From assembly GCF_029338555.1 (NCBI RefSeq), contig NZ_CP119991.1, forward strand, positions 62,001 through 126,000: DNA of 64,000 bases. Reading direction: 5' to 3'. The stretch comes from Halobaculum marinum (GTDB taxonomy: Archaea; Halobacteriota; Halobacteria; Halobacteriales; Haloferacaceae). Of the stretch, positions 1-64,000 are shown piece by piece (position 1 is the stretch's first letter; each line of letters opens with the position of its first letter). Below the pieces are notes generated by a model. That model ran no database searches. It was not told the origin of the DNA and saw only the letters and a program-made list of their open reading frames with translations. The translations under genes were made by a program, and so were the position numbers.

Positions 1-864
1 GACGAACCCGGCGAAGATAAGCACGAACCCGCCAGCCGTGGCGGCGTCCGGCACCTCCTGGAGGAACAGCCACGCCGACAGCGCGGCGAACACGGGCGCG
101 ACGTACGAGACGAGGTTGATCTCGATCGGCCCGAGCCGGTCGAGCAGGTCGAAGTAGATCAAGAATCCGAGCGCACTGGCCGCAAGCGAGAGATACGCGA
201 GCGCCAGCACCGCGTCGAGAGTGAGGTCCACGCTCGCGACCGACTCGCCGAGGCCGGCGGAGGCGGCGTGCATGAGCAGCGCGCCGAGGAGCATCGCCCA
301 CGCCTCCATCGTCTCGATGGGCACGTCGGAGTCGATCCGACGGGTGATCACGCTCCCGAGGGCGAACGACGCGGCGGCGCCGAGGATGAGCAGTTTGGGG
401 ATGGTGCCGCCGGCGAGGAGGTTGGCCGGGTCGAGGTCAGACAGCACCGCCACGCCGACGAGGCCGAGCAGGAGACCGACCACGCCGACGACGGTGAGGC
501 GCTCGCTGGGTAACAGTGCCCGGGCGAACCCGGTGGTGAGCACCGGACTCAGACTCACCACGACCGCGGCGGCGGCGCTCGTCACGGCGTCGTCGGCCTC
601 CCCCACGAACAACAGGGCGTGGTACGCCGCGATGAGCAGCACCGCACCCACGAGCACCTCGGCCCACTGGTCGCGCCCCCGCGGCACCGGTGTGTCGGTG
701 GCGTACACCGCGTACGCGAGCATCACGACGCCCGCGATGTCGTACCGGACCGCGGCGAACAACACCGGCGGGAAGAACGCCAGCCCCGCCTTGATGGCCA
801 TGAACGCCGACCCCCAGATGGCGGCGAGCGCGAGAAACAGCCCGAGTGATCGATACCGGTTCAC
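1..864 (-). CDS. EamA/DMT-family transporter, 3' end cut by window edge
   Basis: This is a multi-pass inner-membrane carrier of the drug/metabolite transporter family, probably exporting a small metabolite; the substrate cannot be told. The translation opens with a GTG start at 864 and runs through alternating hydrophobic helices. An early AAIWGSAFMAIKAG motif and a late helix ending SAWLFLQEVPDAATAGG are typical of the two EamA repeats. All 288 codons to base 1 are open, so the C-terminus lies outside the window. The family call rests on helix pattern and these motifs. Confidence 0.82.
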   Translation of the reverse strand, partial: MNRYRSLGLFLALAAIWGSAFMAIKAGLAFFPPVLFAAVRYDIAGVVMLAYAVYATDTPVPRGRDQWAEVLVGAVLLIAAYHALLFVGEADDAVTSAAAAVVVSLSPVLTTGFARALLPSERLTVVGVVGLLLGLVGVAVLSDLDPANLLAGGTIPKLLILGAAASFALGSVITRRIDSDVPIETMEAWAMLLGALLMHAASAGLGESVASVDLTLDAVLALAYLSLAASALGFLIYFDLLDRLGPIEINLVSYVAPVFAALSAWLFLQEVPDAATAGGFVLIFAGFV

Positions 865-951
865 ACCGACGCTGTGCGTCGGGGGTGTCTCAACGTTTCG
901 TCTCGACGACGGCGGGGCATCGCGTCGCCAGACGAAGACGGGGTGGGCCCC

Positions 952-1788
952 TCAGAGGTCCCACCGAGCGAACAGCCAGGCGCTCACGGCGAGCACACCG
1001 ACGGTTGCGACACACAGGACCGCCATCCCGGCGAGGTCGGTCGTCCCATCCACGAGCACGGCGGCTGGGTCGAAGTAGCGCGAGGGGGCGACTGCGCCGA
1101 CCCACTCGTACTCGGTGATGCTCGTGAACGACTCGACGAGCCACGCCGCGAAGACGGCCCCGAGCGCCGCGCGCCCGGCGGTCCGCCCGCGCCGGACGAC
1201 GACGCCGAACAAGACCCCGAGTGCCCCCCACGACAGGAGGAACGGCACCGCGAGGACGTGCAACACGAACAGGCGCGCCGGGTCGAGCGGGTGGCCGACC
1301 GCGACCGACCCGGCGTACAGCGCCGCCGGGACGGCAACGTTGGCGACGGCGATGGGAACGAGCAGCGCCAGGAACGTCCCGAGGAGGACGCTCGTCCGGG
1401 GGACCGACGCCGCCAACAGCGTCTCCATCCGGTCGTCGCGGAGGGGACGCGCGACCCCGTTGGCGGCGCTGTACGCGACGTAGCCCGCGAGGGCGACCAC
1501 CCAGCCGAAGGTGTAGAACTCGCCGGCGAGCAGTCCGGCCAAGGAACTCAGCGTCTCGAACCCAAGCAGGGCGACCATCGGCGCCGGCATGGAGTCGAGC
1601 AGTTGGTCGACCTCGCCGCCGGCGACGATGTCCGGACCGATCCAGACGAACAGGAGGCCGAACAGGGTGAGACCGACGGCGAGCCACAGGCTTGCGCGGA
1701 GGCGTCGCTCCGCCTCGAACCGACACACCGCCCACGCCGCGCTCGCCGGCGACGACGCGCCCGTCACGCTCGCGGTGTCGGTGATCAT
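952..1788 (-). CDS. ABC-2 type transporter permease
   Basis: This is a membrane subunit (278 aa) of an ABC exporter, with about six hydrophobic segments. A cytoplasmic N-terminus (CRFEAERRLRASLW) precedes the first helix, as in ABC-2 permeases. The ATG at 1788 overlaps the end of the upstream permease gene by four bases (ATGA). A much longer open frame continues upstream but reads antisense-like arginine-rich sequence, so the ATG is preferred. It is a paralogue of the preceding permease: both carry the phrase GGYVAYSA or AGYVAYSA and a D-R-x-E/D-T-L-L-A-A/P segment. It probably forms a heterodimeric pore with that protein. Confidence 0.85.
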   Translation of the reverse strand: MITDTASVTGASSPASAAWAVCRFEAERRLRASLWLAVGLTLFGLLFVWIGPDIVAGGEVDQLLDSMPAPMVALLGFETLSSLAGLLAGEFYTFGWVVALAGYVAYSAANGVARPLRDDRMETLLAASVPRTSVLLGTFLALLVPIAVANVAVPAALYAGSVAVGHPLDPARLFVLHVLAVPFLLSWGALGVLFGVVVRRGRTAGRAALGAVFAAWLVESFTSITEYEWVGAVAPSRYFDPAAVLVDGTTDLAGMAVLCVATVGVLAVSAWLFARWDL

Positions 1789-2573
1789 TGGACGTCCATC
1801 CCCCGGAAGCGGACGACTGCGGCGACCAACAGCAGCGCAGCGGCGGCGGTCAACACCGCAGCGCCGCCGAGGTCGTACTCGCTGGCGGTCAAGATTGCGA
1901 GCGGGTCGTAGTAGCGGGTCGGCGAGAGCGCGCCGAGCCACGACACGTCCGTCCCGGCGGTCGCGGTCGACACCACGAACCCCGCGACGACGGCGCCGGC
2001 GGCGACCCCCTCGGCGACCGAGCGGCGCGGCGCGGCGACAGAGGCGAGCATCCCCCACGCCCCGCAACACAGGAGGTAGGGAACCGACAGCGCGTGGACC
2101 GCGAGCAGGTCGACGAGCGCAACGGGTTCGTTCACGAGGCGCGTCCCCGCGGCGACGGCAACGAACACGGCGACGTTGACGAGCACGATGGGAACCGCGA
2201 GCGCGAGGAACTTCTCGCCGAGCACGCGCGCTCGGGAGACCGGCGCCGCGAGGAGCGTGTCGAGGCGGTCGTCTTCGATGTCGCCGGCGACCGTGCCCGC
2301 CGCGCTGTAGGCGACGTAGCCACCCAGGCCGAGTAACCAGACGAACTGGTACAGTTCGAGGGCGATGAACCCCTCGATAGTGCCGATCGCAGCGAGGTCG
2401 AACGCGTCGACGAGCGCCGGCGGGTACTGGTCGACGAACGCCGCGAGGTCGACCTCGCCGAGCAGGCTGGGCGCGAGAAACACCATCATCGCCGCGAACG
2501 CCGACAGGCCGACGGCGATCAGCGCCGACGCCGGCAGTCGCCGCCGGCCCTCGAACCGCGCGGTCGCCAACAT
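1785..2573 (-). CDS. ABC-2 type transporter permease
   Basis: This is the first permease (262 aa) of a three-gene ABC exporter operon. It has about six transmembrane helices after a short basic N-terminus (ATARFEGRRRLPA). Its ATG lies in a TGATG junction with the stop of the ATPase gene, and its own stop overlaps the next permease, so the three subunits are translationally coupled. The substrate is unknown; ABC-2 exporters of this type in haloarchaea are mostly uncharacterised. It shares internal motifs with the downstream permease, consistent with gene duplication. Confidence 0.85.
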   Translation of the reverse strand: MLATARFEGRRRLPASALIAVGLSAFAAMMVFLAPSLLGEVDLAAFVDQYPPALVDAFDLAAIGTIEGFIALELYQFVWLLGLGGYVAYSAAGTVAGDIEDDRLDTLLAAPVSRARVLGEKFLALAVPIVLVNVAVFVAVAAGTRLVNEPVALVDLLAVHALSVPYLLCCGAWGMLASVAAPRRSVAEGVAAGAVVAGFVVSTATAGTDVSWLGALSPTRYYDPLAILTASEYDLGGAAVLTAAAALLLVAAVVRFRGMDVQ

Positions 2574-3613
2574 CAGGTCGACGCCCCCGTCGACACCTCA
2601 CCGTCGCGCTCGCCGTCGTCGGCAACCGTCTCGTCGGAGTCGGTCTCCGCGCGCGACTCGTCGCCCGTCACGTCGGCGACCGTGCCGTCGCCGTCGACGC
2701 CGCCGCCGTAGAACCGCATGAACACGTCCTCCAGCGGCGCCTCTTCGATAGCGAGGTCGACGAGGTCGTGGTCGAGCAGTCGCCGGAGCAGCGGTTCGTA
2801 CGGCCCGGTGTAGGTGAACGAGACGGTCGTCCCCGCGCGGGTCCCCGTCGCGGCGGACTCGCCGTCACCGACGGTCACGTCATGGGCGCCGTCGACGGCG
2901 AACGCGTCTGCGGGGACCGGGTTCGCGAACTCGGCGCGGACGACCTTCCCGCTCCGGTGGAGCAGGTCGTCGACGTCCTCCAGCGCGATGAGGCGCCCTT
3001 CGCGGATGATGCCGACGCGGTCGCACACCTTCCGCACCTCGCTCAGCACGTGCGAGGAGAAGAAGAACGTCTTCCCGCGCTCCTGTTCGGCTCGGACGAA
3101 CGCGTGGAACTGCTCCTGTTTCAACGGGTCCAGCCCGGAGGTGGGTTCATCCATGATCACGAGGTCGGGGTCGTGCATGAACGCCAGGACGATGGCGAGC
3201 ATCTGCCTGTTCCCCCGGGAGTAGTCGCCCACCTTGCGGTCGAGCGGCGGGTCGAACAGTTCGAGCAGTTCCTCGCTGCGGACGTCGCCGCGGAGTCGAC
3301 CGTGGTACGCCAACAGCCGACGCCCAGTGACGCCCTCGTCGAGGCCCGGTTCGCTCGGGAGGTAGCCCACGTTCGCGCGGGCCGCCCGTAGCGCCGCGGC
3401 GTCGGTCACGTCCGCGCCCAGCACCCGCGCGGTCCCACTGGTGGGCGACTGGAACCCGAGGAGGGTCCGGATGGTGGTCGTCTTGCCGGCGCCGTTGGGG
3501 CCGAGGAAGCCGAACACCTCGCCGCGTCGGACCGTCAGCGAGAGGTCTTCGATCCCCCGAACGGGGCCGTATCGCTTCGTGAGGCCGTCGGTCACGACCG
3601 GTTCGGTGCTCAT
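2573..3613 (-). CDS. ABC transporter ATP-binding protein
   Basis: This is the cytoplasmic ATPase (346 aa) that powers the two downstream permeases. Walker A GPNGAGKTT lies near residue 42, a Q-loop reads LLGFQSPTSG, the signature is YSRGNRQ (a variant of LSGGQ), Walker B is LVIMDEP, and an H-loop follows in FFFSSHVLSE. After the nucleotide-binding domain comes a CcmA/NatA-type C-terminal extension and a very acidic tail rich in Asp, Glu and Thr. The ATG at 3613 directly precedes the conserved start; the frame is open further upstream but without family similarity. Confidence 0.92.
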   Translation of the reverse strand: MSTEPVVTDGLTKRYGPVRGIEDLSLTVRRGEVFGFLGPNGAGKTTTIRTLLGFQSPTSGTARVLGADVTDAAALRAARANVGYLPSEPGLDEGVTGRRLLAYHGRLRGDVRSEELLELFDPPLDRKVGDYSRGNRQMLAIVLAFMHDPDLVIMDEPTSGLDPLKQEQFHAFVRAEQERGKTFFFSSHVLSEVRKVCDRVGIIREGRLIALEDVDDLLHRSGKVVRAEFANPVPADAFAVDGAHDVTVGDGESAATGTRAGTTVSFTYTGPYEPLLRRLLDHDLVDLAIEEAPLEDVFMRFYGGGVDGDGTVADVTGDESRAETDSDETVADDGERDGEVSTGAST

Positions 3614-3757
3614 TACAGTGAGATTCGTGCACGAAATGATGAGAATACCGGTGGATACGTCCACACACACTCTGGACCGAGCGGACCCGCCGGTCGACTC
3701 CAGCGCCGTTGAAACCGGCGCTGGATTGACGCTGTGCGGCGTTCGATTGCTTCGTGT

Positions 3758-4129
3758 ATGTTCGACTACATCACAGAGCTGAACGAGGGGCCAGTGGTCG
3801 CGTTCCGCGTGTCCGACCGCGTGACCGAGGAGGACTTCGCCGCGTTGAGCGACGAGATGGACGAACGAATCGACGAACACGGCTCCGTGCGACTGTACGT
3901 CGAGTTCGACGGCATTCCACTCCCCGAGTTGGAGGCGCTCGACGACGACCTGAAGCTGTGGCGCCGCTACAGCAACGACATCTCCCGCTACGCAATCGTC
4001 GGCGAGGGGCGCCTGCTCAAGTGGGGCACCGCCGTCAGCGACCGGCTCACCGGTGTCGAGGTGGAGTTCTTCAACCGGGACGACCGCGAGGCGGCCCACG
4101 AGTGGATCGACGAGGGGATCACCGCGTAA
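3758..4129 (+). CDS. SpoIIAA-like (STAS-fold) protein
   Basis: This is a small soluble protein of 123 aa. Its pattern (MFDYITEL, then VVAFRVSDRVTEEDF, then VRLYVEFDG and RYAIVGEG) fits the SpoIIAA-like family with an alternating beta-alpha STAS-type fold. The family is thought to bind membranes or partner proteins, but its role in archaea is not established. The ATG at 3758 is chosen over one at 3734 because the extra eight residues (MRRSIASC) do not belong to the domain. It stands alone, divergent from the ABC operon. Confidence 0.72.
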   Translation: MFDYITELNEGPVVAFRVSDRVTEEDFAALSDEMDERIDEHGSVRLYVEFDGIPLPELEALDDDLKLWRRYSNDISRYAIVGEGRLLKWGTAVSDRLTGVEVEFFNRDDREAAHEWIDEGITA

Positions 4130-4180
4130 GCGACGGCCGTCGGCGAGGCGATTTTATCCACGCGGAGCGGACCCACCGCC

Positions 4181-4345
4181 GTGCTCGGACTCCAGTTCTA
4201 CGTCTGTGACCGCTGTGACGCCGTCCACTCGGGCGTCGAGGAGCCGCCGGCGTGTGCACGCTGTGGCGACGGACGATTCGCGAATATCACGACGGCGGTG
4301 CAGGGAGACTCGTACTTCACGCGGGCGAGTGCACCGGAGCGGTGA
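4181..4345 (+). CDS. Zinc-finger microprotein (54 aa)
   Basis: This is a short GTG-initiated open frame encoding 54 residues with two CxxC knuckles (CDRC near residue 9 and CARC near residue 25), the layout of a rubredoxin-like or zinc-ribbon microprotein. An AT-rich stretch (gattttatcc) sits about 25 bases upstream, as expected for a leaderless haloarchaeal transcript. Haloarchaea encode many such small zinc-finger proteins with regulatory roles, but this one is not assigned. Support is the cysteine spacing, the start position and codon use like its neighbours. Confidence 0.6.
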   Translation: MLGLQFYVCDRCDAVHSGVEEPPACARCGDGRFANITTAVQGDSYFTRASAPER

Positions 4346-4450
4346 TCGCAGACGACACCGAGCGCCCGCGATGGAGTGGTACCGGGTCACCCCCACGGCC
4401 CCGCCACCAGCGGCGATACGCTTGAGTCCCCGGCCCTCGCATCCGCGCTC

Positions 4451-4873
4451 GTGCTCGTCGAACAGCTCATGTCGCGCGAGGTGGTCACCTGCGACGCCGG
4501 CGGGTCGCTCCACGCGGCGGTCGAGCAGATGCTCGAGGCGACCGTCGGCAGCGTCATCGTCACGCGCGACGACGCGCCGGTCGCCATCCTCACCGAGACG
4601 GACGTGCTCCGAGCGACGGCCGTGACGGGCCGGCCGCTCGACGACATCCCGATCCGCCGAGTCGCGAGTCACCCGCTCGTCACCACGTCGCCGCGGACGA
4701 CGATCCGCAACGCCGTCGGGACGATGACCGACAACGACGTCAAGAAACTGCCCGTGGTCGCGGGGACCGACCTCGTCGGTATCATCACACAAAGCGACAT
4801 CGTCGCCCACTACGGCGACTTCATCCGGGAGGCACACCGCCTCAACGCCCAAGCCGACGCCTGGGAGGAGTGA
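4451..4873 (+). CDS. Tandem CBS-domain protein
   Basis: This is a soluble protein of about 140 aa made of two CBS domains, which together bind adenine nucleotides and act as an energy or ligand sensor. The first domain begins VEQLMSREVVTCDAGGSL and the second VASHPLVTTSPRTTIRNAV, each ending in an L-x-G-I/AI-L/I-T-x-x-D motif. A GTG at 4451 places the first residues exactly at the domain border. An ATG at 4376 would add 25 residues of low-complexity sequence and overlap the likely promoter (gatacgcttgag). No effector domain is present, so it may regulate a partner in trans. Confidence 0.85.
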   Translation: MLVEQLMSREVVTCDAGGSLHAAVEQMLEATVGSVIVTRDDAPVAILTETDVLRATAVTGRPLDDIPIRRVASHPLVTTSPRTTIRNAVGTMTDNDVKKLPVVAGTDLVGIITQSDIVAHYGDFIREAHRLNAQADAWEE

Positions 4874-5000
4874 CCGGTGGAGCCCGTGTCCGGGAGTCGC
4901 AGGTGACTCGCGTCGGTCCACCCGGGCCGGCCGAGTACGTTCGAGCGACTCGGAACGGCGTGTAGTTTCACGTCGCTCGCGCTCGAACCACCAAGGTGTG

Positions 5001-5894
5001 ATGCAGACTCGCCTCCGGACGCCGCCCGCGCTCGCCGGCGTCGACGTCGACCACGAGTTCCGCGAGGTGAACGGCGTGGGTCTCCACGTCGTCGCCGCGG
5101 GCGACCCGGCCGACCCGCTCGTCGTGCTCCTCCACGGCTTCCCGGAGTTCTGGTACGGGTGGCACCGTCAGATCGCCCCGCTCGTCGCGGCCGGCTACCG
5201 CGTCCTCGTCCCCGACCAACGCGGCTACAACCGCAGCGGCAAGCCCGCGGGCGTCAGGCCGTACCGCCTCACCGAGTTGTCGCGCGACGTGGTCGAGTTG
5301 ATCCGCTCGGACGGCTACGAGTCGGCCCACATCGTCGGCCACGACTGGGGCGCGTTCGTCGCGTGGGACCTGGCGCTGCGCCACCCCGAGCGCGTCGACC
5401 GTCTCGGCGTCGTCAACGTCCCCCACCCGACGGTGTTCCGGCGCACTCTGCTGCGAAACCGCGAGCAACTGCGCCGGAGCTGGTACGCGTTCGCGTTCCA
5501 ACTGCCGTTCGTGCCGGAGTGGGCGGCCGCCCGCGACGACTTCTCGCTGTGGGTCCGGCTGCTCGCGGGGAGCGTCCCCGACGGCACGTTCACCGAGGCG
5601 GACTTCGATCGGTACCGCCGGGCGTGGAGCCACCCGCGGACGGCGCGGTCGATGATCAACTGGTACCGGGCGGTGCCGCGGTACCCGCGACTCCCGCCGC
5701 GCGAGCGGGTGACGGCGCCGACGCTGATCGTGTGGGGGGAGCAAGACGAGGCGCTCGTGCCCGAGATGGCGCCCGAGAGTCGCTCCTACTGCGACGACGG
5801 GCGGCTCGAACGGTTCCCGAATGCGGGACACTTCGTCACCCACGAACGGCCCGACGCGGTCGCGGACCTCCTCGTCGACCACCTCGACGGGTAG
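5001..5894 (+). CDS. Alpha/beta hydrolase, epoxide-hydrolase-like
   Basis: This is a soluble alpha/beta-hydrolase of 297 aa. The oxyanion-hole motif is HGFPE at residues 45-49. The nucleophile elbow GHDWGA (Asp 115) is the aspartate type used by epoxide hydrolases and haloalkane dehalogenases rather than the serine of esterases. The catalytic histidine is in AGHFVTHE near the C-terminus. The cap region carries SMINWYRA, which resembles epoxide hydrolases. The natural substrate is unknown. A GTG codon directly precedes the chosen ATG and could serve instead. Confidence 0.85.
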   Translation: MQTRLRTPPALAGVDVDHEFREVNGVGLHVVAAGDPADPLVVLLHGFPEFWYGWHRQIAPLVAAGYRVLVPDQRGYNRSGKPAGVRPYRLTELSRDVVELIRSDGYESAHIVGHDWGAFVAWDLALRHPERVDRLGVVNVPHPTVFRRTLLRNREQLRRSWYAFAFQLPFVPEWAAARDDFSLWVRLLAGSVPDGTFTEADFDRYRRAWSHPRTARSMINWYRAVPRYPRLPPRERVTAPTLIVWGEQDEALVPEMAPESRSYCDDGRLERFPNAGHFVTHERPDAVADLLVDHLDG

Positions 5895-5940
5895 CCTTCC
5901 CGATCTCGCACAATGACGGAGACGCCTCCGAGCCAGCGGG

Positions 5941-7599
5941 TCACGAGGCCGTTCGGAACGCGAAGCGCGCGCCGCCGTCGGCGCTCTCTTCGACGTCGAG
6001 CGCCCAGCCGTGGCCCTCTGCGACCGCCGAGACGATCGCGAGTCCGACGCCGGTGCCGCCGGCGCCGGAGACGCCCGGTTCGAGCACGTCCGCCCGGTCT
6101 TCGGGCGGGATCCCCGGGCCGTCGTCCGCGACGACGAAGCCGTCGGCGGCGTCGGCCACGGTGACGGTCACGTCGTCGCCGCCGTGTTCTGCGGCGTTGC
6201 GAAATAGGTTCTCCAACGCCTGCTTGAGGCGGAGGCGGTCCGCCTCGATGGTGCGGTCGGTCGCAAGCGTGAGGGTCGCGTCGGTCATCTCGACGCCCGC
6301 CCAGGCCTCTTCGGCGACGGCGTCGAGGTCGACCGCCTCGGTGTCGCCCACGGCCTTCCCGGTGCGAGTGAGCGTCAGCAGGTCCTCGATAATCTCGTCG
6401 ATACGCTCGTGGGCGTCGGCGATCCGATCGAAGTGCTCAGGGTTGGGGTCGCGCTCCGCGAGTTCGGCGTAGCCGGTCGCGATCGAGAGGGGGTTGCGGA
6501 GGTCGTGGCTCACGACGCTGGCGAACTCGTCGAGCCGTTCGTTCCGCCGCTCCAGTTCCCGTTCGTGTTCCCGGCGGTCGGTGATGTCGTGGAGGATGTA
6601 GAGGTAGGCGTCCGTGTCGCTCCCCGTCCATTCGAGGTGGCGCTTCCGACACGTGACCCAGCGGTCGTCGTCGAGCGACAGTTCGCACGTCTCGTCGGCC
6701 GGCGTGTCGATCAGTTGGGGAACCGGGGCGGCGTCCGCGTGGGTCAACACCTCCCCGACCTCGCAGTCGGCGCCCAACATCGCCGCTGCCGCTGGGTTTC
6801 GGTCGAGGACTCGCCCGTCGGCGTCGGTGACGAGGATCCCGTCGGACACCTCCGAGAGAATCGCGTCGCGTTCGATCGGCGCGACCGTGAGGAGTTGGTA
6901 CCGAACGAGCGCGACCGCCACCGTCACGCCGAACACCGCGAGTGCGACCGGCGTGAGGTCGATCATCGTCACGTCGAGGATGTACGACCCGACGCTCGCG
7001 CCGAGCGGGACCACCGCCCCCAGTGTGACGAGCCCCGCCTGTCGTCGGTACACGCTCGGTGCACGGATGCTCGTCAACACGATCCGAGCGACGCCCGCCA
7101 AGACGAATACGTAGGCGTAGCCGACGCACGCGAGGAACACCGGTCCGTGCACCACGTCGAGGGCCACGAACCCCCCGTAGCTCGACATCTGCACCTGCTC
7201 GCGGACGTACTGGTCGAGCGACGGCACCCACACCGACAGGCCCGCGACGACGGGGAACGCGACGGCGGCAGCGAGTCGCCGGCGGGTGACGGTCGCCCCC
7301 TTCCCGGCGTAGGTGAACGCGAACGCGCAAAACAGGATCGGGGCGACGAAGCCGGGGAGGTACTGGACGGAGTTCCACAGCACCTTCCACGCCTCCGTCG
7401 TCGCGAGCAACTGGAACGCGTAGGTGAGTGACCACACGGCGACGAGAAACATGAGCGCGACGAACAGCCGCGACCCCTCGGTGACGCTGCTCCGGCGTGC
7501 GATCACCGCGGCTCCAGCCGCGAGGAACGCCGCGAACAGCAGCACGAAGGCGATCGGCGGGAACTGCACAGAATACTGAAACGAATTGGCCGAGACCAT
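5941..7599 (-). CDS. 7TM-PAS sensor histidine kinase
   Basis: This is a membrane-bound sensor kinase of 552 aa. The N-terminal 230 residues form about seven hydrophobic helices (HisKA_7TM type). A PAS domain follows (near 240-345, ERDAILSEVSDGILVTDADG). Then come a HisKA dimerisation helix with the phospho-accepting His 365 (SHDLRNP) and a HATPase domain with NLFRNAAEHG, DDGPGIP and GTGVGLAIV. It autophosphorylates in response to an unknown signal. No response regulator is adjacent, so the partner is elsewhere. An upstream ATG at 7671 would add 24 polar residues before the first helix; the ATG at 7599 is preferred. Confidence 0.9.
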   Translation of the reverse strand: MVSANSFQYSVQFPPIAFVLLFAAFLAAGAAVIARRSSVTEGSRLFVALMFLVAVWSLTYAFQLLATTEAWKVLWNSVQYLPGFVAPILFCAFAFTYAGKGATVTRRRLAAAVAFPVVAGLSVWVPSLDQYVREQVQMSSYGGFVALDVVHGPVFLACVGYAYVFVLAGVARIVLTSIRAPSVYRRQAGLVTLGAVVPLGASVGSYILDVTMIDLTPVALAVFGVTVAVALVRYQLLTVAPIERDAILSEVSDGILVTDADGRVLDRNPAAAAMLGADCEVGEVLTHADAAPVPQLIDTPADETCELSLDDDRWVTCRKRHLEWTGSDTDAYLYILHDITDRREHERELERRNERLDEFASVVSHDLRNPLSIATGYAELAERDPNPEHFDRIADAHERIDEIIEDLLTLTRTGKAVGDTEAVDLDAVAEEAWAGVEMTDATLTLATDRTIEADRLRLKQALENLFRNAAEHGGDDVTVTVADAADGFVVADDGPGIPPEDRADVLEPGVSGAGGTGVGLAIVSAVAEGHGWALDVEESADGGARFAFRTAS

Positions 7600-7744
7600 A
7601 TAAATGTCGCGTAGCTCACTAGTTTGATCCGGAATTTCCCGGGAATCGGACTCCGCTCGCGACGCGGTCATCGGTGCAGTCGGTCGGCACGCCGACTATT
7701 CGAAGGGGTCGAGTCCACGCACGAGTCTCACCCGCCCGGCGAGG

Positions 7745-8065
7745 CTACTCCGGGTCGCCGCCGGTGCGACGGATGGAGTAGCGGGCGAGTCGGTAGAGGA
7801 TGACGGCGAAGAGTGCGAACGCGAACAGTTCGACGAGGTACAATTCGACCACTTCGATCGGCGTGACCGCTCCGACGAGGACGCTCCGCGTCGCCGTCAA
7901 CACGGCGTACGCGATAACCAGCGTCAGCGCTGGCATCGTGACCACCAACACCCCTGTCAAAGCGAGCCAGAAGCGCTCGGAGCGGACTGGGCGCTCCGCC
8001 GCCGTGTTCGACCCGCCGGTGTGCCGCCCTTCCTCTTGCCCGTGCGTCTCCGTCCCGTCGACCAT
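7745..8065 (-). CDS. Small two-helix membrane protein, unknown
   Basis: This is a protein of 106 aa with a polar, glycine- and glutamate-rich N-terminus of about 30 residues. Two hydrophobic helices follow (WLALTGVLVVTMPALTLVIAYAVL and a second around VVELYLVELFAFALFAVILY), then a basic end (RLARYSIRR). I do not recognise the family. It is transcribed away from the Mrp operon and shares a 133-base promoter region with it, so a link to ion homeostasis is possible but only positional. Confidence 0.55.
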   Translation of the reverse strand: MVDGTETHGQEEGRHTGGSNTAAERPVRSERFWLALTGVLVVTMPALTLVIAYAVLTATRSVLVGAVTPIEVVELYLVELFAFALFAVILYRLARYSIRRTGGDPE

Positions 8066-8198
8066 ACCAAACGATGTTCCCGAGTGCTCTTAACAGTAGC
8101 TACAAAATGACCGACATGGTAATATCTATGCTTGACGTTTAGCAGACTGTGAAATTCTTGGCGGGATCTCGCCCTCGTGGGCTCGGAGGAGGTACGCG

Positions 8199-8771
8199 GT
8201 GAGGACGCTGATGCGGTCCACGCCGCCGACCCTGCGGTCGCGAGTCGGTCGAGCCGGCGCGACCGCTTTCGTCGCGTACGCCTTCTACCTCGCACTCGGT
8301 GACCCGACGGATCCGTTCGACCTCGTGACCGGCGCAGCCAGCGCGGTCGTCGTCGGGGTTGTCCTCGGCGTGGTGGCGTTCACACGGACGCCGACCCGCG
8401 GGACGCTCACGACCGTCGCTCGTGCGACCGTCTTCTTCCCGGTCCTCCTCGTTGCGGTCGTGCGGGCCAACGTCTCGTTGGCACGGGTGCTCCTCGACCC
8501 CGACCTCCCCATCGAGCCCGAGGTCGTTCGGGTCCCCGGTCCCGAGGGGCCGTTCGGCCAAGCGCTGTTAGCGAACAGTATCACGCTCACGCCGGGGACG
8601 CTCACCCTCGACATCGTCGACGACGAACTGGTCGTCCACACACTCACCCCTGAGAGTCGCGCGGACCTCGAGTCCGGGACGCTCCAACGGTGGGTCGCCT
8701 ACGTCATCGGCGAGACGTCGATGCCGGCGGTCTCGACGCGACCGTTTGTCCGCGAGGGTGAGCGACAATGA
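8199..8771 (+). CDS. mnhE: Mrp/Mnh cation antiporter subunit E
   Basis: This is the first gene of the Mrp-type Na+/H+ antiporter operon. MnhE is a small membrane subunit needed for assembly of the complex. The 190-aa product has two N-terminal helices, then the family region with ANVSLARVLLDPDLPIEPEVV and SITLTPGTLTLDI, and a soluble C-terminal domain. A GTG at 8199 opens the frame; an ATG four codons later (8211) is an equal candidate. The stop overlaps the mnhF start by four bases. Confidence 0.9.
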   Translation: MRTLMRSTPPTLRSRVGRAGATAFVAYAFYLALGDPTDPFDLVTGAASAVVVGVVLGVVAFTRTPTRGTLTTVARATVFFPVLLVAVVRANVSLARVLLDPDLPIEPEVVRVPGPEGPFGQALLANSITLTPGTLTLDIVDDELVVHTLTPESRADLESGTLQRWVAYVIGETSMPAVSTRPFVREGERQ

Positions 8772-9046
8772 CGCCACTGCTAACTGCGGGGCTGCTCGCT
8801 GGAGCGACGGCGCTACTCGTCCTCGCGCTCGCGCTGTTCGCACGAGTCGCCCGCGGCCCGACGCCGGCCGACCGCGTCATCGCGGTCAACGTCATCGGGA
8901 CGGCGACGGTCGTCGTCATCGCGCTGGTGAGCGCCGGCCTCGGCGAACCGGGCTTCCTCGACGTGGCGCTGGTGTACGCCCTGTTGAACTTCCTGCTGTC
9001 GCTCGGGCTGTCGCGCTTCTCGGTCGAGCGCGGGGGGTTGCTGTGA
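8768..9046 (+). CDS. mnhF: Mrp/Mnh antiporter subunit F
   Basis: This is a 92-aa membrane subunit with three helices and the family core RGPTPADRVIAVNVIGT followed by FLDVALVYALLNFL. MnhF is a structural subunit of the Mrp complex beside subunits E and G. It starts in an ATGA overlap with mnhE and ends in a GTGA overlap with mnhG, so translation of the three is coupled. Length and motif match bacterial MnhF closely. Confidence 0.93.
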   Translation: MTPLLTAGLLAGATALLVLALALFARVARGPTPADRVIAVNVIGTATVVVIALVSAGLGEPGFLDVALVYALLNFLLSLGLSRFSVERGGLL

Positions 9047-9405
9047 CTCCCGTCGAGGTCGTCGTGTTGGCCCTCGTCGCCGGGAGCGTCGCGTTCTCGA
9101 TGCTCGCCGTGGTCGGCTTTGCGCGACTCCCAGACGTGTTCGCGCGGACCCACGCCGCCTCGAAGAGCGAGACGCTCGGCGCGTTGCTCGGCCTCGGGGC
9201 CGCGGCAGTCGCCTTCGGACCGACGCAGGCCGCACTGAAGATCGTCTTGCTCGCCGCGTTCGTCCTCGTCACCGGGCCGACTGCTGCGCACGCGATCGTC
9301 CGCGCCGCGACTCGGTCGGGGGAGACGCCCGTCACCGACGGCGGGAGCGACCACCTCGGTGACACCGCGTCCGCCAGCACCAACGACACGGAGCGTGGCC
9401 GATGA
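9043..9405 (+). CDS. mnhG: Mrp/Mnh antiporter subunit G
   Basis: This is a 120-aa subunit with three helices. The core GFARLPDVFARTHAASKSETLG is the MnhG signature, and a hydrophilic C-terminal tail (from about residue 90) is enriched in Asp, Ser and Thr. It starts with GTG inside the stop of mnhF (GTGA) and overlaps the next gene by four bases. It completes the E-F-G module that is conserved in order across Mrp operons. Confidence 0.93.
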   Translation: MTPVEVVVLALVAGSVAFSMLAVVGFARLPDVFARTHAASKSETLGALLGLGAAAVAFGPTQAALKIVLLAAFVLVTGPTAAHAIVRAATRSGETPVTDGGSDHLGDTASASTNDTERGR

Positions 9406-9986
9406 CCACGACCGAGCTACTGCTGTCGGTCCTGCTCGTGTTCGTCTTGGCGAGCGCGCTCGCGACCGCGCTGGCGCGGAGTCTGCTGGCGACACTGTCA
9501 GCGTTCGCAGCCTACAGCCTCGGGCTCGCGATGGTGTGGGTGTTGTTCCGCGCACCCGACGTCGCGCTCACCGAGGCGGCCGTCGGGGCCGGGGTGACGA
9601 CCGCGCTGTTCCTGCTGGTCGTTCGACGGACGACTGGCGCCGGGACGGCGGCGATCACATCACCCACCGTGGCCGCCACGTCGACGAACGCGGAGCGAAC
9701 CGCTCGCCGAACATCACGGACGCGGTCGGCCGCGGTCGCTGGCCTCGTCACCGTCGGGTTGCTGGCGACGGTCCCGGCGTTACCAGCCGTCGGCGACCCC
9801 ACCGCACCCGCGTTCGGCGCCGTGACTGAGTACTACCTCGCGGACGCCGCGGAGCGGGGCATCGACAACGTCGTCACTGCCGTGCTGGTCGTCTACCGGG
9901 GGTTCGACACCTTCGGCGAGATCGCGGTCGTGTTCGCCGCCGCCGTCGCGGTACTGGCGGTGCTCGACCGGGAGGTACCGCTGTGA
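9402..9986 (+). CDS. MbhD/MbhE-like (DUF4040) Mrp subunit
   Basis: This is a 194-aa membrane protein that carries the part of Mrp normally found at the C-terminus of the large subunit A. Its first half (AFAAYSLGLAMVWVLFRAPDVALTEAAVGAG) is the MbhD/DUF4040 domain. Its end (GIDNVVTAVLVVYRGFDTFGEIAVVF) resembles MbhE. Membrane-bound hydrogenases and Mrp share this arm, which is thought to form part of the ion path. A linker of about 35 polar residues separates the halves. It overlaps both neighbours by four bases. The organisation shows that this archaeal Mrp has a split subunit A. Confidence 0.85.
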   Translation: MTTTELLLSVLLVFVLASALATALARSLLATLSAFAAYSLGLAMVWVLFRAPDVALTEAAVGAGVTTALFLLVVRRTTGAGTAAITSPTVAATSTNAERTARRTSRTRSAAVAGLVTVGLLATVPALPAVGDPTAPAFGAVTEYYLADAAERGIDNVVTAVLVVYRGFDTFGEIAVVFAAAVAVLAVLDREVPL

Positions 9987-10417
9987 CGCGCGTGCCCGAC
10001 ACGCCGGTGGTCACGGCGACCGTCCGGGTGCTGTCACCGTTCGTGCTCACGCTGGCGCTGTTCACCCTGTTCCACGGCACCTCCTCCGTCGGGGGCGGGT
10101 TCCAGGGCGGCGTCATCGCCGCGTCGGTCGTGGTGATGCTCGCGTTCGCGTTCGGCGTGCGTGCCGTCGCAGGCTGGCTCACGACGCGTCGACTGTTCGC
10201 GCTCGCGGCCGCCGGACCGGTGGTCTTCGGCGCCGTCGCGCTCGCGGGGGTGATCGCCGGTGGGTCGTTCCTCCAGTTCGACGTCCTCCCGATCGCGAAG
10301 GCGTCGGTGTACGCGACCGAAGCGATCGAACTCGGTATCGGTGCGACCGTCGCCGGCGTCGTCGTCGTGTTGTTCGTCGCACTCGCCGCTGACGATCCGG
10401 GGAGTGAGCCGCGATGA
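9983..10417 (+). CDS. mnhB: Mrp/Mnh antiporter subunit B
   Basis: This is a 144-aa subunit with four predicted helices. The MnhB core is recognisable in LFTLFHGTSSVGGGFQGGVIAAS and in the later EAIELGIGATVAGVVVVLF. It starts with GTG in a GTGA overlap with the DUF4040 gene and overlaps mnhC by four bases. In bacteria the domain is often fused to MbhE-like sequence; here it stands alone directly after that gene. Confidence 0.92.
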   Translation: MTRVPDTPVVTATVRVLSPFVLTLALFTLFHGTSSVGGGFQGGVIAASVVVMLAFAFGVRAVAGWLTTRRLFALAAAGPVVFGAVALAGVIAGGSFLQFDVLPIAKASVYATEAIELGIGATVAGVVVVLFVALAADDPGSEPR

Positions 10418-10809
10418 CCGCCGCCGTGAGTCTCGTCGAGAGCCTGCTGGTCGCACGCGGGGCGTACGTCGTGTACGCGCTCCTCGTCGGGGTCGGCCTG
10501 TTCGTCCTCGTCGACGACGACAACCTCGTCCGGAAGGTCGTCGGGCTGAACCTGTTCCAGACGGGCGTGTTCCTGTTCTTCGTGACGAGCGCGTTCCGCG
10601 CCGACGGCGTCGCGCCGCTGCTCTCGAGCGGGGGACCCTACGTGAACCCGCTGCCGCACGTGCTCATCCTGACGGCGATCGTCGTCGGGGTGAGTGTGAC
10701 CGCGGTCGCGTTGGCGCTCGTCGTCCGCCTCCACGCGGCCCACGGCACCCTCAGCGAGGCGGCCATCCGTGAGGCCGCCGCCGCCGAGTTGGAGGTGGCC
10801 GAGCGATGA
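10414..10809 (+). CDS. mnhC: Mrp/Mnh antiporter subunit C (NuoK-like)
   Basis: This is a 131-aa subunit related to NuoK of respiratory complex I, with three helices. The conserved block VGLNLFQTGVFLFF lies near residue 45, and a later block reads LPHVLILTAIVVGVSVTAVALALVVRLH. It overlaps mnhB and mnhD by four bases each. The C-terminal helix is extended by about 20 acidic and alanine-rich residues. Confidence 0.93.
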   Translation: MTAAVSLVESLLVARGAYVVYALLVGVGLFVLVDDDNLVRKVVGLNLFQTGVFLFFVTSAFRADGVAPLLSSGGPYVNPLPHVLILTAIVVGVSVTAVALALVVRLHAAHGTLSEAAIREAAAAELEVAER

Positions 10810-12287
10810 ACGACCTCGCGTTCGTGCTCGTCGCCCTACCGCTGTTGGGGGCTGTCGTTCCCTTCGTGCTCGGCCGGCGGGCACCCGAGATGGCACGAGT
10901 CGTGACGGTCGCCGTCCTGATCGCACACGTCGCCGTGGCGGTGGTCGTCGCCGCGCTCGTCGCGACGGGCGGCCCGCTCACCTACGTGGTCGGTGGCCTG
11001 CCGGCTGCAGTCGGAATCGGCCTGCTCGTCGACCAGCTGTCGGCTGTGTTCGTCGTCCTCGTCGCCGGAACGGGCGCCGTGGCGTACGGCTTGCTCCGCG
11101 AGGAGGCGACAGGGCCGGGCGACGGCCTCTGGCTGCTCCTCGTCGCGGGCCTCACCGGTGTCTGTGTCACCGCGGACGTGTTCAACCTCTACGTGTTCCT
11201 CGAGATCTCGGGGTTGGCTGCGTACGCGCTGGTCGCGGGCCGGCGTGGAACGACCCGCGCGCTCGCGGCGCTCCAGTACCTCCTCGTGGGCACCGCCGGG
11301 GCGACGCTGTACCTGCTCGGCGTCGGCTACCTGTACGTCTCCACGGGCACGCTCGCGATGGCCGACCTCCGGGTGGCACTCCCCGAGGTCGGGTACGCTT
11401 CGCCGCTCGTAGTGGCGGCCTTCGGCTTCGTCGTCGTCGGTCTCGGGGTCAAACTGGCCCTGTTCCCTGTCCACACGTGGAAGCCCGACGCCTACGCGGC
11501 GGCACCGGTCGACGTGGCGGTGGTGCTGGCGACGCTCGGCTCCACAGTCGCGGGGTACGCGCTCGTCAGACTCGTGTACGGCGTGTTCACCGTTGAGTTC
11601 CTGACTGCCGTCCCGGCAGCGCGGACCGCACTCCTGGCGACCGGGGCGGTCGGTGTCCTCGTCGGCGGCTACCTCACGCTCCGCCAGGCGCGACTCCGCC
11701 GGATGCTCTCGTACTCGTCGATCCTCCAGTTCGGGATGGTCGTCGTCGGCATCGCGACCGCCACGTCTGCGGCCATCACGGGCGCCGTCCTCCTGCTCGT
11801 GGCAAACGCGGTCGCCAAGGGCGGACTGTTCGCCGCCGCGGGGCTATTCGAGCGGACACTCGGCACGCCCTCGATCGACGCGCTCGCGGGGCGTGGGCGG
11901 GAGTTCCCCGTAGTGTCGCTGGCGGTCGCCGTGGCGTTCGCGTCGCTGGTCGGCCTCCCCCCGAGCGTCGGATTCGCAGGCAAGTGGTACGTCACCGTCG
12001 CCGCGGTCGAGACGGCCGAGTGGACCGTCCTCGCGGTGGTGCTCGCGAGCACGCTCATCTCGCTGGCGTACGCGGGCCGCGTCGTCGAGGTGTTGTACCT
12101 CTCGCCCGACGGCAACTCCGGAGCCGTCGCGGCCGACGGTGGCGCCGCGGCGCCCACTACGCGATTTCGCGGTGACTGGCGGACCACTGCGTTGGTCGCC
12201 GGCGCCGCTGTCGCGACGGTCGTGCTCGGGGTCGCGTCGAGCGGCCTCGCGGCGTGGATCGCCCCGGTCGTGGAGGTGTGGCTGTGA
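10806..12287 (+). CDS. mnhD: Mrp/Mnh antiporter subunit D (proton-conducting)
   Basis: This is a 493-aa polytopic membrane protein of the NuoL/M/N family that conducts protons in the Mrp complex. The family signature is around LYVFLEISGLAAYALVAG (with the key Glu), then LKLALFPVHTWKPDAY-like and RRMLSYSSILQFG, with lysine- and histidine-bearing helices expected of a half-channel. It overlaps mnhC by four bases and the next D-type gene by four (GTGA). It is the first of three related proton-channel subunits in this operon. Confidence 0.92.
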   Translation: MNDLAFVLVALPLLGAVVPFVLGRRAPEMARVVTVAVLIAHVAVAVVVAALVATGGPLTYVVGGLPAAVGIGLLVDQLSAVFVVLVAGTGAVAYGLLREEATGPGDGLWLLLVAGLTGVCVTADVFNLYVFLEISGLAAYALVAGRRGTTRALAALQYLLVGTAGATLYLLGVGYLYVSTGTLAMADLRVALPEVGYASPLVVAAFGFVVVGLGVKLALFPVHTWKPDAYAAAPVDVAVVLATLGSTVAGYALVRLVYGVFTVEFLTAVPAARTALLATGAVGVLVGGYLTLRQARLRRMLSYSSILQFGMVVVGIATATSAAITGAVLLLVANAVAKGGLFAAAGLFERTLGTPSIDALAGRGREFPVVSLAVAVAFASLVGLPPSVGFAGKWYVTVAAVETAEWTVLAVVLASTLISLAYAGRVVEVLYLSPDGNSGAVAADGGAAAPTTRFRGDWRTTALVAGAAVATVVLGVASSGLAAWIAPVVEVWL

Positions 12288-13832
12288 CCGACGTGTCGTC
12301 GCTGTTGCCGCTCGCACCTGTCGCGATCCCTGCCGTCGCGATCCCGGTCATCTACGCGCTCGCCGCGCGACCGAACCTCCGCGAGGGTGTGACGCTCCTC
12401 GCGGCGGTGGCGACGCTCGGCGTCGTCTCGGTCATGGCGAACGCGGACGTGACACACGTCACCCCACTGGGGTCGGTCGCAGGCGTCGACATCACGCTCC
12501 GGGCAGACGCCGCTGGGCTGTTGTTCGCCCTGCTCGCGGCGACGCTGTGGCTGCTCACCAGCATCTACAGTGTCGGCTACACGCGCGGCCTCGGCGAGCA
12601 CAACCAGACCCGGTACTTCGCCGCGTTCGCCGGCAGCATCGCCGCCACGATGGGTGTCGCGTTCGCCGCGAACCTGTTCACCTTGTTCGTGTTCTACGAA
12701 CTGCTGACGCTGGCAACCTACCCGCTGGTCGTCCACGCGGGGACCACCGAGGCCCGCGCGGCCGGGCGAACGTACCTCGCCTACACGCTCGGTGGCGGCG
12801 TGCTCGTCCTCGGCGGCGTCGTCCTCGTCGCGGTGCTCACCGGAACGGTCGCGTTCACCCCGGGCGGCATCGCGGGCATCGCCACGGTCGACCCGACGCT
12901 CGCGCAGGTTGCCTTCGGCCTGCTCGCCGTCGGCTTCGGCGTCAAGACGGCGCTCGTCCCGCTGCACGGCTGGCTACCGACCGCCATGGTCGCGCCGACG
13001 CCCGTCTCGGGGTTACTGCACGCGGTCGCGGTCGTCAAGAGCGGGGTGTTCGCACTCTCGCGGACCGTGTTGTACGTGTTCGGCCCGGAGGCGACGTGGG
13101 AGCTCGGTGTGGGCCTCCCGCTCGCGCTGGCGGCCGCCGCGACGATGGTAATCGCCGGCGTGATCGGCATCCGGCAGGACAACCTCAAGCGCGGGCTGGC
13201 GTACTCGACGATCAGCCAACTGTCGTACATCGCGCTCGGTCTCGCCATCGCGACGCCCGTCGCCGTCTTCGGCGCGCTGTTGCACGTCGTCGCGCACGCG
13301 TTCATGAAGATCACCCTGTTCCTCGCGGCGGGTGTGATATACGTCGAGACGGGCGAGAAGTACGTCTCCGACATGGCCGGCGTCGGTCGCCGGCTCCCAC
13401 TGACGATGACGGCGTTCGCCGTGGCCGCCGCGGGGCTGGTCGGCTTCCCGCTGGTCGCGGGGTTCGTCAGTAAGTTCCACCTCGTGCTCGGTGCTGCGGG
13501 TGGACCGGAGCCGTGGCTCGTCGCGGCCTACCTCCTAGCCGGCCTCCTGAAGCTGCTGTACTTCTGGCCGATCGTCTACGTCGCGTTCTTCGGCGAGCGC
13601 GGGAGCGAGACGCCGGAGAGTCGCCACGCGTTCGCCCCACCGCACGCGACCGACGGCGGCTACGCCGACGGTCTGCGCTGGGAGCGTCCCGGCTTCGGGA
13701 GCGAGGCGTCGCCGTTCGTGCTCGTGCCGGTGCTGTGCACCGTCGCCGCGGCGGTCCTGCTTAGGCGTCGTCCCGACGTCGCTGCCGTTCTGGGCGCTCG
13801 CCGAGGCGGTCGTCGCGGAGGTGTTCGCGTGA
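12284..13832 (+). CDS. D-type proton-conducting Mrp subunit, +1 frameshift near 3' end
   Basis: This is the second NuoL/M/N-type channel subunit of the operon. It contains FYELLTLATYPLVVHAG, a lysine-bearing helix followed by LHGWLPTAMVAPTPVSGLL, and RGLAYSTISQLSYIALG. It starts with GTG at 12284 in a GTGA overlap. After 493 codons the frame meets CTT-AGG-C (13760-13766). If the A at 13763 is skipped, reading continues with GVVPTSLPFWALAEAVVAEVF and stops at TGA 13830-13832, giving 515 aa and the usual GTGA overlap with the next gene. Without the skip the frame runs on in register into that gene and yields one 1,096-aa fusion. Either an indel or recoding explains this. Confidence 0.85.
13760..13766 (+). 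other. CTT-AGG-C heptamer at the frame junction
   Basis: In the zero frame the codons are CTT AGG C. Skipping the A gives CTT GGC and restores a normal C-terminus and stop for the upstream subunit. The same heptamer is the +1 frameshift site of yeast Ty1. In the zero frame the next 22 codons encode an arginine- and glycine-rich linker (RRRPDVAAVLGARRGGRRGG), unlike any subunit end, before joining the downstream GTG in frame. AGG is expected to be rare in this GC-rich genome. Confidence 0.7.
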
Positions 13833-15574
13833 CCGCCGTGAGCGGCCTCGGGGTCGACGCGGCGCTGTTCACCATCGTCCCCCTGTGGACCGCCTACCTG
13901 CTCGCGGCCATCGCCGTGGCGGTCGGGCCGCGCCGGGTCGGCGCGGCGGCCGCCGTCGTCTTGACGGCACTCACCGTGCCGTGGGCGCTCCTGGCGCCGT
14001 CGGGAACCGCGTTCGCGGTCGCGCCGTTCGGCTTCGCCCAGGTGCTCGTCCAGGTCGACGGCCTCACCGCACCGATCGCGGCGCTGTTCGGCTTCGTCGC
14101 CGCCGGCAACGTCCTGTACGGCTACGCGACCGGCGCCGACGGCCGCCAGCAGGCGTACGCGCTGTGCTACATGGGCGCCGGCGTCGCGGCCGTCCTCGCG
14201 GGCGACTGGCTCACGCTCCTCGTCGCGTGGGAACTGCTCGCCGTCGCCTCGACCGTGCTGGTGTGGCACCACGGCGGCGACGCCGTCCGCCCCGCGTTCC
14301 GGTACGCCGTCTACCACCTGATCGGCGGGGCGTTCCTCGTCGCCGGCGTCGTGCTCCACTACGTCGCGGCGGGCACGTTCGTCTATGACGGCGGCTTCAC
14401 GGGAGGCCTCCCCACCGCGCTGGCGCTCGTCGGCGTCGGCGTCAACCTGGGGATCATCGGCCTCCACGCGTGGCTGCCCGAGACCTACCCCGTCCCGCAC
14501 GTGGCGGCGAGCGTCGTCCTCGCGGGATTCACTACGAAAGTCGCCGTGTATGCCCTCGCGCGGGTCGCCCCCGACGGGACCGTCGTCGTGGCGTGGCTCG
14601 GCGCGGTGATGGTGCTGTACGGCGTCACGCAGGCGGTCCTCCAGACCGACATGCGGCGACTGCTGTCGTACCACATCATCTCGCAGGTGGGGTACATGGT
14701 CGTCGCCGTCGCCATCGGGACCTCGGCTGGCTTCGTCGGCGGGTTCGCACACCTGACGGCACACGTCCTCTACAAGGGCCTGCTGTTCATGGTGGCCGGG
14801 GCGATCATCGTCCGCACCGGAGAGGCGTCGCTCAAGCGCCTCGGCGGGCTCTGGCGGCGGATGCCCGTCACCTTCGCCACGTTCATCGTGGCCTCGTTCG
14901 CCATCGCGGGCGTCCCCGGGTTCTCCGGGTTCGTCAGTAAGGGCCTGATCGCGAAGGCCGTCGAGAAGGCCGGTGTCGGCGTCGTCGGCGCGGGTGCCGG
15001 TGGGGTCGACCTCCTGTGGTGGGCGCTCGTCCTCGGCAGCGTCGGCACCGCCCTGTCGTTCGCGAAGTTCGGCTACTACGCGTTCGTCCGGCCCGCTCCA
15101 GCCCACCTCAACGTCGCACCAGCGCCCCCGTCGCTGCGGGTCGTCCTCGTCGCGCTCGCGGTTCCGTCGGTCGTGTTCGGGGTCGCACCCGGGCTCTTGC
15201 TCGGGGCGTTCCCCGGCGACACCGGCGGCTTCGCGCCGTACGCGACCAGCGAGTTGACGAAGGGATTCGGGGCGACCCTCGCCGGCGTCGTCGTGTTCGC
15301 GCTCGTGCGCGGGCCACTCGGTCGGCTCCCGGCACTCGACGTCGACCGCCTGTACAACACCGCCGGCGCGGCCCTCGCGAGTGGCGCTTCCACCGGGTTC
15401 GCCCGTGTTGGCGACGCCGCCTCCGCGGCGGGCCACGCCCTGTCCGCCCGGCTCGGGCCGCTCGTCGCGAGCGACTCCGCCGCCGAACCGTCACCGCACA
15501 CGGCGCTGTGGACGCTCACCGCAGTGACCGGCGCCGTGCTGCTGCTCGCCGCACTCGCGGCACTCACCGTCTGA
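13829..15574 (+). CDS. D-type proton-conducting Mrp subunit (third copy)
   Basis: This is the last and largest channel subunit of the operon, 581 aa from a GTG at 13829 that would overlap the upstream stop as GTGA. Motifs include LLVAWELLAVASTVLVWHHGG, LHAWLPETYPVPHVAASVVLAG and RRLLSYHIISQVGYMV, the standard NuoL/M/N half-channel series. A long C-terminal extension with two further helices resembles NuoL or MrpA more than MrpD. As sequenced it is also in frame with the upstream gene, so it could be made as part of a fusion. Confidence 0.88.
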   Translation: MTAVSGLGVDAALFTIVPLWTAYLLAAIAVAVGPRRVGAAAAVVLTALTVPWALLAPSGTAFAVAPFGFAQVLVQVDGLTAPIAALFGFVAAGNVLYGYATGADGRQQAYALCYMGAGVAAVLAGDWLTLLVAWELLAVASTVLVWHHGGDAVRPAFRYAVYHLIGGAFLVAGVVLHYVAAGTFVYDGGFTGGLPTALALVGVGVNLGIIGLHAWLPETYPVPHVAASVVLAGFTTKVAVYALARVAPDGTVVVAWLGAVMVLYGVTQAVLQTDMRRLLSYHIISQVGYMVVAVAIGTSAGFVGGFAHLTAHVLYKGLLFMVAGAIIVRTGEASLKRLGGLWRRMPVTFATFIVASFAIAGVPGFSGFVSKGLIAKAVEKAGVGVVGAGAGGVDLLWWALVLGSVGTALSFAKFGYYAFVRPAPAHLNVAPAPPSLRVVLVALAVPSVVFGVAPGLLLGAFPGDTGGFAPYATSELTKGFGATLAGVVVFALVRGPLGRLPALDVDRLYNTAGAALASGASTGFARVGDAASAAGHALSARLGPLVASDSAAEPSPHTALWTLTAVTGAVLLLAALAALTV

Positions 15575-15576
15575 CC

Positions 15577-15990
15577 ATGATACCGACACGCAACTCCGAA
15601 CCGACGCCCGACTACGACAACCTGATCGCGTACCTCTCCGAGGAGTTCGACGACGACCTCCGCTGGGTCGCCTCGTTCAACGCGCAGTCGTACGACTACA
15701 CGATGCACTACATCCGACCGGGACTGGAGACGGAACTGTCGACTCACGAGTTCGACATCGTCGTCCACCGCTCGATCGCCCTGTTCCGGCGCCCCTACGT
15801 CGAGGAGGTGTACGCACACCTCGGACCGGCCCAGTCGCTCGTCATCCAGCACGAGCGTGCGACGGCGTTCCACCTCTACCTCTCGGACGTGACTGGCGTG
15901 ATCATCAAGATCGCCGAGGGGAACGATATCACGGTGCCCGCGTTCACCGAGGCCTGTCTGGACGCGCTGTACCCGGAGGGCGCCCCGTGA
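15577..15990 (+). CDS. Conserved haloarchaeal soluble protein, unknown
   Basis: This is a 137-aa acidic protein starting two bases after the antiporter operon, so probably co-transcribed with it. It has no membrane segment. The centre reads LRWVASFNAQSYDYTMHYIRPG, and the end IIKIAEGNDITVPAFTEACLDAL suggests a small alpha-beta fold. I do not recognise the family. The position suggests, but does not prove, a role in antiporter regulation. Confidence 0.65.
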   Translation: MIPTRNSEPTPDYDNLIAYLSEEFDDDLRWVASFNAQSYDYTMHYIRPGLETELSTHEFDIVVHRSIALFRRPYVEEVYAHLGPAQSLVIQHERATAFHLYLSDVTGVIIKIAEGNDITVPAFTEACLDALYPEGAP

Positions 15991-16048
15991 GCGGGGGGAA
16001 TCGGACGCGGAGGAGCCAATTGAAATACCTTCGACCGGTGGAGCCGGT

Positions 16049-16531
16049 ATGACCCTCAACGGGATCGACGACCTCGATCGTCGGATCCTCGCGGAGCTCC
16101 AGCGCGAGGCCCGTCACGTCTCCTCGCGCGACATCGCCGACCACGTCGACGCCTCCGCGAGCACCGTCCGCAAGCGCATCCAGCGCCTCGAATCCGAGGG
16201 CATCATCACCCAGTACGCGGCGCAGGTTGACTACGAACAGGCCGGATACTCGCTGTACGTCCAGATCACGTGTACGGTTCCCATCCCGGAGCGGAGCAAC
16301 CGCGCCGACGCCGCACGCGACGTCGACGGCGTCGTCGGTGTCCGCGAGTTGGCGACCGGCGAGCGCAACGTGGTCGTCACCGTCGTCTGTGTGGACGGTG
16401 ACGACCTCACCCGGATCGCCGCGGAGTTGAGCGACCTCGGCTTGACCGTGCTCGACGAGGAACTGATCCAGAGCGACCGATCTCTGCCCTTCACCGGCTT
16501 CGGGTCCGAGGCCATCGTCGATCCGGAGTGA
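16049..16531 (+). CDS. Lrp/AsnC-family transcriptional regulator
   Basis: This is a 160-aa DNA-binding protein. The N-terminal helix-turn-helix (DDLDRRILAELQREARHVSSRDIADHVDASASTVRKR, about residues 7-45) is the AsnC type, and RIQRLESEGIITQYAAQVD is the family hinge. The C-terminal ligand-binding half is present though diverged (VRELATGERNVVVTVV). Such proteins form dimers and octamers that sense amino acids or related metabolites. Its own gene is preceded by gaaataccttcgac, a possible promoter. The target cannot be told from position. Confidence 0.88.
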   Translation: MTLNGIDDLDRRILAELQREARHVSSRDIADHVDASASTVRKRIQRLESEGIITQYAAQVDYEQAGYSLYVQITCTVPIPERSNRADAARDVDGVVGVRELATGERNVVVTVVCVDGDDLTRIAAELSDLGLTVLDEELIQSDRSLPFTGFGSEAIVDPE

Positions 16532-16634
16532 AGCGCCGCGTGCGGTGTGACCCGACCGATACCGCATTCGTGACCTTCGAAATGGGTCTGTAAGGAACCG
16601 GATCTGTGATACCACGGGGGATGTTCTCCCGAGT

Positions 16635-18776
16635 ATGTCCGCGGATCGGAGTACCGTCAACGTACTCCACGTCGACGACGACCCACAGCTCTCTGAGTTG
16701 GCGTCGAAGATGCTCGCCGCCGAGAGCGACCGGATCGTCACCGAGACGGTCGAGTCCGCCGACGAGGCGCTCGACCGACTCGAACCGGGGGCGTTCGACT
16801 GTGTCGTCTCCGACTACGAGATGCCGCGGATGGACGGCATCGAGTTCCTCCGGGCGGTCCGTGCCCGCGACCGCTCGCTCCCGTTCATCCTGTTCACTGG
16901 CAAGGGGAGCGAGGAGGTAGCGAGCGAGGCCATCTCCGCCGGCGTGACGGAGTACCTCCAAAAGCGCGGCGGGCGCGACACGTACGCGATCCTCGCCCAC
17001 CGGATCGAGAACGCCGTGGACGCCCACCGGGCGTCGACGCGGGCCGAGAACCGCCAGCGACGGCTCGAACAGATCTTGAAGACCGTCCCCGGCGGCGTCG
17101 TCCAACTCGACCGCGACGGGCAGATTGTCCTCGCGAACGACCGCGCGGAGGAGGTGCTCGACCTCTCCACGCCGGCGTTCGACAGCGGCGCCGAGGGCGA
17201 CTCCGCGCGGCGGAGCGACGACACGGACGGCGATCCGGTCGTCGATGAGGACCTCCCCGTCGACCGCGTCGTCGAGTCGGGTGCCCCCGTGTACGGCGTG
17301 CGCCGCACCATCGACTGGCCAAACGGGACGAGGACGGTGCTCCGCGTGAACGGCGCGCCGGTGTTCGACGGTGCCGGCGACGTCGAGAGCGTCGTCTTCT
17401 CGCTCACGGACGTGACCGACCACCTGGACCAGCGTCGCGAGTTGGCGTCGGTGCAGAGTCGCCTGGAGGCGCTGGTCGGGAACCTGCCAGTCGTGCTGTT
17501 CGGCGTCGACGAAGACGGGGTGTTCACCCTCTCAGAGGGGCAGGGGTTGGACGCCCTCGCCGTCGACCCCGGTGAGGTCGTCGGGCGACGAGTCGCCGAC
17601 GTGTACGACCACCCGGACATCCACCGCGACTTGGAGCGAGCCCTCGACGGCCAGTCGGTCGAGGGACGGTACACCATCGACGAGGCGGTGTTCGACGTGG
17701 TGTACCGCCCCGTCGAGGGATCCAGTGTCGGCACGGTCGTGGTCGGCGTCGCCCGCGACGTGACCGAACAACGGCGCCGCGAGGTCGAACTCCGGCGGAG
17801 CCGCCAACAGTACCAGGCGCTCGTCGACAACTTCCCAAACGGCGGCGTGTTCCTGTTCGACGCAGACCTCCGCTACACCCTCGCGGGCGGCGAGGGGCTC
17901 TCGGACGTGGGGCTCTCCTCGGCTGACTTCGAGGGGAAGCGCCCGAACGACCTGTTCCCGGCGGACATCGCCGCGGAGTTGGAAGACGCCTACCGCGCCG
18001 CGCTCGACGGCGAGACGCGCGTGTTCGAGCAGTCGTACCAGGGCGGGCACTACCGGGTCCGTGTCGTCCCCGTCGGCGGCGACGACTCGCCGACGGATGT
18101 CGGCCTCGCGGTGTCGGAGGACATCACCGAGCGGCGCGAGCAACGGCAGGCGCTGCGCCGCCAGAACGAACGGCTGGAGGAGTTCGTCGACGTCCTCTCA
18201 CACGACCTCCGGAACCCGCTCAACGTCGCGACCGGGCGGCTCACGCTCGCACGAGAGGAGTGTGACAGCGAGCACCTCGACGACATCGACACCGCGCTCG
18301 ACCGCTGTCTGGAACTCATCTCCGACCTCCTCACGTTCGCCCAGGAGGGCACCGCCACCATCGACACCGAACCGGTCTCCCTCCCGGCGGTGGTCGACGA
18401 GTGCTGGCAGACCGTCGAGACCGGCGACGCCACGCTCAGTGTCGACGCAGCCGGCCGGATCGTGGCCGACGAGAGTCGTCTCAAACAGGTGTTCGAGAAC
18501 CTGATCCGCAACGCGGTCGACCACGGCGACCCGGGCGTCGAAATCGTCGTCGAAGCGCTCCCCGACGGCTTCGCCGTCACGGACGACGGCCCCGGGATCC
18601 CAGCCGACCGTCGCGACAACGTGTTCGAAGCGGGGTACTCGACGGCCACCGGCGGCACTGGGTTCGGGCTGTCCATCGTCCAACGGATCGCCGACAGCCA
18701 CGGCTGGTCGATCACGGTGACTGAAGGCGGCGCCGGCGGCGCGCGCTTCGAGGTCACCGGCGTCGAGTCGGCGTGA
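16635..18776 (+). CDS. REC-PAS-PAS-PAS hybrid histidine kinase
   Basis: This is a soluble 713-aa signalling protein. A receiver domain (residues 8-125) carries the acidic pocket HVDDD and phospho-acceptor Asp 60 in VVSDYEMPRMDG. Three PAS-like domains follow (about 135-255, 262-385 and 390-505), each opening with a phrase such as TVPGGVVQLDRDG. A HisKA helix has His 523 (LSHDLRNPLN), and a HATPase domain has NLIRNAVDHG, DDGPGIP and GTGFGLSIV. No membrane segment is present, so it acts in the cytoplasm, probably in a phosphorelay. REC at the N-terminus suggests control by another kinase. Confidence 0.92.
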   Translation: MSADRSTVNVLHVDDDPQLSELASKMLAAESDRIVTETVESADEALDRLEPGAFDCVVSDYEMPRMDGIEFLRAVRARDRSLPFILFTGKGSEEVASEAISAGVTEYLQKRGGRDTYAILAHRIENAVDAHRASTRAENRQRRLEQILKTVPGGVVQLDRDGQIVLANDRAEEVLDLSTPAFDSGAEGDSARRSDDTDGDPVVDEDLPVDRVVESGAPVYGVRRTIDWPNGTRTVLRVNGAPVFDGAGDVESVVFSLTDVTDHLDQRRELASVQSRLEALVGNLPVVLFGVDEDGVFTLSEGQGLDALAVDPGEVVGRRVADVYDHPDIHRDLERALDGQSVEGRYTIDEAVFDVVYRPVEGSSVGTVVVGVARDVTEQRRREVELRRSRQQYQALVDNFPNGGVFLFDADLRYTLAGGEGLSDVGLSSADFEGKRPNDLFPADIAAELEDAYRAALDGETRVFEQSYQGGHYRVRVVPVGGDDSPTDVGLAVSEDITERREQRQALRRQNERLEEFVDVLSHDLRNPLNVATGRLTLAREECDSEHLDDIDTALDRCLELISDLLTFAQEGTATIDTEPVSLPAVVDECWQTVETGDATLSVDAAGRIVADESRLKQVFENLIRNAVDHGDPGVEIVVEALPDGFAVTDDGPGIPADRRDNVFEAGYSTATGGTGFGLSIVQRIADSHGWSITVTEGGAGGARFEVTGVESA

Positions 18777-18847
18777 GCAGACTAGTCCGCGAGACTGCCC
18801 AGCCCGGTCGGGGGACTTAACGGGCCACCCGCCGTCGACCTGGCAGT

Positions 18848-19936
18848 ATGGAGACAGCCCTCGCGGATTATCTCGACGACTTCACGCGACGCGACTGGCA
18901 GACACTCGACCCCGACGCCGTCACCGACCCCGTTCGGATCGCGGTCGTCGGCCTCGGCTGGTTCGCGCGCGAGTGGGCGCTCCCGGGCATCGCTCGCTCG
19001 GCGTACACCGAGGCCACCGTCGTCACCGACGTCGACGCCGACGCCGTCGAGGCGGTCGCCGCCGACCACGACGTGACGGGCGTCACACCCGAGGAGCTTC
19101 GGTCGGGTGCGGTCGCCGACGAGTACGACGCGGTGTACGTCGCGACGCCGAACGCGACCCACCTGGAGTACGTGACGGCCGCCGCCGAGCAGGGGAAGGC
19201 CGTCCTGTGTGAGAAGCCGCTAGAGTCGACGTTCGACCGCGCCGAACGCCTCGTCGCGGCCTGTGAGGACGCCGGTGTCCCGCTCATGGTCGGCTACCGG
19301 ATGCAGACCGACCCGGCGGTCCGGCGGCTGAAAGACCTCATCGAGGCGGGCGTCGTCGGCGACGTGGTCCACGTGCACGCGACGATGTCGCAGACGATGC
19401 TCGGCGAACTGTCCACCGACACCGACCAGTGGCGCCTCGACCCGGAGCTGTCGGGCGGCAACGCGCTCATGGACATCGGCATCTACCCGCTCAACACGAC
19501 GCGGTTCGTGCTGGCGGCCGAGCCCGAGCAGGTGTACGGGACCACCCGCACGGAACACGAGGCGTTCGCCGGCGTCGACGAACACGCCAGCTACCGCCTC
19601 ACGTTCCCCGGCGGCGTCGAGGCGATGTGCTCGGTCAGCCAGAACGCCCAGCACGCGAGTCGTCTCGACGTGACGGGGACGGAAGGACGGGTGATCCTCG
19701 ATCCGGCGTTCTACGAGCGCGAGGACCGCGGCTTCGCCGTCGTGCGCGGCGGGACGCGCGTCGACGTGGAGTTCGAACAGGTCCACCAGGTCGAAGAGGA
19801 GTTCGCCTACTTCGGGCACCACCTGCTCGCGGACGAACCGTTCTACCCGGACGGCGAGCACGCACTCGGGGACATGCGCGCGCTGGACGCCATCTACGAG
19901 TCAGCCGACACCGGCCTCCCGGTCGACCTCACGTAG
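18848..19936 (+). CDS. gfo6: Gfo/Idh/MocA oxidoreductase, D-xylose 1-dehydrogenase-like
   Basis: This is a 362-aa NAD(P)-dependent sugar dehydrogenase. The nucleotide-binding fold begins RIAVVGLGWFAREWALPGI (near residue 34). The family motif CEKPLEST is present (EKP near residue 122), with a later GYRMQTDPAVRRLKDLI. Sequence style and the N-terminal extension match the haloarchaeal Gfo6 group, whose members oxidise D-xylose to xylonolactone in the archaeal pentose pathway. No other xylose-pathway gene is adjacent, so specificity is inferred. The 3' end overlaps the convergent stress-protein gene by eight bases. Confidence 0.82.
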   Translation: METALADYLDDFTRRDWQTLDPDAVTDPVRIAVVGLGWFAREWALPGIARSAYTEATVVTDVDADAVEAVAADHDVTGVTPEELRSGAVADEYDAVYVATPNATHLEYVTAAAEQGKAVLCEKPLESTFDRAERLVAACEDAGVPLMVGYRMQTDPAVRRLKDLIEAGVVGDVVHVHATMSQTMLGELSTDTDQWRLDPELSGGNALMDIGIYPLNTTRFVLAAEPEQVYGTTRTEHEAFAGVDEHASYRLTFPGGVEAMCSVSQNAQHASRLDVTGTEGRVILDPAFYEREDRGFAVVRGGTRVDVEFEQVHQVEEEFAYFGHHLLADEPFYPDGEHALGDMRALDAIYESADTGLPVDLT

Positions 19937-20438
19937 CGTCCGCCACTTCCTCTTCGAGGAGCTCCTCGCTCGGCAACGCCTCCTCCAACTTCTTGACCTT
20001 CGAGGGGACCGGTTGCGAGACGATCATCGTGTCGTAGCCGCCGCCGGCGGAGACGGCCGACCCGACGCTCAGCGACCCAACCATCCGACCGGCGTTCTCG
20101 CTCCCGATGAAGACGATGCTGACGTCGTGGTTGCGCGCGTATCGGCGGATCCGGTTCGCGATCGTTCCGTAGGGAGCCCCGCGACCGACGACGACGAACT
20201 CGGTGGTCACGTCGGGTGCGATCACGTCGATCGTCTCGCGGAGATTCGCGAGGACCGTCTCCTCGTCGAACGCGTCGTCGTCGCCGATCCAGCCACGCTC
20301 GCGGGCGTACTTGACGTTGTTCCGCGGGACCACGGTGATAGTCGTCACGCCCTCCTCGAGGATCTCGTCGAACTGTGCCGCCCTGATTAGCGCCGCCTTC
20401 GACAGCGCCGACCCGTCGTACGGAACCAACAGCCCCAT
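19929..20438 (-). CDS. Universal stress protein (UspA family)
   Basis: This is a 169-aa soluble protein with the Usp fold. It opens with GLLVPYDGSALSKAALIRAAQF and carries VVVGRGAPYGTIANRIRRYAR. The final strand (SIVFIGSENAGRMVGSLSVGS) stands where the ATP-binding G-2x-G-9x-G motif is found in the family, here modified. The C-terminus adds an acidic tail (EEALPSEELLEEEV). It is convergent with gfo6, with an eight-base overlap. It is a single-domain Usp, unlike the two-domain copies at 43 and 53 kb. Confidence 0.85.
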   Translation of the reverse strand: MGLLVPYDGSALSKAALIRAAQFDEILEEGVTTITVVPRNNVKYARERGWIGDDDAFDEETVLANLRETIDVIAPDVTTEFVVVGRGAPYGTIANRIRRYARNHDVSIVFIGSENAGRMVGSLSVGSAVSAGGGYDTMIVSQPVPSKVKKLEEALPSEELLEEEVADAT

Positions 20439-20519
20439 CGTCCAACTGTCTACAGAGGGGCGCTAAACTGTTTCGTGCGGGCTTGGTGGCGATCCGCTGG
20501 ACGGAGCACGCGCCGCGGG

Positions 20520-21356
20520 CTACCGCTCGATCCCGTACACGTCGCGCGTCCAGTCGCGCGTCGGCGTGTCGTACACCGGGTAGTCGCGGTCGCGGTCGTC
20601 GAGGCGGCGTCGGTCGGCCTCGTCGAGCGACCAGTCGAGATCGGCGTTCGCGCGGATGTGCTCGGGAGTCGTCGACCGCGGGAGCACGACCACGTCGCGG
20701 TCGAGCGCCCACCGGAGGACGACCTGTGCAGGCGACTTGTCGTACGTTTCGGCCAGCTCTTGGACGACCTCGTCGTCGAACACCTCGGCGCGCGCCAGCG
20801 GCGACGACGCCTCGATCACGGTGTCGGACTCGTGGCAGTAGTCGACAAGATCGGGCCGCTGGAACCACGGGTGGAACTCGATCTGGTTGACGGCGATCGG
20901 CACGTCGGTGATGTGGTGGGCACAGCTCAACTGGTAGGCGCTGAAGTTCGACACGCCGACGTTCTTCACGAGGCCGCGCTCGTGGAGGCGGGCCATCGCG
21001 TGCAGCGTCTCTCGTAGGGAGATCGCGGGGTTGGGCCAGTGGATGAGGTACAGATCGAGGTAGTCAGTGCCGAGTCGTTCCAGCGAGTCCTCACACGAGC
21101 GGATCACCGACTCGTAGTCGAGGTTCTTCGCGAGCACTTTCGAGGTGAGGAACACGTCGTCGCGGTCGTAGTCGGCGAGCACGTCGCCGATGACGGCCTC
21201 GTTCTGGTACCCCTCCGCCGTATCGATGTGGGTGTAGCCGGCGTCGAGCGCGGCGCGGACGCTCGTGGCGGTCTCCTCGTCGGTGAGGCCGTACGTCCCC
21301 AGTCCGAGTGCGGGGAGGTCGTCGCCGCTCGGGAGCGTGTACGATGGCAGGTTCAC
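20520..21356 (-). CDS. Aldo/keto reductase
   Basis: This is a 278-aa NADPH-dependent reductase of the AKR superfamily with a TIM barrel. Seen in order are GLGTYGLTDEETATSVRAALDAGYTHIDTAEGYQNE with the catalytic Asp and Tyr, then VFLTSKVL with the lysine. LIHWPNP carries the histidine. NVGVSNFSAYQL, AVNQIEFHPW and the cofactor loop VVLPRSTTPEHI follow. These are all the residues expected of an active enzyme. The natural substrate is unknown; relatives reduce 2,5-diketo-gluconate or methylglyoxal. Confidence 0.93.
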   Translation of the reverse strand: MNLPSYTLPSGDDLPALGLGTYGLTDEETATSVRAALDAGYTHIDTAEGYQNEAVIGDVLADYDRDDVFLTSKVLAKNLDYESVIRSCEDSLERLGTDYLDLYLIHWPNPAISLRETLHAMARLHERGLVKNVGVSNFSAYQLSCAHHITDVPIAVNQIEFHPWFQRPDLVDYCHESDTVIEASSPLARAEVFDDEVVQELAETYDKSPAQVVLRWALDRDVVVLPRSTTPEHIRANADLDWSLDEADRRRLDDRDRDYPVYDTPTRDWTRDVYGIER

Positions 21357-21813
21357 GATTGGCTGTTCACTCGATCATGGGTTGAACGTGCCGGCCATCA
21401 GTGACGTTCGCCACGTCATCGCCGCCGGTGATCACGTGACCTGCGGGACCGTGACCGAGGGCCAACCCGGGCTGTGGATGGACTCCCAGCCGATCCCAGT
21501 CGCCCTGCCATCCGTGTCAGCCAGATAGACGGATCACACACGCCCCCACCTCCACGGCCACGCGCTTCGCGTCTGGTGTGAGGTCGTCGACCTCGGTGAT
21601 GTCGTGCAGTCCTCCGCCGACTGCTGTATACGACAGTACGTTGACCTTATCTGAATGTTGGAAAATACCGCGATACTAACGCCCTCGGACTGAGCCAAAA
21701 CCTGGAATTACTGCCAGTAGGCCGGTCGATACTGCTTGAGTACGTTATCTGTAGTTAAGTGATTGTTCGCTTAACATTTCTACCAGCACAACTCTCCAGC
21801 CCGGGTAGCAGTC
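21357..21813. other. Intergenic stretch with possible gene remnant and inverted repeat
   Basis: There is no convincing gene in these 457 bases. On the minus strand 21517-21675 is open and has haloarchaeal-looking codons near its end (peptide ending TPDAKRVAVEVGACVIRLSG then stop) but no start codon, so it may be the tail of a decayed gene. From 21640 the sequence becomes AT-rich and serves the downstream glycosyltransferase gene. Confidence 0.5.
21754..21775. promoter_or_regulatory. Inverted repeat GTTAAG-N10-CTTAAC
   Basis: This is a perfect six-base inverted repeat with a ten-base spacer, 38 bases before the glycosyltransferase start at 21814, in AT-rich intergenic DNA. Its place over the likely promoter fits an operator. 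No matching site was noticed elsewhere in the window. Confidence 0.4.
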
Positions 21814-23142
21814 GTGCGGATACTAGATCTCATGGACTCTAACGCGAACAAACGGACGGGGCCACAGACGGAAGATGGGTTGACAGCGAACACGGACCCG
21901 GCAGTGGGATTGATCGCGAACGAAGGGAATGCCGAGTGGATCGCCTTTGCGATCGTCCGAGCACGCGCAAGCGGCCACACGCCGATTGCGGCGGGACCAC
22001 CAACGGGTGACTGGCGAGAGTACGCCGCCGACCTGGGCGCGATCGTCATCGAGTACGACGACGCCCCGGTCGAACACTCGCCCAAAGATCTGCTGATCGA
22101 GGCCGCCCGGGAGCGCGGGTTCCCAGGCATCGTCGTCCACGACGGTCGAGGCGACCGGATCGACCTCGACTACAGCATCGCCAAGCTCCTCGAAGGAGAC
22201 TCCTACGCGGTCGAAGCGGTCACAGGTCCCGTCATCGAGACCGCCCGCGTCTTAGCGGGGATCCCAGCGTACAACGAGGCGTCGACGATCGGCGACGTCG
22301 TCCGAGATGTCTCGCAGTACGTCGACTCTGTGCTCGTGGTTGACGACGGGAGTGACGACCGAACCGTTGAAGAAGCACGCGAAGCGGGCGCCGTGGTGGT
22401 CGAACACGGACGAAACCGCGGGTACGGCGGTGCACTCAAGACGATCTTCGAGCAGGCTGCACGAACCGGCGTCGACCACCTCGTCGTCCTTGATGCCGAC
22501 AGTCAACACGACCCTGCGGACGTGCCGCGACTGATCGAGACCCAGCGCCAGGAGGGTGCCGACCTCGTCATCGGAAGCCGATTCGTTGAGGGAGGCACGA
22601 CTGACGCGCCGCTGTACCGCCGGTTCGGGCTGATAGTAGTAAACTCGCTGACAAATATCGGTGCGGGTGCCATCCGGCCGCGAAACTGGGTCAACGATAC
22701 GCAAAGCGGCTTCCGCGCCTACTCTCGCGACCTGATCGAGAGTCTCGCGGCTGACGACACCATCGCCGACCGCATGAGCGCCAGCACCGACATCCTGAAC
22801 CACGCCGTCTCACGGGGCTGCTCTGTCGTCGAGGTTGGGACGGATGTGAGCTACGATGTCGAGGAGGCGAACACGAGACACCCGCTTGCGCACGGACTGA
22901 CGCTGGTACACAACCTCTTGTTGACGTTCGAACGCCGGCGGCCGGTGTCGACCCTTGGAGTCCCCGGGTTCGCAAGTTGGCTCGTCGGCGTCTGGGTCAG
23001 CTATCAACTGTTGGTCCGCTTCTCGACGACGGGAGATCTCAACTTCACGACTGGCGTAGTCGCGGCGATCCTCATGTTCGTCGGGCTAGTAGCCTGTCTC
23101 GGGGCTGTCGTGTGTCACGCGCTGTCACTGTTCGACGAGTGA
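21814..23142 (+). CDS. Family 2 glycosyltransferase with N-terminal extension and C-terminal helices
   Basis: This is a 442-aa membrane-anchored enzyme that transfers a sugar from a nucleotide or dolichol donor, the first gene of the surface-polysaccharide region. Residues 25-135 form an extra alpha-beta domain. The GT2 catalytic domain then runs from VLAGIPAYNEASTIGDVV with VVDDGSDD and the metal motif LDADSQHDP. Two helices close the protein (near 385-440). The layout resembles archaeal dolichyl-phosphate sugar synthases. It begins with GTG at 21814; ATG at 21832 is an alternative. A 22-bp inverted repeat precedes it. Confidence 0.85.
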   Translation: MRILDLMDSNANKRTGPQTEDGLTANTDPAVGLIANEGNAEWIAFAIVRARASGHTPIAAGPPTGDWREYAADLGAIVIEYDDAPVEHSPKDLLIEAARERGFPGIVVHDGRGDRIDLDYSIAKLLEGDSYAVEAVTGPVIETARVLAGIPAYNEASTIGDVVRDVSQYVDSVLVVDDGSDDRTVEEAREAGAVVVEHGRNRGYGGALKTIFEQAARTGVDHLVVLDADSQHDPADVPRLIETQRQEGADLVIGSRFVEGGTTDAPLYRRFGLIVVNSLTNIGAGAIRPRNWVNDTQSGFRAYSRDLIESLAADDTIADRMSASTDILNHAVSRGCSVVEVGTDVSYDVEEANTRHPLAHGLTLVHNLLLTFERRRPVSTLGVPGFASWLVGVWVSYQLLVRFSTTGDLNFTTGVVAAILMFVGLVACLGAVVCHALSLFDE

Positions 23143-23212
23143 GGAGTTGTGGCTGGTAGGGGTGCGTACTTGTGGGAAGAGCAAGCAGCGGAGGAGCGAC
23201 GGCTCCCCGTCC

Positions 23213-24343
23213 TCACATGAGGGGTGGGCCGGCCGTCGTGTCGTCGACCAGCGAGTCCGGGTCCCGGTGTTCGTTGTCGATGAACACCTCGATGGGTCCC
23301 TCGTACGCGAAGTCAACGACCTCCCCCTCGAACCAGAAGCCGGGGAGCGAACTCGCTCGCGGGGCCGTCCCCCCCGCCGTAGTCCCGTCCTGGGACACCC
23401 AGTAGTCGACCGAGGGGTCCTCGGTGTCGAGCTCGATCGCACCGCCGTCGGTTCTGAAGGCGAATTTGGCAGGTTCTTCCCCGCTCGACCGTGCCCAGAA
23501 GTACCGGCGGTCGGTCTGGGACAGGGTCGTCCGCCACAGGCGGACCCACTCGACCTCCATCACCTCGGTCCATTCCTCGTCCATGTCCGCGGAGCCGATG
23601 CTGTTGATGTGGAGGTTTACCATCATATAGAACGGGGCGCCGTTCGCCATCGACTCCAGCATCGTCTCGTCGGTCCACCGCCGGACCCGCTCCCGGTCGA
23701 CGTAATGGGTGACGTGGTCGCTGCGCCACTCGGCGCCGTACACGTGGAAGTTCTCGGTGATGTCGTCACCCGGCTCGTACCGCACGCCGATGTTCTCGTG
23801 GGTGTCGTCGTCGCCCGGTTCGGCCGACGTCGGGTAGTGGAGGTGGTGGTGCGACTGGCGCGTCGGCGCCGGGGAATCCTCGTCGTGCCACTGTTCGACG
23901 ACGTCGATCTCAGGGGGCCACGCCTCGCTGTTGGGCTTCGACCAAAAGGCGTTGTGGAACCCCTCGCGGTCGGCGAACCGGATCTTGGCTTCGAGGTAGC
24001 TTCCCGGCCCGAACGTCACCTTGTTTTTGGTGTTCACGCCTCCGGTCGAGACCTCGGAGCCGTCGTGGCCCCCCGAGAGGACGAGGCGACCGTCCCTTAC
24101 GGTCACGTTCTCGTCGACGATCCGGGCTTCGCTGATCGAGGTGTTCCGTCCCCACCCCCACCCGATCTCCCAGTTGTCGGTGTCGAGCGTGCCGCCGTCG
24201 AAGGTGTCCTCGAACGCCAACGTCCATTTCTCGGGGTCCGGCGGGCCGCCCTCGCTCGGACGCTCCGACTCTTGTGCACGCCCGATGCCGAGGAGTCCGA
24301 CGGCGCCGGCCCCAAGGACTCCGAGCGTCTGTCTGCGGTTCAT
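23213..24343 (-). CDS. Secreted glycoside hydrolase family 16 enzyme
   Basis: This is a 376-aa exported enzyme that cleaves a beta-linked polysaccharide. It begins NRRQTLGVLGAGAVG, a twin-arginine type signal. The GH16 domain (about 38-270) has the catalytic motif E145-I-D147-V-V-E150 and the WSKPNSEAWPPE lead-in. After residue 280 lies a module of about 90 residues running from RYFWARSSGEE to EVFIDNEHRDPDSLV. The GH16 protein at 28 kb carries two copies of the same module. The substrate is uncertain: GH16 covers laminarinases, agarases and carrageenases. Confidence 0.86.
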   Translation of the reverse strand: MNRRQTLGVLGAGAVGLLGIGRAQESERPSEGGPPDPEKWTLAFEDTFDGGTLDTDNWEIGWGWGRNTSISEARIVDENVTVRDGRLVLSGGHDGSEVSTGGVNTKNKVTFGPGSYLEAKIRFADREGFHNAFWSKPNSEAWPPEIDVVEQWHDEDSPAPTRQSHHHLHYPTSAEPGDDDTHENIGVRYEPGDDITENFHVYGAEWRSDHVTHYVDRERVRRWTDETMLESMANGAPFYMMVNLHINSIGSADMDEEWTEVMEVEWVRLWRTTLSQTDRRYFWARSSGEEPAKFAFRTDGGAIELDTEDPSVDYWVSQDGTTAGGTAPRASSLPGFWFEGEVVDFAYEGPIEVFIDNEHRDPDSLVDDTTAGPPLM

Positions 24344-24482
24344 GGTGACTCACTCTCTACCGCTTTGGCTTGTCCGCCCGTGCTCGGTCCACTCAAGGGT
24401 CGAACCACTCGGACTCGTCTACGCGCCGCCGCGAATTAAGTATAGAATCGATACCGTGGACCCCCGCGATCGAAGGCCGGAG

Positions 24483-25250
24483 TTACGAACGAACCGCCCG
24501 CAGAAATGACACGCCCGCCCGATTCGTCGTCGGTCCGGCGAGGCGATCCAACTCGAACCCCGCCTCCCGGAGCAGTTCCTCTAGGTGGGCCGGCGAGTCG
24601 CCGTAGCGGTCACCCATCGACTCGTGGACTTCGATGTACACCGTGTGGACGCCATGGAGCGTCTCGGCCAGTCCCTCGAGTACCGCGAGTTCGGCCCCTT
24701 GGACGTCGATTTTAACGACATCGGGGGACGGGAACGCCGTGCCGGCGATGTCGTCGCCCGCAGCCGTCTCGACCGGCGATCCATCGGCCGCCCGGTCGTC
24801 GACGAGACGGTGGTGGCCGCCGCCCGCCTCGACGAACTCCGAGCGGAGGCCGGCGGACGATCCATCGCGGTTGAGCGCCGTGGCGGCGACCGTCCAGCGC
24901 CCCCTCGGCGCGTTGTGACGGAGGTTGGCGGTGAGCGCGGCGCGGTTCGTCGGTTCGGGCTCGAATGCGACGACGTGGTCGGCGACCCGAGCGGCGAAAC
25001 AGGCGTATGTGCCCACACAAGCGCCCAGATCCCAGACGACGTCGTCGGACTGGAGGTCAGCAAGAAACGCCGCGAGGACGTGTCGCTCGCCGCCGAGCGT
25101 CCGCGCGCGAGTGTACTCCGATCTCGTGGTGGCGCGGAACGTACACTCGACGTTGCCCACGGTGGCGGTCACGTCGCGCCCGACAAGCGCGAGCGCGAGC
25201 CGCCATCCGGCACCGTATGCGCGCGAGAACGCCTCAGATCCCCGGATCAT
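24483..25250 (-). CDS. FkbM-family methyltransferase
   Basis: This is a 255-aa SAM-dependent methyltransferase. SAM motif I is VWDLGACVGTYACFAARV (near residue 72), motif II is VVAFEPEPTNRAAL, and the FkbM end motif is VVKIDVQGAELAVLEGL. FkbM enzymes O-methylate sugars or polyketides; here, inside a polysaccharide locus, methylation of a glycan is likely. It starts with ATG at 25250, divergent from the ATP-grasp gene, with 165 bases between them. Confidence 0.88.
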   Translation of the reverse strand: MIRGSEAFSRAYGAGWRLALALVGRDVTATVGNVECTFRATTRSEYTRARTLGGERHVLAAFLADLQSDDVVWDLGACVGTYACFAARVADHVVAFEPEPTNRAALTANLRHNAPRGRWTVAATALNRDGSSAGLRSEFVEAGGGHHRLVDDRAADGSPVETAAGDDIAGTAFPSPDVVKIDVQGAELAVLEGLAETLHGVHTVYIEVHESMGDRYGDSPAHLEELLREAGFELDRLAGPTTNRAGVSFLRAVRS

Positions 25251-25392
25251 CGGCCCGAAAGTGCCGAGTGGTACCGTCCGTCTCGTGGATCGTCCGTCAT
25301 TGCCGGCGATGCTCGCTCGCCGCGAAAAGTTATTCGTCCGTTGTCACTAAGTACCGCCACCGTACTCCCAGAAGCGGGAGAGTAGCAATACG

Positions 25393-25407
25393 GATACCCC
25401 CGGTATC
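25393..25407. promoter_or_regulatory. Inverted repeat GATACC-CCC-GGTATC
   Basis: This is a perfect inverted repeat of six bases around a three-base centre, ending eight bases before the ATP-grasp ATG at 25416. A site here would overlap the start of transcription of a leaderless message, so it is a candidate repressor site. Only this copy was noticed. Confidence 0.35.
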
Positions 25408-25415
25408 GTGTCACG

Positions 25416-26621
25416 ATGGACAACGACACCGCCGAACGAACCGTGTTGATACCGGCGGGTGTCTCCGCAAAGAGTCTCACGTGCGTGCGCTCGCTGGGGT
25501 CGAAGGGGGTCCGGACCGTCGTCGCGTCGTCGGATCCGGCCGTCCCGGCGTCCGCGTCAAAGTACTGCGACGAACACGTCCTCACCCCGTCGCCGTACGA
25601 GGACTTGATCGCCTACAAGGAGACACTCGTCGCCCTCGCGAGCCGCGAGGCCGTGCGGGCGATAATTCCGAGCAGGGAGGTCGACGCCTTCGTGCTGTCG
25701 CGATACCGCGAGGAGTTCGCCGAGCACGTCGCGCCGCTGTGGCCGACGATGGACACGCTCCGGAAGGTCCACGACGGCCTCCTCCTCGCGGACGTCGCGG
25801 CGGCGGCCGGCGTTCCGACGCCGGAGACGATGCTGTTCGACGACGTCGACGACTGGTCGCGGGAACTGATCATCAAGCCGCGCTACTCGGTGTTGACGAG
25901 CGAGTACGTCGACAACCTCACCGAACGGGACTGCGACGGTCGCCTCTCGCCGATCCACCCGGCGCCCGGGGAACGGCCGGACCGGGCGGAGGTGTTGCGC
26001 GCGATGTTCGGGCACGTCCCGGTGGTCCAGTCGTACGCGCCTATCGAACACGAGTACTCCTTCCGCGCGCTGTACGACGAGGGCGAACCGGTCGCGACGA
26101 GTCTGCGTCGGCAGGTCCGCGGGAAGAGCTACGCTGGCGGTGCGAGCGTCTACCGCGAACTCGTCGACATCCCCGAACTGGCGGATCTCGGCAGTCGGAT
26201 CCTCGACGAACTCGACTGGCACGGGCTGGCGACGGTCCAGTTCATCGAGCGCGCCGACACCGGCGAGTACGAGTTCCTCGAGGTCAATCCCCGCACCTGG
26301 ACGTCGATCCCGACGGACGTTCGCGCCGGGGCCGACTACCCGTACTTCTACTGGCAGGTCGCGACCGGCGACCGCGACGCGGTCGACCCCACCCACGACC
26401 TTGGCCCCGGGACGCACCTGCTGTTCGGCGAGATCCAGTATCTCGCAAGCGTCCTGACGGCGGAGTACCCCAACGCACCCAAGCCCGCCTTCGTCGACGC
26501 GGTGCGGGAGGTCGTCGGGTCGATCCTCGCTCGCCCCGCGTTCGACTACCTCACGCTCGACGACCCCAATCCCTTCGTGCAGGGGGCGATCAACCAACTG
26601 AGGAGCGGGGTGCGGTCGTGA
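25416..26621 (+). CDS. ATP-grasp family ligase
   Basis: This is a 401-aa soluble enzyme of the ATP-grasp superfamily, related to carboxylate-amine ligases and the carbamoyl-phosphate synthase large subunit. An N-terminal Rossmann-like lobe (VLIPAGVSAKSLTCVRSL) is followed by LIIKPRYSV (the grasp lysine), VVQSYAPIEHEYSFRAL, and FLEVNPRTWTS with the metal-binding Glu and Asn. Enzymes of this type in glycan loci attach amino acids or similar acids to sugars, which is an inference here. Its stop overlaps the start of the next glycosyltransferase by four bases (GTGA), so the two are coupled. Confidence 0.85.
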   Translation: MDNDTAERTVLIPAGVSAKSLTCVRSLGSKGVRTVVASSDPAVPASASKYCDEHVLTPSPYEDLIAYKETLVALASREAVRAIIPSREVDAFVLSRYREEFAEHVAPLWPTMDTLRKVHDGLLLADVAAAAGVPTPETMLFDDVDDWSRELIIKPRYSVLTSEYVDNLTERDCDGRLSPIHPAPGERPDRAEVLRAMFGHVPVVQSYAPIEHEYSFRALYDEGEPVATSLRRQVRGKSYAGGASVYRELVDIPELADLGSRILDELDWHGLATVQFIERADTGEYEFLEVNPRTWTSIPTDVRAGADYPYFYWQVATGDRDAVDPTHDLGPGTHLLFGEIQYLASVLTAEYPNAPKPAFVDAVREVVGSILARPAFDYLTLDDPNPFVQGAINQLRSGVRS

Positions 26622-27619
26622 CGAGTTCCGGGCGGTCCCAGACGGACTCGAAGCCGCTCGTCTCCTACGTCATCGCAACCTACGGCCGACCGGACGAACT
26701 CGTCGACGCCGTCGAGTCGGTCGTCGCCCAGGACTACCGGCCGCTCGAACTGTTCGTCGTCGGCGACACGGCGCCGGCGGTTCGCGCGATGTTCGAGGAG
26801 GGCGGGCGCTTCGACCGCGACTGGATCGAGTTCACGAGGGAGGCCGAGCGCACCAGTCCGGCGCACTCGAAGAACGTCGGGTTCGAGCGGGCGAGCGGGG
26901 AGTACCTGATCCACATCGACGACGACGCGGAGCTCGCGGACCCCGACGCGACGCGGACGGTCCTCGACGTGTTCGACCGGCACCCGGACGTCGGGGTCAT
27001 CTCGTTTCAGAGCAAGGACCCCGAGACGCACGAGGTGAAACTCGAAGAGACGCCCGACACGCCGGTTCCTGGGATGGAGCCGACGCGACCGTACCTGGCG
27101 CCGAACTTCGTCGGCGTGGGCGCGGCGATACGGCGGTCCGTGTTGGAGACCGCCGGCACCTACCCCGACGAGTTCGGCTACGGGTTCGAGGAGATGGACC
27201 TCTCCTTGCGCGTCCACGACACCGGCTACGACATCCTCTACACGCCGGAGGTCGTCGTCTACCACAAGAAGTCGGACGCCGGGCGGATCCCCGACCTGGA
27301 GACGAAAGAGCGCCTCGTGGAGAACCGCATCAACATCGCGGTGCGAAACCTCCCGTGGCGGTACGTGTTCTTCACGGCGCTGATCTGGTCGGTGTACGCG
27401 ATCGTGAACACGCGCCGTATCCGGTCGCTGGTTCGGATCTACACCCGGATCTACCGAAAACACGAGTCGCTGCTGGAGGCACGCTCGGTTGTGAGTCCGG
27501 CGACGATCGCCCGCATCAAATCCCGCAAGACGATGTTGTTCCTCTGGTGGTACGGGCCGCACCCGCGCCGGATCGTCGGCCCCAACGGCGAACTCGACCG
27601 CCTGACCTGGGAGAACTGA
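26618..27619 (+). CDS. Family 2 glycosyltransferase
   Basis: This is a 333-aa glycosyltransferase starting with GTG in a GTGA overlap with the ATP-grasp gene. The GT-A domain reads VSYVIATYGRPDELVDAVESV, then IHIDDDAELADPD (the DxD metal motif) and GFEEMDLSLRVHDTGY, with the acceptor acidic residues. A hydrophobic segment near residue 245 (VFFTALIWSVYAIV) suggests membrane attachment. The C-terminus is basic. Sugar and linkage are unknown. The frame is open far upstream but that part is antisense-like and is excluded. Confidence 0.88.
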   Translation: MTSSGRSQTDSKPLVSYVIATYGRPDELVDAVESVVAQDYRPLELFVVGDTAPAVRAMFEEGGRFDRDWIEFTREAERTSPAHSKNVGFERASGEYLIHIDDDAELADPDATRTVLDVFDRHPDVGVISFQSKDPETHEVKLEETPDTPVPGMEPTRPYLAPNFVGVGAAIRRSVLETAGTYPDEFGYGFEEMDLSLRVHDTGYDILYTPEVVVYHKKSDAGRIPDLETKERLVENRINIAVRNLPWRYVFFTALIWSVYAIVNTRRIRSLVRIYTRIYRKHESLLEARSVVSPATIARIKSRKTMLFLWWYGPHPRRIVGPNGELDRLTWEN

Positions 27620-28095
27620 CTTCGACCCGACTCCACGGCCGGGCACCGCCCCTCGTGTTCTCGCCCGCCGCTCTCCTCGTGCCCGCCGAGTGCCCACTGG
27701 GGATGTCCCGACCGTGACACCGGTGCGGACGGGGTCGTCTCAGCGCGCGGCGCCTCGACCGACGGTCGCCACGCCGTCGCGTTCGGACGTTTACCTTTGG
27801 TAAGCGTTGACGGGCGGCGGAGAAGGCTCCAATTACTTAGGGATCGGGGAACACACCCCCCGCCCGCCGGTCGTCGTCGGGCGTGGCAAATTCCGCCCCG
27901 TCGGCCGCTTTGCGACGGGTAGGACGTGCGTACTCGCGCCGAATCTCGGTAGACAAACACTCGACAAATGCGGTCTGAACTGTCGCATTTCTAGAAATCT
28001 AGTTCTATTTGACGAATAAAATTGGTATTAATATGGAAATCACCTCGTTCGCAAAATAAAACTAAACTTATCTAAGTAAGTTCGAATTACCGGGC
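27620..28095. other. Intergenic region before the large GH16 gene
   Basis: There is no gene in these 476 bases. The first half is ordinary high-GC sequence; the last 140 bases drop sharply in GC. An inverted repeat TTACC-TTT-GGTAA lies at 27791-27803. An ACTTA-N6-TAAGT repeat at 28066-28081 sits 15 bases before the GTG at 28096 and may be an operator over the promoter. Confidence 0.5.
28066..28081. promoter_or_regulatory. Inverted repeat ACTTA-N6-TAAGT before GH16 gene
   Basis: This is a perfect five-base inverted repeat in a very AT-rich promoter stretch (aaaataaaactaaac just upstream), immediately before the GTG start at 28096. The composition fits a TATA-like element with an overlapping regulator site. 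The function is inferred only from position. Confidence 0.35.
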
Positions 28096-30186
28096 GTGGC
28101 ACACACGAATGACGGTCCTACTGGGGATGAGAGCGAGGAGCACCTATCGACCGACGATAGCGGAGCGAACCCGACGGATGCGGACGGATCGGGCGGGTTC
28201 GGACCCCTCGAACGACGCGATTATCTGAAGCTTACTGGCGCAAGCGCGGTACTACTCGGCGGCGCGAACTTCGCGACGACGGCACGAGGAGCGATCTCCG
28301 GGGGCGGTCCGCCGGACGTCGCGAACTGGAACGTGGTGTTCGAGGATGACTTCTCCGGGACGTCGCTCGACTCGGACAACTGGGGGGTCGGCTTCGGCTG
28401 GGGGACACGGACGAACTCCCCCGAGGTGATCACGGCCGACCACGTGAACGTCGAGGATTCGATGTTGAAGCTGACCGCCGACCACGAGGGCACCGAGATC
28501 AACGCGGGGGCGATCAACTCCAAGAACCGGTTCTACACTGGCCCCGGCAGTTACTGGGAGGCGCGGATCAAGGCACCGAAACGTGTCGGCTATCTCCCAG
28601 CGTTCTGGTCGAAGCCCAACAGTGAGGACTGGCCGCCGGAGATCGACTTCTTCGAACTGTTCTCCACTGACGACCGCTCCGACGTGTGGTCGACGGCGAA
28701 CTACAACGTCCACTACAGCCGGTCGACTGACCCCGGCGACAACTCTACACATGACGCCCAGCCCGTCCACTACAACACAGGCGTGGATCTCACTCGGGAC
28801 TTCCACATCTACGGGTGCAGGTGGCTCTCGGACCGAGTCGACTTCTACTTCGACGGCAACCACGTCGGGTCGGTCACCGACGAGACGACGATGGAGGCGC
28901 TGCGTCGCGGTGCGCCGTTCTACATGATGTGCAACATCCACATCGACCGGACCGGCACCACGGACAAGTCTGAGCCGTGGACCGAACCCGACGATACGAT
29001 GTTCGTCGACTGGGTCCGCGTCTGGGAACTCGACGGCAGCTCCGACGGATCGACGACGGAGGAACCGACTGAGGAGCCCACCGATGAGGGCGACCACTAC
29101 GTCTGGTTCCGGTCGGCCGACGGCGGCGAAGCCACCTTCGAGTTCGGTGCCAGCGGCGGCAACATCCACTACGACACCAGCGGCCAGGAGGCGGACTACC
29201 AGATCGCGGACGACCGCGAATCCGCCAGCGGGACCGTGGCGCGGACGAGCAACCTGCCTGGCTTCTGGTACGACGGCGAGATCGATCAGTTCAGCTACTC
29301 CGGCCCGCTCGACGTGTTCATCGACAACGAGGCGGTCGACCCCGACTCGCTGGTTACCGAGTCGACCGAGGAGCCGACCGAGGAGCCGACCGACGGCGAC
29401 CACTACCTGTGGGTTCGCTCGGGCGACGGCTCGGCGGCGGAGTTCGTCTTCGAGACGAGCGGCGGCAACGTCCACTACGACAGTAGCGGCCAGGAAGCCG
29501 ACTACTGGATCGGCGACGACGCGATGCTGGGCGGCGGCACCGTGGCGCGGACGAGCAGCCTCCCCGGCTTCTGGTACGACGGCGAGATCATTGACTTCAG
29601 CTACGAGGGGTCGCTCGACGTGTTCATCGACAACGAGGCGGTCGACCCGGACACGCTCGTCGACCCGAACAGACCCGGTCCCTACGCGCCGGGCGAGCTC
29701 CCGAACACCATCACAATTGACGGGAGCGTCTCCAGCGGGAGCGCGGACTACTCGCTGACGGTGTCGGACGCCATTGCACCGGCCAAGGCGATGAACGCCG
29801 AGGACTCGATCGAGGGGGCGACTGCGACCGGCGCCGTCGGCGGCGGCTCCGACGCCTACCGGTACAGCGGCTCGATCAAGGAGTTCGTGCTTGACGGTGA
29901 CGCCGGCGTCGTCGTCGACGGGAGCGAACTCAGCCGGATCACCATCGAACGCGCCCCCGAGAGCAAGGGGAACGTGCGCTACCTCATCGAGACGAGCGGG
30001 ACGCTCATCCACGGCGAACCGTCGTCGGCCGAGCCCGACGAGGTTGAGGGCGGGAAGGCCTACGGACGAGTCAAAGGCGACGCCGACGAGTACTGGCTCC
30101 GCGACGGATCGCTCGTGGACGTGTCCACGTTCCGCGGCGAGGTGGTCGTGACGGTCGACGGCACGGTGGTCGACGCGTCCGACTGA
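28096..30186 (+). CDS. Large secreted GH16 enzyme with C-terminal modules
   Basis: This is a 696-aa exported protein. A long acidic leader precedes the twin-arginine signal (R40-R41, RRDYLKLTGAS). The GH16 catalytic domain spans about 75-315 with E182-I-D184-F-F-E187 after WSKPNSEDWPPE. A TEEPTEEPTDE linker leads to two near-identical modules of about 90 residues (HYVWFRS to DVFIDNEAVDPDSLV, and HYLWVRS to DPDTLV), split by another TEEPTEEP linker. A third C-terminal region of about 150 residues resembles two more, diverged modules ending VVVTVDGTVVD. It probably degrades or remodels a surface or environmental beta-glycan. GTG at 28096 is the only good start. Confidence 0.87.
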   Translation: MAHTNDGPTGDESEEHLSTDDSGANPTDADGSGGFGPLERRDYLKLTGASAVLLGGANFATTARGAISGGGPPDVANWNVVFEDDFSGTSLDSDNWGVGFGWGTRTNSPEVITADHVNVEDSMLKLTADHEGTEINAGAINSKNRFYTGPGSYWEARIKAPKRVGYLPAFWSKPNSEDWPPEIDFFELFSTDDRSDVWSTANYNVHYSRSTDPGDNSTHDAQPVHYNTGVDLTRDFHIYGCRWLSDRVDFYFDGNHVGSVTDETTMEALRRGAPFYMMCNIHIDRTGTTDKSEPWTEPDDTMFVDWVRVWELDGSSDGSTTEEPTEEPTDEGDHYVWFRSADGGEATFEFGASGGNIHYDTSGQEADYQIADDRESASGTVARTSNLPGFWYDGEIDQFSYSGPLDVFIDNEAVDPDSLVTESTEEPTEEPTDGDHYLWVRSGDGSAAEFVFETSGGNVHYDSSGQEADYWIGDDAMLGGGTVARTSSLPGFWYDGEIIDFSYEGSLDVFIDNEAVDPDTLVDPNRPGPYAPGELPNTITIDGSVSSGSADYSLTVSDAIAPAKAMNAEDSIEGATATGAVGGGSDAYRYSGSIKEFVLDGDAGVVVDGSELSRITIERAPESKGNVRYLIETSGTLIHGEPSSAEPDEVEGGKAYGRVKGDADEYWLRDGSLVDVSTFRGEVVVTVDGTVVDASD
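29091..29355 (+). repeat. GH16-linked module, first tandem copy
   Basis: This is an in-gene direct repeat of about 265 bases; its partner is at 29398-29650. Both encode HY(V/L)W(F/V)RS, then a GGN-(I/V)-HYD-(T/S)-SGQEADY core, then LPGFWYDGE and DVFIDNEAVDPD. The level of identity points to recent duplication within the gene. Confidence 0.75.
29398..29650 (+). repeat. GH16-linked module, second tandem copy
   Basis: This is the second copy of the in-gene repeat that begins at 29091, preceded by its own TEEPTEEP linker. It ends with a DPDTLV tail where the first copy has DPDSLV. Confidence 0.75.
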
Positions 30187-32397
30187 TCACCCGGTCGCGT
30201 TTCCAGTCTGCACGACCTCGACCACGCCGTTGCTGTAGACGACGTTCTCACTGACGGTGATCGACCGTGCGTTGCGACGGCTGATCGAGGTCGGCGGGAG
30301 CTCACCCGTTTCTGCCGCCTCCTTCACTGCTGGCCGACGGAGGTAGACATACCCGTCCCGGATGCTGTCACGGTCGAACACCGGTCGCCACTCGCTTTTG
30401 AACACGACCACGTCCACGGTAGTGTACTCGGCCGGCAGCATCGACCGGAATAGCTGGGCGCTCACCGAGTCAGTGAACACTTGCACGTTGCCCGGGTCGT
30501 CCACGGACACCCGCGACTCGTCCGACGACCGTTCGGGGTCGACGTCGGTGATGTTCGCGTGGACACCGATCCACGAGACGCCCGCGCGGTCCTGGCCGTC
30601 GAACACCCGATCGTTCGCATGGGGGTTGAACGTCGACGTCGACGCCGATCCGGTCAGCGCGAACGCAGCCCCGGAGTTGACGACGATCAGGGCCGCGAGC
30701 AGCGTCGCGAGGAACCCCCACGTGGGGCTGCGCCACCGGTCACCGATGCGCTCGGCGCCCCGGTCGAGGACGCGGTAGCCGTACGGGACGAAGGGGGCGA
30801 GGACGACGAGCACGAGTTGGTAAACGCGGTCGGCCCAAAGGTTGAGCGAGAGGAGGTACGAGGCCGCCAGCAGCGCGACCAGCGGGACCGCAAGGGCGGT
30901 GTAGTCGAGGTCTGCCGGCGCCTCACCCCGACGAAGCAAGTTGACCGAGACGAGTCCCCGAGCGGCGACCCCGACGACCAGCAGCACCGTAACCACGACG
31001 TACAGGAGGACGTTGAGCATCTCGATCGGGCCCGTCTGGCTCGCGACGTAGCTCGCACCCGACCCCTCGGCGGTCGACTGCGCGAACAGGAGGGCGGTCG
31101 TCTGGTCGACCGCGACCGCAGGTATCGACACTAGCACCGCCAGCGTGTCGGCGTCGGCGGCCCAGTACCAGGCGGTCGCGGCCAACAGGAGCAGCGCCGG
31201 CACGGCGATGTCGAGGCGCCGCTCGTACCCGTCGATCCGGACGTTCGCCATCGTCACAACGACTGACGCGGCGAGCAGCGCCGTCCCGATGGCGTAGGTG
31301 GTGCCGTAGTGTGCGAAGATCAGCCCCGTCGCGGGGAGCGCGACGGCGATGACGGTGCGTGCGTCGTCGACTACCCCGCGGTCGTTCGCCCGGAGCGTCA
31401 GGAGGAGGCCGACGACGAACAGTTGCGAGATCAGCTGTTTGCCCGGCGTGACGGCGAAGGTGTAGTGGTAGAACACGAGCAACAGCGCCCCGTACAGCCC
31501 GACCGTCTCGTCGAACACGTCGCGCCCGAGGAGGTAGACGCCGAGAGGGACGAACGCGAACGCGAACACGTTGAACAGCTTGAACGTAGTGTGGACGCCG
31601 AGTCCGCTCAACGCTGCGACCGCCGCCGGGACCGCGGTCACCGCCGGGACAGCGACGCCAGACACCTCGGGCGACCAGACGCCGGCTGCGGCCACTCGCT
31701 CGGCGGTGGCGACGAGGCCCTGTACGTCCGCACCCAGGACGTAGGAGGTGAGGAGGTTCCGGTGCAGCAGCGTCGCCGTCCCCACCGAGAACACCGTGAG
31801 CGGGTACAGCGAGCGCGGCACGTACTCGGTCGGCGTGAGCAGCACCACCGCCACGATGGAGGCGACGAGCACGTACATCCCGACGGCGCTTCCCGTCCGG
31901 TTCATGATCCCCGCAGCGAGCGCAGCGACTGACGGGAGCGCGACGAGCGCGACGGCCATCGGGAACGGTCGCGGTCGGCGCAACCGGGGGACCGTGGTGC
32001 CCCGCCGGTACACCCCGGCCGTGAGGGCGGCGATGGTCACGGTCAACACGGAACCGAAGACGACCGGCGAGAGGGGGCGTTCGATGCCGACCAGGGGGAA
32101 CATGACGCTCGTCGCGACGACGAGCACCGTGACCGTGGCCACGCCGAGCGAGACGGCGTACACCGCGAATCCGGACACCGACCGCGGGGTGAGGTCCAAC
32201 AGGATCGTCAGCAAGCCGCCCGGAACGAGCGTCACCAGCGGTACCGTGAGCAGCGCGAGCGGAACGACCGCGGCAGGAAGGAACCCCGAGACGAGTAGAC
32301 AGACCCAGTACAACGACAGGAGCGCGATCACGCCCCCCACGAGCGGTTCCGAGGAGACCCAGGAAGCCAGCTGGGTCTGACGAGCGGACTGCGCCAT
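30187..32397 (-). CDS. Large multi-pass membrane protein, possibly GT-C-like
   Basis: This is a 736-aa integral membrane protein with about 16 hydrophobic helices and a periplasm-like C-terminal domain of about 160 residues (from NPHANDRVFDGQDRAGVSWIG). The overall plan resembles GT-C glycosyltransferases and the DUF2206 group of archaeal surface-glycan genes, but no catalytic motif can be assigned with certainty. The ATG at 32397 is preferred to a TTG 17 codons earlier. It abuts the large GH16 gene tail to tail and probably shares an operon with the flippase upstream. Confidence 0.7.
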   Translation of the reverse strand: MAQSARQTQLASWVSSEPLVGGVIALLSLYWVCLLVSGFLPAAVVPLALLTVPLVTLVPGGLLTILLDLTPRSVSGFAVYAVSLGVATVTVLVVATSVMFPLVGIERPLSPVVFGSVLTVTIAALTAGVYRRGTTVPRLRRPRPFPMAVALVALPSVAALAAGIMNRTGSAVGMYVLVASIVAVVLLTPTEYVPRSLYPLTVFSVGTATLLHRNLLTSYVLGADVQGLVATAERVAAAGVWSPEVSGVAVPAVTAVPAAVAALSGLGVHTTFKLFNVFAFAFVPLGVYLLGRDVFDETVGLYGALLLVFYHYTFAVTPGKQLISQLFVVGLLLTLRANDRGVVDDARTVIAVALPATGLIFAHYGTTYAIGTALLAASVVVTMANVRIDGYERRLDIAVPALLLLAATAWYWAADADTLAVLVSIPAVAVDQTTALLFAQSTAEGSGASYVASQTGPIEMLNVLLYVVVTVLLVVGVAARGLVSVNLLRRGEAPADLDYTALAVPLVALLAASYLLSLNLWADRVYQLVLVVLAPFVPYGYRVLDRGAERIGDRWRSPTWGFLATLLAALIVVNSGAAFALTGSASTSTFNPHANDRVFDGQDRAGVSWIGVHANITDVDPERSSDESRVSVDDPGNVQVFTDSVSAQLFRSMLPAEYTTVDVVVFKSEWRPVFDRDSIRDGYVYLRRPAVKEAAETGELPPTSISRRNARSITVSENVVYSNGVVEVVQTGNATG

Positions 32398-32449
32398 TCT
32401 ACGTGGTCGATAGCGCGGATGGAGTTTGTTATGCCGGTGTTTCGACAAC

Positions 32450-33868
32450 TCAACCTCGTACTACTGACATACCGGGGGCGATGACGCTGTCGCGAACCCG
32501 CGGAATCGCCGCGGAGACGGCCAGATACACGCAGACCCCCAGCGCGACCTGCGCGAGCAGCACGACGAGTCCGTCGACCGGGACAACCTGCCGGATTGCG
32601 AGGAGGACGCCGGCCATCGCGAGCGACGCGACCGCGTACCAGCCGACCAGCCGCACGGGGAACGTCAACTCGACGAACCGCGACAGGTACCGCGTCTGCA
32701 TGAGGGCGTTGACGAACCACGCCCCGCCGGTGGCGAGGGCGGCGCCTTCGAACCCGATTGTCAGGATGAGCAGGGGGCTGGCGACGAGGTTCAAGCCCAC
32801 GGAGACGACGATCGCTTTCGCGGACAGGTCCGGTCTGTCGAGCGCCCGGATCGACGTCCCCACGATGTCGTTGTACGACTGGAACGTCTTCTCGGCCATG
32901 AGGATCACGAGGACCACCGAGGCGATGACGTACTCCGGCCCGAAGAACAGCGAGAGCACCTCCTCGGCGTAGATTGCGGCGCCGACGAGCGCGGGCACCG
33001 ACACGAACAGGACGATCCCGACCGCTCGCGAGATGGTCGACTCGATTCGCTCGGTCGACGCCTCCGAGTCCCACCGGCTGATCTGGGGAAAGATGTTGAG
33101 TTCGATCGACTTGCTGAGCAGCAACACCAGCAGCGTCACCTGCCACGCCACTTCGTAGGCGCTCACGTACGTTCCCGACAGCAGGAGACCGATGATCACG
33201 ACGTCCATCCACTGGTAGACGCGCCCGCCGACGGAGGTGACCGTCTGGTACTTCGAGAAGGCAAACAGCGATCGGATCTGTTCGACCGAGGGGCGGCCGA
33301 TCGGTGTCCGACAGTGGAGGAACGCCCAGCAGAACTCCACGGTCCGACCGACGACGTGGCCGATCAGAATGCCGCGGACACCCCAGCCGCGACTCACGAG
33401 CGTCACGGCGATGCCGACCCACACCACGCGCCGGACGAGTTCGATCGGGGCGGTGTCGCCGACGCGGAGTTCGCCCCTGACCACACTGAGGTACGTCCGC
33501 CCCAGCTCTTGGGCGACCAGACCGGCGACGAGCAGGCCGGTGAACGGCATCCCCAGCGCGGACTCGATGAGCGGTCCCAGGGCCAGCACCGCCACGCAGA
33601 CGACCGCGAGAGTCACGGCCTTGAACGCCAGCGCCGACCCGAGCGTCTCCCCGGGCGCGTCGCCCTCCGAGAGGCGTTTCTCTAGGGCACCCCGCATTCC
33701 CACGTCCGCGGGGATCGACAACAACCCGATCAGCGCGAGATACAGGAAGAATGCGCTCACCCGGTCGGCGGGCAGGGTGCGCGTGAAGTAGGTGATCGCG
33801 CCGAAGAAGACGAACGCGTTGGCGGTCCGCGCCACCAGCACCTTCAGCGTCGACCGACCGAGGTCCAT
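32450..33868 (-). CDS. Polysaccharide flippase (MATE/Wzx-like)
   Basis: This is a 472-aa membrane protein with 12-14 helices. It opens GRSTLKVLVARTANAFVFFGAITYFTRTLP, the usual start of Wzx-type and AglR-type lipid-linked sugar flippases. Internal phrases such as GMRGALEKRLSEGD and SVGGRVYQWMDVVIIGLLLSG match the family. It would move lipid-linked saccharides across the membrane for surface glycan assembly. It is divergent from the DUF1616-like gene and lies upstream of the large membrane protein on the same strand. Confidence 0.86.
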   Translation of the reverse strand: MDLGRSTLKVLVARTANAFVFFGAITYFTRTLPADRVSAFFLYLALIGLLSIPADVGMRGALEKRLSEGDAPGETLGSALAFKAVTLAVVCVAVLALGPLIESALGMPFTGLLVAGLVAQELGRTYLSVVRGELRVGDTAPIELVRRVVWVGIAVTLVSRGWGVRGILIGHVVGRTVEFCWAFLHCRTPIGRPSVEQIRSLFAFSKYQTVTSVGGRVYQWMDVVIIGLLLSGTYVSAYEVAWQVTLLVLLLSKSIELNIFPQISRWDSEASTERIESTISRAVGIVLFVSVPALVGAAIYAEEVLSLFFGPEYVIASVVLVILMAEKTFQSYNDIVGTSIRALDRPDLSAKAIVVSVGLNLVASPLLILTIGFEGAALATGGAWFVNALMQTRYLSRFVELTFPVRLVGWYAVASLAMAGVLLAIRQVVPVDGLVVLLAQVALGVCVYLAVSAAIPRVRDSVIAPGMSVVRG

Positions 33869-34025
33869 ACGCTCCGGGGTCGGCGGAGCGTGTTCGTTAT
33901 GATGGGTGTAGGTGGGTCGAGCCCACAGTAAGGCCGGTCAACCGGGCGTTCGAACGCCGCTGGCTTCCAACGCCGGTGGAACGGTATTGACGATTTTTAC
34001 TCCGACCTGTGATGTGTTGCACACG

Positions 34026-34559
34026 ATGACTGACAGCGGGGGGACACGAACGGCGGAGATCGCGGTGCTGTGCGCGGGGCTCCTCCTGGCGGTGTCGACC
34101 GTCGGGTTCGCGGTCGGCGGTCCCACCAGCGCGTCGCCGTACACCGAGTTCTCGGTGCTGTCGCCCGACGGCGGGGACCTCCTCGCCGACGACTACCCGA
34201 CGGTCGGCGACGCGAATGGCACGGTCGTCACGAAGGTAACGAACCACCAGCGCGAGCAGACGACGTACACGCTCGTCGCGACCGCCCAGCACGTCGCGGC
34301 CAATGACGGTTCTTCCACCGAGGTCCTCGAGCGTCACGAACTCGGGCGGCAGACACTGTCGCTCCCCGACGGGGACGCCGCGACCGCACGCTTCGATGTC
34401 CTCGCGCTCGGCGACCTGGCGGACGCACCGCGAGTTCGCGTCGTGTTCTCACTGTACGTGGGCAACGTGTCCGACGACACGCCGTCCGAGTCGCCATACC
34501 GCCAACTGCACCTGTGGGTGGCCGACACCGACCGTGACTCCAACGTGACTGCCACGTAG
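34026..34559 (+). CDS. DUF1616-like membrane-anchored protein
   Basis: This is a 177-aa protein with one N-terminal helix (AEIAVLCAGLLLAVSTVGFAV) and an extracellular beta-rich domain. The pattern PYTEFSVLSPDG...DYPT...TKVTNHQREQTTYTLVAT matches the DUF1616 domain seen in archaeal cell-surface and polysaccharide loci; its biochemical role is unknown. The ATG at 34026 follows an AT-rich gatttttactcc about 30 bases upstream, a credible promoter for a leaderless transcript. An ATG at 33912 would add 38 residues across that promoter. Confidence 0.75.
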   Translation: MTDSGGTRTAEIAVLCAGLLLAVSTVGFAVGGPTSASPYTEFSVLSPDGGDLLADDYPTVGDANGTVVTKVTNHQREQTTYTLVATAQHVAANDGSSTEVLERHELGRQTLSLPDGDAATARFDVLALGDLADAPRVRVVFSLYVGNVSDDTPSESPYRQLHLWVADTDRDSNVTAT

Positions 34560-34613
34560 CCGTCAGCGCTCCCTGTTCGGACGAGGTTACTTCCTACTAC
34601 TAGCCCATACGGC

Positions 34614-34625
34614 CCCTATTACAAA
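34614..34625 (+). promoter_or_regulatory. Promoter element CCCTATTACAAA (copy 1)
   Basis: This twelve-base string ends 33 bases before the sulfatase ATG. It is identical to the string before the deacetylase gene at 36616-36627, at the same distance from that start. The spacing is right for an archaeal TATA region of a leaderless gene. Confidence 0.6.
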
Positions 34626-34658
34626 CACCGCCAGCCCGCGTCCGTTTGACCAAGACAC

Positions 34659-35897
34659 ATGAGTCGACCTCTCTCGGAGTTGGCGACAGTCGACGACGTC
34701 TCGAACGTCGTCGTCTTCGTATCGGACGCGATGCGGTACGATTTCCTCCCCAAGCCGGTCAGACAGCTCGGGGTAACGGGACGAGCGATCGCGGCGAGTA
34801 CGTTCACCGCATCCGCGCTGCCGTCGCTACTCACAGGGCAATACCCCGCGACACACTCGGTGTGGATGTTCGATGACCGCGTCGAGCGCCGACCGCCGTT
34901 GCTCGACGATGAGGAGACGGACGTCGGGTTCGACGCCCACACCGTCTGGCCGGAGCTCCCGTCGGCGGAGAAGCCGCCGCTGCAGATCCACCACGTGGAG
35001 GAGGAGCGCACCCTCGACGACCTCGAACCGCCCTTCACGCACGTCGTCCACGACGTTGGCCCACACGCACCGTACGGCTTCGACAACGGTGTGTTCGAGT
35101 CGACGAAGGAGTTCTTCGCCGAGTACGAACGGCGCCGCGACCGCCTAGTCGAACTGTACCGCGCCGACTGCCAACGGTCGGCGTCGCGGTTCCTCGATCT
35201 CGTCGACGCTCTGGACGAGCGCGACCTACTAGAGGAGACGCTCGTAGTGTTCACGAGTGACCACGGCCAGTGCCTCGGCGAGCCGTCGCGTGGGGGGCGC
35301 TTCGGCCACGGTCACCCGATGGTGCCCGAGAACGTCGAGGTCCCCGTCGTATTCGCGGGCGCTGGACTCCCACGTGGGCGTCGGCTAGACGGCATCCTGT
35401 CTGGCACCGACGTCGCGCCGACGGTCCTTTCAGCCCAACGAGGTACGGTGCCGGACGATGTCGACGGGGTTGACCTCTGGACCGTGAGCCCCCCCGCGGA
35501 CCGCACGCCTCGCTCGGACGTCTGGCAGCACCTTGATGTGGGTGTCGGGCCGGTGGAACACGAGCTCACGGTGTACGCGGCGACGTCTGCGTGGGACGAT
35601 GCGGGCGGCCACGTGTTCCACCGGGGGTCGCGGCTCGAACGCCTCGGCGCGCTCGCGTACGACAACCTCCTTCGCGGCTACTCGCCGGCGTGGCGACACA
35701 ACGTCACTGTCGACGGGCTGGCCTCTTTCCTATCGGTCACGCTCGGCGACACGCAGACGTACGGCGCCCCGGAGTTCTCTGCGTCGAAAGCGGCCGAACG
35801 TGTTCCTTCGGCGTTCGAGAGGGGAGACCCAGCCGTCTCCGACGCCTCCCTCAACCAACGCCAAGAGGAACACCTCCGCGACCTCGGGTACCTGTAG
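34659..35897 (+). CDS. Sulfatase / alkaline-phosphatase-fold enzyme
   Basis: This is a 412-aa enzyme of the alkaline-phosphatase superfamily. Metal-binding residues are seen in VVVFVSDAMRYDF, VVFTSDHGQ and FGHGHPM. The nucleophile region reads TASALPSLLTGQYPATH: threonine stands where arylsulfatases carry the Cys or Ser that becomes formylglycine. It may therefore act as a phosphodiesterase or phosphoethanolamine/phosphoglycerol transferase rather than a true sulfatase. The end (EEHLRDLGYL) is typical of the family. It heads a five-gene glycan cluster to 39882. Confidence 0.83.
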   Translation: MSRPLSELATVDDVSNVVVFVSDAMRYDFLPKPVRQLGVTGRAIAASTFTASALPSLLTGQYPATHSVWMFDDRVERRPPLLDDEETDVGFDAHTVWPELPSAEKPPLQIHHVEEERTLDDLEPPFTHVVHDVGPHAPYGFDNGVFESTKEFFAEYERRRDRLVELYRADCQRSASRFLDLVDALDERDLLEETLVVFTSDHGQCLGEPSRGGRFGHGHPMVPENVEVPVVFAGAGLPRGRRLDGILSGTDVAPTVLSAQRGTVPDDVDGVDLWTVSPPADRTPRSDVWQHLDVGVGPVEHELTVYAATSAWDDAGGHVFHRGSRLERLGALAYDNLLRGYSPAWRHNVTVDGLASFLSVTLGDTQTYGAPEFSASKAAERVPSAFERGDPAVSDASLNQRQEEHLRDLGYL

Positions 35898-35904
35898 GTG
35901 TTCG

Positions 35905-36438
35905 ATGGGGCCAGTCGGACACGCCATCGTGGCGTACCTCGCGTGGACCACGTTCACCCACCTCCGTGGCGGGCGTTCCCCGACGACGCCGGAAGTGTGG
36001 CTCGTGGCCCTCGGAAGCCAGTTTCCAGACCTCGTCGACAAGCCGCTCGCGTGGTCCTTGAGTGTGCTTCCCGCCGGACGGTCACTTGGCCACTCGCTTT
36101 TCACCGTCGTGGCGCTCGCGATCCTCCTCCGCCGGTTGGTCCCGCCAGACCGGCACTCGCTGATCGTGCCGTTCTTGGCGGCCATACTCACGCACGACCT
36201 CACGGACGCCATCGCTCCCCTCAACCGCGGCGAACCTGAGTACGTCGCGTACCTCATGTGGCCCGTCGTCGAACAGCCTCAGTACGATCCGCCGCCGCCG
36301 TTGTTGGCTGCGTTCGGTGAGAGTGTGCTCCACGGGCTTTCGGGAACCGGCGTGGTGGTGATCGCGGTCACAGTCGCGGTCTGGCTCGCCGATGGCGCGC
36401 CCGGTCTCCCGCGTGGTCGGCGATCTCGCAAGGACTGA
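35905..36438 (+). CDS. DUF457 (YdjM/YbcI-like) membrane protein
   Basis: This is a 177-aa membrane protein of the metal-dependent hydrolase group, with four to five helices. The motif pattern is intact: GPVGHAIVAYLAWTTFTH at the start, GSQFPDLVDKPLAW, GRSLGHSLF and LTHDLTDAI. Histidine and aspartate pairs are spaced for metal binding. It starts seven bases after the sulfatase stop, so the genes are co-transcribed. Its role in haloarchaea is not known. Confidence 0.8.
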   Translation: MGPVGHAIVAYLAWTTFTHLRGGRSPTTPEVWLVALGSQFPDLVDKPLAWSLSVLPAGRSLGHSLFTVVALAILLRRLVPPDRHSLIVPFLAAILTHDLTDAIAPLNRGEPEYVAYLMWPVVEQPQYDPPPPLLAAFGESVLHGLSGTGVVVIAVTVAVWLADGAPGLPRGRRSRKD

Positions 36439-36615
36439 ATCGGTGGCACCATCGCTTTGCTGGAGACCAGAGTGTGTTCCGGGGCGTTCGTGGACAACTG
36501 CGACACGACGTCGAACTCGGCGAGTCGCGCTAGTTGGCACGCGCTACCGAACGCTGTGCAGCCGCGTAGCGTCCGCTGTTGGCGTAGTAGGCCGATCGAA
36601 GGTCCGACGTATGAT

Positions 36616-36627
36616 CCCTATTACAAA
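36616..36627 (+). promoter_or_regulatory. Promoter element CCCTATTACAAA (copy 2)
   Basis: This is identical to the element at 34614-34625 and ends 34 bases before the ATG at 36662. It settles the start of the deacetylase gene, because an upstream ATG at 36611 would place the element inside the coding sequence. Confidence 0.6.
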
Positions 36628-36661
36628 TCAGACACATCAGAATCTCGGGTTCGTAGCGGCA

Positions 36662-37576
36662 ATGCATCATATCACGGCTAACGCGCTCAGCTTCGATCTA
36701 GAGCACTGGCATACCGCCACGCTGCTCCGTGACGCGGTCGCTGACCCTGTCGACCACCTCGTCGACTCGACGAACATCGTTCTCGAGCACCTAGACAACC
36801 ACGATGTGACGGCGACGTTTTTCGTCGTCGGCGAGGTTGCACGCGAGTACCCCGACCTCATCGCCGAGGTCGCGGCAGCAGGTCACGAGATCGGGTCGCA
36901 CGGTCACTCACACCGCCCGCTGTTCGACCTCTCACCCGGGGTGTTCGAGCGGGAACTTCGGGACTCACGCGAGGCGATCGTCGACGCGTGCGGCGTCTCT
37001 CCGACGGGGTTTCGCGCGCCGAACTTCTCGGTGACACAAGAGACAGCGTGGGCGTTCGATGTGCTCCGAGAGAGTGCCTACGAGTACGACTCCAGCGTGT
37101 TCCCGATGAAGACCCCGATGTACGGCGTCCACGGGGCGCCCCGGCGACCGTACACGGTCGACCCAGCCGACCCGTTCGCCGCTGACGCCGCTGACGATCG
37201 AGATGTCGCTCCAGACGACCTTGTCGAACTCCCGTTGTCGGTCCTCGGATCGACGCTCCGGTTCCCGATAGCGGGCGGTTTCTACGCGAGAGTCACGCCA
37301 CGACAGATCCTCCAACACGCGATCGCTCGGCTCGAGCGCACCGGTATTCCGGCGAACCTCTACTTCCACCCCTGGGAGTTTAACCCGGCTGTCCGGACCG
37401 ACGAACCGCCGCTCCTCGCACGTTTGATCAGCTTCACCGGCATCGACCGCCTCGGCGACACACTCGACGCGATGCTCGAGCGGTTCCAGTTCGGTCCTGT
37501 CCGAGACCTGTGTGGCGGTGCGTTCGACGCCGACCCAGACTCACTGTCCGACTCCCCCAACAACATTTGGACCTAA
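36662..37576 (+). CDS. NodB-type polysaccharide deacetylase
   Basis: This is a 304-aa enzyme that removes acetyl groups from a polysaccharide or lipid-linked sugar. NodB motifs are ALSFDLEHWH, GSHGHSHRP (metal histidines), GFRAPNFS and, near the end, YFHPWEF. The C-terminal part resembles DUF3473, which accompanies deacetylases in exopolysaccharide loci. The start at 36662 follows the promoter element shared with the sulfatase gene. Its stop overlaps the FemAB-like gene in TAATG. Confidence 0.88.
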   Translation: MHHITANALSFDLEHWHTATLLRDAVADPVDHLVDSTNIVLEHLDNHDVTATFFVVGEVAREYPDLIAEVAAAGHEIGSHGHSHRPLFDLSPGVFERELRDSREAIVDACGVSPTGFRAPNFSVTQETAWAFDVLRESAYEYDSSVFPMKTPMYGVHGAPRRPYTVDPADPFAADAADDRDVAPDDLVELPLSVLGSTLRFPIAGGFYARVTPRQILQHAIARLERTGIPANLYFHPWEFNPAVRTDEPPLLARLISFTGIDRLGDTLDAMLERFQFGPVRDLCGGAFDADPDSLSDSPNNIWT

Positions 37577-38649
37577 TGCAACACAACATTCCCAACCAGA
37601 CCGACGACGGAACCGTAATCAAAGAGTGTGCCCGCCCAGACGCCTGGGATCAGTTCATCGAGCGGGCAGACGGCCCCCCATTTGCGCTGTGGGGGTGGGG
37701 AGAGGCCGCCAGTGTATACGGTCACTCCTGTCGCCGGCTTGTCGCCGTCGACGACGACGGGATCGTCGCGGCGCTCCCGCTCGTCTACGTCCGTAGTCGG
37801 CTGTTTGGGTCGAAACTCGTCTCTCCACCGTTCGGCGAACGGGCGTCGGTCGTGTCGGCCGACCGGGCGACAGAATCCGACGAACGAGCACTGCTCGAAC
37901 GCGCGAGGACGCTCGCGGACGATCTCGAGGTGGACTTCGTCAGCCTCCGTGGCCGCGATCTCCCTGAGCTGGCGGGGTTCGAGTCGCGGCGGCGGTTCGT
38001 CACGTTCAGTGTTCCAGTGGCCGACGAGGCGTCGATTCGGGGAGCGATCAAGGACAGCCGTGAACGACAGATCCGACAGGCGGGCGACAACTCCGAGCTA
38101 ACCTACGAGGAGGGCGACGACCTCGAAGACCTGCGCGACTACTATCGCCTGTACCTCCGCTCGGTTCGAGGCCACGGCACGCCGCCACACTCGTTCGCGT
38201 TCTACCGGACGCTGTGGGAGTGCTACTCCCCCGAGGACCGACTCCACCTCGGCCTCGTCCGACGCGACGGTGAGGTGATCAACGGGATCATCAACCTCGC
38301 GTCGGGATCGACGGCGTCCCAGTGGGGCGTCGTCACTGACTACGACCATCGCGACCTGAACGGCGGCAGCTACCTCGTGTGGAAATCGTTGCAGTGGGCA
38401 GCGGCCAACGACCTCGACGCCTACGAGTTCGGGCGGACCCGCGAGGGGTCGGGCGTGTACATGTTCAAGAAGAGTTTCGGTGGGGAGAAGACGTGGTACC
38501 ACGATCTCCACTACTTCCCGGACGGTGATGGGGACCTCCCCCACCCTGACGACGAACGCTACGACCGCCTCAAGGACGTGTGGAAACGCCTCCCGATCCC
38601 GGTAACGCAGTTCGTGGGTCCGAAACTCAGATCCTCGGTGACTCTCTGA
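37576..38649 (+). CDS. FemAB/GNAT-type acyltransferase-like protein
   Basis: This is a 357-aa soluble protein with the two GNAT-like lobes of FemAB proteins. The first lobe contains ALPLVYVRSRLFGSKLVSPPFG and the second EVINGIINLASGSTASQWGVVTDYDHRDLNGGSYLVWK, ending in YEFGRTREGSGVYMFKKSFGG. In exopolysaccharide loci such proteins are thought to attach amino acids or acyl groups to the glycan. It starts in a one-base overlap with the deacetylase stop. The exact substrate is unknown. Confidence 0.84.
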   Translation: MQHNIPNQTDDGTVIKECARPDAWDQFIERADGPPFALWGWGEAASVYGHSCRRLVAVDDDGIVAALPLVYVRSRLFGSKLVSPPFGERASVVSADRATESDERALLERARTLADDLEVDFVSLRGRDLPELAGFESRRRFVTFSVPVADEASIRGAIKDSRERQIRQAGDNSELTYEEGDDLEDLRDYYRLYLRSVRGHGTPPHSFAFYRTLWECYSPEDRLHLGLVRRDGEVINGIINLASGSTASQWGVVTDYDHRDLNGGSYLVWKSLQWAAANDLDAYEFGRTREGSGVYMFKKSFGGEKTWYHDLHYFPDGDGDLPHPDDERYDRLKDVWKRLPIPVTQFVGPKLRSSVTL

Positions 38650-38655
38650 TTGCCC

Positions 38656-39882
38656 ATGCAGGTTCTGTACATCATTGGGCAGGGAGAAGGTGGCCTCGCC
38701 CACTACACCGCTGAACTCGCCAACGCCGTCGCCGTCGACCACGACGTTGTCGTGATGAAGCCGGAGGAAACGGACGCCGACGCCCACCTCGACGACCGCG
38801 TTCAGGTGGTTGAGGCGTTCTCCCCCATCCAGATCTCGATGCCGCGGATCTACTCGCTCGACATGAACCCGATCACCGTACTCCGTGGGCTGTACTCCTA
38901 CACTGCTATCGAGCGGGTGTTCGACATCGACCCCGACGTCGTCCACGATGCCACCGGGATCTTTCCGCAGGTGCGACTGTTCGCGGCGCGTCACGGCGTC
39001 GACGAGACGTACCCGTTCGTCGTCACGAAACACGAGGTCCTGGAGTCGCGCTTCTCGCTGTCACGACCGCCGGTGATGGTCGAGGAGGCCATCAACCTCC
39101 TGTTGCCCTCGCTGGACACAGACGCCTACGTCGTCCACACGCCGAGTCAGCGGGACGCGCTGGTCCGTCAGGGCGTCGACAGCGACCGGGTCTCCGTCAT
39201 TCCGCACGGTGCCTACTCCCTGTTCGGGTCGGCAGACGACGTGTCGCGTTCCCCCGAGCCGAACACACTGCTGTTCTTCGGCAACGTCGTCCCTCCGAAG
39301 GGTGTGGACACGCTCGTCGAGGCGATGCCACTGGTCCGCGAGCATGTCCCGGACGCGACGCTCGTGATCGCCGGCAGCGGATCACTCCCCGAGGACGCTC
39401 GCGCGATCGTCGACGCTCACCCTGACGCGATTGAGTACCTCGACCGCTACGTCCCCGACGACGAGGTCGGTGACCTCTTCGCGCGGGCCGAGGTCGTCGT
39501 CACGCCGTACCGTGAACAAGGTGGGACGAAAGGACACAGTGGCGCGCTGTCGACGGCGTTTTCTTTCGGCAAACCGGTCGTCTCGTCCAGCGCCGGCGAC
39601 TTCCCGCGCCTCGTCGGCGAGACTGGCTGCGGCAGGGTGGTCCCACCGGAGGACCCCGAGCGACTCGCCGACGCCCTCGTCGACGTCCTCACCGACGACG
39701 AGGCTCGTGCAGAGATGGCCCGTCGGAGCCGGGAGATGGCCGAACGGCTCTCTTGGAGCACCATCGCGGACGAACACGTCGACCTGTACGAGCGTGTCGT
39801 CGGTTCAGTCGACGTCGGTCGCAACCGCCCGCCGGACGGCGAGTCAACCGCGCGTGTGTTGGCTTCCGAGTTCGACATTTGA
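38656..39882 (+). CDS. Family 4 glycosyltransferase
   Basis: This is a 408-aa retaining glycosyltransferase with the GT-B fold. The N-terminal lobe opens VLYIIGQGEGGLAHYTAELANAV. The C-terminal lobe carries LLFFGNVVPPKGVDTLVEAM and the family motif KGHSGALSTAFSFGKPVVSS, with the E-x7-E position modified. It lies six bases after the FemAB-like gene and ends the five-gene glycan cluster. The ATG at 38656 matches the first beta strand. Confidence 0.88.
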   Translation: MQVLYIIGQGEGGLAHYTAELANAVAVDHDVVVMKPEETDADAHLDDRVQVVEAFSPIQISMPRIYSLDMNPITVLRGLYSYTAIERVFDIDPDVVHDATGIFPQVRLFAARHGVDETYPFVVTKHEVLESRFSLSRPPVMVEEAINLLLPSLDTDAYVVHTPSQRDALVRQGVDSDRVSVIPHGAYSLFGSADDVSRSPEPNTLLFFGNVVPPKGVDTLVEAMPLVREHVPDATLVIAGSGSLPEDARAIVDAHPDAIEYLDRYVPDDEVGDLFARAEVVVTPYREQGGTKGHSGALSTAFSFGKPVVSSSAGDFPRLVGETGCGRVVPPEDPERLADALVDVLTDDEARAEMARRSREMAERLSWSTIADEHVDLYERVVGSVDVGRNRPPDGESTARVLASEFDI

Positions 39883-40079
39883 CAACTGGAATGGGTGATC
39901 AATCACCCGTCACCGTTCGCAGGGGGCCAACGACCACCGGGACACGTGAGACGACTCGATAAGCACTGAACGGTCTCTCAACTCGTACACGATCGAAGGT
40001 AGGCTGATGGGTCCTCCCGCTCACACTGGAATCGGCGATTCACGGTGGAAACCGACCTTTCCGTTTCAGACCGGGACGG

Positions 40080-41237
40080 TCAGTACAGCAGGTCCTCGGT
40101 CAGCGTCGCGCGCTCCTCGTCGGTGAGGGTGTAGTTCCGGATCTCCTCGTCGAAGTCGCCGAGGGCGGCTTTCCGTTCCTGGTGGGCCTCGAGGAAGTCC
40201 GAGACCTTCTCGGCGGCGTAGTTCTTCAACTCGCCCGTGAGCAACTCGCCGCTGCGGTAGTCGGCGGCCAATTCCTCCACCTTCTCGTCGTCCTCCTCGA
40301 AGAAGTAGTACAGCAGCTGGTAGGCGACGTCGACGTCGGGGTCGCCGCCCTTCTCGCGGTGCTCCTCCAGTGAGGTCTGGCCCCCGGAGAAGGCGTACGT
40401 CTGGATCTTCTCGAGCACGGCGTCGCGGTCGTCAGAGAGGTAGATCGTGGGGTTCTGGTCGGAACTGCTCATCTTGCCGCCGTCGCCCTTGAGCTGCGGG
40501 AAGAAGCGGCTCAGGAGCGCCGAGGGCTTGTACACGTCGTAGTCCTCCTTGGCGGCCACGTCGCGGCACAGCCGGATGTGGGGGTCCTGGTCGACCGCGA
40601 TGGGGACGATGGTGCGGTGGCGCCCGTGGACGAGCTGCGGGAGCAGGAGGTGGGTCGCCTGCACCGCCGGGTAGAAGGAGAGCCCGACGTTGTCCGGGTC
40701 GCCGTAGGTGGCGTTCACCGTCGACTGCGTGTAGCGCTTCGCGAACTTCGCGGCCCACGGGTAGATCACGTCGGCGTCGGCGCTGTCGACGACGATCCGG
40801 GTCTTCTCGGGGTCGAAGCCGACAGCCATGATCTCGGTGATGTTGTCCTTGGCCCAGCCCTGGATGTCGTCGAAGTCCTGGTCCTTCGCGAAGTACTTCT
40901 CGTCGTCGGAGATGGGGATGTAGACGTGCGCGCCGGTGCGGTCCTGGAGGTACTTCGCGAGGTAGAGGGGGAACACGTGGCCGATGTGCATCGGGCCGGA
41001 GGGGCCGCGGCCGGTGACGATGGACACCTGCTCGTCCTCATCGATGGCGTCGAGGTACTCCTCGACGTCGCGCCCACCGTAGAAGATGCCGCGCTTGATC
41101 AGGGGGTGGAGGGGCTCGGGGAAGCGCTCGCGCTCGGCCTCCGTCAGTTCGTCGGCGCCGAACTGATCCAACACGCGCTCGTAGTCGACGTCACCCTGAA
41201 CGGCGTACGGCGTCACGGTGAAATCGTCGTCAGTCAT
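40080..41237 (-). CDS. trpS: Tryptophan--tRNA ligase
   Basis: This is a 385-aa class I aminoacyl-tRNA synthetase that charges tRNA-Trp. The HIGH-type motif is in GRGPSGPMHIGHV, the KMSKS-type motif is KMSSS (GDGGKMSSSDQNP), and VDQDPHIRLCRDVA is the tryptophanyl signature of archaeal and eukaryotic enzymes. The C-terminal anticodon-binding helix bundle is complete. The ATG at 41237 opens the conserved N-terminus (MTDDDFTVTPYAVQGDVDYE). It is a housekeeping gene standing alone between the glycan and sulfur regions. Confidence 0.97.
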   Translation of the reverse strand: MTDDDFTVTPYAVQGDVDYERVLDQFGADELTEAERERFPEPLHPLIKRGIFYGGRDVEEYLDAIDEDEQVSIVTGRGPSGPMHIGHVFPLYLAKYLQDRTGAHVYIPISDDEKYFAKDQDFDDIQGWAKDNITEIMAVGFDPEKTRIVVDSADADVIYPWAAKFAKRYTQSTVNATYGDPDNVGLSFYPAVQATHLLLPQLVHGRHRTIVPIAVDQDPHIRLCRDVAAKEDYDVYKPSALLSRFFPQLKGDGGKMSSSDQNPTIYLSDDRDAVLEKIQTYAFSGGQTSLEEHREKGGDPDVDVAYQLLYYFFEEDDEKVEELAADYRSGELLTGELKNYAAEKVSDFLEAHQERKAALGDFDEEIRNYTLTDEERATLTEDLLY

Positions 41238-41544
41238 GGGCGAGGCTACCTGTGGTGCGCATAATAATGTAGCGATGCGGCGGCCCGCGGGCGCCTGACG
41301 CGTCGTCGGCGCCGTTCTCGCGGTCGAGGGTCGGTCGCCCTGCAGGTGACCGACAACCCTGGTCGACGGAGTGGCCAAGACGAACGGCCCCAACTGTAGC
41401 TACGGATAACGTATAGATCACTTCGAGTTGGTTACGGCGATATAGTATTGTCTGAGTAATGCAAAACCGTTATAGCCACCCACCGGATACTGCTGAACGA
41501 GAGTATCCCATGATGCGGACAATACTGATGCGAGGTGGCGAGTG
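41238..41544. other. Intergenic region with promoter of the TauE operon
   Basis: This 307-base gap between divergent genes holds no gene. It contains a GTATTG half-site at 41445-41450, an AT-rich cgttatag box near 41468, an imperfect inverted repeat GGATAC-N12-GTATCC at 41485-41508, and the paired site at 41503-41525. A tiny ATG frame at 41511 encodes only 11 residues. Confidence 0.6.
41503..41525 (+). promoter_or_regulatory. Sulfur-gene inverted repeat, site A
   Basis: This site reads GTATCC-N11-CAATAC over 23 bases, 19 bases before the microprotein ATG at 41545. Phase and length equal the sites at 52727 and 61521; the left half has two changes from GTATTG. It is a candidate operator for the TauE/SafE operon. 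Confidence 0.5.
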
Positions 41545-41694
41545 ATGTTCGGACTGGAGACGCTGGACGGAAACGCGCTGGCGGCGGTCCTCGTCGGGGC
41601 CGTCCTGGCCGAGGCGCTCGTCCTGTACGTCGGGTACGGACTGCTGGAATCAACGCTCGGCGAGCGCGTGAACGAACTCGTCGGGGGGATCTGA
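41545..41694 (+). CDS. 49-aa membrane microprotein upstream of TauE
   Basis: This is a single-helix protein of 49 residues (start MFGLETLDGNALAAVLVG, end LGERVNELVGG), ending one base before the transporter gene. I recall similar small proteins directly upstream of haloarchaeal sulfite-exporter genes (DUF7512-type), which suggests a subunit or folding partner, but this cannot be confirmed here. The GTG just before the ATG could add one residue. Codon use, spacing and the operator upstream support that it is real. Confidence 0.75.
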   Translation: MFGLETLDGNALAAVLVGAVLAEALVLYVGYGLLESTLGERVNELVGGI

Positions 41695-41695
41695 G

Positions 41696-42727
41696 ATGGA
41701 GATTCTCGGCGTTGCAGTCGAACTCCTCGCGATGTTCGCGGGGTTCGGCCTGCTGATCGGTGTCCTGTTCGGGTTCTTCGGAATGGGCGGGTCGTTCCTC
41801 GTCACGCCCGCACTCCTCGTGATGGGTTACGACGCGAACGTCGCGGTCGGGTCCGGTCTCGCGTTCGTGTTCGGGACCTCCGTCATCGCGACACTGAAGC
41901 ACCGTGACCTGGGTCAGGTCGACTACAAACTCGGGGTCTTGATGATCGCGGGCACAACTGGTGGAATCGAAGTCGGGAAGATCGGATTGGAGTACCTCCA
42001 GCACATCGGGCTGGCCGACAGCGTGGTCAGCGTCGCGTACGTGGGCCTGCTTGGCTCTATCGGGGCATTCGTCACGTACACCGCCATGAAGGGCGGTGGC
42101 GGCGGGATCTCCCACGACGTCGACGAGACCGACGACGACGCGGACGACATTCCCGCCATCGCACAGAAGATCCAGTCGTACCACATCCCGCCGATGATCT
42201 CGGTGCGTGGGGGCTTCACCGTCTCGCTGTGGATGGTGCTCGCCGTCGCGTTCGCGACTGGGCTCCTCTCGGGCTTCCTCGGCGTCGGTGGCGGCTTCAT
42301 CCGCATGCCTGCGCTGTTCTACCTCGTCGGCGTGCCGGTGCCGGTGGCGGTCGGGACTGACCTGTTCGAGATCGTCTTCTCAGGCGGGATCGGCTCGTTC
42401 CTGTACGCCCAGTCGGGCGCGGTCGACCTCTCCATCGTCGTCCCGCTACTCGCAGGGAGCGCACTCGGCGCCCGCATAGGTGCCGGTGCGACGAGCCTCG
42501 TCAACGAGGACGACATCAAGGTGTACTTCGGCGTGATGCTGCTGCTCGGCGCGCTCGCAGTCGCGGTCCGCCAGGTCGGTGGCTACCTCGGCATCGAGTT
42601 CTTCGACGTGGTCAGCCTCGTCATCATCCTCGGCGCAGCGCTGTTGGTGAGTGGCGCGGTCATCCTCAGCAGTATCCGCGAACTCCGCAACGAGTCGGCG
42701 TCCTCAGAGCCGACGTCTGCCGACTGA
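41696..42727 (+). CDS. Sulfite exporter TauE/SafE family transporter
   Basis: This is a 343-aa membrane protein with about eight helices in two inverted TauE repeats. The glycine motifs are GVLFGFFGMGGSFLVTPALL near residue 22 and GLLSGFLGVGGGFIRMPALF near residue 186. Family members move sulfite, sulfonates, thiosulfate or other sulfur anions. A hydrophilic loop of about 50 residues separates the repeats and is rich in Asp. With the microprotein it forms an operon behind a putative sulfur operator. Confidence 0.88.
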   Translation: MEILGVAVELLAMFAGFGLLIGVLFGFFGMGGSFLVTPALLVMGYDANVAVGSGLAFVFGTSVIATLKHRDLGQVDYKLGVLMIAGTTGGIEVGKIGLEYLQHIGLADSVVSVAYVGLLGSIGAFVTYTAMKGGGGGISHDVDETDDDADDIPAIAQKIQSYHIPPMISVRGGFTVSLWMVLAVAFATGLLSGFLGVGGGFIRMPALFYLVGVPVPVAVGTDLFEIVFSGGIGSFLYAQSGAVDLSIVVPLLAGSALGARIGAGATSLVNEDDIKVYFGVMLLLGALAVAVRQVGGYLGIEFFDVVSLVIILGAALLVSGAVILSSIRELRNESASSEPTSAD

Positions 42728-42966
42728 CGCGACTGAGGACCGTTCGATCACTCTTTTTGAGAACTGACTGACCAGCGACGAATCGACACGAAGCGATCCA
42801 AATCGGCGGCGCGTCTGACTCTCTGCACGGGTGTGTACCGCATCCACGGCGACCGTCGTCGGCTTTCAGTCGAGGCTGTCGCCACCGCTGATCGCTGGAC
42901 TCGGCGTGATGCGAGGTGGGTACCAGAGCCGGTGAAATATATGGTGGCACGGATCCTCGTGCGTCT

Positions 42967-43824
42967 ATGCGCATCGTGTTCGCGACGGACCTCTCGGACG
43001 CGAATCGGGTCGCGCTCCGGTCGCAGACCCACCTGCGGTGTCTCGCCAACATCGGCGTGCGGGAGGTCCATCTGTTCACGGTGGTCCCGAGCAACGTCTC
43101 CAGCGGCTTGCCGGGGATGGACGCGGCTAGCGACGCCCGCGAGGCGCTCGGCTCGTACCGCGCGGTGTTCGAAGACGCGGGATTCGATGTCGAGACACAC
43201 GTCGCACGCGGTGCCCCGTTCCGGCGGATCAACGGGCTGGCCGAACGGCTCCCGGCAGACATGATCGTCGTCGGGTCGCGGGGGCAGAGTCCTCTGCGCA
43301 ACCGGTTGATCGGTGACACCGCTAGGAACGTGGCGCGAACCGCGGTCGTCCCGCTCCTGGTCGAACGGGTCGACGTGGACGAGGGGACGCCGACCGTCGC
43401 CCACGACCACCTGTTTCGTGACGTGTTGTACGTCACGGACTTCTCCGACAACGCCGAACGCGCCGCCGAGTTCCTCCCGCGGCTCCGCGCGGCGACCGAG
43501 CACGTGACACTCCTCCACGTCAGAGGTCGCGAGCAGATGGACAGCGGGAGCCCAGAATCGGCGGCACGGGACCGACTCACGGCGCTCGCGGACGACCTCT
43601 CCGAGCGGATGGACGTGGAGACGGCCGTCAGCGTCCGGTCGGGGAGCGCAGTCGAGGAGATTCTCGCCGAGGAGGAGCGCGTCGGCGCGACGACGACGCT
43701 GCTGGGCGCACGCGGGACCAGTCGCCTCCGTCGCCTCCTGCTCGGTAGCGTCTCCGAGTCGGTCGTGGCCCGCAGCGACGCGAACGTGCTGCTCGTGCCG
43801 CCCGCGTCCGTCCCCCCACGATAA
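42967..43824 (+). CDS. Two-domain universal stress protein
   Basis: This is a 285-aa soluble protein made of two Usp domains. Each has a MRIVFATDLSDANR- or LYVTDFSDNAERAAE-type start and an ATP-binding glycine stretch: DMIVVGSRGQSPLRNRLIGDTARNV in the first, TTTLLGARGTSRLRRLLLGSVSESV in the second. It is a close paralogue of the protein at 52776-53633, of equal length and colinear throughout. The ATG at 42967 fits the first strand; an AT-rich gaaatatatgg lies 30 bases upstream as promoter. Confidence 0.9.
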   Translation: MRIVFATDLSDANRVALRSQTHLRCLANIGVREVHLFTVVPSNVSSGLPGMDAASDAREALGSYRAVFEDAGFDVETHVARGAPFRRINGLAERLPADMIVVGSRGQSPLRNRLIGDTARNVARTAVVPLLVERVDVDEGTPTVAHDHLFRDVLYVTDFSDNAERAAEFLPRLRAATEHVTLLHVRGREQMDSGSPESAARDRLTALADDLSERMDVETAVSVRSGSAVEEILAEEERVGATTTLLGARGTSRLRRLLLGSVSESVVARSDANVLLVPPASVPPR

Positions 43825-43996
43825 GACGGCCCGACGGTGGCACTCAGACGACGGCAGTGCCGGTCAGGCACGCGTACTGACGATCGCTCGGGGTGTTGCT
43901 GCCGCTGGGACGACACACGTGACCAGTCAATATCGGGTGGTCGTGTCGCGAAGACTGCACGCTTAGGTGGCTGGGCACACACCGACGGGGTATCGA

Positions 43997-44650
43997 ATGT
44001 CTGTCGAGGCGCGGTTCACGGTCGCGAGTGATTCGATCCCGCTCGGACCGCTGTTCGAGGAGTATCCGACGTTGGTCGCCGAACTGGAACGCATCGTTCC
44101 GACGGGGCGGTCGGTCACCCCCAGCATCTGGATCTCCGGCGTCGCGTGGGACCAGCAAGAACACGTCGTCGAACACCTCGAACGAGAGTCGTCGGTGGAC
44201 GGCGTCGAGTTGGTAGACCGGTTCGACAACGAGTGCCTCGTCGAGGTGGAGTGGAACGTGAGTACCTCCGGTGTCGTTGGCGCACTGGTCAACACTGACG
44301 TGATCGTGTTGTCGGCTGTGGGGTCGCGGCACCAGTGGCGGTTGAAACTCCGCGCGCACAGCCGAGACGCGCTCGCGAACTTCCAGCGACGCTGTGACAA
44401 GTACGAGATTCCGATCGAGCTTCGGTCGATTCGAGAACAGGGCCCGCAGACGATGGACGTCGACGGCTTGCTGACGGAGAAGCAACGGAACGCACTGATC
44501 CAGGCGTACGACCGGGGGTACTTCGACTCCCCGCGACGCGCATCGTTGGAGGATGTCGCCGACGACTTGGGGGTCACCCGACAGTCGTTGGCTGGACTAC
44601 TCAAACGCGGTCACAGGGCACTCATCGCGGGGACGATCGCGGGTGAGTGA
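43997..44650 (+). CDS. Bacterio-opsin-activator-type HTH regulator
   Basis: This is a 217-aa transcription regulator. The C-terminal HTH_10 domain reads LLTEKQRNALIQAYDRGYFDSPRRASLEDVADDLGVTRQSLAGLLKRG. The N-terminal part (VEARFTVASDSIPLGPLFEEYPTL) is the associated alpha-beta sensory region of the Bat family. It stands between the stress protein and a HalOD1 gene and may respond to redox or a metabolite. A relative of the same type is found at 59415. Confidence 0.87.
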   Translation: MSVEARFTVASDSIPLGPLFEEYPTLVAELERIVPTGRSVTPSIWISGVAWDQQEHVVEHLERESSVDGVELVDRFDNECLVEVEWNVSTSGVVGALVNTDVIVLSAVGSRHQWRLKLRAHSRDALANFQRRCDKYEIPIELRSIREQGPQTMDVDGLLTEKQRNALIQAYDRGYFDSPRRASLEDVADDLGVTRQSLAGLLKRGHRALIAGTIAGE

Positions 44651-44724
44651 GACGCGCACAACTCCCCCCTAATACTGCATAGTCAACACCGACCTGATGG
44701 TGCACCGAAAGCTTGACTAGAACG

Positions 44725-45111
44725 ATGGTGACGAGACGAGGGCACGACGAGTCGGGTCCCCGAGAGAAGCGGCTCGTTGAGACGGCGGCGACCGTGCCAG
44801 GAGTCGACAGTATGGACCGCTTGGAATTGGACCCCGCAGCCGGGAAGTACACGGGAGCGTTCGACCCGGCGGTCGATTCACCCAGTTCGATCGTCATCCA
44901 CTGCGCGGCGGCGCTCACCGGTAGGGATCCGATCGACATGGAACCGCTGTACACCGTGTTGGACCCGGACCACCTAGACGAGTTGCTGTCCAGTGACCAC
45001 ACGTCCGTGGAGGTGCAGACGGAGTTCACCTACGAGGGATTCGTGATGGCGGTGACGAACGTAGGGAGCATCACGATACGAGCGGCTGACGACGCGCGGA
45101 AGAGCCGCTGA
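44725..45111 (+). CDS. HalOD1 output-domain protein
   Basis: This is a 128-aa protein. The half beginning SPSSIVIHCAAALTGRDPIDMEPLYTVLDPDHLDEL and ending VTNVGSITIRA matches HalOD1, a haloarchaea-specific output domain of signalling proteins. Here it is stand-alone, after about 40 leader residues, so it may be the response partner of a kinase or of the HTH regulator before it. The mechanism of HalOD1 is not known. Confidence 0.78.
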   Translation: MVTRRGHDESGPREKRLVETAATVPGVDSMDRLELDPAAGKYTGAFDPAVDSPSSIVIHCAAALTGRDPIDMEPLYTVLDPDHLDELLSSDHTSVEVQTEFTYEGFVMAVTNVGSITIRAADDARKSR

Positions 45112-45211
45112 ACTTCCCAGCATCGTCTCGTTACGGCACTGTGGTTGCGTTGCTGATCCTCCATCGGGTTGGGACGACTGAGTAGCTACCAGCATCTGTC
45201 CCACGGTTGTA

Positions 45212-45217
45212 CAATAC
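45212..45217 (+). promoter_or_regulatory. CAATAC half-site before the DUF2892 gene
   Basis: The context is GTTGTACAATAC directly followed by an AT-rich catatatc box, 30 bases before the ATG at 45247. No paired half lies at the 17-base phase seen at the other sites, so this is weaker support. It shares TTGTACAAT with the site at 52727. Confidence 0.3.
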
Positions 45218-45246
45218 TCATATATCTGGACGACAAAGAGACAGCT

Positions 45247-45456
45247 ATGGAGAAAAACGTCGGTTCGACAGATCAGCTCGTTCGGGTACTCGTCGGTGCT
45301 GTCGCGGGCGTCGTCTCGCTGGCGACGCTCGCGGGCGTCATCGGACTGCCGGCGATCCTGTCGCCGATCCTCGGCGTCGTCGCCGTCGCAATGCTCGTGA
45401 CCGGTCTCACCAGCACGTGCTGGCTCTACTCGCTGCTCGGCGTCAGCACGCGCTGA
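45247..45456 (+). CDS. DUF2892 (YgaP-like) membrane protein
   Basis: This is a 69-aa protein with two helices that matches the small DUF2892 domain: EKNVGSTDQLVRVLVGAVAGVVSLATLAG, then STCWLYSLLGVSTR. The domain is the membrane part of YgaP-type rhodaneses and is common beside sulfurtransferase genes, where it may help transport or anchor. The Cys of STCWLYSLLG is conserved in the family. A CAATAC half-site and an AT box are upstream. Confidence 0.85.
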   Translation: MEKNVGSTDQLVRVLVGAVAGVVSLATLAGVIGLPAILSPILGVVAVAMLVTGLTSTCWLYSLLGVSTR

Positions 45457-45568
45457 CTCGGTCAAGCGTCGTCGATCTCGTGCACGAACAAGCGGTGGGG
45501 GTGTTCTGACGCTCCACATTGTGCCGGAGTGACTCCGCCGTCGGTTCGCGGTCGTCGGCGTAGTTACG

Positions 45569-45877
45569 GTGTTCCTGTCCAGTCTGCGCCTGGAAACCGA
45601 GGTGATAGTCGACGGGATCTACCTCAAGATGTGGCCGCTTCATCGGTCATTCCGTCGGATCTCGTGGGCGGACATCGACCGATATGAACCGAGAACGTAC
45701 AGCCCACTCCGCGAGTTCGTTGGCTGGGGCATTCGCTGGGTACCAGGGAAGCTCGCCTACAACGTCACTGTGACTCAGGGCGTCTGGATCCAGCGAACGA
45801 CCGGCCGTGACGTTCTCGTCGGATCACAAGACGTGGAAGAACTCGTCACCGCGATCGACGAAGCCTACGAGCGTTGA
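45569..45877 (+). pseudogene. 5'-truncated DUF6141-type membrane protein
   Basis: This is an open frame of 102 codons from GTG. It corresponds to the C-terminal half of DUF6141-type proteins: LRLETEVIVDGIYLKMWPLHRSFRRI, then RTYSPLREFVGWGIRW and a GSQDVEELVTAI end. The family normally starts with two helices. Here only the end of one (FAVVGVVTVFLSS) is in frame, and a stop at 45530 cuts off the rest. It is therefore probably a remnant, though the PH-like part is intact and could still be made. Confidence 0.62.
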
Positions 45878-46064
45878 GGTCTGTGGGTCGCGCACAGCTA
45901 AACCGAGTGGAATAGCGATAATCATTGACTCGTTGCTGTGGCAGCGAACACCACCTGATCGCTCTCACTGTTCACGCGTAGTTGTCGACGAGTGAGAAAC
46001 CTCGTTTAGACGTCTGCTACGTGAAGAACTGAATTTCTGCGTCGACAGATGTTGAGTAGCTCGA

Positions 46065-47447
46065 CTACAGAAGACCGCTCAGTTCGCTCAGTCCGTACAG
46101 CGACCAGTTCTCATCTACGTCGTCAGCGACTCCATCGACGAACCCGCGTTTCGAGAACAACGCGAATTCCTCCTCGCGCGTGTCTGGTCCCCATCGAACA
46201 CGCTCGGCTTTCTCGCGGAGCTGCGAAACGAGGCCCGGGCCAACCGGCTCGCTCGTCCATTTACATTCCGCGAACAGAATCCGGTCGGTGTCCGGGGCGA
46301 GCCCAACGATGTCGATCTCGTCTTCCCCGTACCACCACCGTCCGACCTCGGAGTACGACTCGAGGTGGCCGCGACGGATCGCTTCCCAGACGGCCTCTCG
46401 ACAGACGTCCTCGAACGTCGTTGCGACGTAGTCGGGGAGATTCGGCTCGATCGTTCCGTCGTAGACGACCTCCGGGGCTTCTTGGATGCTGGAGCGATTC
46501 GGTTCGACGAACCGGAACCAGAACCGGAGGAACTCGTCGGCCACGTGGTATCGCGATCGCTTGGACTGTTTTGCAGACGCCGTCACGGGCACCTCCCGGT
46601 CGATCAACCGCAGTCGGCGGAGGGTCTGGAGGTACTTCGACAGCGGCCCCGAATCGATACCGGTCACCCCCGAGATCTCGTTGGGCGTCGTGTGTCCGGT
46701 TGCGACCGCCTCGAGAATACTCATGTATCTCGCGGGGTTCCGTAACTCGGTGCGGAGGAGGAATTCGGGTTCGTTGTAGAGGACTGCCGTCGGAGAGAGA
46801 ATCTGCGCTCGAATGTTCTTCGCGAGAGGGTGATCGTAGTCGAAGAGGGTGAGATACATCGGGGTGCCGCCCGTGACCGCGAACGACCGGATCGTGTTCG
46901 CAAGATCGTAGTCGATGACAGCCCGGGACTGGCGGAAGGAAAACGGCTGCACGTCGATCTGGCCCGTGCGACGACCGTGCAGCGGGCTCTCGTGACCGAG
47001 CACCTCCGACTCCATCGTGCTCACGCTCGAACCACACAGCACGAGCATTGACTCGGTCTCCTGGAGCTGCTCATCGACGAACGACTGGAGATACGACGGG
47101 AGGGAGCCGTTTTCTTCCACGAGGTAGGGGAACTCGTCGACGGCAACGACGACCCGTTCGGTCGCAAGTTTCTCGCCGAGGTAGTCGAGGGCCTGGTCCC
47201 AGCCGTCGATACGGGGAACGCGGTCGTCGAAGTGGTCAGCGACTTTCTCGACGAACTTCTCGCGCTGCCGGTCTTCGGCTTCTTGGGCAGCCAGGAAGTA
47301 GATGTGTGGTCGATCAGCACAGAACTCTTTGAGGAGTTCAGTTTTCCCGACGCGACGCCGACCATAGACCACGTAGAAATCGTGGCCCGGAGATTCGAAC
47401 GCCGTGTTGAGGGCGTTGAGTTCTTCGGCCCGATCGTAGAAGGTCAT
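46065..47447 (-). CDS. Archaeal ATPase (AAA + DUF234) family protein
   Basis: This is a 460-aa soluble ATPase of the archaeal family typical of mobile or defence-linked gene pools. Walker A is VYGRRRVGKTELL (near residue 28). Walker B is VVVAVDEFPYLVEE, with a sensor CGSSVSTM. A DUF234 winged-helix and nuclease-like C-terminal part follows: DEFLRFWFRFVEPN, then DEIDIVGLAPDTDRILFAECKW, which matches the PD-(D/E)xK core of restriction-type nucleases. Its role is unknown. An inverted repeat (ATTA-N6-TAAT, 47460-47473) lies just before the ATG at 47447. Confidence 0.88.
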   Translation of the reverse strand: MTFYDRAEELNALNTAFESPGHDFYVVYGRRRVGKTELLKEFCADRPHIYFLAAQEAEDRQREKFVEKVADHFDDRVPRIDGWDQALDYLGEKLATERVVVAVDEFPYLVEENGSLPSYLQSFVDEQLQETESMLVLCGSSVSTMESEVLGHESPLHGRRTGQIDVQPFSFRQSRAVIDYDLANTIRSFAVTGGTPMYLTLFDYDHPLAKNIRAQILSPTAVLYNEPEFLLRTELRNPARYMSILEAVATGHTTPNEISGVTGIDSGPLSKYLQTLRRLRLIDREVPVTASAKQSKRSRYHVADEFLRFWFRFVEPNRSSIQEAPEVVYDGTIEPNLPDYVATTFEDVCREAVWEAIRRGHLESYSEVGRWWYGEDEIDIVGLAPDTDRILFAECKWTSEPVGPGLVSQLREKAERVRWGPDTREEEFALFSKRGFVDGVADDVDENWSLYGLSELSGLL

Positions 47448-48250
47448 TCTCTGGATAATGATTACTGCAATAATGACTTATATCTTCCTCCAGACTCTCC
47501 GTCACCCCGTATTCGCGAGTTGGTGATGCATTGTACTCCCCTTCCGTTCACTCAGACCCTTGCCAGACGCCACTCGTCCATCAGCGGACGCCAGACTAGT
47601 TTTGGGTCGATCGGTTCTGTTGGCATCGTCTGTTGACTACGACCTCTCCAAAAGCCTCCATCCTGCCCCCTAAATCGGTCGTCTCACAGCTTCTAAGGGG
47701 AATCATTCGACACTCGAACAGAAGGCTGCAGCGGCCATCGCCTCTCGAACAGGGGATATCTGCCAGACGTGGGTGCGCTGTTTATATGACCTGAAGCGGA
47801 CCACGCTGTAGAGCTTGGCCTTCTCCAGTTCTACTCTGAACGAACTAACGACGAGGTGTGTCTGCACGATGAAGTGGTACAGCGTACTCTCATGTTTGAC
47901 TTGTCTGCTGGCCGGGAGTCCCCCTGCGGAGAACAGTACGACGCGGCCAGCAACAGAGACGTTGATGAGGACGTGTCCACCCTCGACGCTACGCATTGAT
48001 CTACGACCGACGGTGTGACCGGGAGCGACTCGGCGTCGAACGCGGAGTGGAGGAGACGACGCTGACCGTATCGTCCTCGTCGGTCGCGGGTGGCGAGGTC
48101 GCCCGCGACGCGAAGGTCATCCGGTCCGTCAAGAAAGCTCTCCGACGAGGAACGCTGGAGTACTGGTTCTCCGGGGGATTCGAAAGTGCGTCGGCATCGA
48201 CCGCCGAAGAAGTGTGCCGACCGTGCGCCGAGGCGGCGCAGCGAGGCGCC
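47448..48250. other. Gene-poor 800-bp stretch with one IS-like end
   Basis: There is no convincing gene. The first 200 bases are AT-richer, with the ATTA-N6-TAAT repeat at 47460 and a GGTTCTGTTGGCATCGTC string at 47613 that resembles the IS-like ends at 60718 and 62468. The remainder holds short open frames on both strands, including 97 codons on the minus strand at 47703-47996, with no recognisable product. It looks like a scar of past insertions. Confidence 0.55.
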
Positions 48251-48715
48251 TCAGTCGGCGCTGGTGGTCGCCGCGTCGCCAGCGTCGATGCGACTGCGGA
48301 CCAGCCCCTGTGCGTACGCGCCGACGAACATCCCGGCGAGCGCCCACAGGATCGTGACGTTGCCGACGCCGAGACTGGCGTACGCGGCGCCGGGGCAGAT
48401 CCCCGACAGCCCCCAGCCGACGCCGAAGATGCTGCCGCCGATGATGACGTTCTTGTCGAACGGCTTCAGTCGGCGCTCGAACCGACGCTTCGTCAGCAGC
48501 GGTTCGCCGAGCAGGCGTGGTGCGAGGAAGTACACGATCCCCGTCACGATCGCGCCGCCGAACATGACGAACACGAGGCCGAAGTCCTCGAACTGGAGGA
48601 AGTCCAGCACGACTTCGGGTCGCGCCATGTGGCTGAAGCCGAGGCCGAACCCGAAGATCAGGCCGCCGACGAGGATCAGCGGCATGAACAGCGGGTGTCG
48701 TTCGGTGTCGGACAT
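48251..48715 (-). CDS. YeeE/YedE-family sulfur transporter half, second gene
   Basis: This is a 154-aa membrane protein with about four helices, one half of a YeeE/YedE (TsuA-like) transporter. Motifs include LVGGLIFGFGLGFSHMARPEVVLDF and the cysteine loop GVGWGLSGICPGAAYASLG. In the family these cysteines hand thiosulfate-type sulfur inward. Its ATG overlaps the stop of the first half by one base (TAATG). Together the halves match the single full-length bacterial protein, so they act as a pair. Confidence 0.86.
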   Translation of the reverse strand: MSDTERHPLFMPLILVGGLIFGFGLGFSHMARPEVVLDFLQFEDFGLVFVMFGGAIVTGIVYFLAPRLLGEPLLTKRRFERRLKPFDKNVIIGGSIFGVGWGLSGICPGAAYASLGVGNVTILWALAGMFVGAYAQGLVRSRIDAGDAATTSAD

Positions 48716-49206
48716 TACGGGCTCACCCCCAGTGCAGCGACGACCTGTGCGACGCCGATCGCGACGAGCAGGAAGGTGGCGACGCCGACGATCGAGGTCC
48801 GCGACGCCGAGCCCATGCCACAGATCCCGTGGCCGGACGTACAGCCCTTCCCGACGCGCGTGCCGACGCCGACGAGGACGCCGCCGACGAACAGCCGCCA
48901 CGGCTGCACCTGCGTCGTGTACTGCAACGCGTCACCGAGCGTGAGCGAGTAGATCGCCGCACCGGCGATGATTCCGATCGTGAACACCCAGCGCCAGTCG
49001 CGCGAGGAGACGTACTGTTGGAACCGCGAGAGGCCCGAGACGTACGACAGCGTCGACTCGAGGAACGTACTCGCGCCGGCGCTGATGCCGGTGCCGAGGT
49101 AGATGATGCTCGCTCCGAGGCCGACGAACAGGCCGCCGATAGCGTATCGGCTGATCCCGTTCGGGAAGTACTCGGCGAGCAGTTGGATGGGGAGTGGATC
49201 GACCAT
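48715..49206 (-). CDS. YeeE/YedE-family sulfur transporter half, first gene
   Basis: This is a 163-aa membrane protein, the partner of the following gene. It carries GLFVGLGASIIYLGTGISAGASTFLES and the cysteine loop GVGTRVGKGCTSGHGICGM, typical of YeeE/YedE repeats. It begins 12 bases after the rhodanese-lactamase gene, which places a sulfur-processing enzyme and its transporter in one operon. Confidence 0.87.
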   Translation of the reverse strand: MVDPLPIQLLAEYFPNGISRYAIGGLFVGLGASIIYLGTGISAGASTFLESTLSYVSGLSRFQQYVSSRDWRWVFTIGIIAGAAIYSLTLGDALQYTTQVQPWRLFVGGVLVGVGTRVGKGCTSGHGICGMGSASRTSIVGVATFLLVAIGVAQVVAALGVSP

Positions 49207-49218
49207 GGGGTGATGTCG

Positions 49219-50412
49219 TTAGTCGTCGGCGAGCGACTCCTGACTCGCCGCACAGTTGTTGGGACCGAGTTCGAGTGTGAAAGCCTCGTCGTCGTCGGCA
49301 GTCTGCTGCCCGAGGTTCGTCGCGATGATGTCCACGTAGTTAGCGGGGCGCGGCGGCATGTCCGCCAGCACCGTCTCGACGAACTCGTCTTCGTCCATCG
49401 AGAGCGCGGCCATGCGCTGCTTCAGGTCGCCGACAGGGGCGACGTACGTGCCGTCGTCGGCCGGGACCGCGGCGTCGCTGAAGTGGGCGCCGCCGATGAG
49501 CGTGTCGTCGGGCAGCGTGAGCACGCGCTCCTGGAGCGACTCGTACAGCATCCGGGCGGCCTCGGGCGCGCCGTCGTCACCCTCTTCGAGGTCGGGGCGA
49601 GCGACGCTCTCGATGAACAGGCCGTCGCCGGTCGCGAGCAGGCTCCCACCGAGCAGGTACGAGGTCATGCCCGTCGTGTGGCCGGGCGTGTACACTGCCT
49701 CGACGGTGGTGTCGCCGACGGCGAACTCGTCACCGTCGTCGGCGAGCGTCAACTCGTCCGCGTAGGTGACCCCGCGGTCGACGGCGGCCTCGGGAATCAC
49801 GCCCTCGACGCCCTCGGCGTCGAGTTCGCGAACGCCGGAGATGTGGTCGGCGTGGATGTGCGTGTCGAGCGCGTACACGAGGTCGACGCCCAACTCGTCG
49901 GCGTCGTCGAGGTAGCGGTCGGTGAACGCACGGAGCGGGTCGACCACGGCGGCCTCGTCGCCGTCGACGAGCAGGTAGCCGAGACAGCCCGAGGAGGGGC
50001 GCTGGTACTGGTACAGCGTCCCGGGGCCGTCGTACTCGGACACCTCGACGCGCTCGTAGATGCGCGCCCAGCCGTTCATGCCCTCTTCGAGGTGGTTCAC
50101 ATCGTAGTCGCGCTCGGCGAGCGTGCCGGCGACGTACTCGCTGGCGCCGCCCTTCGCGCACAGCACCGTGACTTCGCGGTCGTCGGGGATCTGCTCGAGC
50201 ACGTCGTCGGCGATCTCCTCCTCGAGGAACTCGAAGTACGGGACGTTGATCGACTCCACGTTCTCTCCGTCGATCCGCCACTCCTCGTAGTCGGAGGCCA
50301 TCCGTGCGTCCAGCAGCGTGATGGACTCGCCGGCGTCGATGCGTGCCTTCAGATCCTCGGGAACGATACTCTCAACCTCAGCGTCGGGGGTCGGGAAGTC
50401 GTCTGGATTCAT
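49219..50412 (-). CDS. Rhodanese-metallo-beta-lactamase fusion (persulfide dioxygenase-like)
   Basis: This is a 397-aa soluble protein. The N-terminal rhodanese domain (about 15-120) has the active Cys 85 in VLCAKGGAS. The metallo-beta-lactamase domain has H185-x-H187-x-D189-H190 (DTHIHADH), PGHTTG and ATGDGLF, the metal set of persulfide dioxygenases (ETHE1/Blh). It would oxidise persulfide sulfur to sulfite or pass it by transsulfuration. It heads the operon with the two YeeE/YedE genes. A GTATTG half-site lies upstream at 50476-50481. Confidence 0.88.
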   Translation of the reverse strand: MNPDDFPTPDAEVESIVPEDLKARIDAGESITLLDARMASDYEEWRIDGENVESINVPYFEFLEEEIADDVLEQIPDDREVTVLCAKGGASEYVAGTLAERDYDVNHLEEGMNGWARIYERVEVSEYDGPGTLYQYQRPSSGCLGYLLVDGDEAAVVDPLRAFTDRYLDDADELGVDLVYALDTHIHADHISGVRELDAEGVEGVIPEAAVDRGVTYADELTLADDGDEFAVGDTTVEAVYTPGHTTGMTSYLLGGSLLATGDGLFIESVARPDLEEGDDGAPEAARMLYESLQERVLTLPDDTLIGGAHFSDAAVPADDGTYVAPVGDLKQRMAALSMDEDEFVETVLADMPPRPANYVDIIATNLGQQTADDDEAFTLELGPNNCAASQESLADD

Positions 50413-50475
50413 CGGTGTATCACCTCGTACTGGGGCAGGGCACATAAGAGTTTGGAAAGAAATTCCCACAACACA

Positions 50476-50481
50476 CAATAC
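50476..50481 (-). promoter_or_regulatory. GTATTG half-site upstream of the rhodanese-lactamase operon
   Basis: On the minus strand it reads CAGTATTGTGTG, 64 bases before the ATG at 50412 and upstream of an AT box (ctcttatg). No second half lies at the 17-base phase, so it is only a half-site. Confidence 0.3.
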
Positions 50482-50674
50482 TGTCTTCGGTGGGTGTTCG
50501 CAGAGTCTGGCGGCTCTTCTTGGCCTTGTAACCCACCTCTGTGCCGATTTGCCGGCCTACAGCACCGCGAAGGAGGGATCTGTGTGGACAATCCTTGGAT
50601 GGGAGAAATTCACCTATCGAGCAATACGGATGTAGGTGCGCCCAGTGTCCTGCGTGCGGGCCGTCCCCCCGTCC

Positions 50675-51790
50675 TCACCACTCCGTCGCGAGCGCATCGA
50701 GCAGTCGATCGACCTCCTGGGCAGTGTTGACCGCGTGGACCGAGGCACGGATCGCCTCTGGGTGAGGGAGGTCGCGGACGACGATCCCCAATTCCGCCAG
50801 TCGCGCGACGGTCGCCGACGGGTCGTCGACGCCGATCGTGACGAGCCCCGTTGTCGGTCGCGCGGGGCTGTGCAACCGCTCCTCCGGGACCCCGTCGGCG
50901 AGTCGGCGTGCGAGGTCGCGGATCCGGTCGTGGATCCGCCCGACGCCCACCTCGTCGACCGCGTCGATCGCCTCGCGCAAGGCGACGTGCGGCGCCGGGT
51001 TCGCCGACCCGACCTCGAACCGGCGGGCGCCAGGCGCGAACGTGAACGGCGAGGCCGTGGGTTTCTCGACGCTTCGATAGCCGATGGTCCGCGGTTCGAG
51101 CGCCTCGGCGGCGTCTCGGTTGACGTACAGGAACCCCCCGCCCCACAGGCCAAGCAGCCACTTGTGGCCCGCCGCCGCGACCGCGTCGGCGCCCCACTCG
51201 GTCACGTCTAACGGTTGCTGACCCGGCACCTGCACCGCATCGACGAGGGCGAACGCGCCCGCCTCGTGGGCGATGTCGACCAACTCGGTGACGGGGAGGC
51301 GCGTGCCGTGCGTCCACGTGATCGCGCTGAAACAGACCAGATCAGCGTCCGCGACCGCGTCGGTGTACGCGTCGATATCGACGCGCCCGTTCTCGGTGCC
51401 GAGGACGCGCACCTCGACGCCCTCCGCCTCCAGTCGCTCCCACGGGAGGACGCCCGCTGGGTGTTCGAGGTCCGTCCGGACCACCACGTCGCCGGGCCCC
51501 CAGTCGAGACTCCCGGCGATGGCGTTGATCCCCGCGGTGGTGCTCTCGGTGAGTGCGATCTCGTCGGGGTCGGCACCGACGAACGAGGCCACGCGCTCGC
51601 GCGTCCGGTCGAACTCAGCGAACGCCCGTTCGTACGGGTCGCCGTGGACCGGCACGTCGTACTCGTGGTCGCGGAGGAACGCCGTCGCGGCGTCGACGAC
51701 GTAGCGCGGACTCGGGCCGTGCGCTCCGTGGTTCAGGTACACTCCCTCCTGAAGTGCGGGCACGTCCGCACGCAGTTCTCGTGGCGTCAT
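50675..51790 (-). CDS. Class V aminotransferase, cysteine-desulfurase-like
   Basis: This is a 371-aa PLP enzyme of the NifS/SufS fold. The cofactor lysine is K210 in AAGHKWLLG, and the phosphate-binding and substrate loops include LTESTTAGINA, RTDLEHPAGVLPW and FEVGSANPAPHVALR. No cysteine is visible at the place of the persulfide-carrying loop of desulfurases (the end reads SVHAVNTAQEVDRLL). It may therefore be an isopenicillin-N-epimerase-type or other class V transaminase. It lies in the sulfur region but has its own promoter side. Confidence 0.8.
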   Translation of the reverse strand: MTPRELRADVPALQEGVYLNHGAHGPSPRYVVDAATAFLRDHEYDVPVHGDPYERAFAEFDRTRERVASFVGADPDEIALTESTTAGINAIAGSLDWGPGDVVVRTDLEHPAGVLPWERLEAEGVEVRVLGTENGRVDIDAYTDAVADADLVCFSAITWTHGTRLPVTELVDIAHEAGAFALVDAVQVPGQQPLDVTEWGADAVAAAGHKWLLGLWGGGFLYVNRDAAEALEPRTIGYRSVEKPTASPFTFAPGARRFEVGSANPAPHVALREAIDAVDEVGVGRIHDRIRDLARRLADGVPEERLHSPARPTTGLVTIGVDDPSATVARLAELGIVVRDLPHPEAIRASVHAVNTAQEVDRLLDALATEW

Positions 51791-51935
51791 CGTGTCACCG
51801 TCCGCCCGCGAGCGGCAGGCACCTGGACTCGTGGTCGACCGCCACACCCGGATCGAACCGTGACTCGTTCGAGGGCATCGACTCGTGGTTCGGTCGCCGC
51901 CGTCTATAGTCTTGCGACTATTGCGCAACTAGTAC

Positions 51936-52655
51936 TTATTCACTGCTGGCGCCGCGCAGACTCATCTCCACCGCGCGCTCGACGTGCAGGGCGGTCGTGT
52001 CGAACATGGGGACCGACGGGCGATCCGCCTGGTCGACGAGCAGATCGATCTCCGTGCACCCGAGGACGACGCCCTCCGCGCCGTCGGCCACCAGGTCGTC
52101 GATCACTCGCAGATACGCCGCTCGCGACTCTTCGCGGATCACGCCGCTGGTCAACTCCTCGAAGATCACGTCGTCGACGAGGCAGCGGTCCTCTGCGTCG
52201 GGGACGACGACCTCGATACCGTGGTCGGCGAACCGGTCGGCGTAGAATTCCCCCTCCATCACCGCAGCCGTTCCGAGCACGCCGACGGTGTCGATGTCGG
52301 CCGCGGCGACGGCTTCGGCGGTGGGGTCGACGATGTGGACGAATGGGATCGACAGCGCGGCGTCGATGTCGGCGGCGACGCGGTGCATTGTGTTCGTCGC
52401 CATGATCGCCAGGTCCGCCCCCGCTGCCTCCAGATCCGCGGCCGCGGCGGCGAGAAAGTCGGCTGCGGCCTCCCAGCGGTCCTCCCGGATGAACCGCTCC
52501 ACCTCGCCGAAGTCGACACTGCGGATCACGAGGTCGGCGGCGTGGTGGCCGCCGCGCACGTCGTTAATTCTCTCGTCGAGCAGGCGATAGTACTCGCGTG
52601 TCGACTCGCTGCTCATCCCGCCGAGGACACCGACGGTCAGCGGTTGCTCGGTCAT
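51936..52655 (-). CDS. Aspartate/glutamate racemase family protein
   Basis: This is a 239-aa enzyme of the Asp/Glu racemase fold. The start reads VGVLGGMSSESTREYY and the second catalytic motif VLGCTEIDLL keeps its cysteine. The first motif reads MATNTMH, so threonine rather than cysteine stands at the first catalytic position, as reported for E. coli YgeA. Substrate preference cannot be told. It is divergent from the stress-protein gene across 120 bases. Confidence 0.85.
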   Translation of the reverse strand: MTEQPLTVGVLGGMSSESTREYYRLLDERINDVRGGHHAADLVIRSVDFGEVERFIREDRWEAAADFLAAAAADLEAAGADLAIMATNTMHRVAADIDAALSIPFVHIVDPTAEAVAAADIDTVGVLGTAAVMEGEFYADRFADHGIEVVVPDAEDRCLVDDVIFEELTSGVIREESRAAYLRVIDDLVADGAEGVVLGCTEIDLLVDQADRPSVPMFDTTALHVERAVEMSLRGASSE

Positions 52656-52726
52656 CGACTCTCACCCCGCTAGCGACCGATATGAGTGTACGGGAATCCG
52701 GCTTGGTCGACCATCGGTTGGAAATT

Positions 52727-52749
52727 GTATTGTACAATCAAAACAATAT
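52727..52749 (+). promoter_or_regulatory. Sulfur-gene inverted repeat, site B
   Basis: This site reads GTATTG-N11-CAATAT over 23 bases, with a nested perfect palindrome ATTGTACAAT at 52729-52738. It ends 26 bases before the stress-protein ATG at 52776. Length and phase match the sites at 41503 and 61521. Confidence 0.55.
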
Positions 52750-52775
52750 TGGTGCTGGGGCTCGTAGCATCACTC

Positions 52776-53633
52776 ATGCGCATCGTATTCGCAACGGACC
52801 TGTCGGACGCGGCGGACGCAGCGATCGAGTCGCGAACCTGCCTCGAGTGCCTCGCGAACGTCGGCGTGACGGAGGTCCACCTGATCACCGTCGTCCCAGA
52901 CAACGTCTCCAGCGGGCTCCCGGGGATGGATGTGGCGTCGAACGCGCGGGAGGCGCTCAAGTCACAGCGGCGCGTGTTCGAGGAGGCGGGGTTCGAGGTG
53001 GAGGCGCACGTCGCCCGCGGGACGCCCCACCGGCGCATCAACGGCCTCGCGGAGCGACTCGACGCCGACATGATCGTCGTCGGCTCGCGCGGGGAGTCGC
53101 CGCTGCGCAACCGCCTCATCGGCGGGACGGTCCGCAACGTCGCGCGGACCGCGGTCAGGCCGCTGCTCGTCGAGCGCATCGAGTCGACCGACACCGGCTA
53201 CGAAGTCGAGAAGGAGGAGCTGTTCAACACCACGCTGTACGCGACCGACTTCTCGCAGAACGCACAGCGGGCCTACGAGTTCCTCCCACAGCTAACGGGG
53301 GCCCCGGAGCGGGTGCACCTCCTGCACGTGCGCGGGCGCGAGCAGATGGAGAGTGACCTGACGGAGGGAGACGCCCGCGCGCGTCTCGAGGAGATGGCGG
53401 CCGACCTCGAGGACAAGATGGGCATCGAGGTGGAGACGAACGTCCGCTCCGGCGGCGTCGTCGACGAGATTCTCGCCGAGGAGGAGCGCGTCGGCGCGAC
53501 GACGACCCTGCTCGGCGCGCGTGGGACCAGCCGACTGCGCCGCCTGCTGATCGGCGACACCGCCGAGTCGATCGTCGCACAGAGCCACAACAACGTGCTG
53601 GTCGTCCCCCCGGAGTCGGCCACGCCGCGCTAG
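52776..53633 (+). CDS. Two-domain universal stress protein (paralogue)
   Basis: This is a 285-aa protein colinear with the one at 42967, sharing the opening MRIVFATDLSDA, the stretch VPDNVSSGLPGMD and the end ARGTSRLRRLL. Both Usp domains keep the ATP-type glycine pattern (VVGSRGESPLRNRLIG, then LLGARGTSRLRRLLIG). The ATG at 52776 is chosen because the paralogue starts at the same residue; an upstream ATG at 52686 would add 30 residues over the operator. It lies beside the racemase gene and shares its promoter region. Confidence 0.9.
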   Translation: MRIVFATDLSDAADAAIESRTCLECLANVGVTEVHLITVVPDNVSSGLPGMDVASNAREALKSQRRVFEEAGFEVEAHVARGTPHRRINGLAERLDADMIVVGSRGESPLRNRLIGGTVRNVARTAVRPLLVERIESTDTGYEVEKEELFNTTLYATDFSQNAQRAYEFLPQLTGAPERVHLLHVRGREQMESDLTEGDARARLEEMAADLEDKMGIEVETNVRSGGVVDEILAEEERVGATTTLLGARGTSRLRRLLIGDTAESIVAQSHNNVLVVPPESATPR

Positions 53634-53726
53634 ACACCCGCGCGAGCGGTCGGCTCACACGAGTCTCGTGACCCAACTCGGGGAGCGCTTCTCCGCACAT
53701 TTGTTGGTCCCGCCCGCTAACGTCCG

Positions 53727-54539
53727 TCAGCGCCACACGACGACCGTCGCGACGAGGAGGGACAGCACCAACCAGCCACCCAACCCGAGGAGGCTCACTG
53801 CGGGCGAGGCCGCAGGGACGGGCGTACTGGCCGCCAACGCGGGGGCGACTGCCGTCTCGATAACGAGGCCCCGAAAGGCGCTGGCGGGGCTCACTCCGAG
53901 CAGGGCGCCGACGTTCGTGACGACACCGCCAGACAGGAGCCCTACGAGCGCGAGGTCCAGGCCGACGGCGACGGACAAGACGACGCCGACGCCGACCGCG
54001 AGCGATTCTCGCGACGACCGCGCGGCTGCCGACGCCGCGGTGATCATCGCCACCGTCGTCGCGGCGTACGCCATCGTGAGTGCGACGAACCGGACGTACA
54101 CCACCGGAGAGTCGCCGGCTTGGTGGGTCGCGAGGAACGACGCCGCGTCCGGGCTGTCGAAGGCGACGAACACGCCTGCCAGTCCGAGACCGACGCCCAC
54201 GACGGCGATGACACCCGTGAGTCGACCGAGGAACACGCCGCCCACGTACTCGGCTCGCGTGATCGGGTACGTCCGGATCACGTCGAGTTCGGATCGGTCT
54301 GCGTCACCTCGGATCGACCGGTAGGTGAGCGCGAACGCGAGGGTGGGCACCAGCAGTTCGACGACCGTCAACAGGTCGAGGGTGAGCGAGACGTACCCCC
54401 CGGGCGCACCGACTGCGCCCCCTGCGATCGCCACGACGATGAACACGAACGCGACCGCGACGCCCAAGAGCGAGCGCGTCCGCGCGAGCGTCCGGAGTTC
54501 CCGGTCGATGACCGCGGTCGTTCGCTCCACGCGGCTCAT
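53727..54539 (-). CDS. nosY: NosY-like ABC-2 permease
   Basis: This is a 270-aa membrane protein with six helices, last gene of the nosLDFY cassette. The opening VERTTAVIDRELRTLARTRSLLG and the block DADRSELDVIRTYPITRAEYVGG match NosY, the permease of the ABC unit that serves copper-centre assembly in nitrous oxide reductase. It overlaps nosF by four bases. The gene order and overlap leave little doubt about the family. NosZ itself is not in the window. Confidence 0.86.
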   Translation of the reverse strand: MSRVERTTAVIDRELRTLARTRSLLGVAVAFVFIVVAIAGGAVGAPGGYVSLTLDLLTVVELLVPTLAFALTYRSIRGDADRSELDVIRTYPITRAEYVGGVFLGRLTGVIAVVGVGLGLAGVFVAFDSPDAASFLATHQAGDSPVVYVRFVALTMAYAATTVAMITAASAAARSSRESLAVGVGVVLSVAVGLDLALVGLLSGGVVTNVGALLGVSPASAFRGLVIETAVAPALAASTPVPAASPAVSLLGLGGWLVLSLLVATVVVWR

Positions 54540-55267
54540 CGGCCGCCCTCCCCGTCGGCCACGGCGAGTCGCTGTGGCTCGGTCTCCGCGACGACGGTCG
54601 AGAGGACCTCGCGCAGCGAGGCGGCCTCTGACTGTGCCACGAGCGCATCTGGAGGTCCGTCCAGCCGAACCGCGCCGCCGCCGAGTACGATCACTCGGTC
54701 GGCGACGCGTTCGACGGCGACGAGGTCGTGACTGGCGACGACGAGCGCGCGGTCACCAGCGACGATGTCGGCCATGGCGGCGAACACGTGGTCTGCCATC
54801 TCCGGGTCGAGCCCACTCGTCGGCTCGTCGAGGACGACCAGCGGCGGGTCGCCGACGAGCGCCTGCGCCAACCCGAGCAGTCGGGTCATGCCGCCCGAGA
54901 GCGCCTCCACGGGTCTGTCGCCCGCTGCTGTGAGGCCGACCCGGTCGAGGTAGGTCTGCGGCTCGTCGGCTGCGTCCGCGAGTCGGGCGTAGAACGCGAG
55001 CGTCTCGGCGGCGGTGAACCCGTGTCGAAACGCCGGCGTCTGTGGCAGGTACGCGGCGTCGCGGTCCACGTCGGGTCGCGACACCGACCCCTCGTCTGGA
55101 GTGCGGAGCCCGGCGAGCAGTTCCAAGAGGGTGGTCTTCCCCGAGCCGTTCGGCCCGACGAGCGCCACGAACTCGCCGGCGTCGATCGACAGCGTGAGTT
55201 CCTTGACGATCGTGACGTCGCCGAACGCGATCGACACGTCCGACAGCGAGACCACCGAGTCGCTCAC
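54536..55267 (-). CDS. nosF: NosF-like ABC ATPase
   Basis: This is a 243-aa ATPase with Walker A GPNGSGKTT, Walker B PLVVLDEP, signature LSGGMTRL and an H-loop in VVASHDLVAVE. It starts with GTG at 55267 in a GTGA overlap with nosD. It would power the NosY permease, delivering a sulfur species or protein to the outside for copper-sulfide cluster assembly, which is the known role of NosDFY. Confidence 0.88.
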   Translation of the reverse strand: MSDSVVSLSDVSIAFGDVTIVKELTLSIDAGEFVALVGPNGSGKTTLLELLAGLRTPDEGSVSRPDVDRDAAYLPQTPAFRHGFTAAETLAFYARLADAADEPQTYLDRVGLTAAGDRPVEALSGGMTRLLGLAQALVGDPPLVVLDEPTSGLDPEMADHVFAAMADIVAGDRALVVASHDLVAVERVADRVIVLGGGAVRLDGPPDALVAQSEAASLREVLSTVVAETEPQRLAVADGEGGR

Positions 55268-57195
55268 GACTCCACCTCCGGTTCGGTAGCCGTGTCGTTC
55301 GCCCGCGCGGCAGCGAGGACGGCGGGTCGAACTGGTGTCAGCCGCGGGGCCGTGTCGACGACGCCAGTCGCACGGAGCCCCGGGACAGCGCCACCGAGTC
55401 CACGAGTGAGTGCCACCGCGGGCGAGTGTGCCAGCGTCCACGCACCCGTCGTCGTCTGGACCTGCGAGTCGATCGGACCGGTCGGGCGGAACGCCCGCTC
55501 GCCGTAGCCGTCGCCGTCGCGGTCGACACCCGGGACAGTCCCCCAGTAGTTCCCCTGGCCATCGGTCGTCCACACCCTGAGCGTCCCGAGCGACGAGTCG
55601 GCGGGGCGCGCGTTGTCGACGACGTCGTTGTGCGTGACGTGGTTCGTCGGGAGCAGCGACGACCCCCGGAGCCCGTAGGTGTTCCCCACGACCGTGTTCC
55701 GGGTGTACAACGACCCGGTGCCGCTGACCGTCATCCCCCACTTGTTGTCGACGAGGATGTTCTCGGCGTAGTAGGAGTCCGACCCGACCGTCGCGATCCC
55801 TGTGCGTGCGCCAGTCACCGTGTTCCCGACGATCAGGTTCCCCGTAGGTCGGGTCATGATCACGACACCGATCGTCTGGTCGTGGATCTCGTTGTCGGCC
55901 ACGAGCGTCCGCGACGTGTACATGAGGTGGACGCCGAAGCGTGCGTCGCGGAACTCGTTGTCTCGAATCACGCTCCCGTGTGCGCGGTGGGTGTACACCC
56001 CGTCTCGACCGCCGGTGAACCGACTGTCCTCGACGACGACGGGCGCGTACATCGCGACGACACCCATGAAGCCGTCCTCGGGCGTCGCTGCCCCACGAAG
56101 GGTGAGGTTTCGGACGACGGCACCGTGTGCCTCGCGCGTCACGACCCCGCTCGCGGGCGTGTCGATCCGAACGTCCTCGACGAGCGCACCGTCGGCGCCG
56201 TCGAGCCGGATCGCCGCGTCGCCGCGACCGTACGCGAGTTCGACCGACTCCGACCAGCCGGCACTGCCGTTCGCGGGCCGTTCGGGACTGCCGACGGCGC
56301 CGACGCCGTCGATGGAGAGGTCGACCAGCGCGGCACGCGCGGCGGTGACCCTGACGACGGTGCCGTTTCCGTCCCCACGGAGTCGCGTCTCGGGACCGAC
56401 TCCAGCGATGGTCACGGCGGAGTCGACAGTGAGGCCGTCGACGTGGTACACGCCGGCGGGAAGGAGGATCGTCGTGTTCGGCGGCGCCGCCTCGACGGCG
56501 GCCGCCAGCGTCGGTGCGTCCTCGCCGACGGTCACTGATACGGGTCGGTCGCGGAACCCGCGGGTCGATTCGACGGCCCGGTCGGCCCACGCCGACCGCT
56601 CGGCGACAGCCGACTCGAACCGGTCGCGCGAGAGCGTGCCCGTCGAGTCTACTGCATCGTGGACCCGCTCCCACGGGACGACCTCGCCACCGTACTCGGC
56701 GGCGAACGCGCGGGCGGCCTCGCGCTCGGAGAAGGGAATTGCGAGCGGACCGTCGGCGGTCCGCGCTCGGCTCCCGACCACGACGTACGTCTCGCTGGCG
56801 CGGACGAACGGGAGCGCCGTCCCGTTGGCCGACACGGGGTAGCCGTCGGCGTCGAGCGACACGTCGCCCCCGGCGTAGTCGGTCACGAACACGGCGACTG
56901 GCTGGCCGAACTGCCGGTCGTGTCCCGTCCGTGCGTGTTCGCTGACGTACGACTCGATACCGTAGTAGCCGATGACGAACTCGTACTCCGAGTAGAACGC
57001 CTCCACCTTGGGTAAGACGACCCCCGGGGAGTCGGCCTGCCTGAGCGCCGTGCTCGTCAAGCCGAGGGAGACGGTGTCCTCGTACGGGACGGGCCTCGCG
57101 TCGGCGCCCCCGCCCACCGGGACGGCGAACGAACTCCCCACGAGCAGGCCCACGAACGCCACGGCGAGGACGGCGACGCGTCCGACCACGGTCAC
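55264..57195 (-). CDS. nosD: NosD-like protein with N-terminal NosL-like domain
   Basis: This is a 643-aa exported protein starting with GTG at 57195. After a signal helix, residues 40-190 form a domain whose end (SEREAARAFAAEYGGEVVPWERV) parallels NosL (SERADAEAFRDDHGGELVAFEQV) but has no CxxC. From about 240 comes the right-handed parallel beta-helix of NosD, with repeats such as SRFTGGRDGVYTHRAHGSVIRDN. NosD assists copper-sulfur centre assembly with the NosFY transporter. It overlaps nosL and nosF by four bases each. Confidence 0.87.
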   Translation of the reverse strand: MTVVGRVAVLAVAFVGLLVGSSFAVPVGGGADARPVPYEDTVSLGLTSTALRQADSPGVVLPKVEAFYSEYEFVIGYYGIESYVSEHARTGHDRQFGQPVAVFVTDYAGGDVSLDADGYPVSANGTALPFVRASETYVVVGSRARTADGPLAIPFSEREAARAFAAEYGGEVVPWERVHDAVDSTGTLSRDRFESAVAERSAWADRAVESTRGFRDRPVSVTVGEDAPTLAAAVEAAPPNTTILLPAGVYHVDGLTVDSAVTIAGVGPETRLRGDGNGTVVRVTAARAALVDLSIDGVGAVGSPERPANGSAGWSESVELAYGRGDAAIRLDGADGALVEDVRIDTPASGVVTREAHGAVVRNLTLRGAATPEDGFMGVVAMYAPVVVEDSRFTGGRDGVYTHRAHGSVIRDNEFRDARFGVHLMYTSRTLVADNEIHDQTIGVVIMTRPTGNLIVGNTVTGARTGIATVGSDSYYAENILVDNKWGMTVSGTGSLYTRNTVVGNTYGLRGSSLLPTNHVTHNDVVDNARPADSSLGTLRVWTTDGQGNYWGTVPGVDRDGDGYGERAFRPTGPIDSQVQTTTGAWTLAHSPAVALTRGLGGAVPGLRATGVVDTAPRLTPVRPAVLAAARANDTATEPEVES

Positions 57196-57815
57196 CGACC
57201 GAGTTGGCTGATCAACGTCTCGGTGACCTGTTCGAACGCGACGAGTTCGCCGCCGTGGTCGTCGCGGAACGCCTCGGCGTCGGCGCGCTCGGAGAAGCCG
57301 AGGAGGTCCGCACCCATCGTCCCGGCCACCTCGGAGTCGGCGACGAACGTGACCGTCTCCGCGTCGACGAACGTCTCCTCGCCGGTGTGGCGAGAGATGA
57401 GTTGCTGTCCACCGTCGGTGTGTATCTCGTAGTCGACCGTCGAGTAGTCCGTGACGTAGAACGCCTCCCGGTCCCAGTCGTCGTGTTCGAAGTCGTATTG
57501 GAACGCCTCCCACGTGCTGTCGAAGCGGGCGGGGTTGTCGTGGCCGTTCGGCTGCTCGTCGGCGTAGAACACCTCACTGGACGGCCCCGGGTGGTTCGCG
57601 ATGACCATCCCACAGACGTCACACGTCGCGTCGTCCGGGAGCGTGACCGCTGCCGGCGCCGATGCACCGGACTCACCCCCCAGACAGCCCGCGAGGCCGG
57701 TGACGCCCGTCATTCCTACTGCAGCGACCATCGCCCGCCGCGAGAGTGGCAGGCCAGACCGGTTCGCAGTCGGGCGATCGCGAGCCCCAGTCACACCTGC
57801 GTCTTGTGACGCCAT
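57192..57815 (-). CDS. nosL: NosL copper-chaperone lipoprotein
   Basis: This is a 207-aa protein anchored as a lipoprotein: LSRRAMVAAVGMTGVTGLAGCLGG is a twin-arginine signal with lipobox. The copper-binding motif CDVCGM follows in the exported part. The NosL domain ends in SERADAEAFRDDHGG. It delivers Cu(I) to NosZ in denitrifiers. The ATG at 57815 is chosen over an ATG at 57989, which would add 58 residues ahead of the signal. It is first in the cassette. Confidence 0.9.
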   Translation of the reverse strand: MASQDAGVTGARDRPTANRSGLPLSRRAMVAAVGMTGVTGLAGCLGGESGASAPAAVTLPDDATCDVCGMVIANHPGPSSEVFYADEQPNGHDNPARFDSTWEAFQYDFEHDDWDREAFYVTDYSTVDYEIHTDGGQQLISRHTGEETFVDAETVTFVADSEVAGTMGADLLGFSERADAEAFRDDHGGELVAFEQVTETLISQLGR

Positions 57816-57991
57816 TGCCGCTGCTTCGGCTCGCCCACGAATAAGCAGAAAGTTGTCGCACGACAACCGAGGGGATACCCCTGCTCGCGACGCAGGTGAC
57901 AGCCACCCGATGGCCGCCACGACATCGAAGCCGTCCACAGTTTCGACGATCGAACCACGAACGTTGTCCCCGAGAGGTGCGTAATCCACCT

Positions 57992-58633
57992 GTGACCCGA
58001 CACGAACTCACGCGGCGTGACGTACTGGCGACGGGGGCCGCAGGCTCGGTGGGGTTGGTCGCGGGCTGTCTCGGTGGCTCGGACGAGCCCGAAGCTACCG
58101 TCGAGTCGCTGCCAGCGCCGACCCACGGCCCCGATGACGCACCGGTGACGGTCGCCGTCTACGAGGACTACGCGTGTCCGCACTGCCAGACGTTCGCGGT
58201 CGACGTGTACCCGAAACTGGTCGCCGACTACGTCGACCCCGGGGATGTTCGGTACGAACACCGCGACTTCCCGATCCCAGTCCACGACCGCTGGTCGTGG
58301 GAGGCGCCAGGTGCGGCTCGTGCGGTCCAAGACACCGTCGGAGTGGACGCCTTCTTCACGTTCACGAAGCGGCTGTTCGCCGACGGTTGGGAGGGCGGCT
58401 CGATGGCGTACTCCTCGTCGCTGCTGCGAACCGTCGCCGCGGACGTCGGTGCCGACCCCGATACGGTGCTCGAGGCGGCCATCGCGGGGCGGTACAGACC
58501 GGTCCTCGAGGCCGACCGCGACGCTGCCCTCGACAAGGGCGTTCGTGGAACGCCGACGGTCGTCGTGAACGGGTCCGTGGTCGAGGGATTCGACTATCAG
58601 ACGGTGCAGTCTGCGATCGAGGCGGAACTGTAG
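57992..58633 (+). CDS. DsbA-family thiol oxidoreductase lipoprotein
   Basis: This is a 213-aa exported thioredoxin-fold protein. It has a twin-arginine signal with lipobox (LTRRDVLATGAAGSVGLVAGCLGG). The active site is CPHC in AVYEDYACPHCQTF, and the cis-proline loop is GVRGTPTVVVNG. It is divergent from nosL, 176 bases away, so the two exported redox and copper proteins may be co-regulated. A role in reducing or oxidising a copper-site cysteine is plausible. It starts with GTG at 57992. Confidence 0.88.
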   Translation: MTRHELTRRDVLATGAAGSVGLVAGCLGGSDEPEATVESLPAPTHGPDDAPVTVAVYEDYACPHCQTFAVDVYPKLVADYVDPGDVRYEHRDFPIPVHDRWSWEAPGAARAVQDTVGVDAFFTFTKRLFADGWEGGSMAYSSSLLRTVAADVGADPDTVLEAAIAGRYRPVLEADRDAALDKGVRGTPTVVVNGSVVEGFDYQTVQSAIEAEL

Positions 58634-58652
58634 GCCGCTCGGTCGGCCGGTC

Positions 58653-59183
58653 TCAGTCGGAGCGGAGTTCCCAGCCCAACAGCGTTCCGAACGCGACGAG
58701 CGCGCCGGCCCCCGTCGCGTTCGTCGCCAGGTCGAACGGCTTGAACAGGTGCTGGTCCGACAGCAGGATGTCGAGGTTCGCGAGGTCTGGGTGTCCGTAC
58801 CCCTTGACGCCGGGGATCGCGCCGCCGTGCCCGCCGAGGTGCCACCAGACGTATCCGGCGATCCAGACGGCCAACACGGCGACGGCGAACGCGTAGACGG
58901 CGCGTGCGCTGACCCGCTCCGGAACGGCGTACAGCGCGAGCAGCGCGACGGCGAGTGCGACGCCCGACACGACGAACAGGTACGGCCGCGGATCCGCGAA
59001 CGTCCCGGCGCGAAGGTACACGACCGCTCGGGGGAGGCCCCAGTAGAGGTGCAACGCGATCGCGATCAGCCCGAGTTGCACGCCCGCGACCCGGAGGATC
59101 GGGACCCACGTTGGGTCATCATTCCTGGCAGCCGAGTTCGCCCCGCTCCGGGTGGCAGTCCCGACTGCGGTGTCGTCACTCAT
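58653..59183 (-). CDS. Multi-helix membrane protein of unknown function
   Basis: This is a 176-aa protein with four to five hydrophobic helices after a polar N-terminus of about 25 residues. A conserved-looking WWHLGGHGGAIPGVKGYGHPDLAN loop has three histidines that could bind metal or haem. It is convergent with the DsbA-like gene, 19 bases from it. I do not recognise a family. The position in the nos region suggests a link with electron transfer or copper, but this is inference. Confidence 0.65.
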   Translation of the reverse strand: MSDDTAVGTATRSGANSAARNDDPTWVPILRVAGVQLGLIAIALHLYWGLPRAVVYLRAGTFADPRPYLFVVSGVALAVALLALYAVPERVSARAVYAFAVAVLAVWIAGYVWWHLGGHGGAIPGVKGYGHPDLANLDILLSDQHLFKPFDLATNATGAGALVAFGTLLGWELRSD

Positions 59184-59414
59184 TGCGGAGTGCCTCCTCG
59201 GTCCGCCACGGTGCGCCCCAGAACGCGAGGACGGTTCGTCCGGACAGACTCGATCGAATCGTGTGTGGGTGGGTCCGCGGTTGGCTCGCGCCAGTCATAC
59301 GGGAGGGGCTATGTATGGCCACACCCTATCGACGGCGTTGGCGAGCGACAACTCCCCCCGACTGGTCGGGGACAGGCGACGTACGCGACGGTCGGGGACG
59401 ACACGACTCATCAC

Positions 59415-60143
59415 ATGGACGAGATGCACGACTTCACGTTCGAGATAACGTATGACCACGGCGCCGACGAGTACATGGACGCGTTCATCGAACGCGACTC
59501 ACTCCGGTCGAACGCGCTCTACGCGTGTTTCGACCAGACGGAACTGTGGGCGCTCGAGTCGGTCACTGGCGACGCCGGCGACCTCGCCGCCATCGAGCGT
59601 CCGCTCCTCGACGACTCGTTCGACAGAGAGTCGGTCACCGCGCGCTCGTGCGAGGGCACCCGGACCGCCAGTTTACTGTCGGCAGACCATCGGCGTCGCG
59701 TCGCGTACACGTACATCTCCGACATCACGCACTGTGACGCGGTGCCGACGATCGCGGCGAAGTACGTCGACGGTGGGATGCTCCTCGAACAGACTCGCGT
59801 CGGTGACACGGCGCGGTGGCGGATCCTCGTCCAGGACGACTCGAAGATCGGGCTCCTGTACGACACGCTGGGTGCGAAACTGGGCGACGGTTTGGAGTTC
59901 TCGTTCGTCCACCTCACGGAGGTCGACCAGTGGCAGAACGGACTGCTCTCGACGACCGACATCCGCGAGGAGCAACGTGAGATCCTCACCATGGCGGTCG
60001 AACGGGGCTACTTCGAGACGCCGCGAGCGGTGACGCTCGACGAACTCGCAGCCGAGACAGGGCTCCCCAGATCGACGGTCTCGTACCGACTCCGCCGAGC
60101 GACCGCCGAGTTGGCGAAAGAGTTCGTCCACAGTACCGCATGA
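59415..60143 (+). CDS. Bacterio-opsin-activator-type HTH regulator
   Basis: This is a 242-aa regulator with a C-terminal HTH_10 domain (IREEQREILTMAVERGYFETPRAVTLDELAAETGLPRSTVSYRLRR). The preceding Bat-type sensory region opens DFTFEITYDHGADEYMDAFI. The ATG at 59415 or the one three codons later (59424) would both work. It overlaps the next small gene by four bases. The target is unknown; placement near nos and sulfur genes suggests local control. Confidence 0.86.
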   Translation: MDEMHDFTFEITYDHGADEYMDAFIERDSLRSNALYACFDQTELWALESVTGDAGDLAAIERPLLDDSFDRESVTARSCEGTRTASLLSADHRRRVAYTYISDITHCDAVPTIAAKYVDGGMLLEQTRVGDTARWRILVQDDSKIGLLYDTLGAKLGDGLEFSFVHLTEVDQWQNGLLSTTDIREEQREILTMAVERGYFETPRAVTLDELAAETGLPRSTVSYRLRRATAELAKEFVHSTA

Positions 60144-60328
60144 CCGACGACACGACACACTCCGACGGTCGCTGCAGAGTCGACAACGGAAGCGACCCAC
60201 CGACGCACCAGTACCCGGAGGACGTGCTGGTGTCTGTCGACTGGCGAGGCGTGCTGAATCCGGGGGATGCGTTCAGTACGCGGCTCGAATTGGTTCACGG
60301 TACGTCACACGAACCTCGTGCTCGGTGA
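60140..60328 (+). CDS. Small acidic protein of 62 aa, unknown
   Basis: This is a short acidic protein with no membrane segment, starting MTDDTTHSDGR in an ATGA overlap with the HTH regulator. No family is recognised. The overlap and the length before a natural stop suggest co-translation; composition fits haloarchaeal small proteins. Confidence 0.45.
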   Translation: MTDDTTHSDGRCRVDNGSDPPTHQYPEDVLVSVDWRGVLNPGDAFSTRLELVHGTSHEPRAR

Positions 60329-60361
60329 CGCTGTGAATTGCTGGGTTGGGGTGCAGTGGAG

Positions 60362-60679
60362 TCAGGACTCGCGCCACTTGTGGCCGCACTCGACGCAGGT
60401 GAACAGACGAACCTCGTAGGAGCCCCCAGGCTTTGGTATCATCTCGTAGTTGGCTCGGTCACTGTCACAGTCGTCCGCTGGACAGGGCTCCTCCATCGTC
60501 TCGGTGGGTCCCTGTGTCGCGTCGGCTACGGCTGGCGCCCCGTCGTCCTGCTGTCCCTCTTGGAGCGCCATCGCCGCTTCCGCGTTCGAGTCTCGCTGCA
60601 CCTCGTTTTCACAGGAGCGACACACCCACGTGTCGCCCGCCGTGTGCATCATCGAACCACACCGGTCACAGAATTGCAT
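60362..60679 (-). CDS. TFS/RPA12-type transcription factor paralogue
   Basis: This is a 105-aa zinc-ribbon protein of the TFS family. The N-terminal ribbon has CDRC and CRSC (residues 4-23). The C-terminal ribbon has CPADDC then CVECGHKWRES. Active TFS and TFIIS have an acidic DE pair in the loop of the second ribbon (RSADEP type). Here that loop reads KPGGSYEV, so cleavage stimulation is probably lost. It might act as an inhibitor or a modified RNAP factor. Confidence 0.8.
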   Translation of the reverse strand: MQFCDRCGSMMHTAGDTWVCRSCENEVQRDSNAEAAMALQEGQQDDGAPAVADATQGPTETMEEPCPADDCDSDRANYEMIPKPGGSYEVRLFTCVECGHKWRES

Positions 60680-60717
60680 CTTACGTCGGAGAAAACGAGT
60701 GACGAATATACCTGTTC

Positions 60718-60747
60718 GGCTCTGTTGGAATCGTCAGTGTCTGATAG
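60718..60747 (+). repeat. IS-like terminal sequence (solo)
   Basis: This string starts GGCTCTGTTGGAATC and continues through TCTGATAG. It resembles the left end of the element at 62468 over about 30 bases with few changes. No partner end is found nearby, so it is a relic. Confidence 0.45.
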
Positions 60748-60857
60748 CCACTGGGTCCTGAACACCGAGCGCGAACTCGTACTGAGTGATTGGACGAATG
60801 CCGAGTTGTCTCATGCGATGCCTCTCGAACCGCTCGACGACCGGCGTGGGCGGCCGA

Positions 60858-61262
60858 TTAGCTCTCGATCGACGTCTTCGTGGGCTCGCGCTCTTGGTAC
60901 TTGGTCTCGAACTCGCCGATGAGCTGACCCATCTTCGCGTACCAGTCGTTGAGCATCCGCTGCATGTCGTCGGCGATCTGCGCGGGGTCGGTCGGCCGGT
61001 ACACGTGGTAGTAGCCGCCCTGGTCGTAGTTGATCTGCTCTTTCTGGATGAACCCAGACGTGAGCAATCGCTGGACCGAGCGGTACGCGGTGGAGCGTTC
61101 GCGGTCGACGGCCTCGGCAACTTCGTCGATGGTGAGCGGTTCCTCGGCGTTGACCAGCACACGGAAGCAGTCCTTGTCGAGTTGCTTCAGACCGTGGAAG
61201 CACTCGAGGAGGCCCTCGCACTCCATGTCTTGCTGGAGTTGTTCGGACATCGAATCCGGCAT
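60858..61262 (-). CDS. TrmB-like winged-HTH regulator, divergent from tusA
   Basis: This is a 134-aa regulator with a winged helix (about 25-90): FRVLVNAEEPLTIDEVAEAVDRERSTAYRSVQRLLTSGFI with wing QINYDQGGYYHVY, then a dimerisation helix. The fold resembles TrmB-type and related archaeal regulators. It is transcribed divergently from the tusA-dsrE pair across a 301-base region. One copy of the 23-bp inverted repeat lies in that region, so it is a good candidate for the sulfur regulator. Cysteines near the N-terminus (ECEGLLECF-type) might sense sulfur or redox. The ATG at 61262 is used; the frame runs further up but without domain. Confidence 0.82.
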   Translation of the reverse strand: MPDSMSEQLQQDMECEGLLECFHGLKQLDKDCFRVLVNAEEPLTIDEVAEAVDRERSTAYRSVQRLLTSGFIQKEQINYDQGGYYHVYRPTDPAQIADDMQRMLNDWYAKMGQLIGEFETKYQEREPTKTSIES

Positions 61263-61563
61263 TTCTACCTCCCTCTTGGCCCGGCTCCGATAAAAGGGTT
61301 GTGTGTACCTCCTACAATGCCGAGCCGTCGCGCGGCGAGTCTCGCGACGTGCCGCACTACGCGCTGTTCTCACCGATGACCGTCCGATTCGGCCGCCAAG
61401 CGTGCCGGCGGACGGTACCAACGAGTGCCGCACTCCGCTCGGGCTCGTGTGCACGGACCATCTATGTACAGACGCGCCACTCGGGCTGGACAGATCGACA
61501 CTGTTATACGGGGCGATTTAGTATTGTGGAATAGCTCCAATACAGAACAGGAGCAGATTCCCC
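61263..61563. other. Divergent promoter region of the regulator and tusA
   Basis: This 301-base gap holds no gene. The site at 61521-61543 lies near the tusA start. Near the regulator start the minus strand has an AT box (ttttatcgg) and a weak ATTGTA-type half-site, so self-control is possible. Confidence 0.55.
61521..61543 (+). promoter_or_regulatory. Sulfur-gene inverted repeat, site C
   Basis: This site reads GTATTG-N11-CAATAC, a perfect six-base inverted repeat of 23 bases, ending 20 bases before the tusA ATG. It is the best example of the motif. A repressor bound here would cover the promoter. Confidence 0.6.
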
Positions 61564-61809
61564 ATGAACGCCGAATTCGATATCGCGGAGACGCTCGACG
61601 TGAAAGGTGCATCGTGCCCGATGCCGGTGATCAAGACGAAGCAGGCGGTCGACGGCCTCGCGGCCGGCGAGGTGCTCGAAGTGGTCGCCACCGACTCGGG
61701 CAGTGTGAGTGACATCGCGGGGTGGGCCGAGGGCACACCCGACGTGGAACTGCTCGACCAGGCCGAGGACGGCGACGTGTTCACCCACTACGTCCGCAAG
61801 ACGGAGTGA
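61564..61809 (+). CDS. tusA: TusA-family sulfur-carrier protein
   Basis: This is an 81-aa cytoplasmic carrier. The active cysteine is C18 in the family motif SCPMPVIKTK; the TusA fold follows with LAAGEVLEVVATDSGSVSDIAGWA. TusA relays persulfide sulfur between a desulfurase or rhodanese and acceptors such as DsrE proteins. It is immediately followed by a DsrE-like gene (five bases), the usual partner. A strong operator candidate lies upstream. Confidence 0.95.
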   Translation: MNAEFDIAETLDVKGASCPMPVIKTKQAVDGLAAGEVLEVVATDSGSVSDIAGWAEGTPDVELLDQAEDGDVFTHYVRKTE

Positions 61810-61814
61810 CCGGA

Positions 61815-62402
61815 ATGAGCACCGACACCCCGTCTTCCCAAGACTCTGAGGCCGAGGATGCCCCGTCCCGAGCGGAGTTGGCCGCGCGGGTCGCGGAGTT
61901 AGAGGAGTCGCTCGCGGCGGTCGACAGCGACGACGACGACTCGCCGCCGAAGATGTCGATCATCGCGACGAAAGGGACGCTCGACATGGCGTACCCGCCG
62001 CTGATCCTCGCGAGCACCGCGGCCGCCTTCGGGTACGAGGTGACGGTGTTCTCCACGTTCTGGGGGCTGGATATCCTCCACAAGGAACGGTCGAAGAACC
62101 TGAAGCTCAGCTCCGTGGGCAACCCGAACATGCCCGTCCCGAACATCGTCGCCGCGCTCCCCGGCATGGACCGGATGACGACCGCGATGATGGAGCAGAA
62201 GATCCGGGACAACGACACGGCCACCATCGAGGAACTCATTCAGACCTCACTCGACATGGGTGTCGAGTTCCAGGCGTGTCAGATGACGATCGAGTTGATG
62301 GACTACGACGAGGACGACTTCTACGACGGCGTCACTACGGGCGTCGGCGCCGCGACGGCCATCCAGGACATGGCCGACGCCGACATCCAACTCCTCGTCT
62401 AA
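61815..62402 (+). CDS. DsrE/DsrF-like sulfur-transfer protein
   Basis: This is a 195-aa protein. The first 45 residues are charged and partly coiled-coil. The domain (KMSIIATKGTLDMAYPPLILASTAAAFGYEVTVFSTFWGL) is DrsE_2 type, with the conserved cysteine in VEFQACQMTIELM. With TusA it forms a persulfide relay, probably linked to the sulfur transport genes nearby. The ATG at 61815 directly follows tusA; the open frame further upstream overlaps tusA in another phase and is not used. Confidence 0.9.
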   Translation: MSTDTPSSQDSEAEDAPSRAELAARVAELEESLAAVDSDDDDSPPKMSIIATKGTLDMAYPPLILASTAAAFGYEVTVFSTFWGLDILHKERSKNLKLSSVGNPNMPVPNIVAALPGMDRMTTAMMEQKIRDNDTATIEELIQTSLDMGVEFQACQMTIELMDYDEDDFYDGVTTGVGAATAIQDMADADIQLLV

Positions 62403-62459
62403 TCCGAACGGTCCAGTTCGCAGTTTCCCCTATCCCCCATTCCCCCGCTTTCCCATTCC

Positions 62460-62467
62460 TCCTCGTC
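62460..62467 (+). repeat. Left copy of 8-bp flanking repeat
   Basis: The sequence tcctcgtc borders the IS-like left end. The right border (63336-63343) reads tccccgtc, with one difference. This is what a target-site duplication of eight bases would look like. Confidence 0.45.
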
Positions 62468-62596
62468 GGCTCTGTTGGAATCCTCAAAATCTGATAGGTG
62501 CCGTGTGCTGAATATAGAGGGTGTATGCAGCAAACTTCAGCTCCACCAACAGCTGTGGTAGCAAACTTTACCCAGTAGTATGCTCTACCAAAGAGT

Positions 62597-62872
62597 ATGG
62601 CAACGTCGGTGAAGATGGACGACGACACTAAGTCTCGTCTCGAACGGTTACAGGCCGAGATTCGGCTAAAGACGGGAAAGCGAGTGACGCAGCAGGAAAT
62701 CCTCGCACAGCTCGTTGAGCACGCCATCGAGTCCAAGGCAGACCTCATCGACTCGTTCCGCGAGAACCGTGTTCCTCTTGCTGAATCCGAGCGCGAGAAG
62801 TTCCACGATGGGATGGTCTCGTCCGGAGTGACGACGACCGAAGAAGACATCGACGATGTGCTGTACGGATGA
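62597..62872 (+). CDS. VapB-like antitoxin
   Basis: This is a 91-aa protein with a ribbon-helix-helix-like N-terminus (ATSVKMDDDTKSRLERLQAEIRLKTGKRVTQQEILAQLVEHAI), giving DNA binding for self-control of the operon. A charged C-terminal part of about 35 residues would wrap the toxin. An AT box (ccaaagagtatgg region) precedes it. It overlaps vapC by four bases (ATGA). Confidence 0.82.
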   Translation: MATSVKMDDDTKSRLERLQAEIRLKTGKRVTQQEILAQLVEHAIESKADLIDSFRENRVPLAESEREKFHDGMVSSGVTTTEEDIDDVLYG

Positions 62873-63297
62873 GTGTCTTCGTCGATACCGGCGTGTTCTT
62901 TGCGCATCACGACACGGATGCCGACCGACACGACCAAGCTGTCAGTGCATTCGACGAACTGTTCGATGGGGAGTTCGGACAACCGTACACGAATGACTAC
63001 GTTTTCGACGAGACTGTGACGCTCACACGTGGTCGAACGGGTTCGTTTGAGGCTGCAGACACTGTCGCCAGTCGTATTCTTGGAGAAGACCCGTTTCCTC
63101 GCGTCTTCGAGATGATTCACGTCGAACCAGATGACGTTCGGGCGTCGCTAGAAACGTTTCGTCGATACGACGACCACGATCTCAGTTTCACTGATGCATC
63201 GATCGTCACCCTATGCGAGTCACGTGGTATCGACGCCGTGTTGAGTTTCGACACGGACTTTGATGGACTCGTCGACCGTATCGAACCAGGATATTAA
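62869..63297 (+). CDS. vapC: VapC-like PIN-domain toxin
   Basis: This is a 142-aa ribonuclease toxin of the PIN family. Metal-binding acidic residues are D6 (VFVDTGVFFA), a central Glu in VFDETVTLT, Asp in FTDASIVTL and Asp in VLSFDTDFDGL, matching an intact site. It would cleave RNA when the antitoxin fails. It starts inside the vapB stop. Confidence 0.86.
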   Translation: MSVFVDTGVFFAHHDTDADRHDQAVSAFDELFDGEFGQPYTNDYVFDETVTLTRGRTGSFEAADTVASRILGEDPFPRVFEMIHVEPDDVRASLETFRRYDDHDLSFTDASIVTLCESRGIDAVLSFDTDFDGLVDRIEPGY

Positions 63298-63335
63298 GAA
63301 GCGACTCATCAGCGACCAAGGGTTTCAACAGAGCC

Positions 63336-63343
63336 TCCCCGTC
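63336..63343 (+). repeat. Right copy of 8-bp flanking repeat
   Basis: The sequence tccccgtc directly follows the inverted right end of the element and matches the left border with one change. Confidence 0.45.
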
Positions 63344-63358
63344 CCCTTCACGGGACCC

Positions 63359-64000
63359 TCACGTTCCAACAGTCGGTCGAACCGTCAGCACGGCCACCGA
63401 GAGGACGTACGCGACCGTCGCGAGCAAGTACGTCTCGCCCGTGAGTGTCGTTCCGAGGCCCACGCCGGCGCCCCCGAGCGCGCTCCCGAAGGCGGCGACG
63501 AGCGGGAGCGCACAACTGGCACACGAGCCAAGCGCGACCAGTCCACCCAGGCCCGCGGGCGTGCCGTACTCGGCGACGTCACGGACGGCGAGGGAGACGA
63601 GATACGCCAGCGCTGCGTAACCGATGGCTCGGTAGGGGAACAGGAACACGGAGACGACGGCGCCGTCGTAGCGCACCACCGGCCCCCACCCCGGCGGGAG
63701 GAGGAGCACGTCGAGGCCGCCGACCGCACCCATCGCCGTGCCGACCGCCCCGGTGACACAGGCGAGGAAGAGCCCGTAGCCGATCCCGACGACAGCGGCG
63801 ACCACGCGGATCCTGCCCGTCGATGTCGGTCGACTGGCGTGGCGAACCCCGACGACGGCGGCGGTGATCCAGACGAACGGAATCGCCAGCGTCCGCGGTT
63901 CCGCCAGCCCCGCGTCGGTCGCTGCGAGGTACACCAACGCGAGCGCGGACTGGGCGCCGAGGGCGAGCACCGCGGTCTTGAGGTACGCCGACGGCTCCTC
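63359..64000 (-). CDS. Polytopic membrane protein, partial at window edge
   Basis: This is a membrane protein with six or so helices. The frame is open to the window edge (first visible residues EEPSAYLKTAVLALGAQ), so the start is probably outside; a GTG at 63970 is a possible in-window start giving 203 aa. A central loop reads GSCASCALPLVAAFGSALGGAG, with two cysteines that may bind a metal. I do not recognise the family with certainty. Confidence 0.68.
   Translation of the reverse strand, partial: EEPSAYLKTAVLALGAQSALALVYLAATDAGLAEPRTLAIPFVWITAAVVGVRHASRPTSTGRIRVVAAVVGIGYGLFLACVTGAVGTAMGAVGGLDVLLLPPGWGPVVRYDGAVVSVFLFPYRAIGYAALAYLVSLAVRDVAEYGTPAGLGGLVALGSCASCALPLVAAFGSALGGAGVGLGTTLTGETYLLATVAYVLSVAVLTVRPTVGT

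What the first reader, a model, noticed from the sequence alone, without database searches (positions are those of the whole stretch)
13755..13832. CTT-AGG-C at the junction of two Mrp channel subunits: recoding, fusion or indel
The upstream subunit loses its proper end by one extra base. Skipping the A at 13763 restores a C-terminal sequence like its neighbours and the usual GTGA overlap with the next gene. The heptamer is identical to the yeast Ty1 +1 shift site. Without the shift the frame fuses two channel proteins through an Arg/Gly-rich linker. If real, the cell could make both separate subunits and a fusion from one mRNA. A sequencing or recent indel is the simpler alternative.
Basis: partly seen in the sequence, partly recalled or inferred. 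Interest (0 to 1): 0.8.

Follow-up and report, generated by a model that had tools for sequence, protein, structure and literature searches.

The report
Likely sequencing error in Mrp gene
The extra base that seems to fuse two subunits of a salt-loving archaeon's ion transporter is most likely a one-base assembly error (or, less likely, a one-strain mutation) at a CTAG site, a motif this assembly demonstrably misreads, and not a frame-shifting signal, so it is ordinary.

Summary
CTT-AGG-C lies at 13760-13766 and one surplus base puts the Mrp antiporter D-type gene (from 12284) in the same open frame as the next subunit (13829-15574). The +1 frame after it is the real coding frame: GVVPTSLPFWALAEAVVAEVFA*, GC3 100%, then a GTGA overlap. 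The recoding reading fails: 37 D-gene ends from relatives, up to 79% identical, all have separate genes in different frames, no extra base and no CTTAGG. The heptamer is at chance frequency, and a tRNA-Leu(GAG) that reads CUU exists. The surplus base is best explained as an assembly error. All three contigs of this genome carry untrimmed terminal repeats of 38-49 kb, which gives two readings of 135 kb. They differ by 93 indel events and 17 mismatches. CTAG is the most misread palindromic tetramer, with 16 of 32 CTAG loci discordant; in three coding cases checked, the CTAG copy is right. Removing one T from CTTAGG gives CTAGG, and an in-frame Leu-Gly as in relatives. CTAG is the haloarchaeal m4C site. 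The rest of the contigs is clean, so a real recent indel in this strain stays possible. Reads were not available.

The parts
12284..13832 (+). Mrp/Mnh antiporter D-type subunit gene (second of three D-like genes); its coding frame is broken by one surplus base at 13762/13763; expected stop TGA 13830-13832
   Evidence: PF00361 4.8e-53; NCBIfam monovalent cation/H+ antiporter subunit D models; orthologues end ...LGVVPTALPFWELAETVVAEVFG*
13760..13766 (+). CTTAGGC; probably a misread CTAGGC (Leu-Gly), one T too many
   Evidence: one extra column against seven orthologues; CTAG is the hotspot of discordance in this assembly
13764..13832 (+). true C-terminal coding stretch of the D subunit (GVVPTSLPFWALAEAVVAEVFA*), in the +1 frame
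   Evidence: codon log-odds and GC3; coding HMM switches frame at 13760 and back at 13829
13829..15574 (+). next Mrp D-like subunit gene, GTG start overlapping the upstream TGA (GTGA)
   Evidence: PF00361 3.6e-41; PRK12668 Na(+)/H(+) antiporter subunit D; orthologues start at the same overlap
10806..12287 (+). first D-like subunit of the same operon, intact
   Evidence: PF00361 9e-52
8768..10809 (+). upstream small Mrp subunits F, (G), MbhD/E-like DUF4040, B and C, intact overlapping genes
   Evidence: PF04066, PF13244/PF20501, PF04039, PF00420; subunit G assigned by position only

Best explanation
It is not a biological element. The deposited sequence has one base too many in an ordinary, separately translated MrpD-type gene. 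Most likely the true sequence is ...GTC CTG CTA GGC GTC... and the CTAG site, which in haloarchaea is usually m4C-methylated, was read as CTTAG. The upstream subunit then ends normally as ...LLGVVPTSLPFWALAEAVVAEVFA* at 13832 and the next gene starts at the overlapping GTG. Shown: the surplus base, the conserved separate genes in relatives, and the high CTAG error rate of this assembly in its repeated contig ends. Inferred: that this particular base is an error, and that methylation is the cause.
For: (1) 37 D-gene ends from relatives, including eight genomes of the same orthologous group at 74-79% identity, have the downstream gene in another frame and no extra base. (2) The +1 frame has full codon bias up to its stop and the gene overlap is intact, so there is no sign of decay. 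(3) C1, C2 and C3 have untrimmed terminal repeats of 48,951, 38,040 and 47,673 bp at 99.88-99.91% identity; the two readings differ by 93 indel events and 17 mismatches, mostly G/C homopolymer lengths. (4) CTAG is by far the most affected palindromic tetramer: 17 of 110 differences touch it (0.18 expected) and 16 of 32 CTAG loci are discordant, 12 of 15 on the contig that holds this site; other palindromic tetramers are disrupted at about 3% of sites or less. Forms include CAG, CTG, CTGAG and, at C3:19563, the string CTTAG where the other copy has CTTCTAG. (5) At three coding CTAG discordances the CTAG copy keeps the frame and the other breaks it. (6) CTAG is the m4C motif of a conserved haloarchaeal orphan methylase (PMC6471742; PMC5867850); a 368-aa N6_N4 methylase with TSPPY is in this genome. 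Untrained base modifications cause systematic Nanopore errors (PMC10687267).
Against: The site (C3:75,762) is about 28 kb inside the repeat boundary, where the consensus is far cleaner: of 1,767 CTNAG strings in about 2.1 Mb of non-repeat sequence this is the only convincing frame break. Most CTAG errors seen are deletions or substitutions; a clean insertion inside CTAG is seen once (CTGAG). The sequencing platform and the reads are unknown. The site could also be CTTGG plus A.
Confidence: 0.8

Rival explanations
1. A real, very recent one-base insertion in this strain or plasmid: the D subunit is mutant and fused to the next subunit, without function or with reduced function.
For: The inner parts of the contigs show hardly any other frame breaks, so an error there is rare; the gene is on a 327-kb secondary contig, where loss may be tolerated more easily.
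Against: The +1 frame shows no decay. A random real insertion would seldom happen to fall on a CTAG, while CTAG is the assembly's known weak point. No other Mrp D gene of this type is in the genome: the next best matches are 31-37% identical.
Confidence: 0.15
2. Programmed +1 ribosomal frameshifting at CUU-AGG-C, giving both the separate D subunit and a D-D fusion.
For: The heptamer equals the Ty1/ABP140 shift site (PMC5009743). CTT (1.15 per thousand) and AGG (1.18 per thousand) are rare codons here.
Against: No relative has it. The heptamer is at chance frequency. A dedicated tRNA-Leu(GAG) and a tRNA-Arg(CCT) exist besides tRNA-Leu(TAG). No unusual structure downstream: z = -1.4, 20 of 200 shuffles fold as well.
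Confidence: 0.03
3. A genuine functional gene fusion of two Mrp D-like subunits through an Arg/Gly linker.
For: The frame is open across the junction.
Against: The linker is the off-frame reading of a conserved C-terminus. No fusion was found in the relatives examined; the long 'open frames' of about 1,050-1,150 aa in some genomes are upstream extensions of a frame that stops at the D end, where checked.
Confidence: 0.02

Closest known systems
Modification-mediated systematic indels in long-read assemblies (PMC10687267)
   Same: Errors concentrated on one short motif that is a likely methylation target, beside homopolymer indels.
   Different: The sequencing platform of this genome is not known to me, and methylation of CTAG in this strain was not measured.
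Mrp/Mnh multisubunit cation/H+ antiporter operon of haloarchaea
   Same: Subunit order, Proton_antipo_M domains and overlapping start/stop codons as in Haloferax, Halobellus, Halomicrococcus and Halorubellus loci.
   Different: Only the surplus base at 13762/13763.
[quoted passage not shown]
   Same: Identical heptamer, in frame.
   Different: Not conserved, at chance frequency, in an archaeon with tRNA-Leu(GAG); no evidence of shifting.

Membership tests
Programmed +1 ribosomal frameshift site (Ty1 type) | Slippery heptamer CUU-AGG-C in the zero frame | tested here: met
   13760-13766
Programmed +1 ribosomal frameshift site (Ty1 type) | Shift site and two-frame arrangement conserved in relatives | tested here: not met
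   0 of 37 D-gene ends from relatives
Programmed +1 ribosomal frameshift site (Ty1 type) | CUU read by tRNA-Leu(UAG) that can re-pair on UUA, and a scarce tRNA-Arg for AGG | tested here: inconclusive
   tRNA-Leu(TAG) and tRNA-Leu(GAG) are both present; one tRNA-Arg(CCT) gene; tRNA levels and modifications unknown
Programmed +1 ribosomal frameshift site (Ty1 type) | Trans-frame product made in vivo | not testable with these tools
   needs mass spectrometry or a reporter
Consensus error of a long-read assembly | Single-base indel breaking a conserved gene without decay of the shifted frame | tested here: met
Consensus error of a long-read assembly | Same error type demonstrable elsewhere in the same assembly | tested here: met
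   terminal repeats: 93 indel events against 17 mismatches; CTAG discordant at 16 of 32 loci
Consensus error of a long-read assembly | Reads disagree with the consensus at the site | not testable with these tools
   no reads available
Mrp/Mnh antiporter D-type subunit | Proton_antipo_M domain and Mrp operon context | tested here: met
   PF00361 and neighbours F, B, C, MbhD/E

The most novel reading that the evidence does not exclude
The extra base is real in this strain, and ribosomes shift +1 at CUU-AGG-C often enough to make the normal D subunit besides a D-D fusion: a first cellular +1 recoding event in an archaeon, recently arisen on a secondary replicon.
Probability: 0.02. Interest if true: 0.75.

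Novelty: not a real feature. Interest (0 to 1): 0.08.

Why it matters
As biology it does not matter: the Mrp operon is ordinary. As a warning it is useful. This assembly carries dozens of motif-specific and homopolymer indels in its untrimmed contig ends, so frameshifts, 'fusions' and pseudogenes in it, and perhaps in other long-read haloarchaeal genomes with methylated CTAG, should be checked against CTAG sites before they are interpreted.

Tried and rejected
Recoding: rejected for lack of conservation, chance frequency of the heptamer and no notable structure downstream. Fusion in relatives: long open frames reported for some genomes turned out to be upstream extensions where checked. An assembly full of errors everywhere: rejected; the coding-frame scan finds many breaks in the repeated ends and hardly any inside the contigs. 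A second copy or a sister strain to settle the base: none found in the own genome, congeners, PLSDB or IMG/VR; the collections may leave out the window's own record. Search for the sequencing platform in papers gave nothing usable.

Full report
What is there. The window lies on contig C3 (positions 62001-126000 of 326,684) of a haloarchaeal genome of three contigs, C1 2,929,000, C2 250,847 and C3 326,684. The genus is probably Halobaculum, judged only from one congener's D-gene tail resembling that of L010, Halobaculum litoreum. Window 8768-15574 is a Mrp antiporter operon: F, (G), an MbhD/MbhE-like subunit, B, C and three D-like subunits. The second D-like gene starts at 12284. At 13760-13766 it reads CTT-AGG-C, and the frame runs on into the third D-like gene without a stop. 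One base further, the +1 frame has GC3 1.00 and positive codon log-odds (+8.9), against 0.50 and -15.6 for the unshifted frame, and ends in TGA overlapping the next GTG.

Is it conserved? No. A DNA alignment with seven orthologues shows a single extra column, inside CTTAGG. The closest orthologues are 74-79% identical in protein. No strain of the same species was available. The long open frames (about 1,050-1,150 aa) listed for some genomes extend upstream of the D gene where checked and are not fusions.

Is the heptamer special? It occurs once in the window against 1.5 expected and 19 times in the genome; at the other 18 places it is not an in-frame CTT-AGG pair according to a simple coding model. 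CTT and AGG are rare codons (1.15 and 1.18 per thousand). The yeast mechanism needs a tRNA-Leu(UAG) slipping from CUU to UUA (PMC5009743). Here a tRNA-Leu(GAG) exists besides tRNA-Leu(TAG), and a tRNA-Arg(CCT) exists. The RNA after the site folds no better than one shuffle in ten. Cellular +1 frameshifting is not established in archaea; one -1 case is, and a +1 event is suspected in a haloarchaeal virus (PMC8211752).

Quality of the assembly. A coding-frame scan found broken conserved genes in this genome, clustered near contig ends. The reason is that all three contigs were never trimmed after circular assembly. C1:1-48,951 repeats C1:2,880,066-2,929,000. C2:9-38,048 repeats C2:212,811-250,847. 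C3:1-47,673 repeats C3:279,002-326,684. Identity is 99.88-99.91%. TruD, for instance, is intact at C1:2.88 Mb and broken at C1:3 kb. The two readings differ by 93 indel events and 17 mismatches; 56 of the indels are homopolymer length changes. This gives a direct list of the errors that this assembly makes.

CTAG is the hotspot. Of the 110 differences, 17 touch a CTAG where 0.18 would be expected. 16 of 32 CTAG loci are discordant, 12 of 15 on C3. The next worst palindromic tetramer is disrupted at 3% of its sites. The wrong forms include CAG, CTG, CTGAG and, at C3:19,563, CTTAG where the other copy has CTTCTAG. In three cases inside genes (C3:6914/285923, C3:20576/299588, C2:20813/233615) the CTAG copy keeps the reading frame and the other breaks it, so CTAG is the true sequence there. 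CTAG is the target of a conserved m4C orphan methylase in Halobacteria and is under-represented there (PMC6471742; PMC5867850); the window has 27 against 79 expected. The genome has one strong N6_N4 methylase, 368 aa with a TSPPY motif, as expected for such an enzyme; its target was not shown. Modifications unknown to the basecaller are a documented cause of systematic Nanopore errors (PMC10687267).

Conclusion. Taking one T out of CTTAGG leaves CTAGG, and then the gene reads ...AVLLGVVPTSLPFW..., as its relatives do. An error at a CTAG explains the extra base, its position, the intact +1 frame and the absence in relatives. What remains uncertain is that the site lies inside the clean part of the contig, where it is the only convincing frame break among 1,767 CTNAG strings in about 2.1 Mb. 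A real recent insertion can therefore not be excluded without reads. Either way there is no evidence for recoding or for an evolved fusion.

Noticed in passing
whole genome G000; C1:1-48951 = 2880066-2929000, C2:9-38048 = 212811-250847, C3:1-47673 = 279002-326684: All three contigs carry untrimmed terminal repeats whose two copies differ by many indels, so genes there appear twice and often broken (TruD, a DUF2103-like gene, LivH/LivM-like permeases, an alpha-galactosidase, a P-type ATPase). Gene counts and 'duplications' in these stretches are artefacts.
   Followed up: yes
terminal repeats of G000, e.g. C3:380, 492, 600, 6914, 14259, 20576: CTAG is discordant at 12 of 15 loci in the C3 terminal repeat; probably m4C-related and possibly a wider problem for long-read haloarchaeal genomes.
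   Followed up: partly
C1:2753506 (L251:18506): Possible one-G deletion in a G run inside a contig, splitting a gene; a candidate for an error outside the repeated ends.
   Followed up: no
window 8768-15574 and G000 as a whole: Nine of ten congeners have a Mrp D gene about 64% identical to this one, whereas this genome's only close copy is the one on C3; its other D-like genes are 31-37% identical. The chromosomal Mrp operon may have been replaced by a foreign one on a secondary replicon.
   Followed up: no
C1:2095195-2095935 (L306:1249-2355, - strand): 368-aa N6_N4-type DNA methylase with TSPPY motif, candidate for the CTAG m4C orphan methylase; target not tested.
   Followed up: partly
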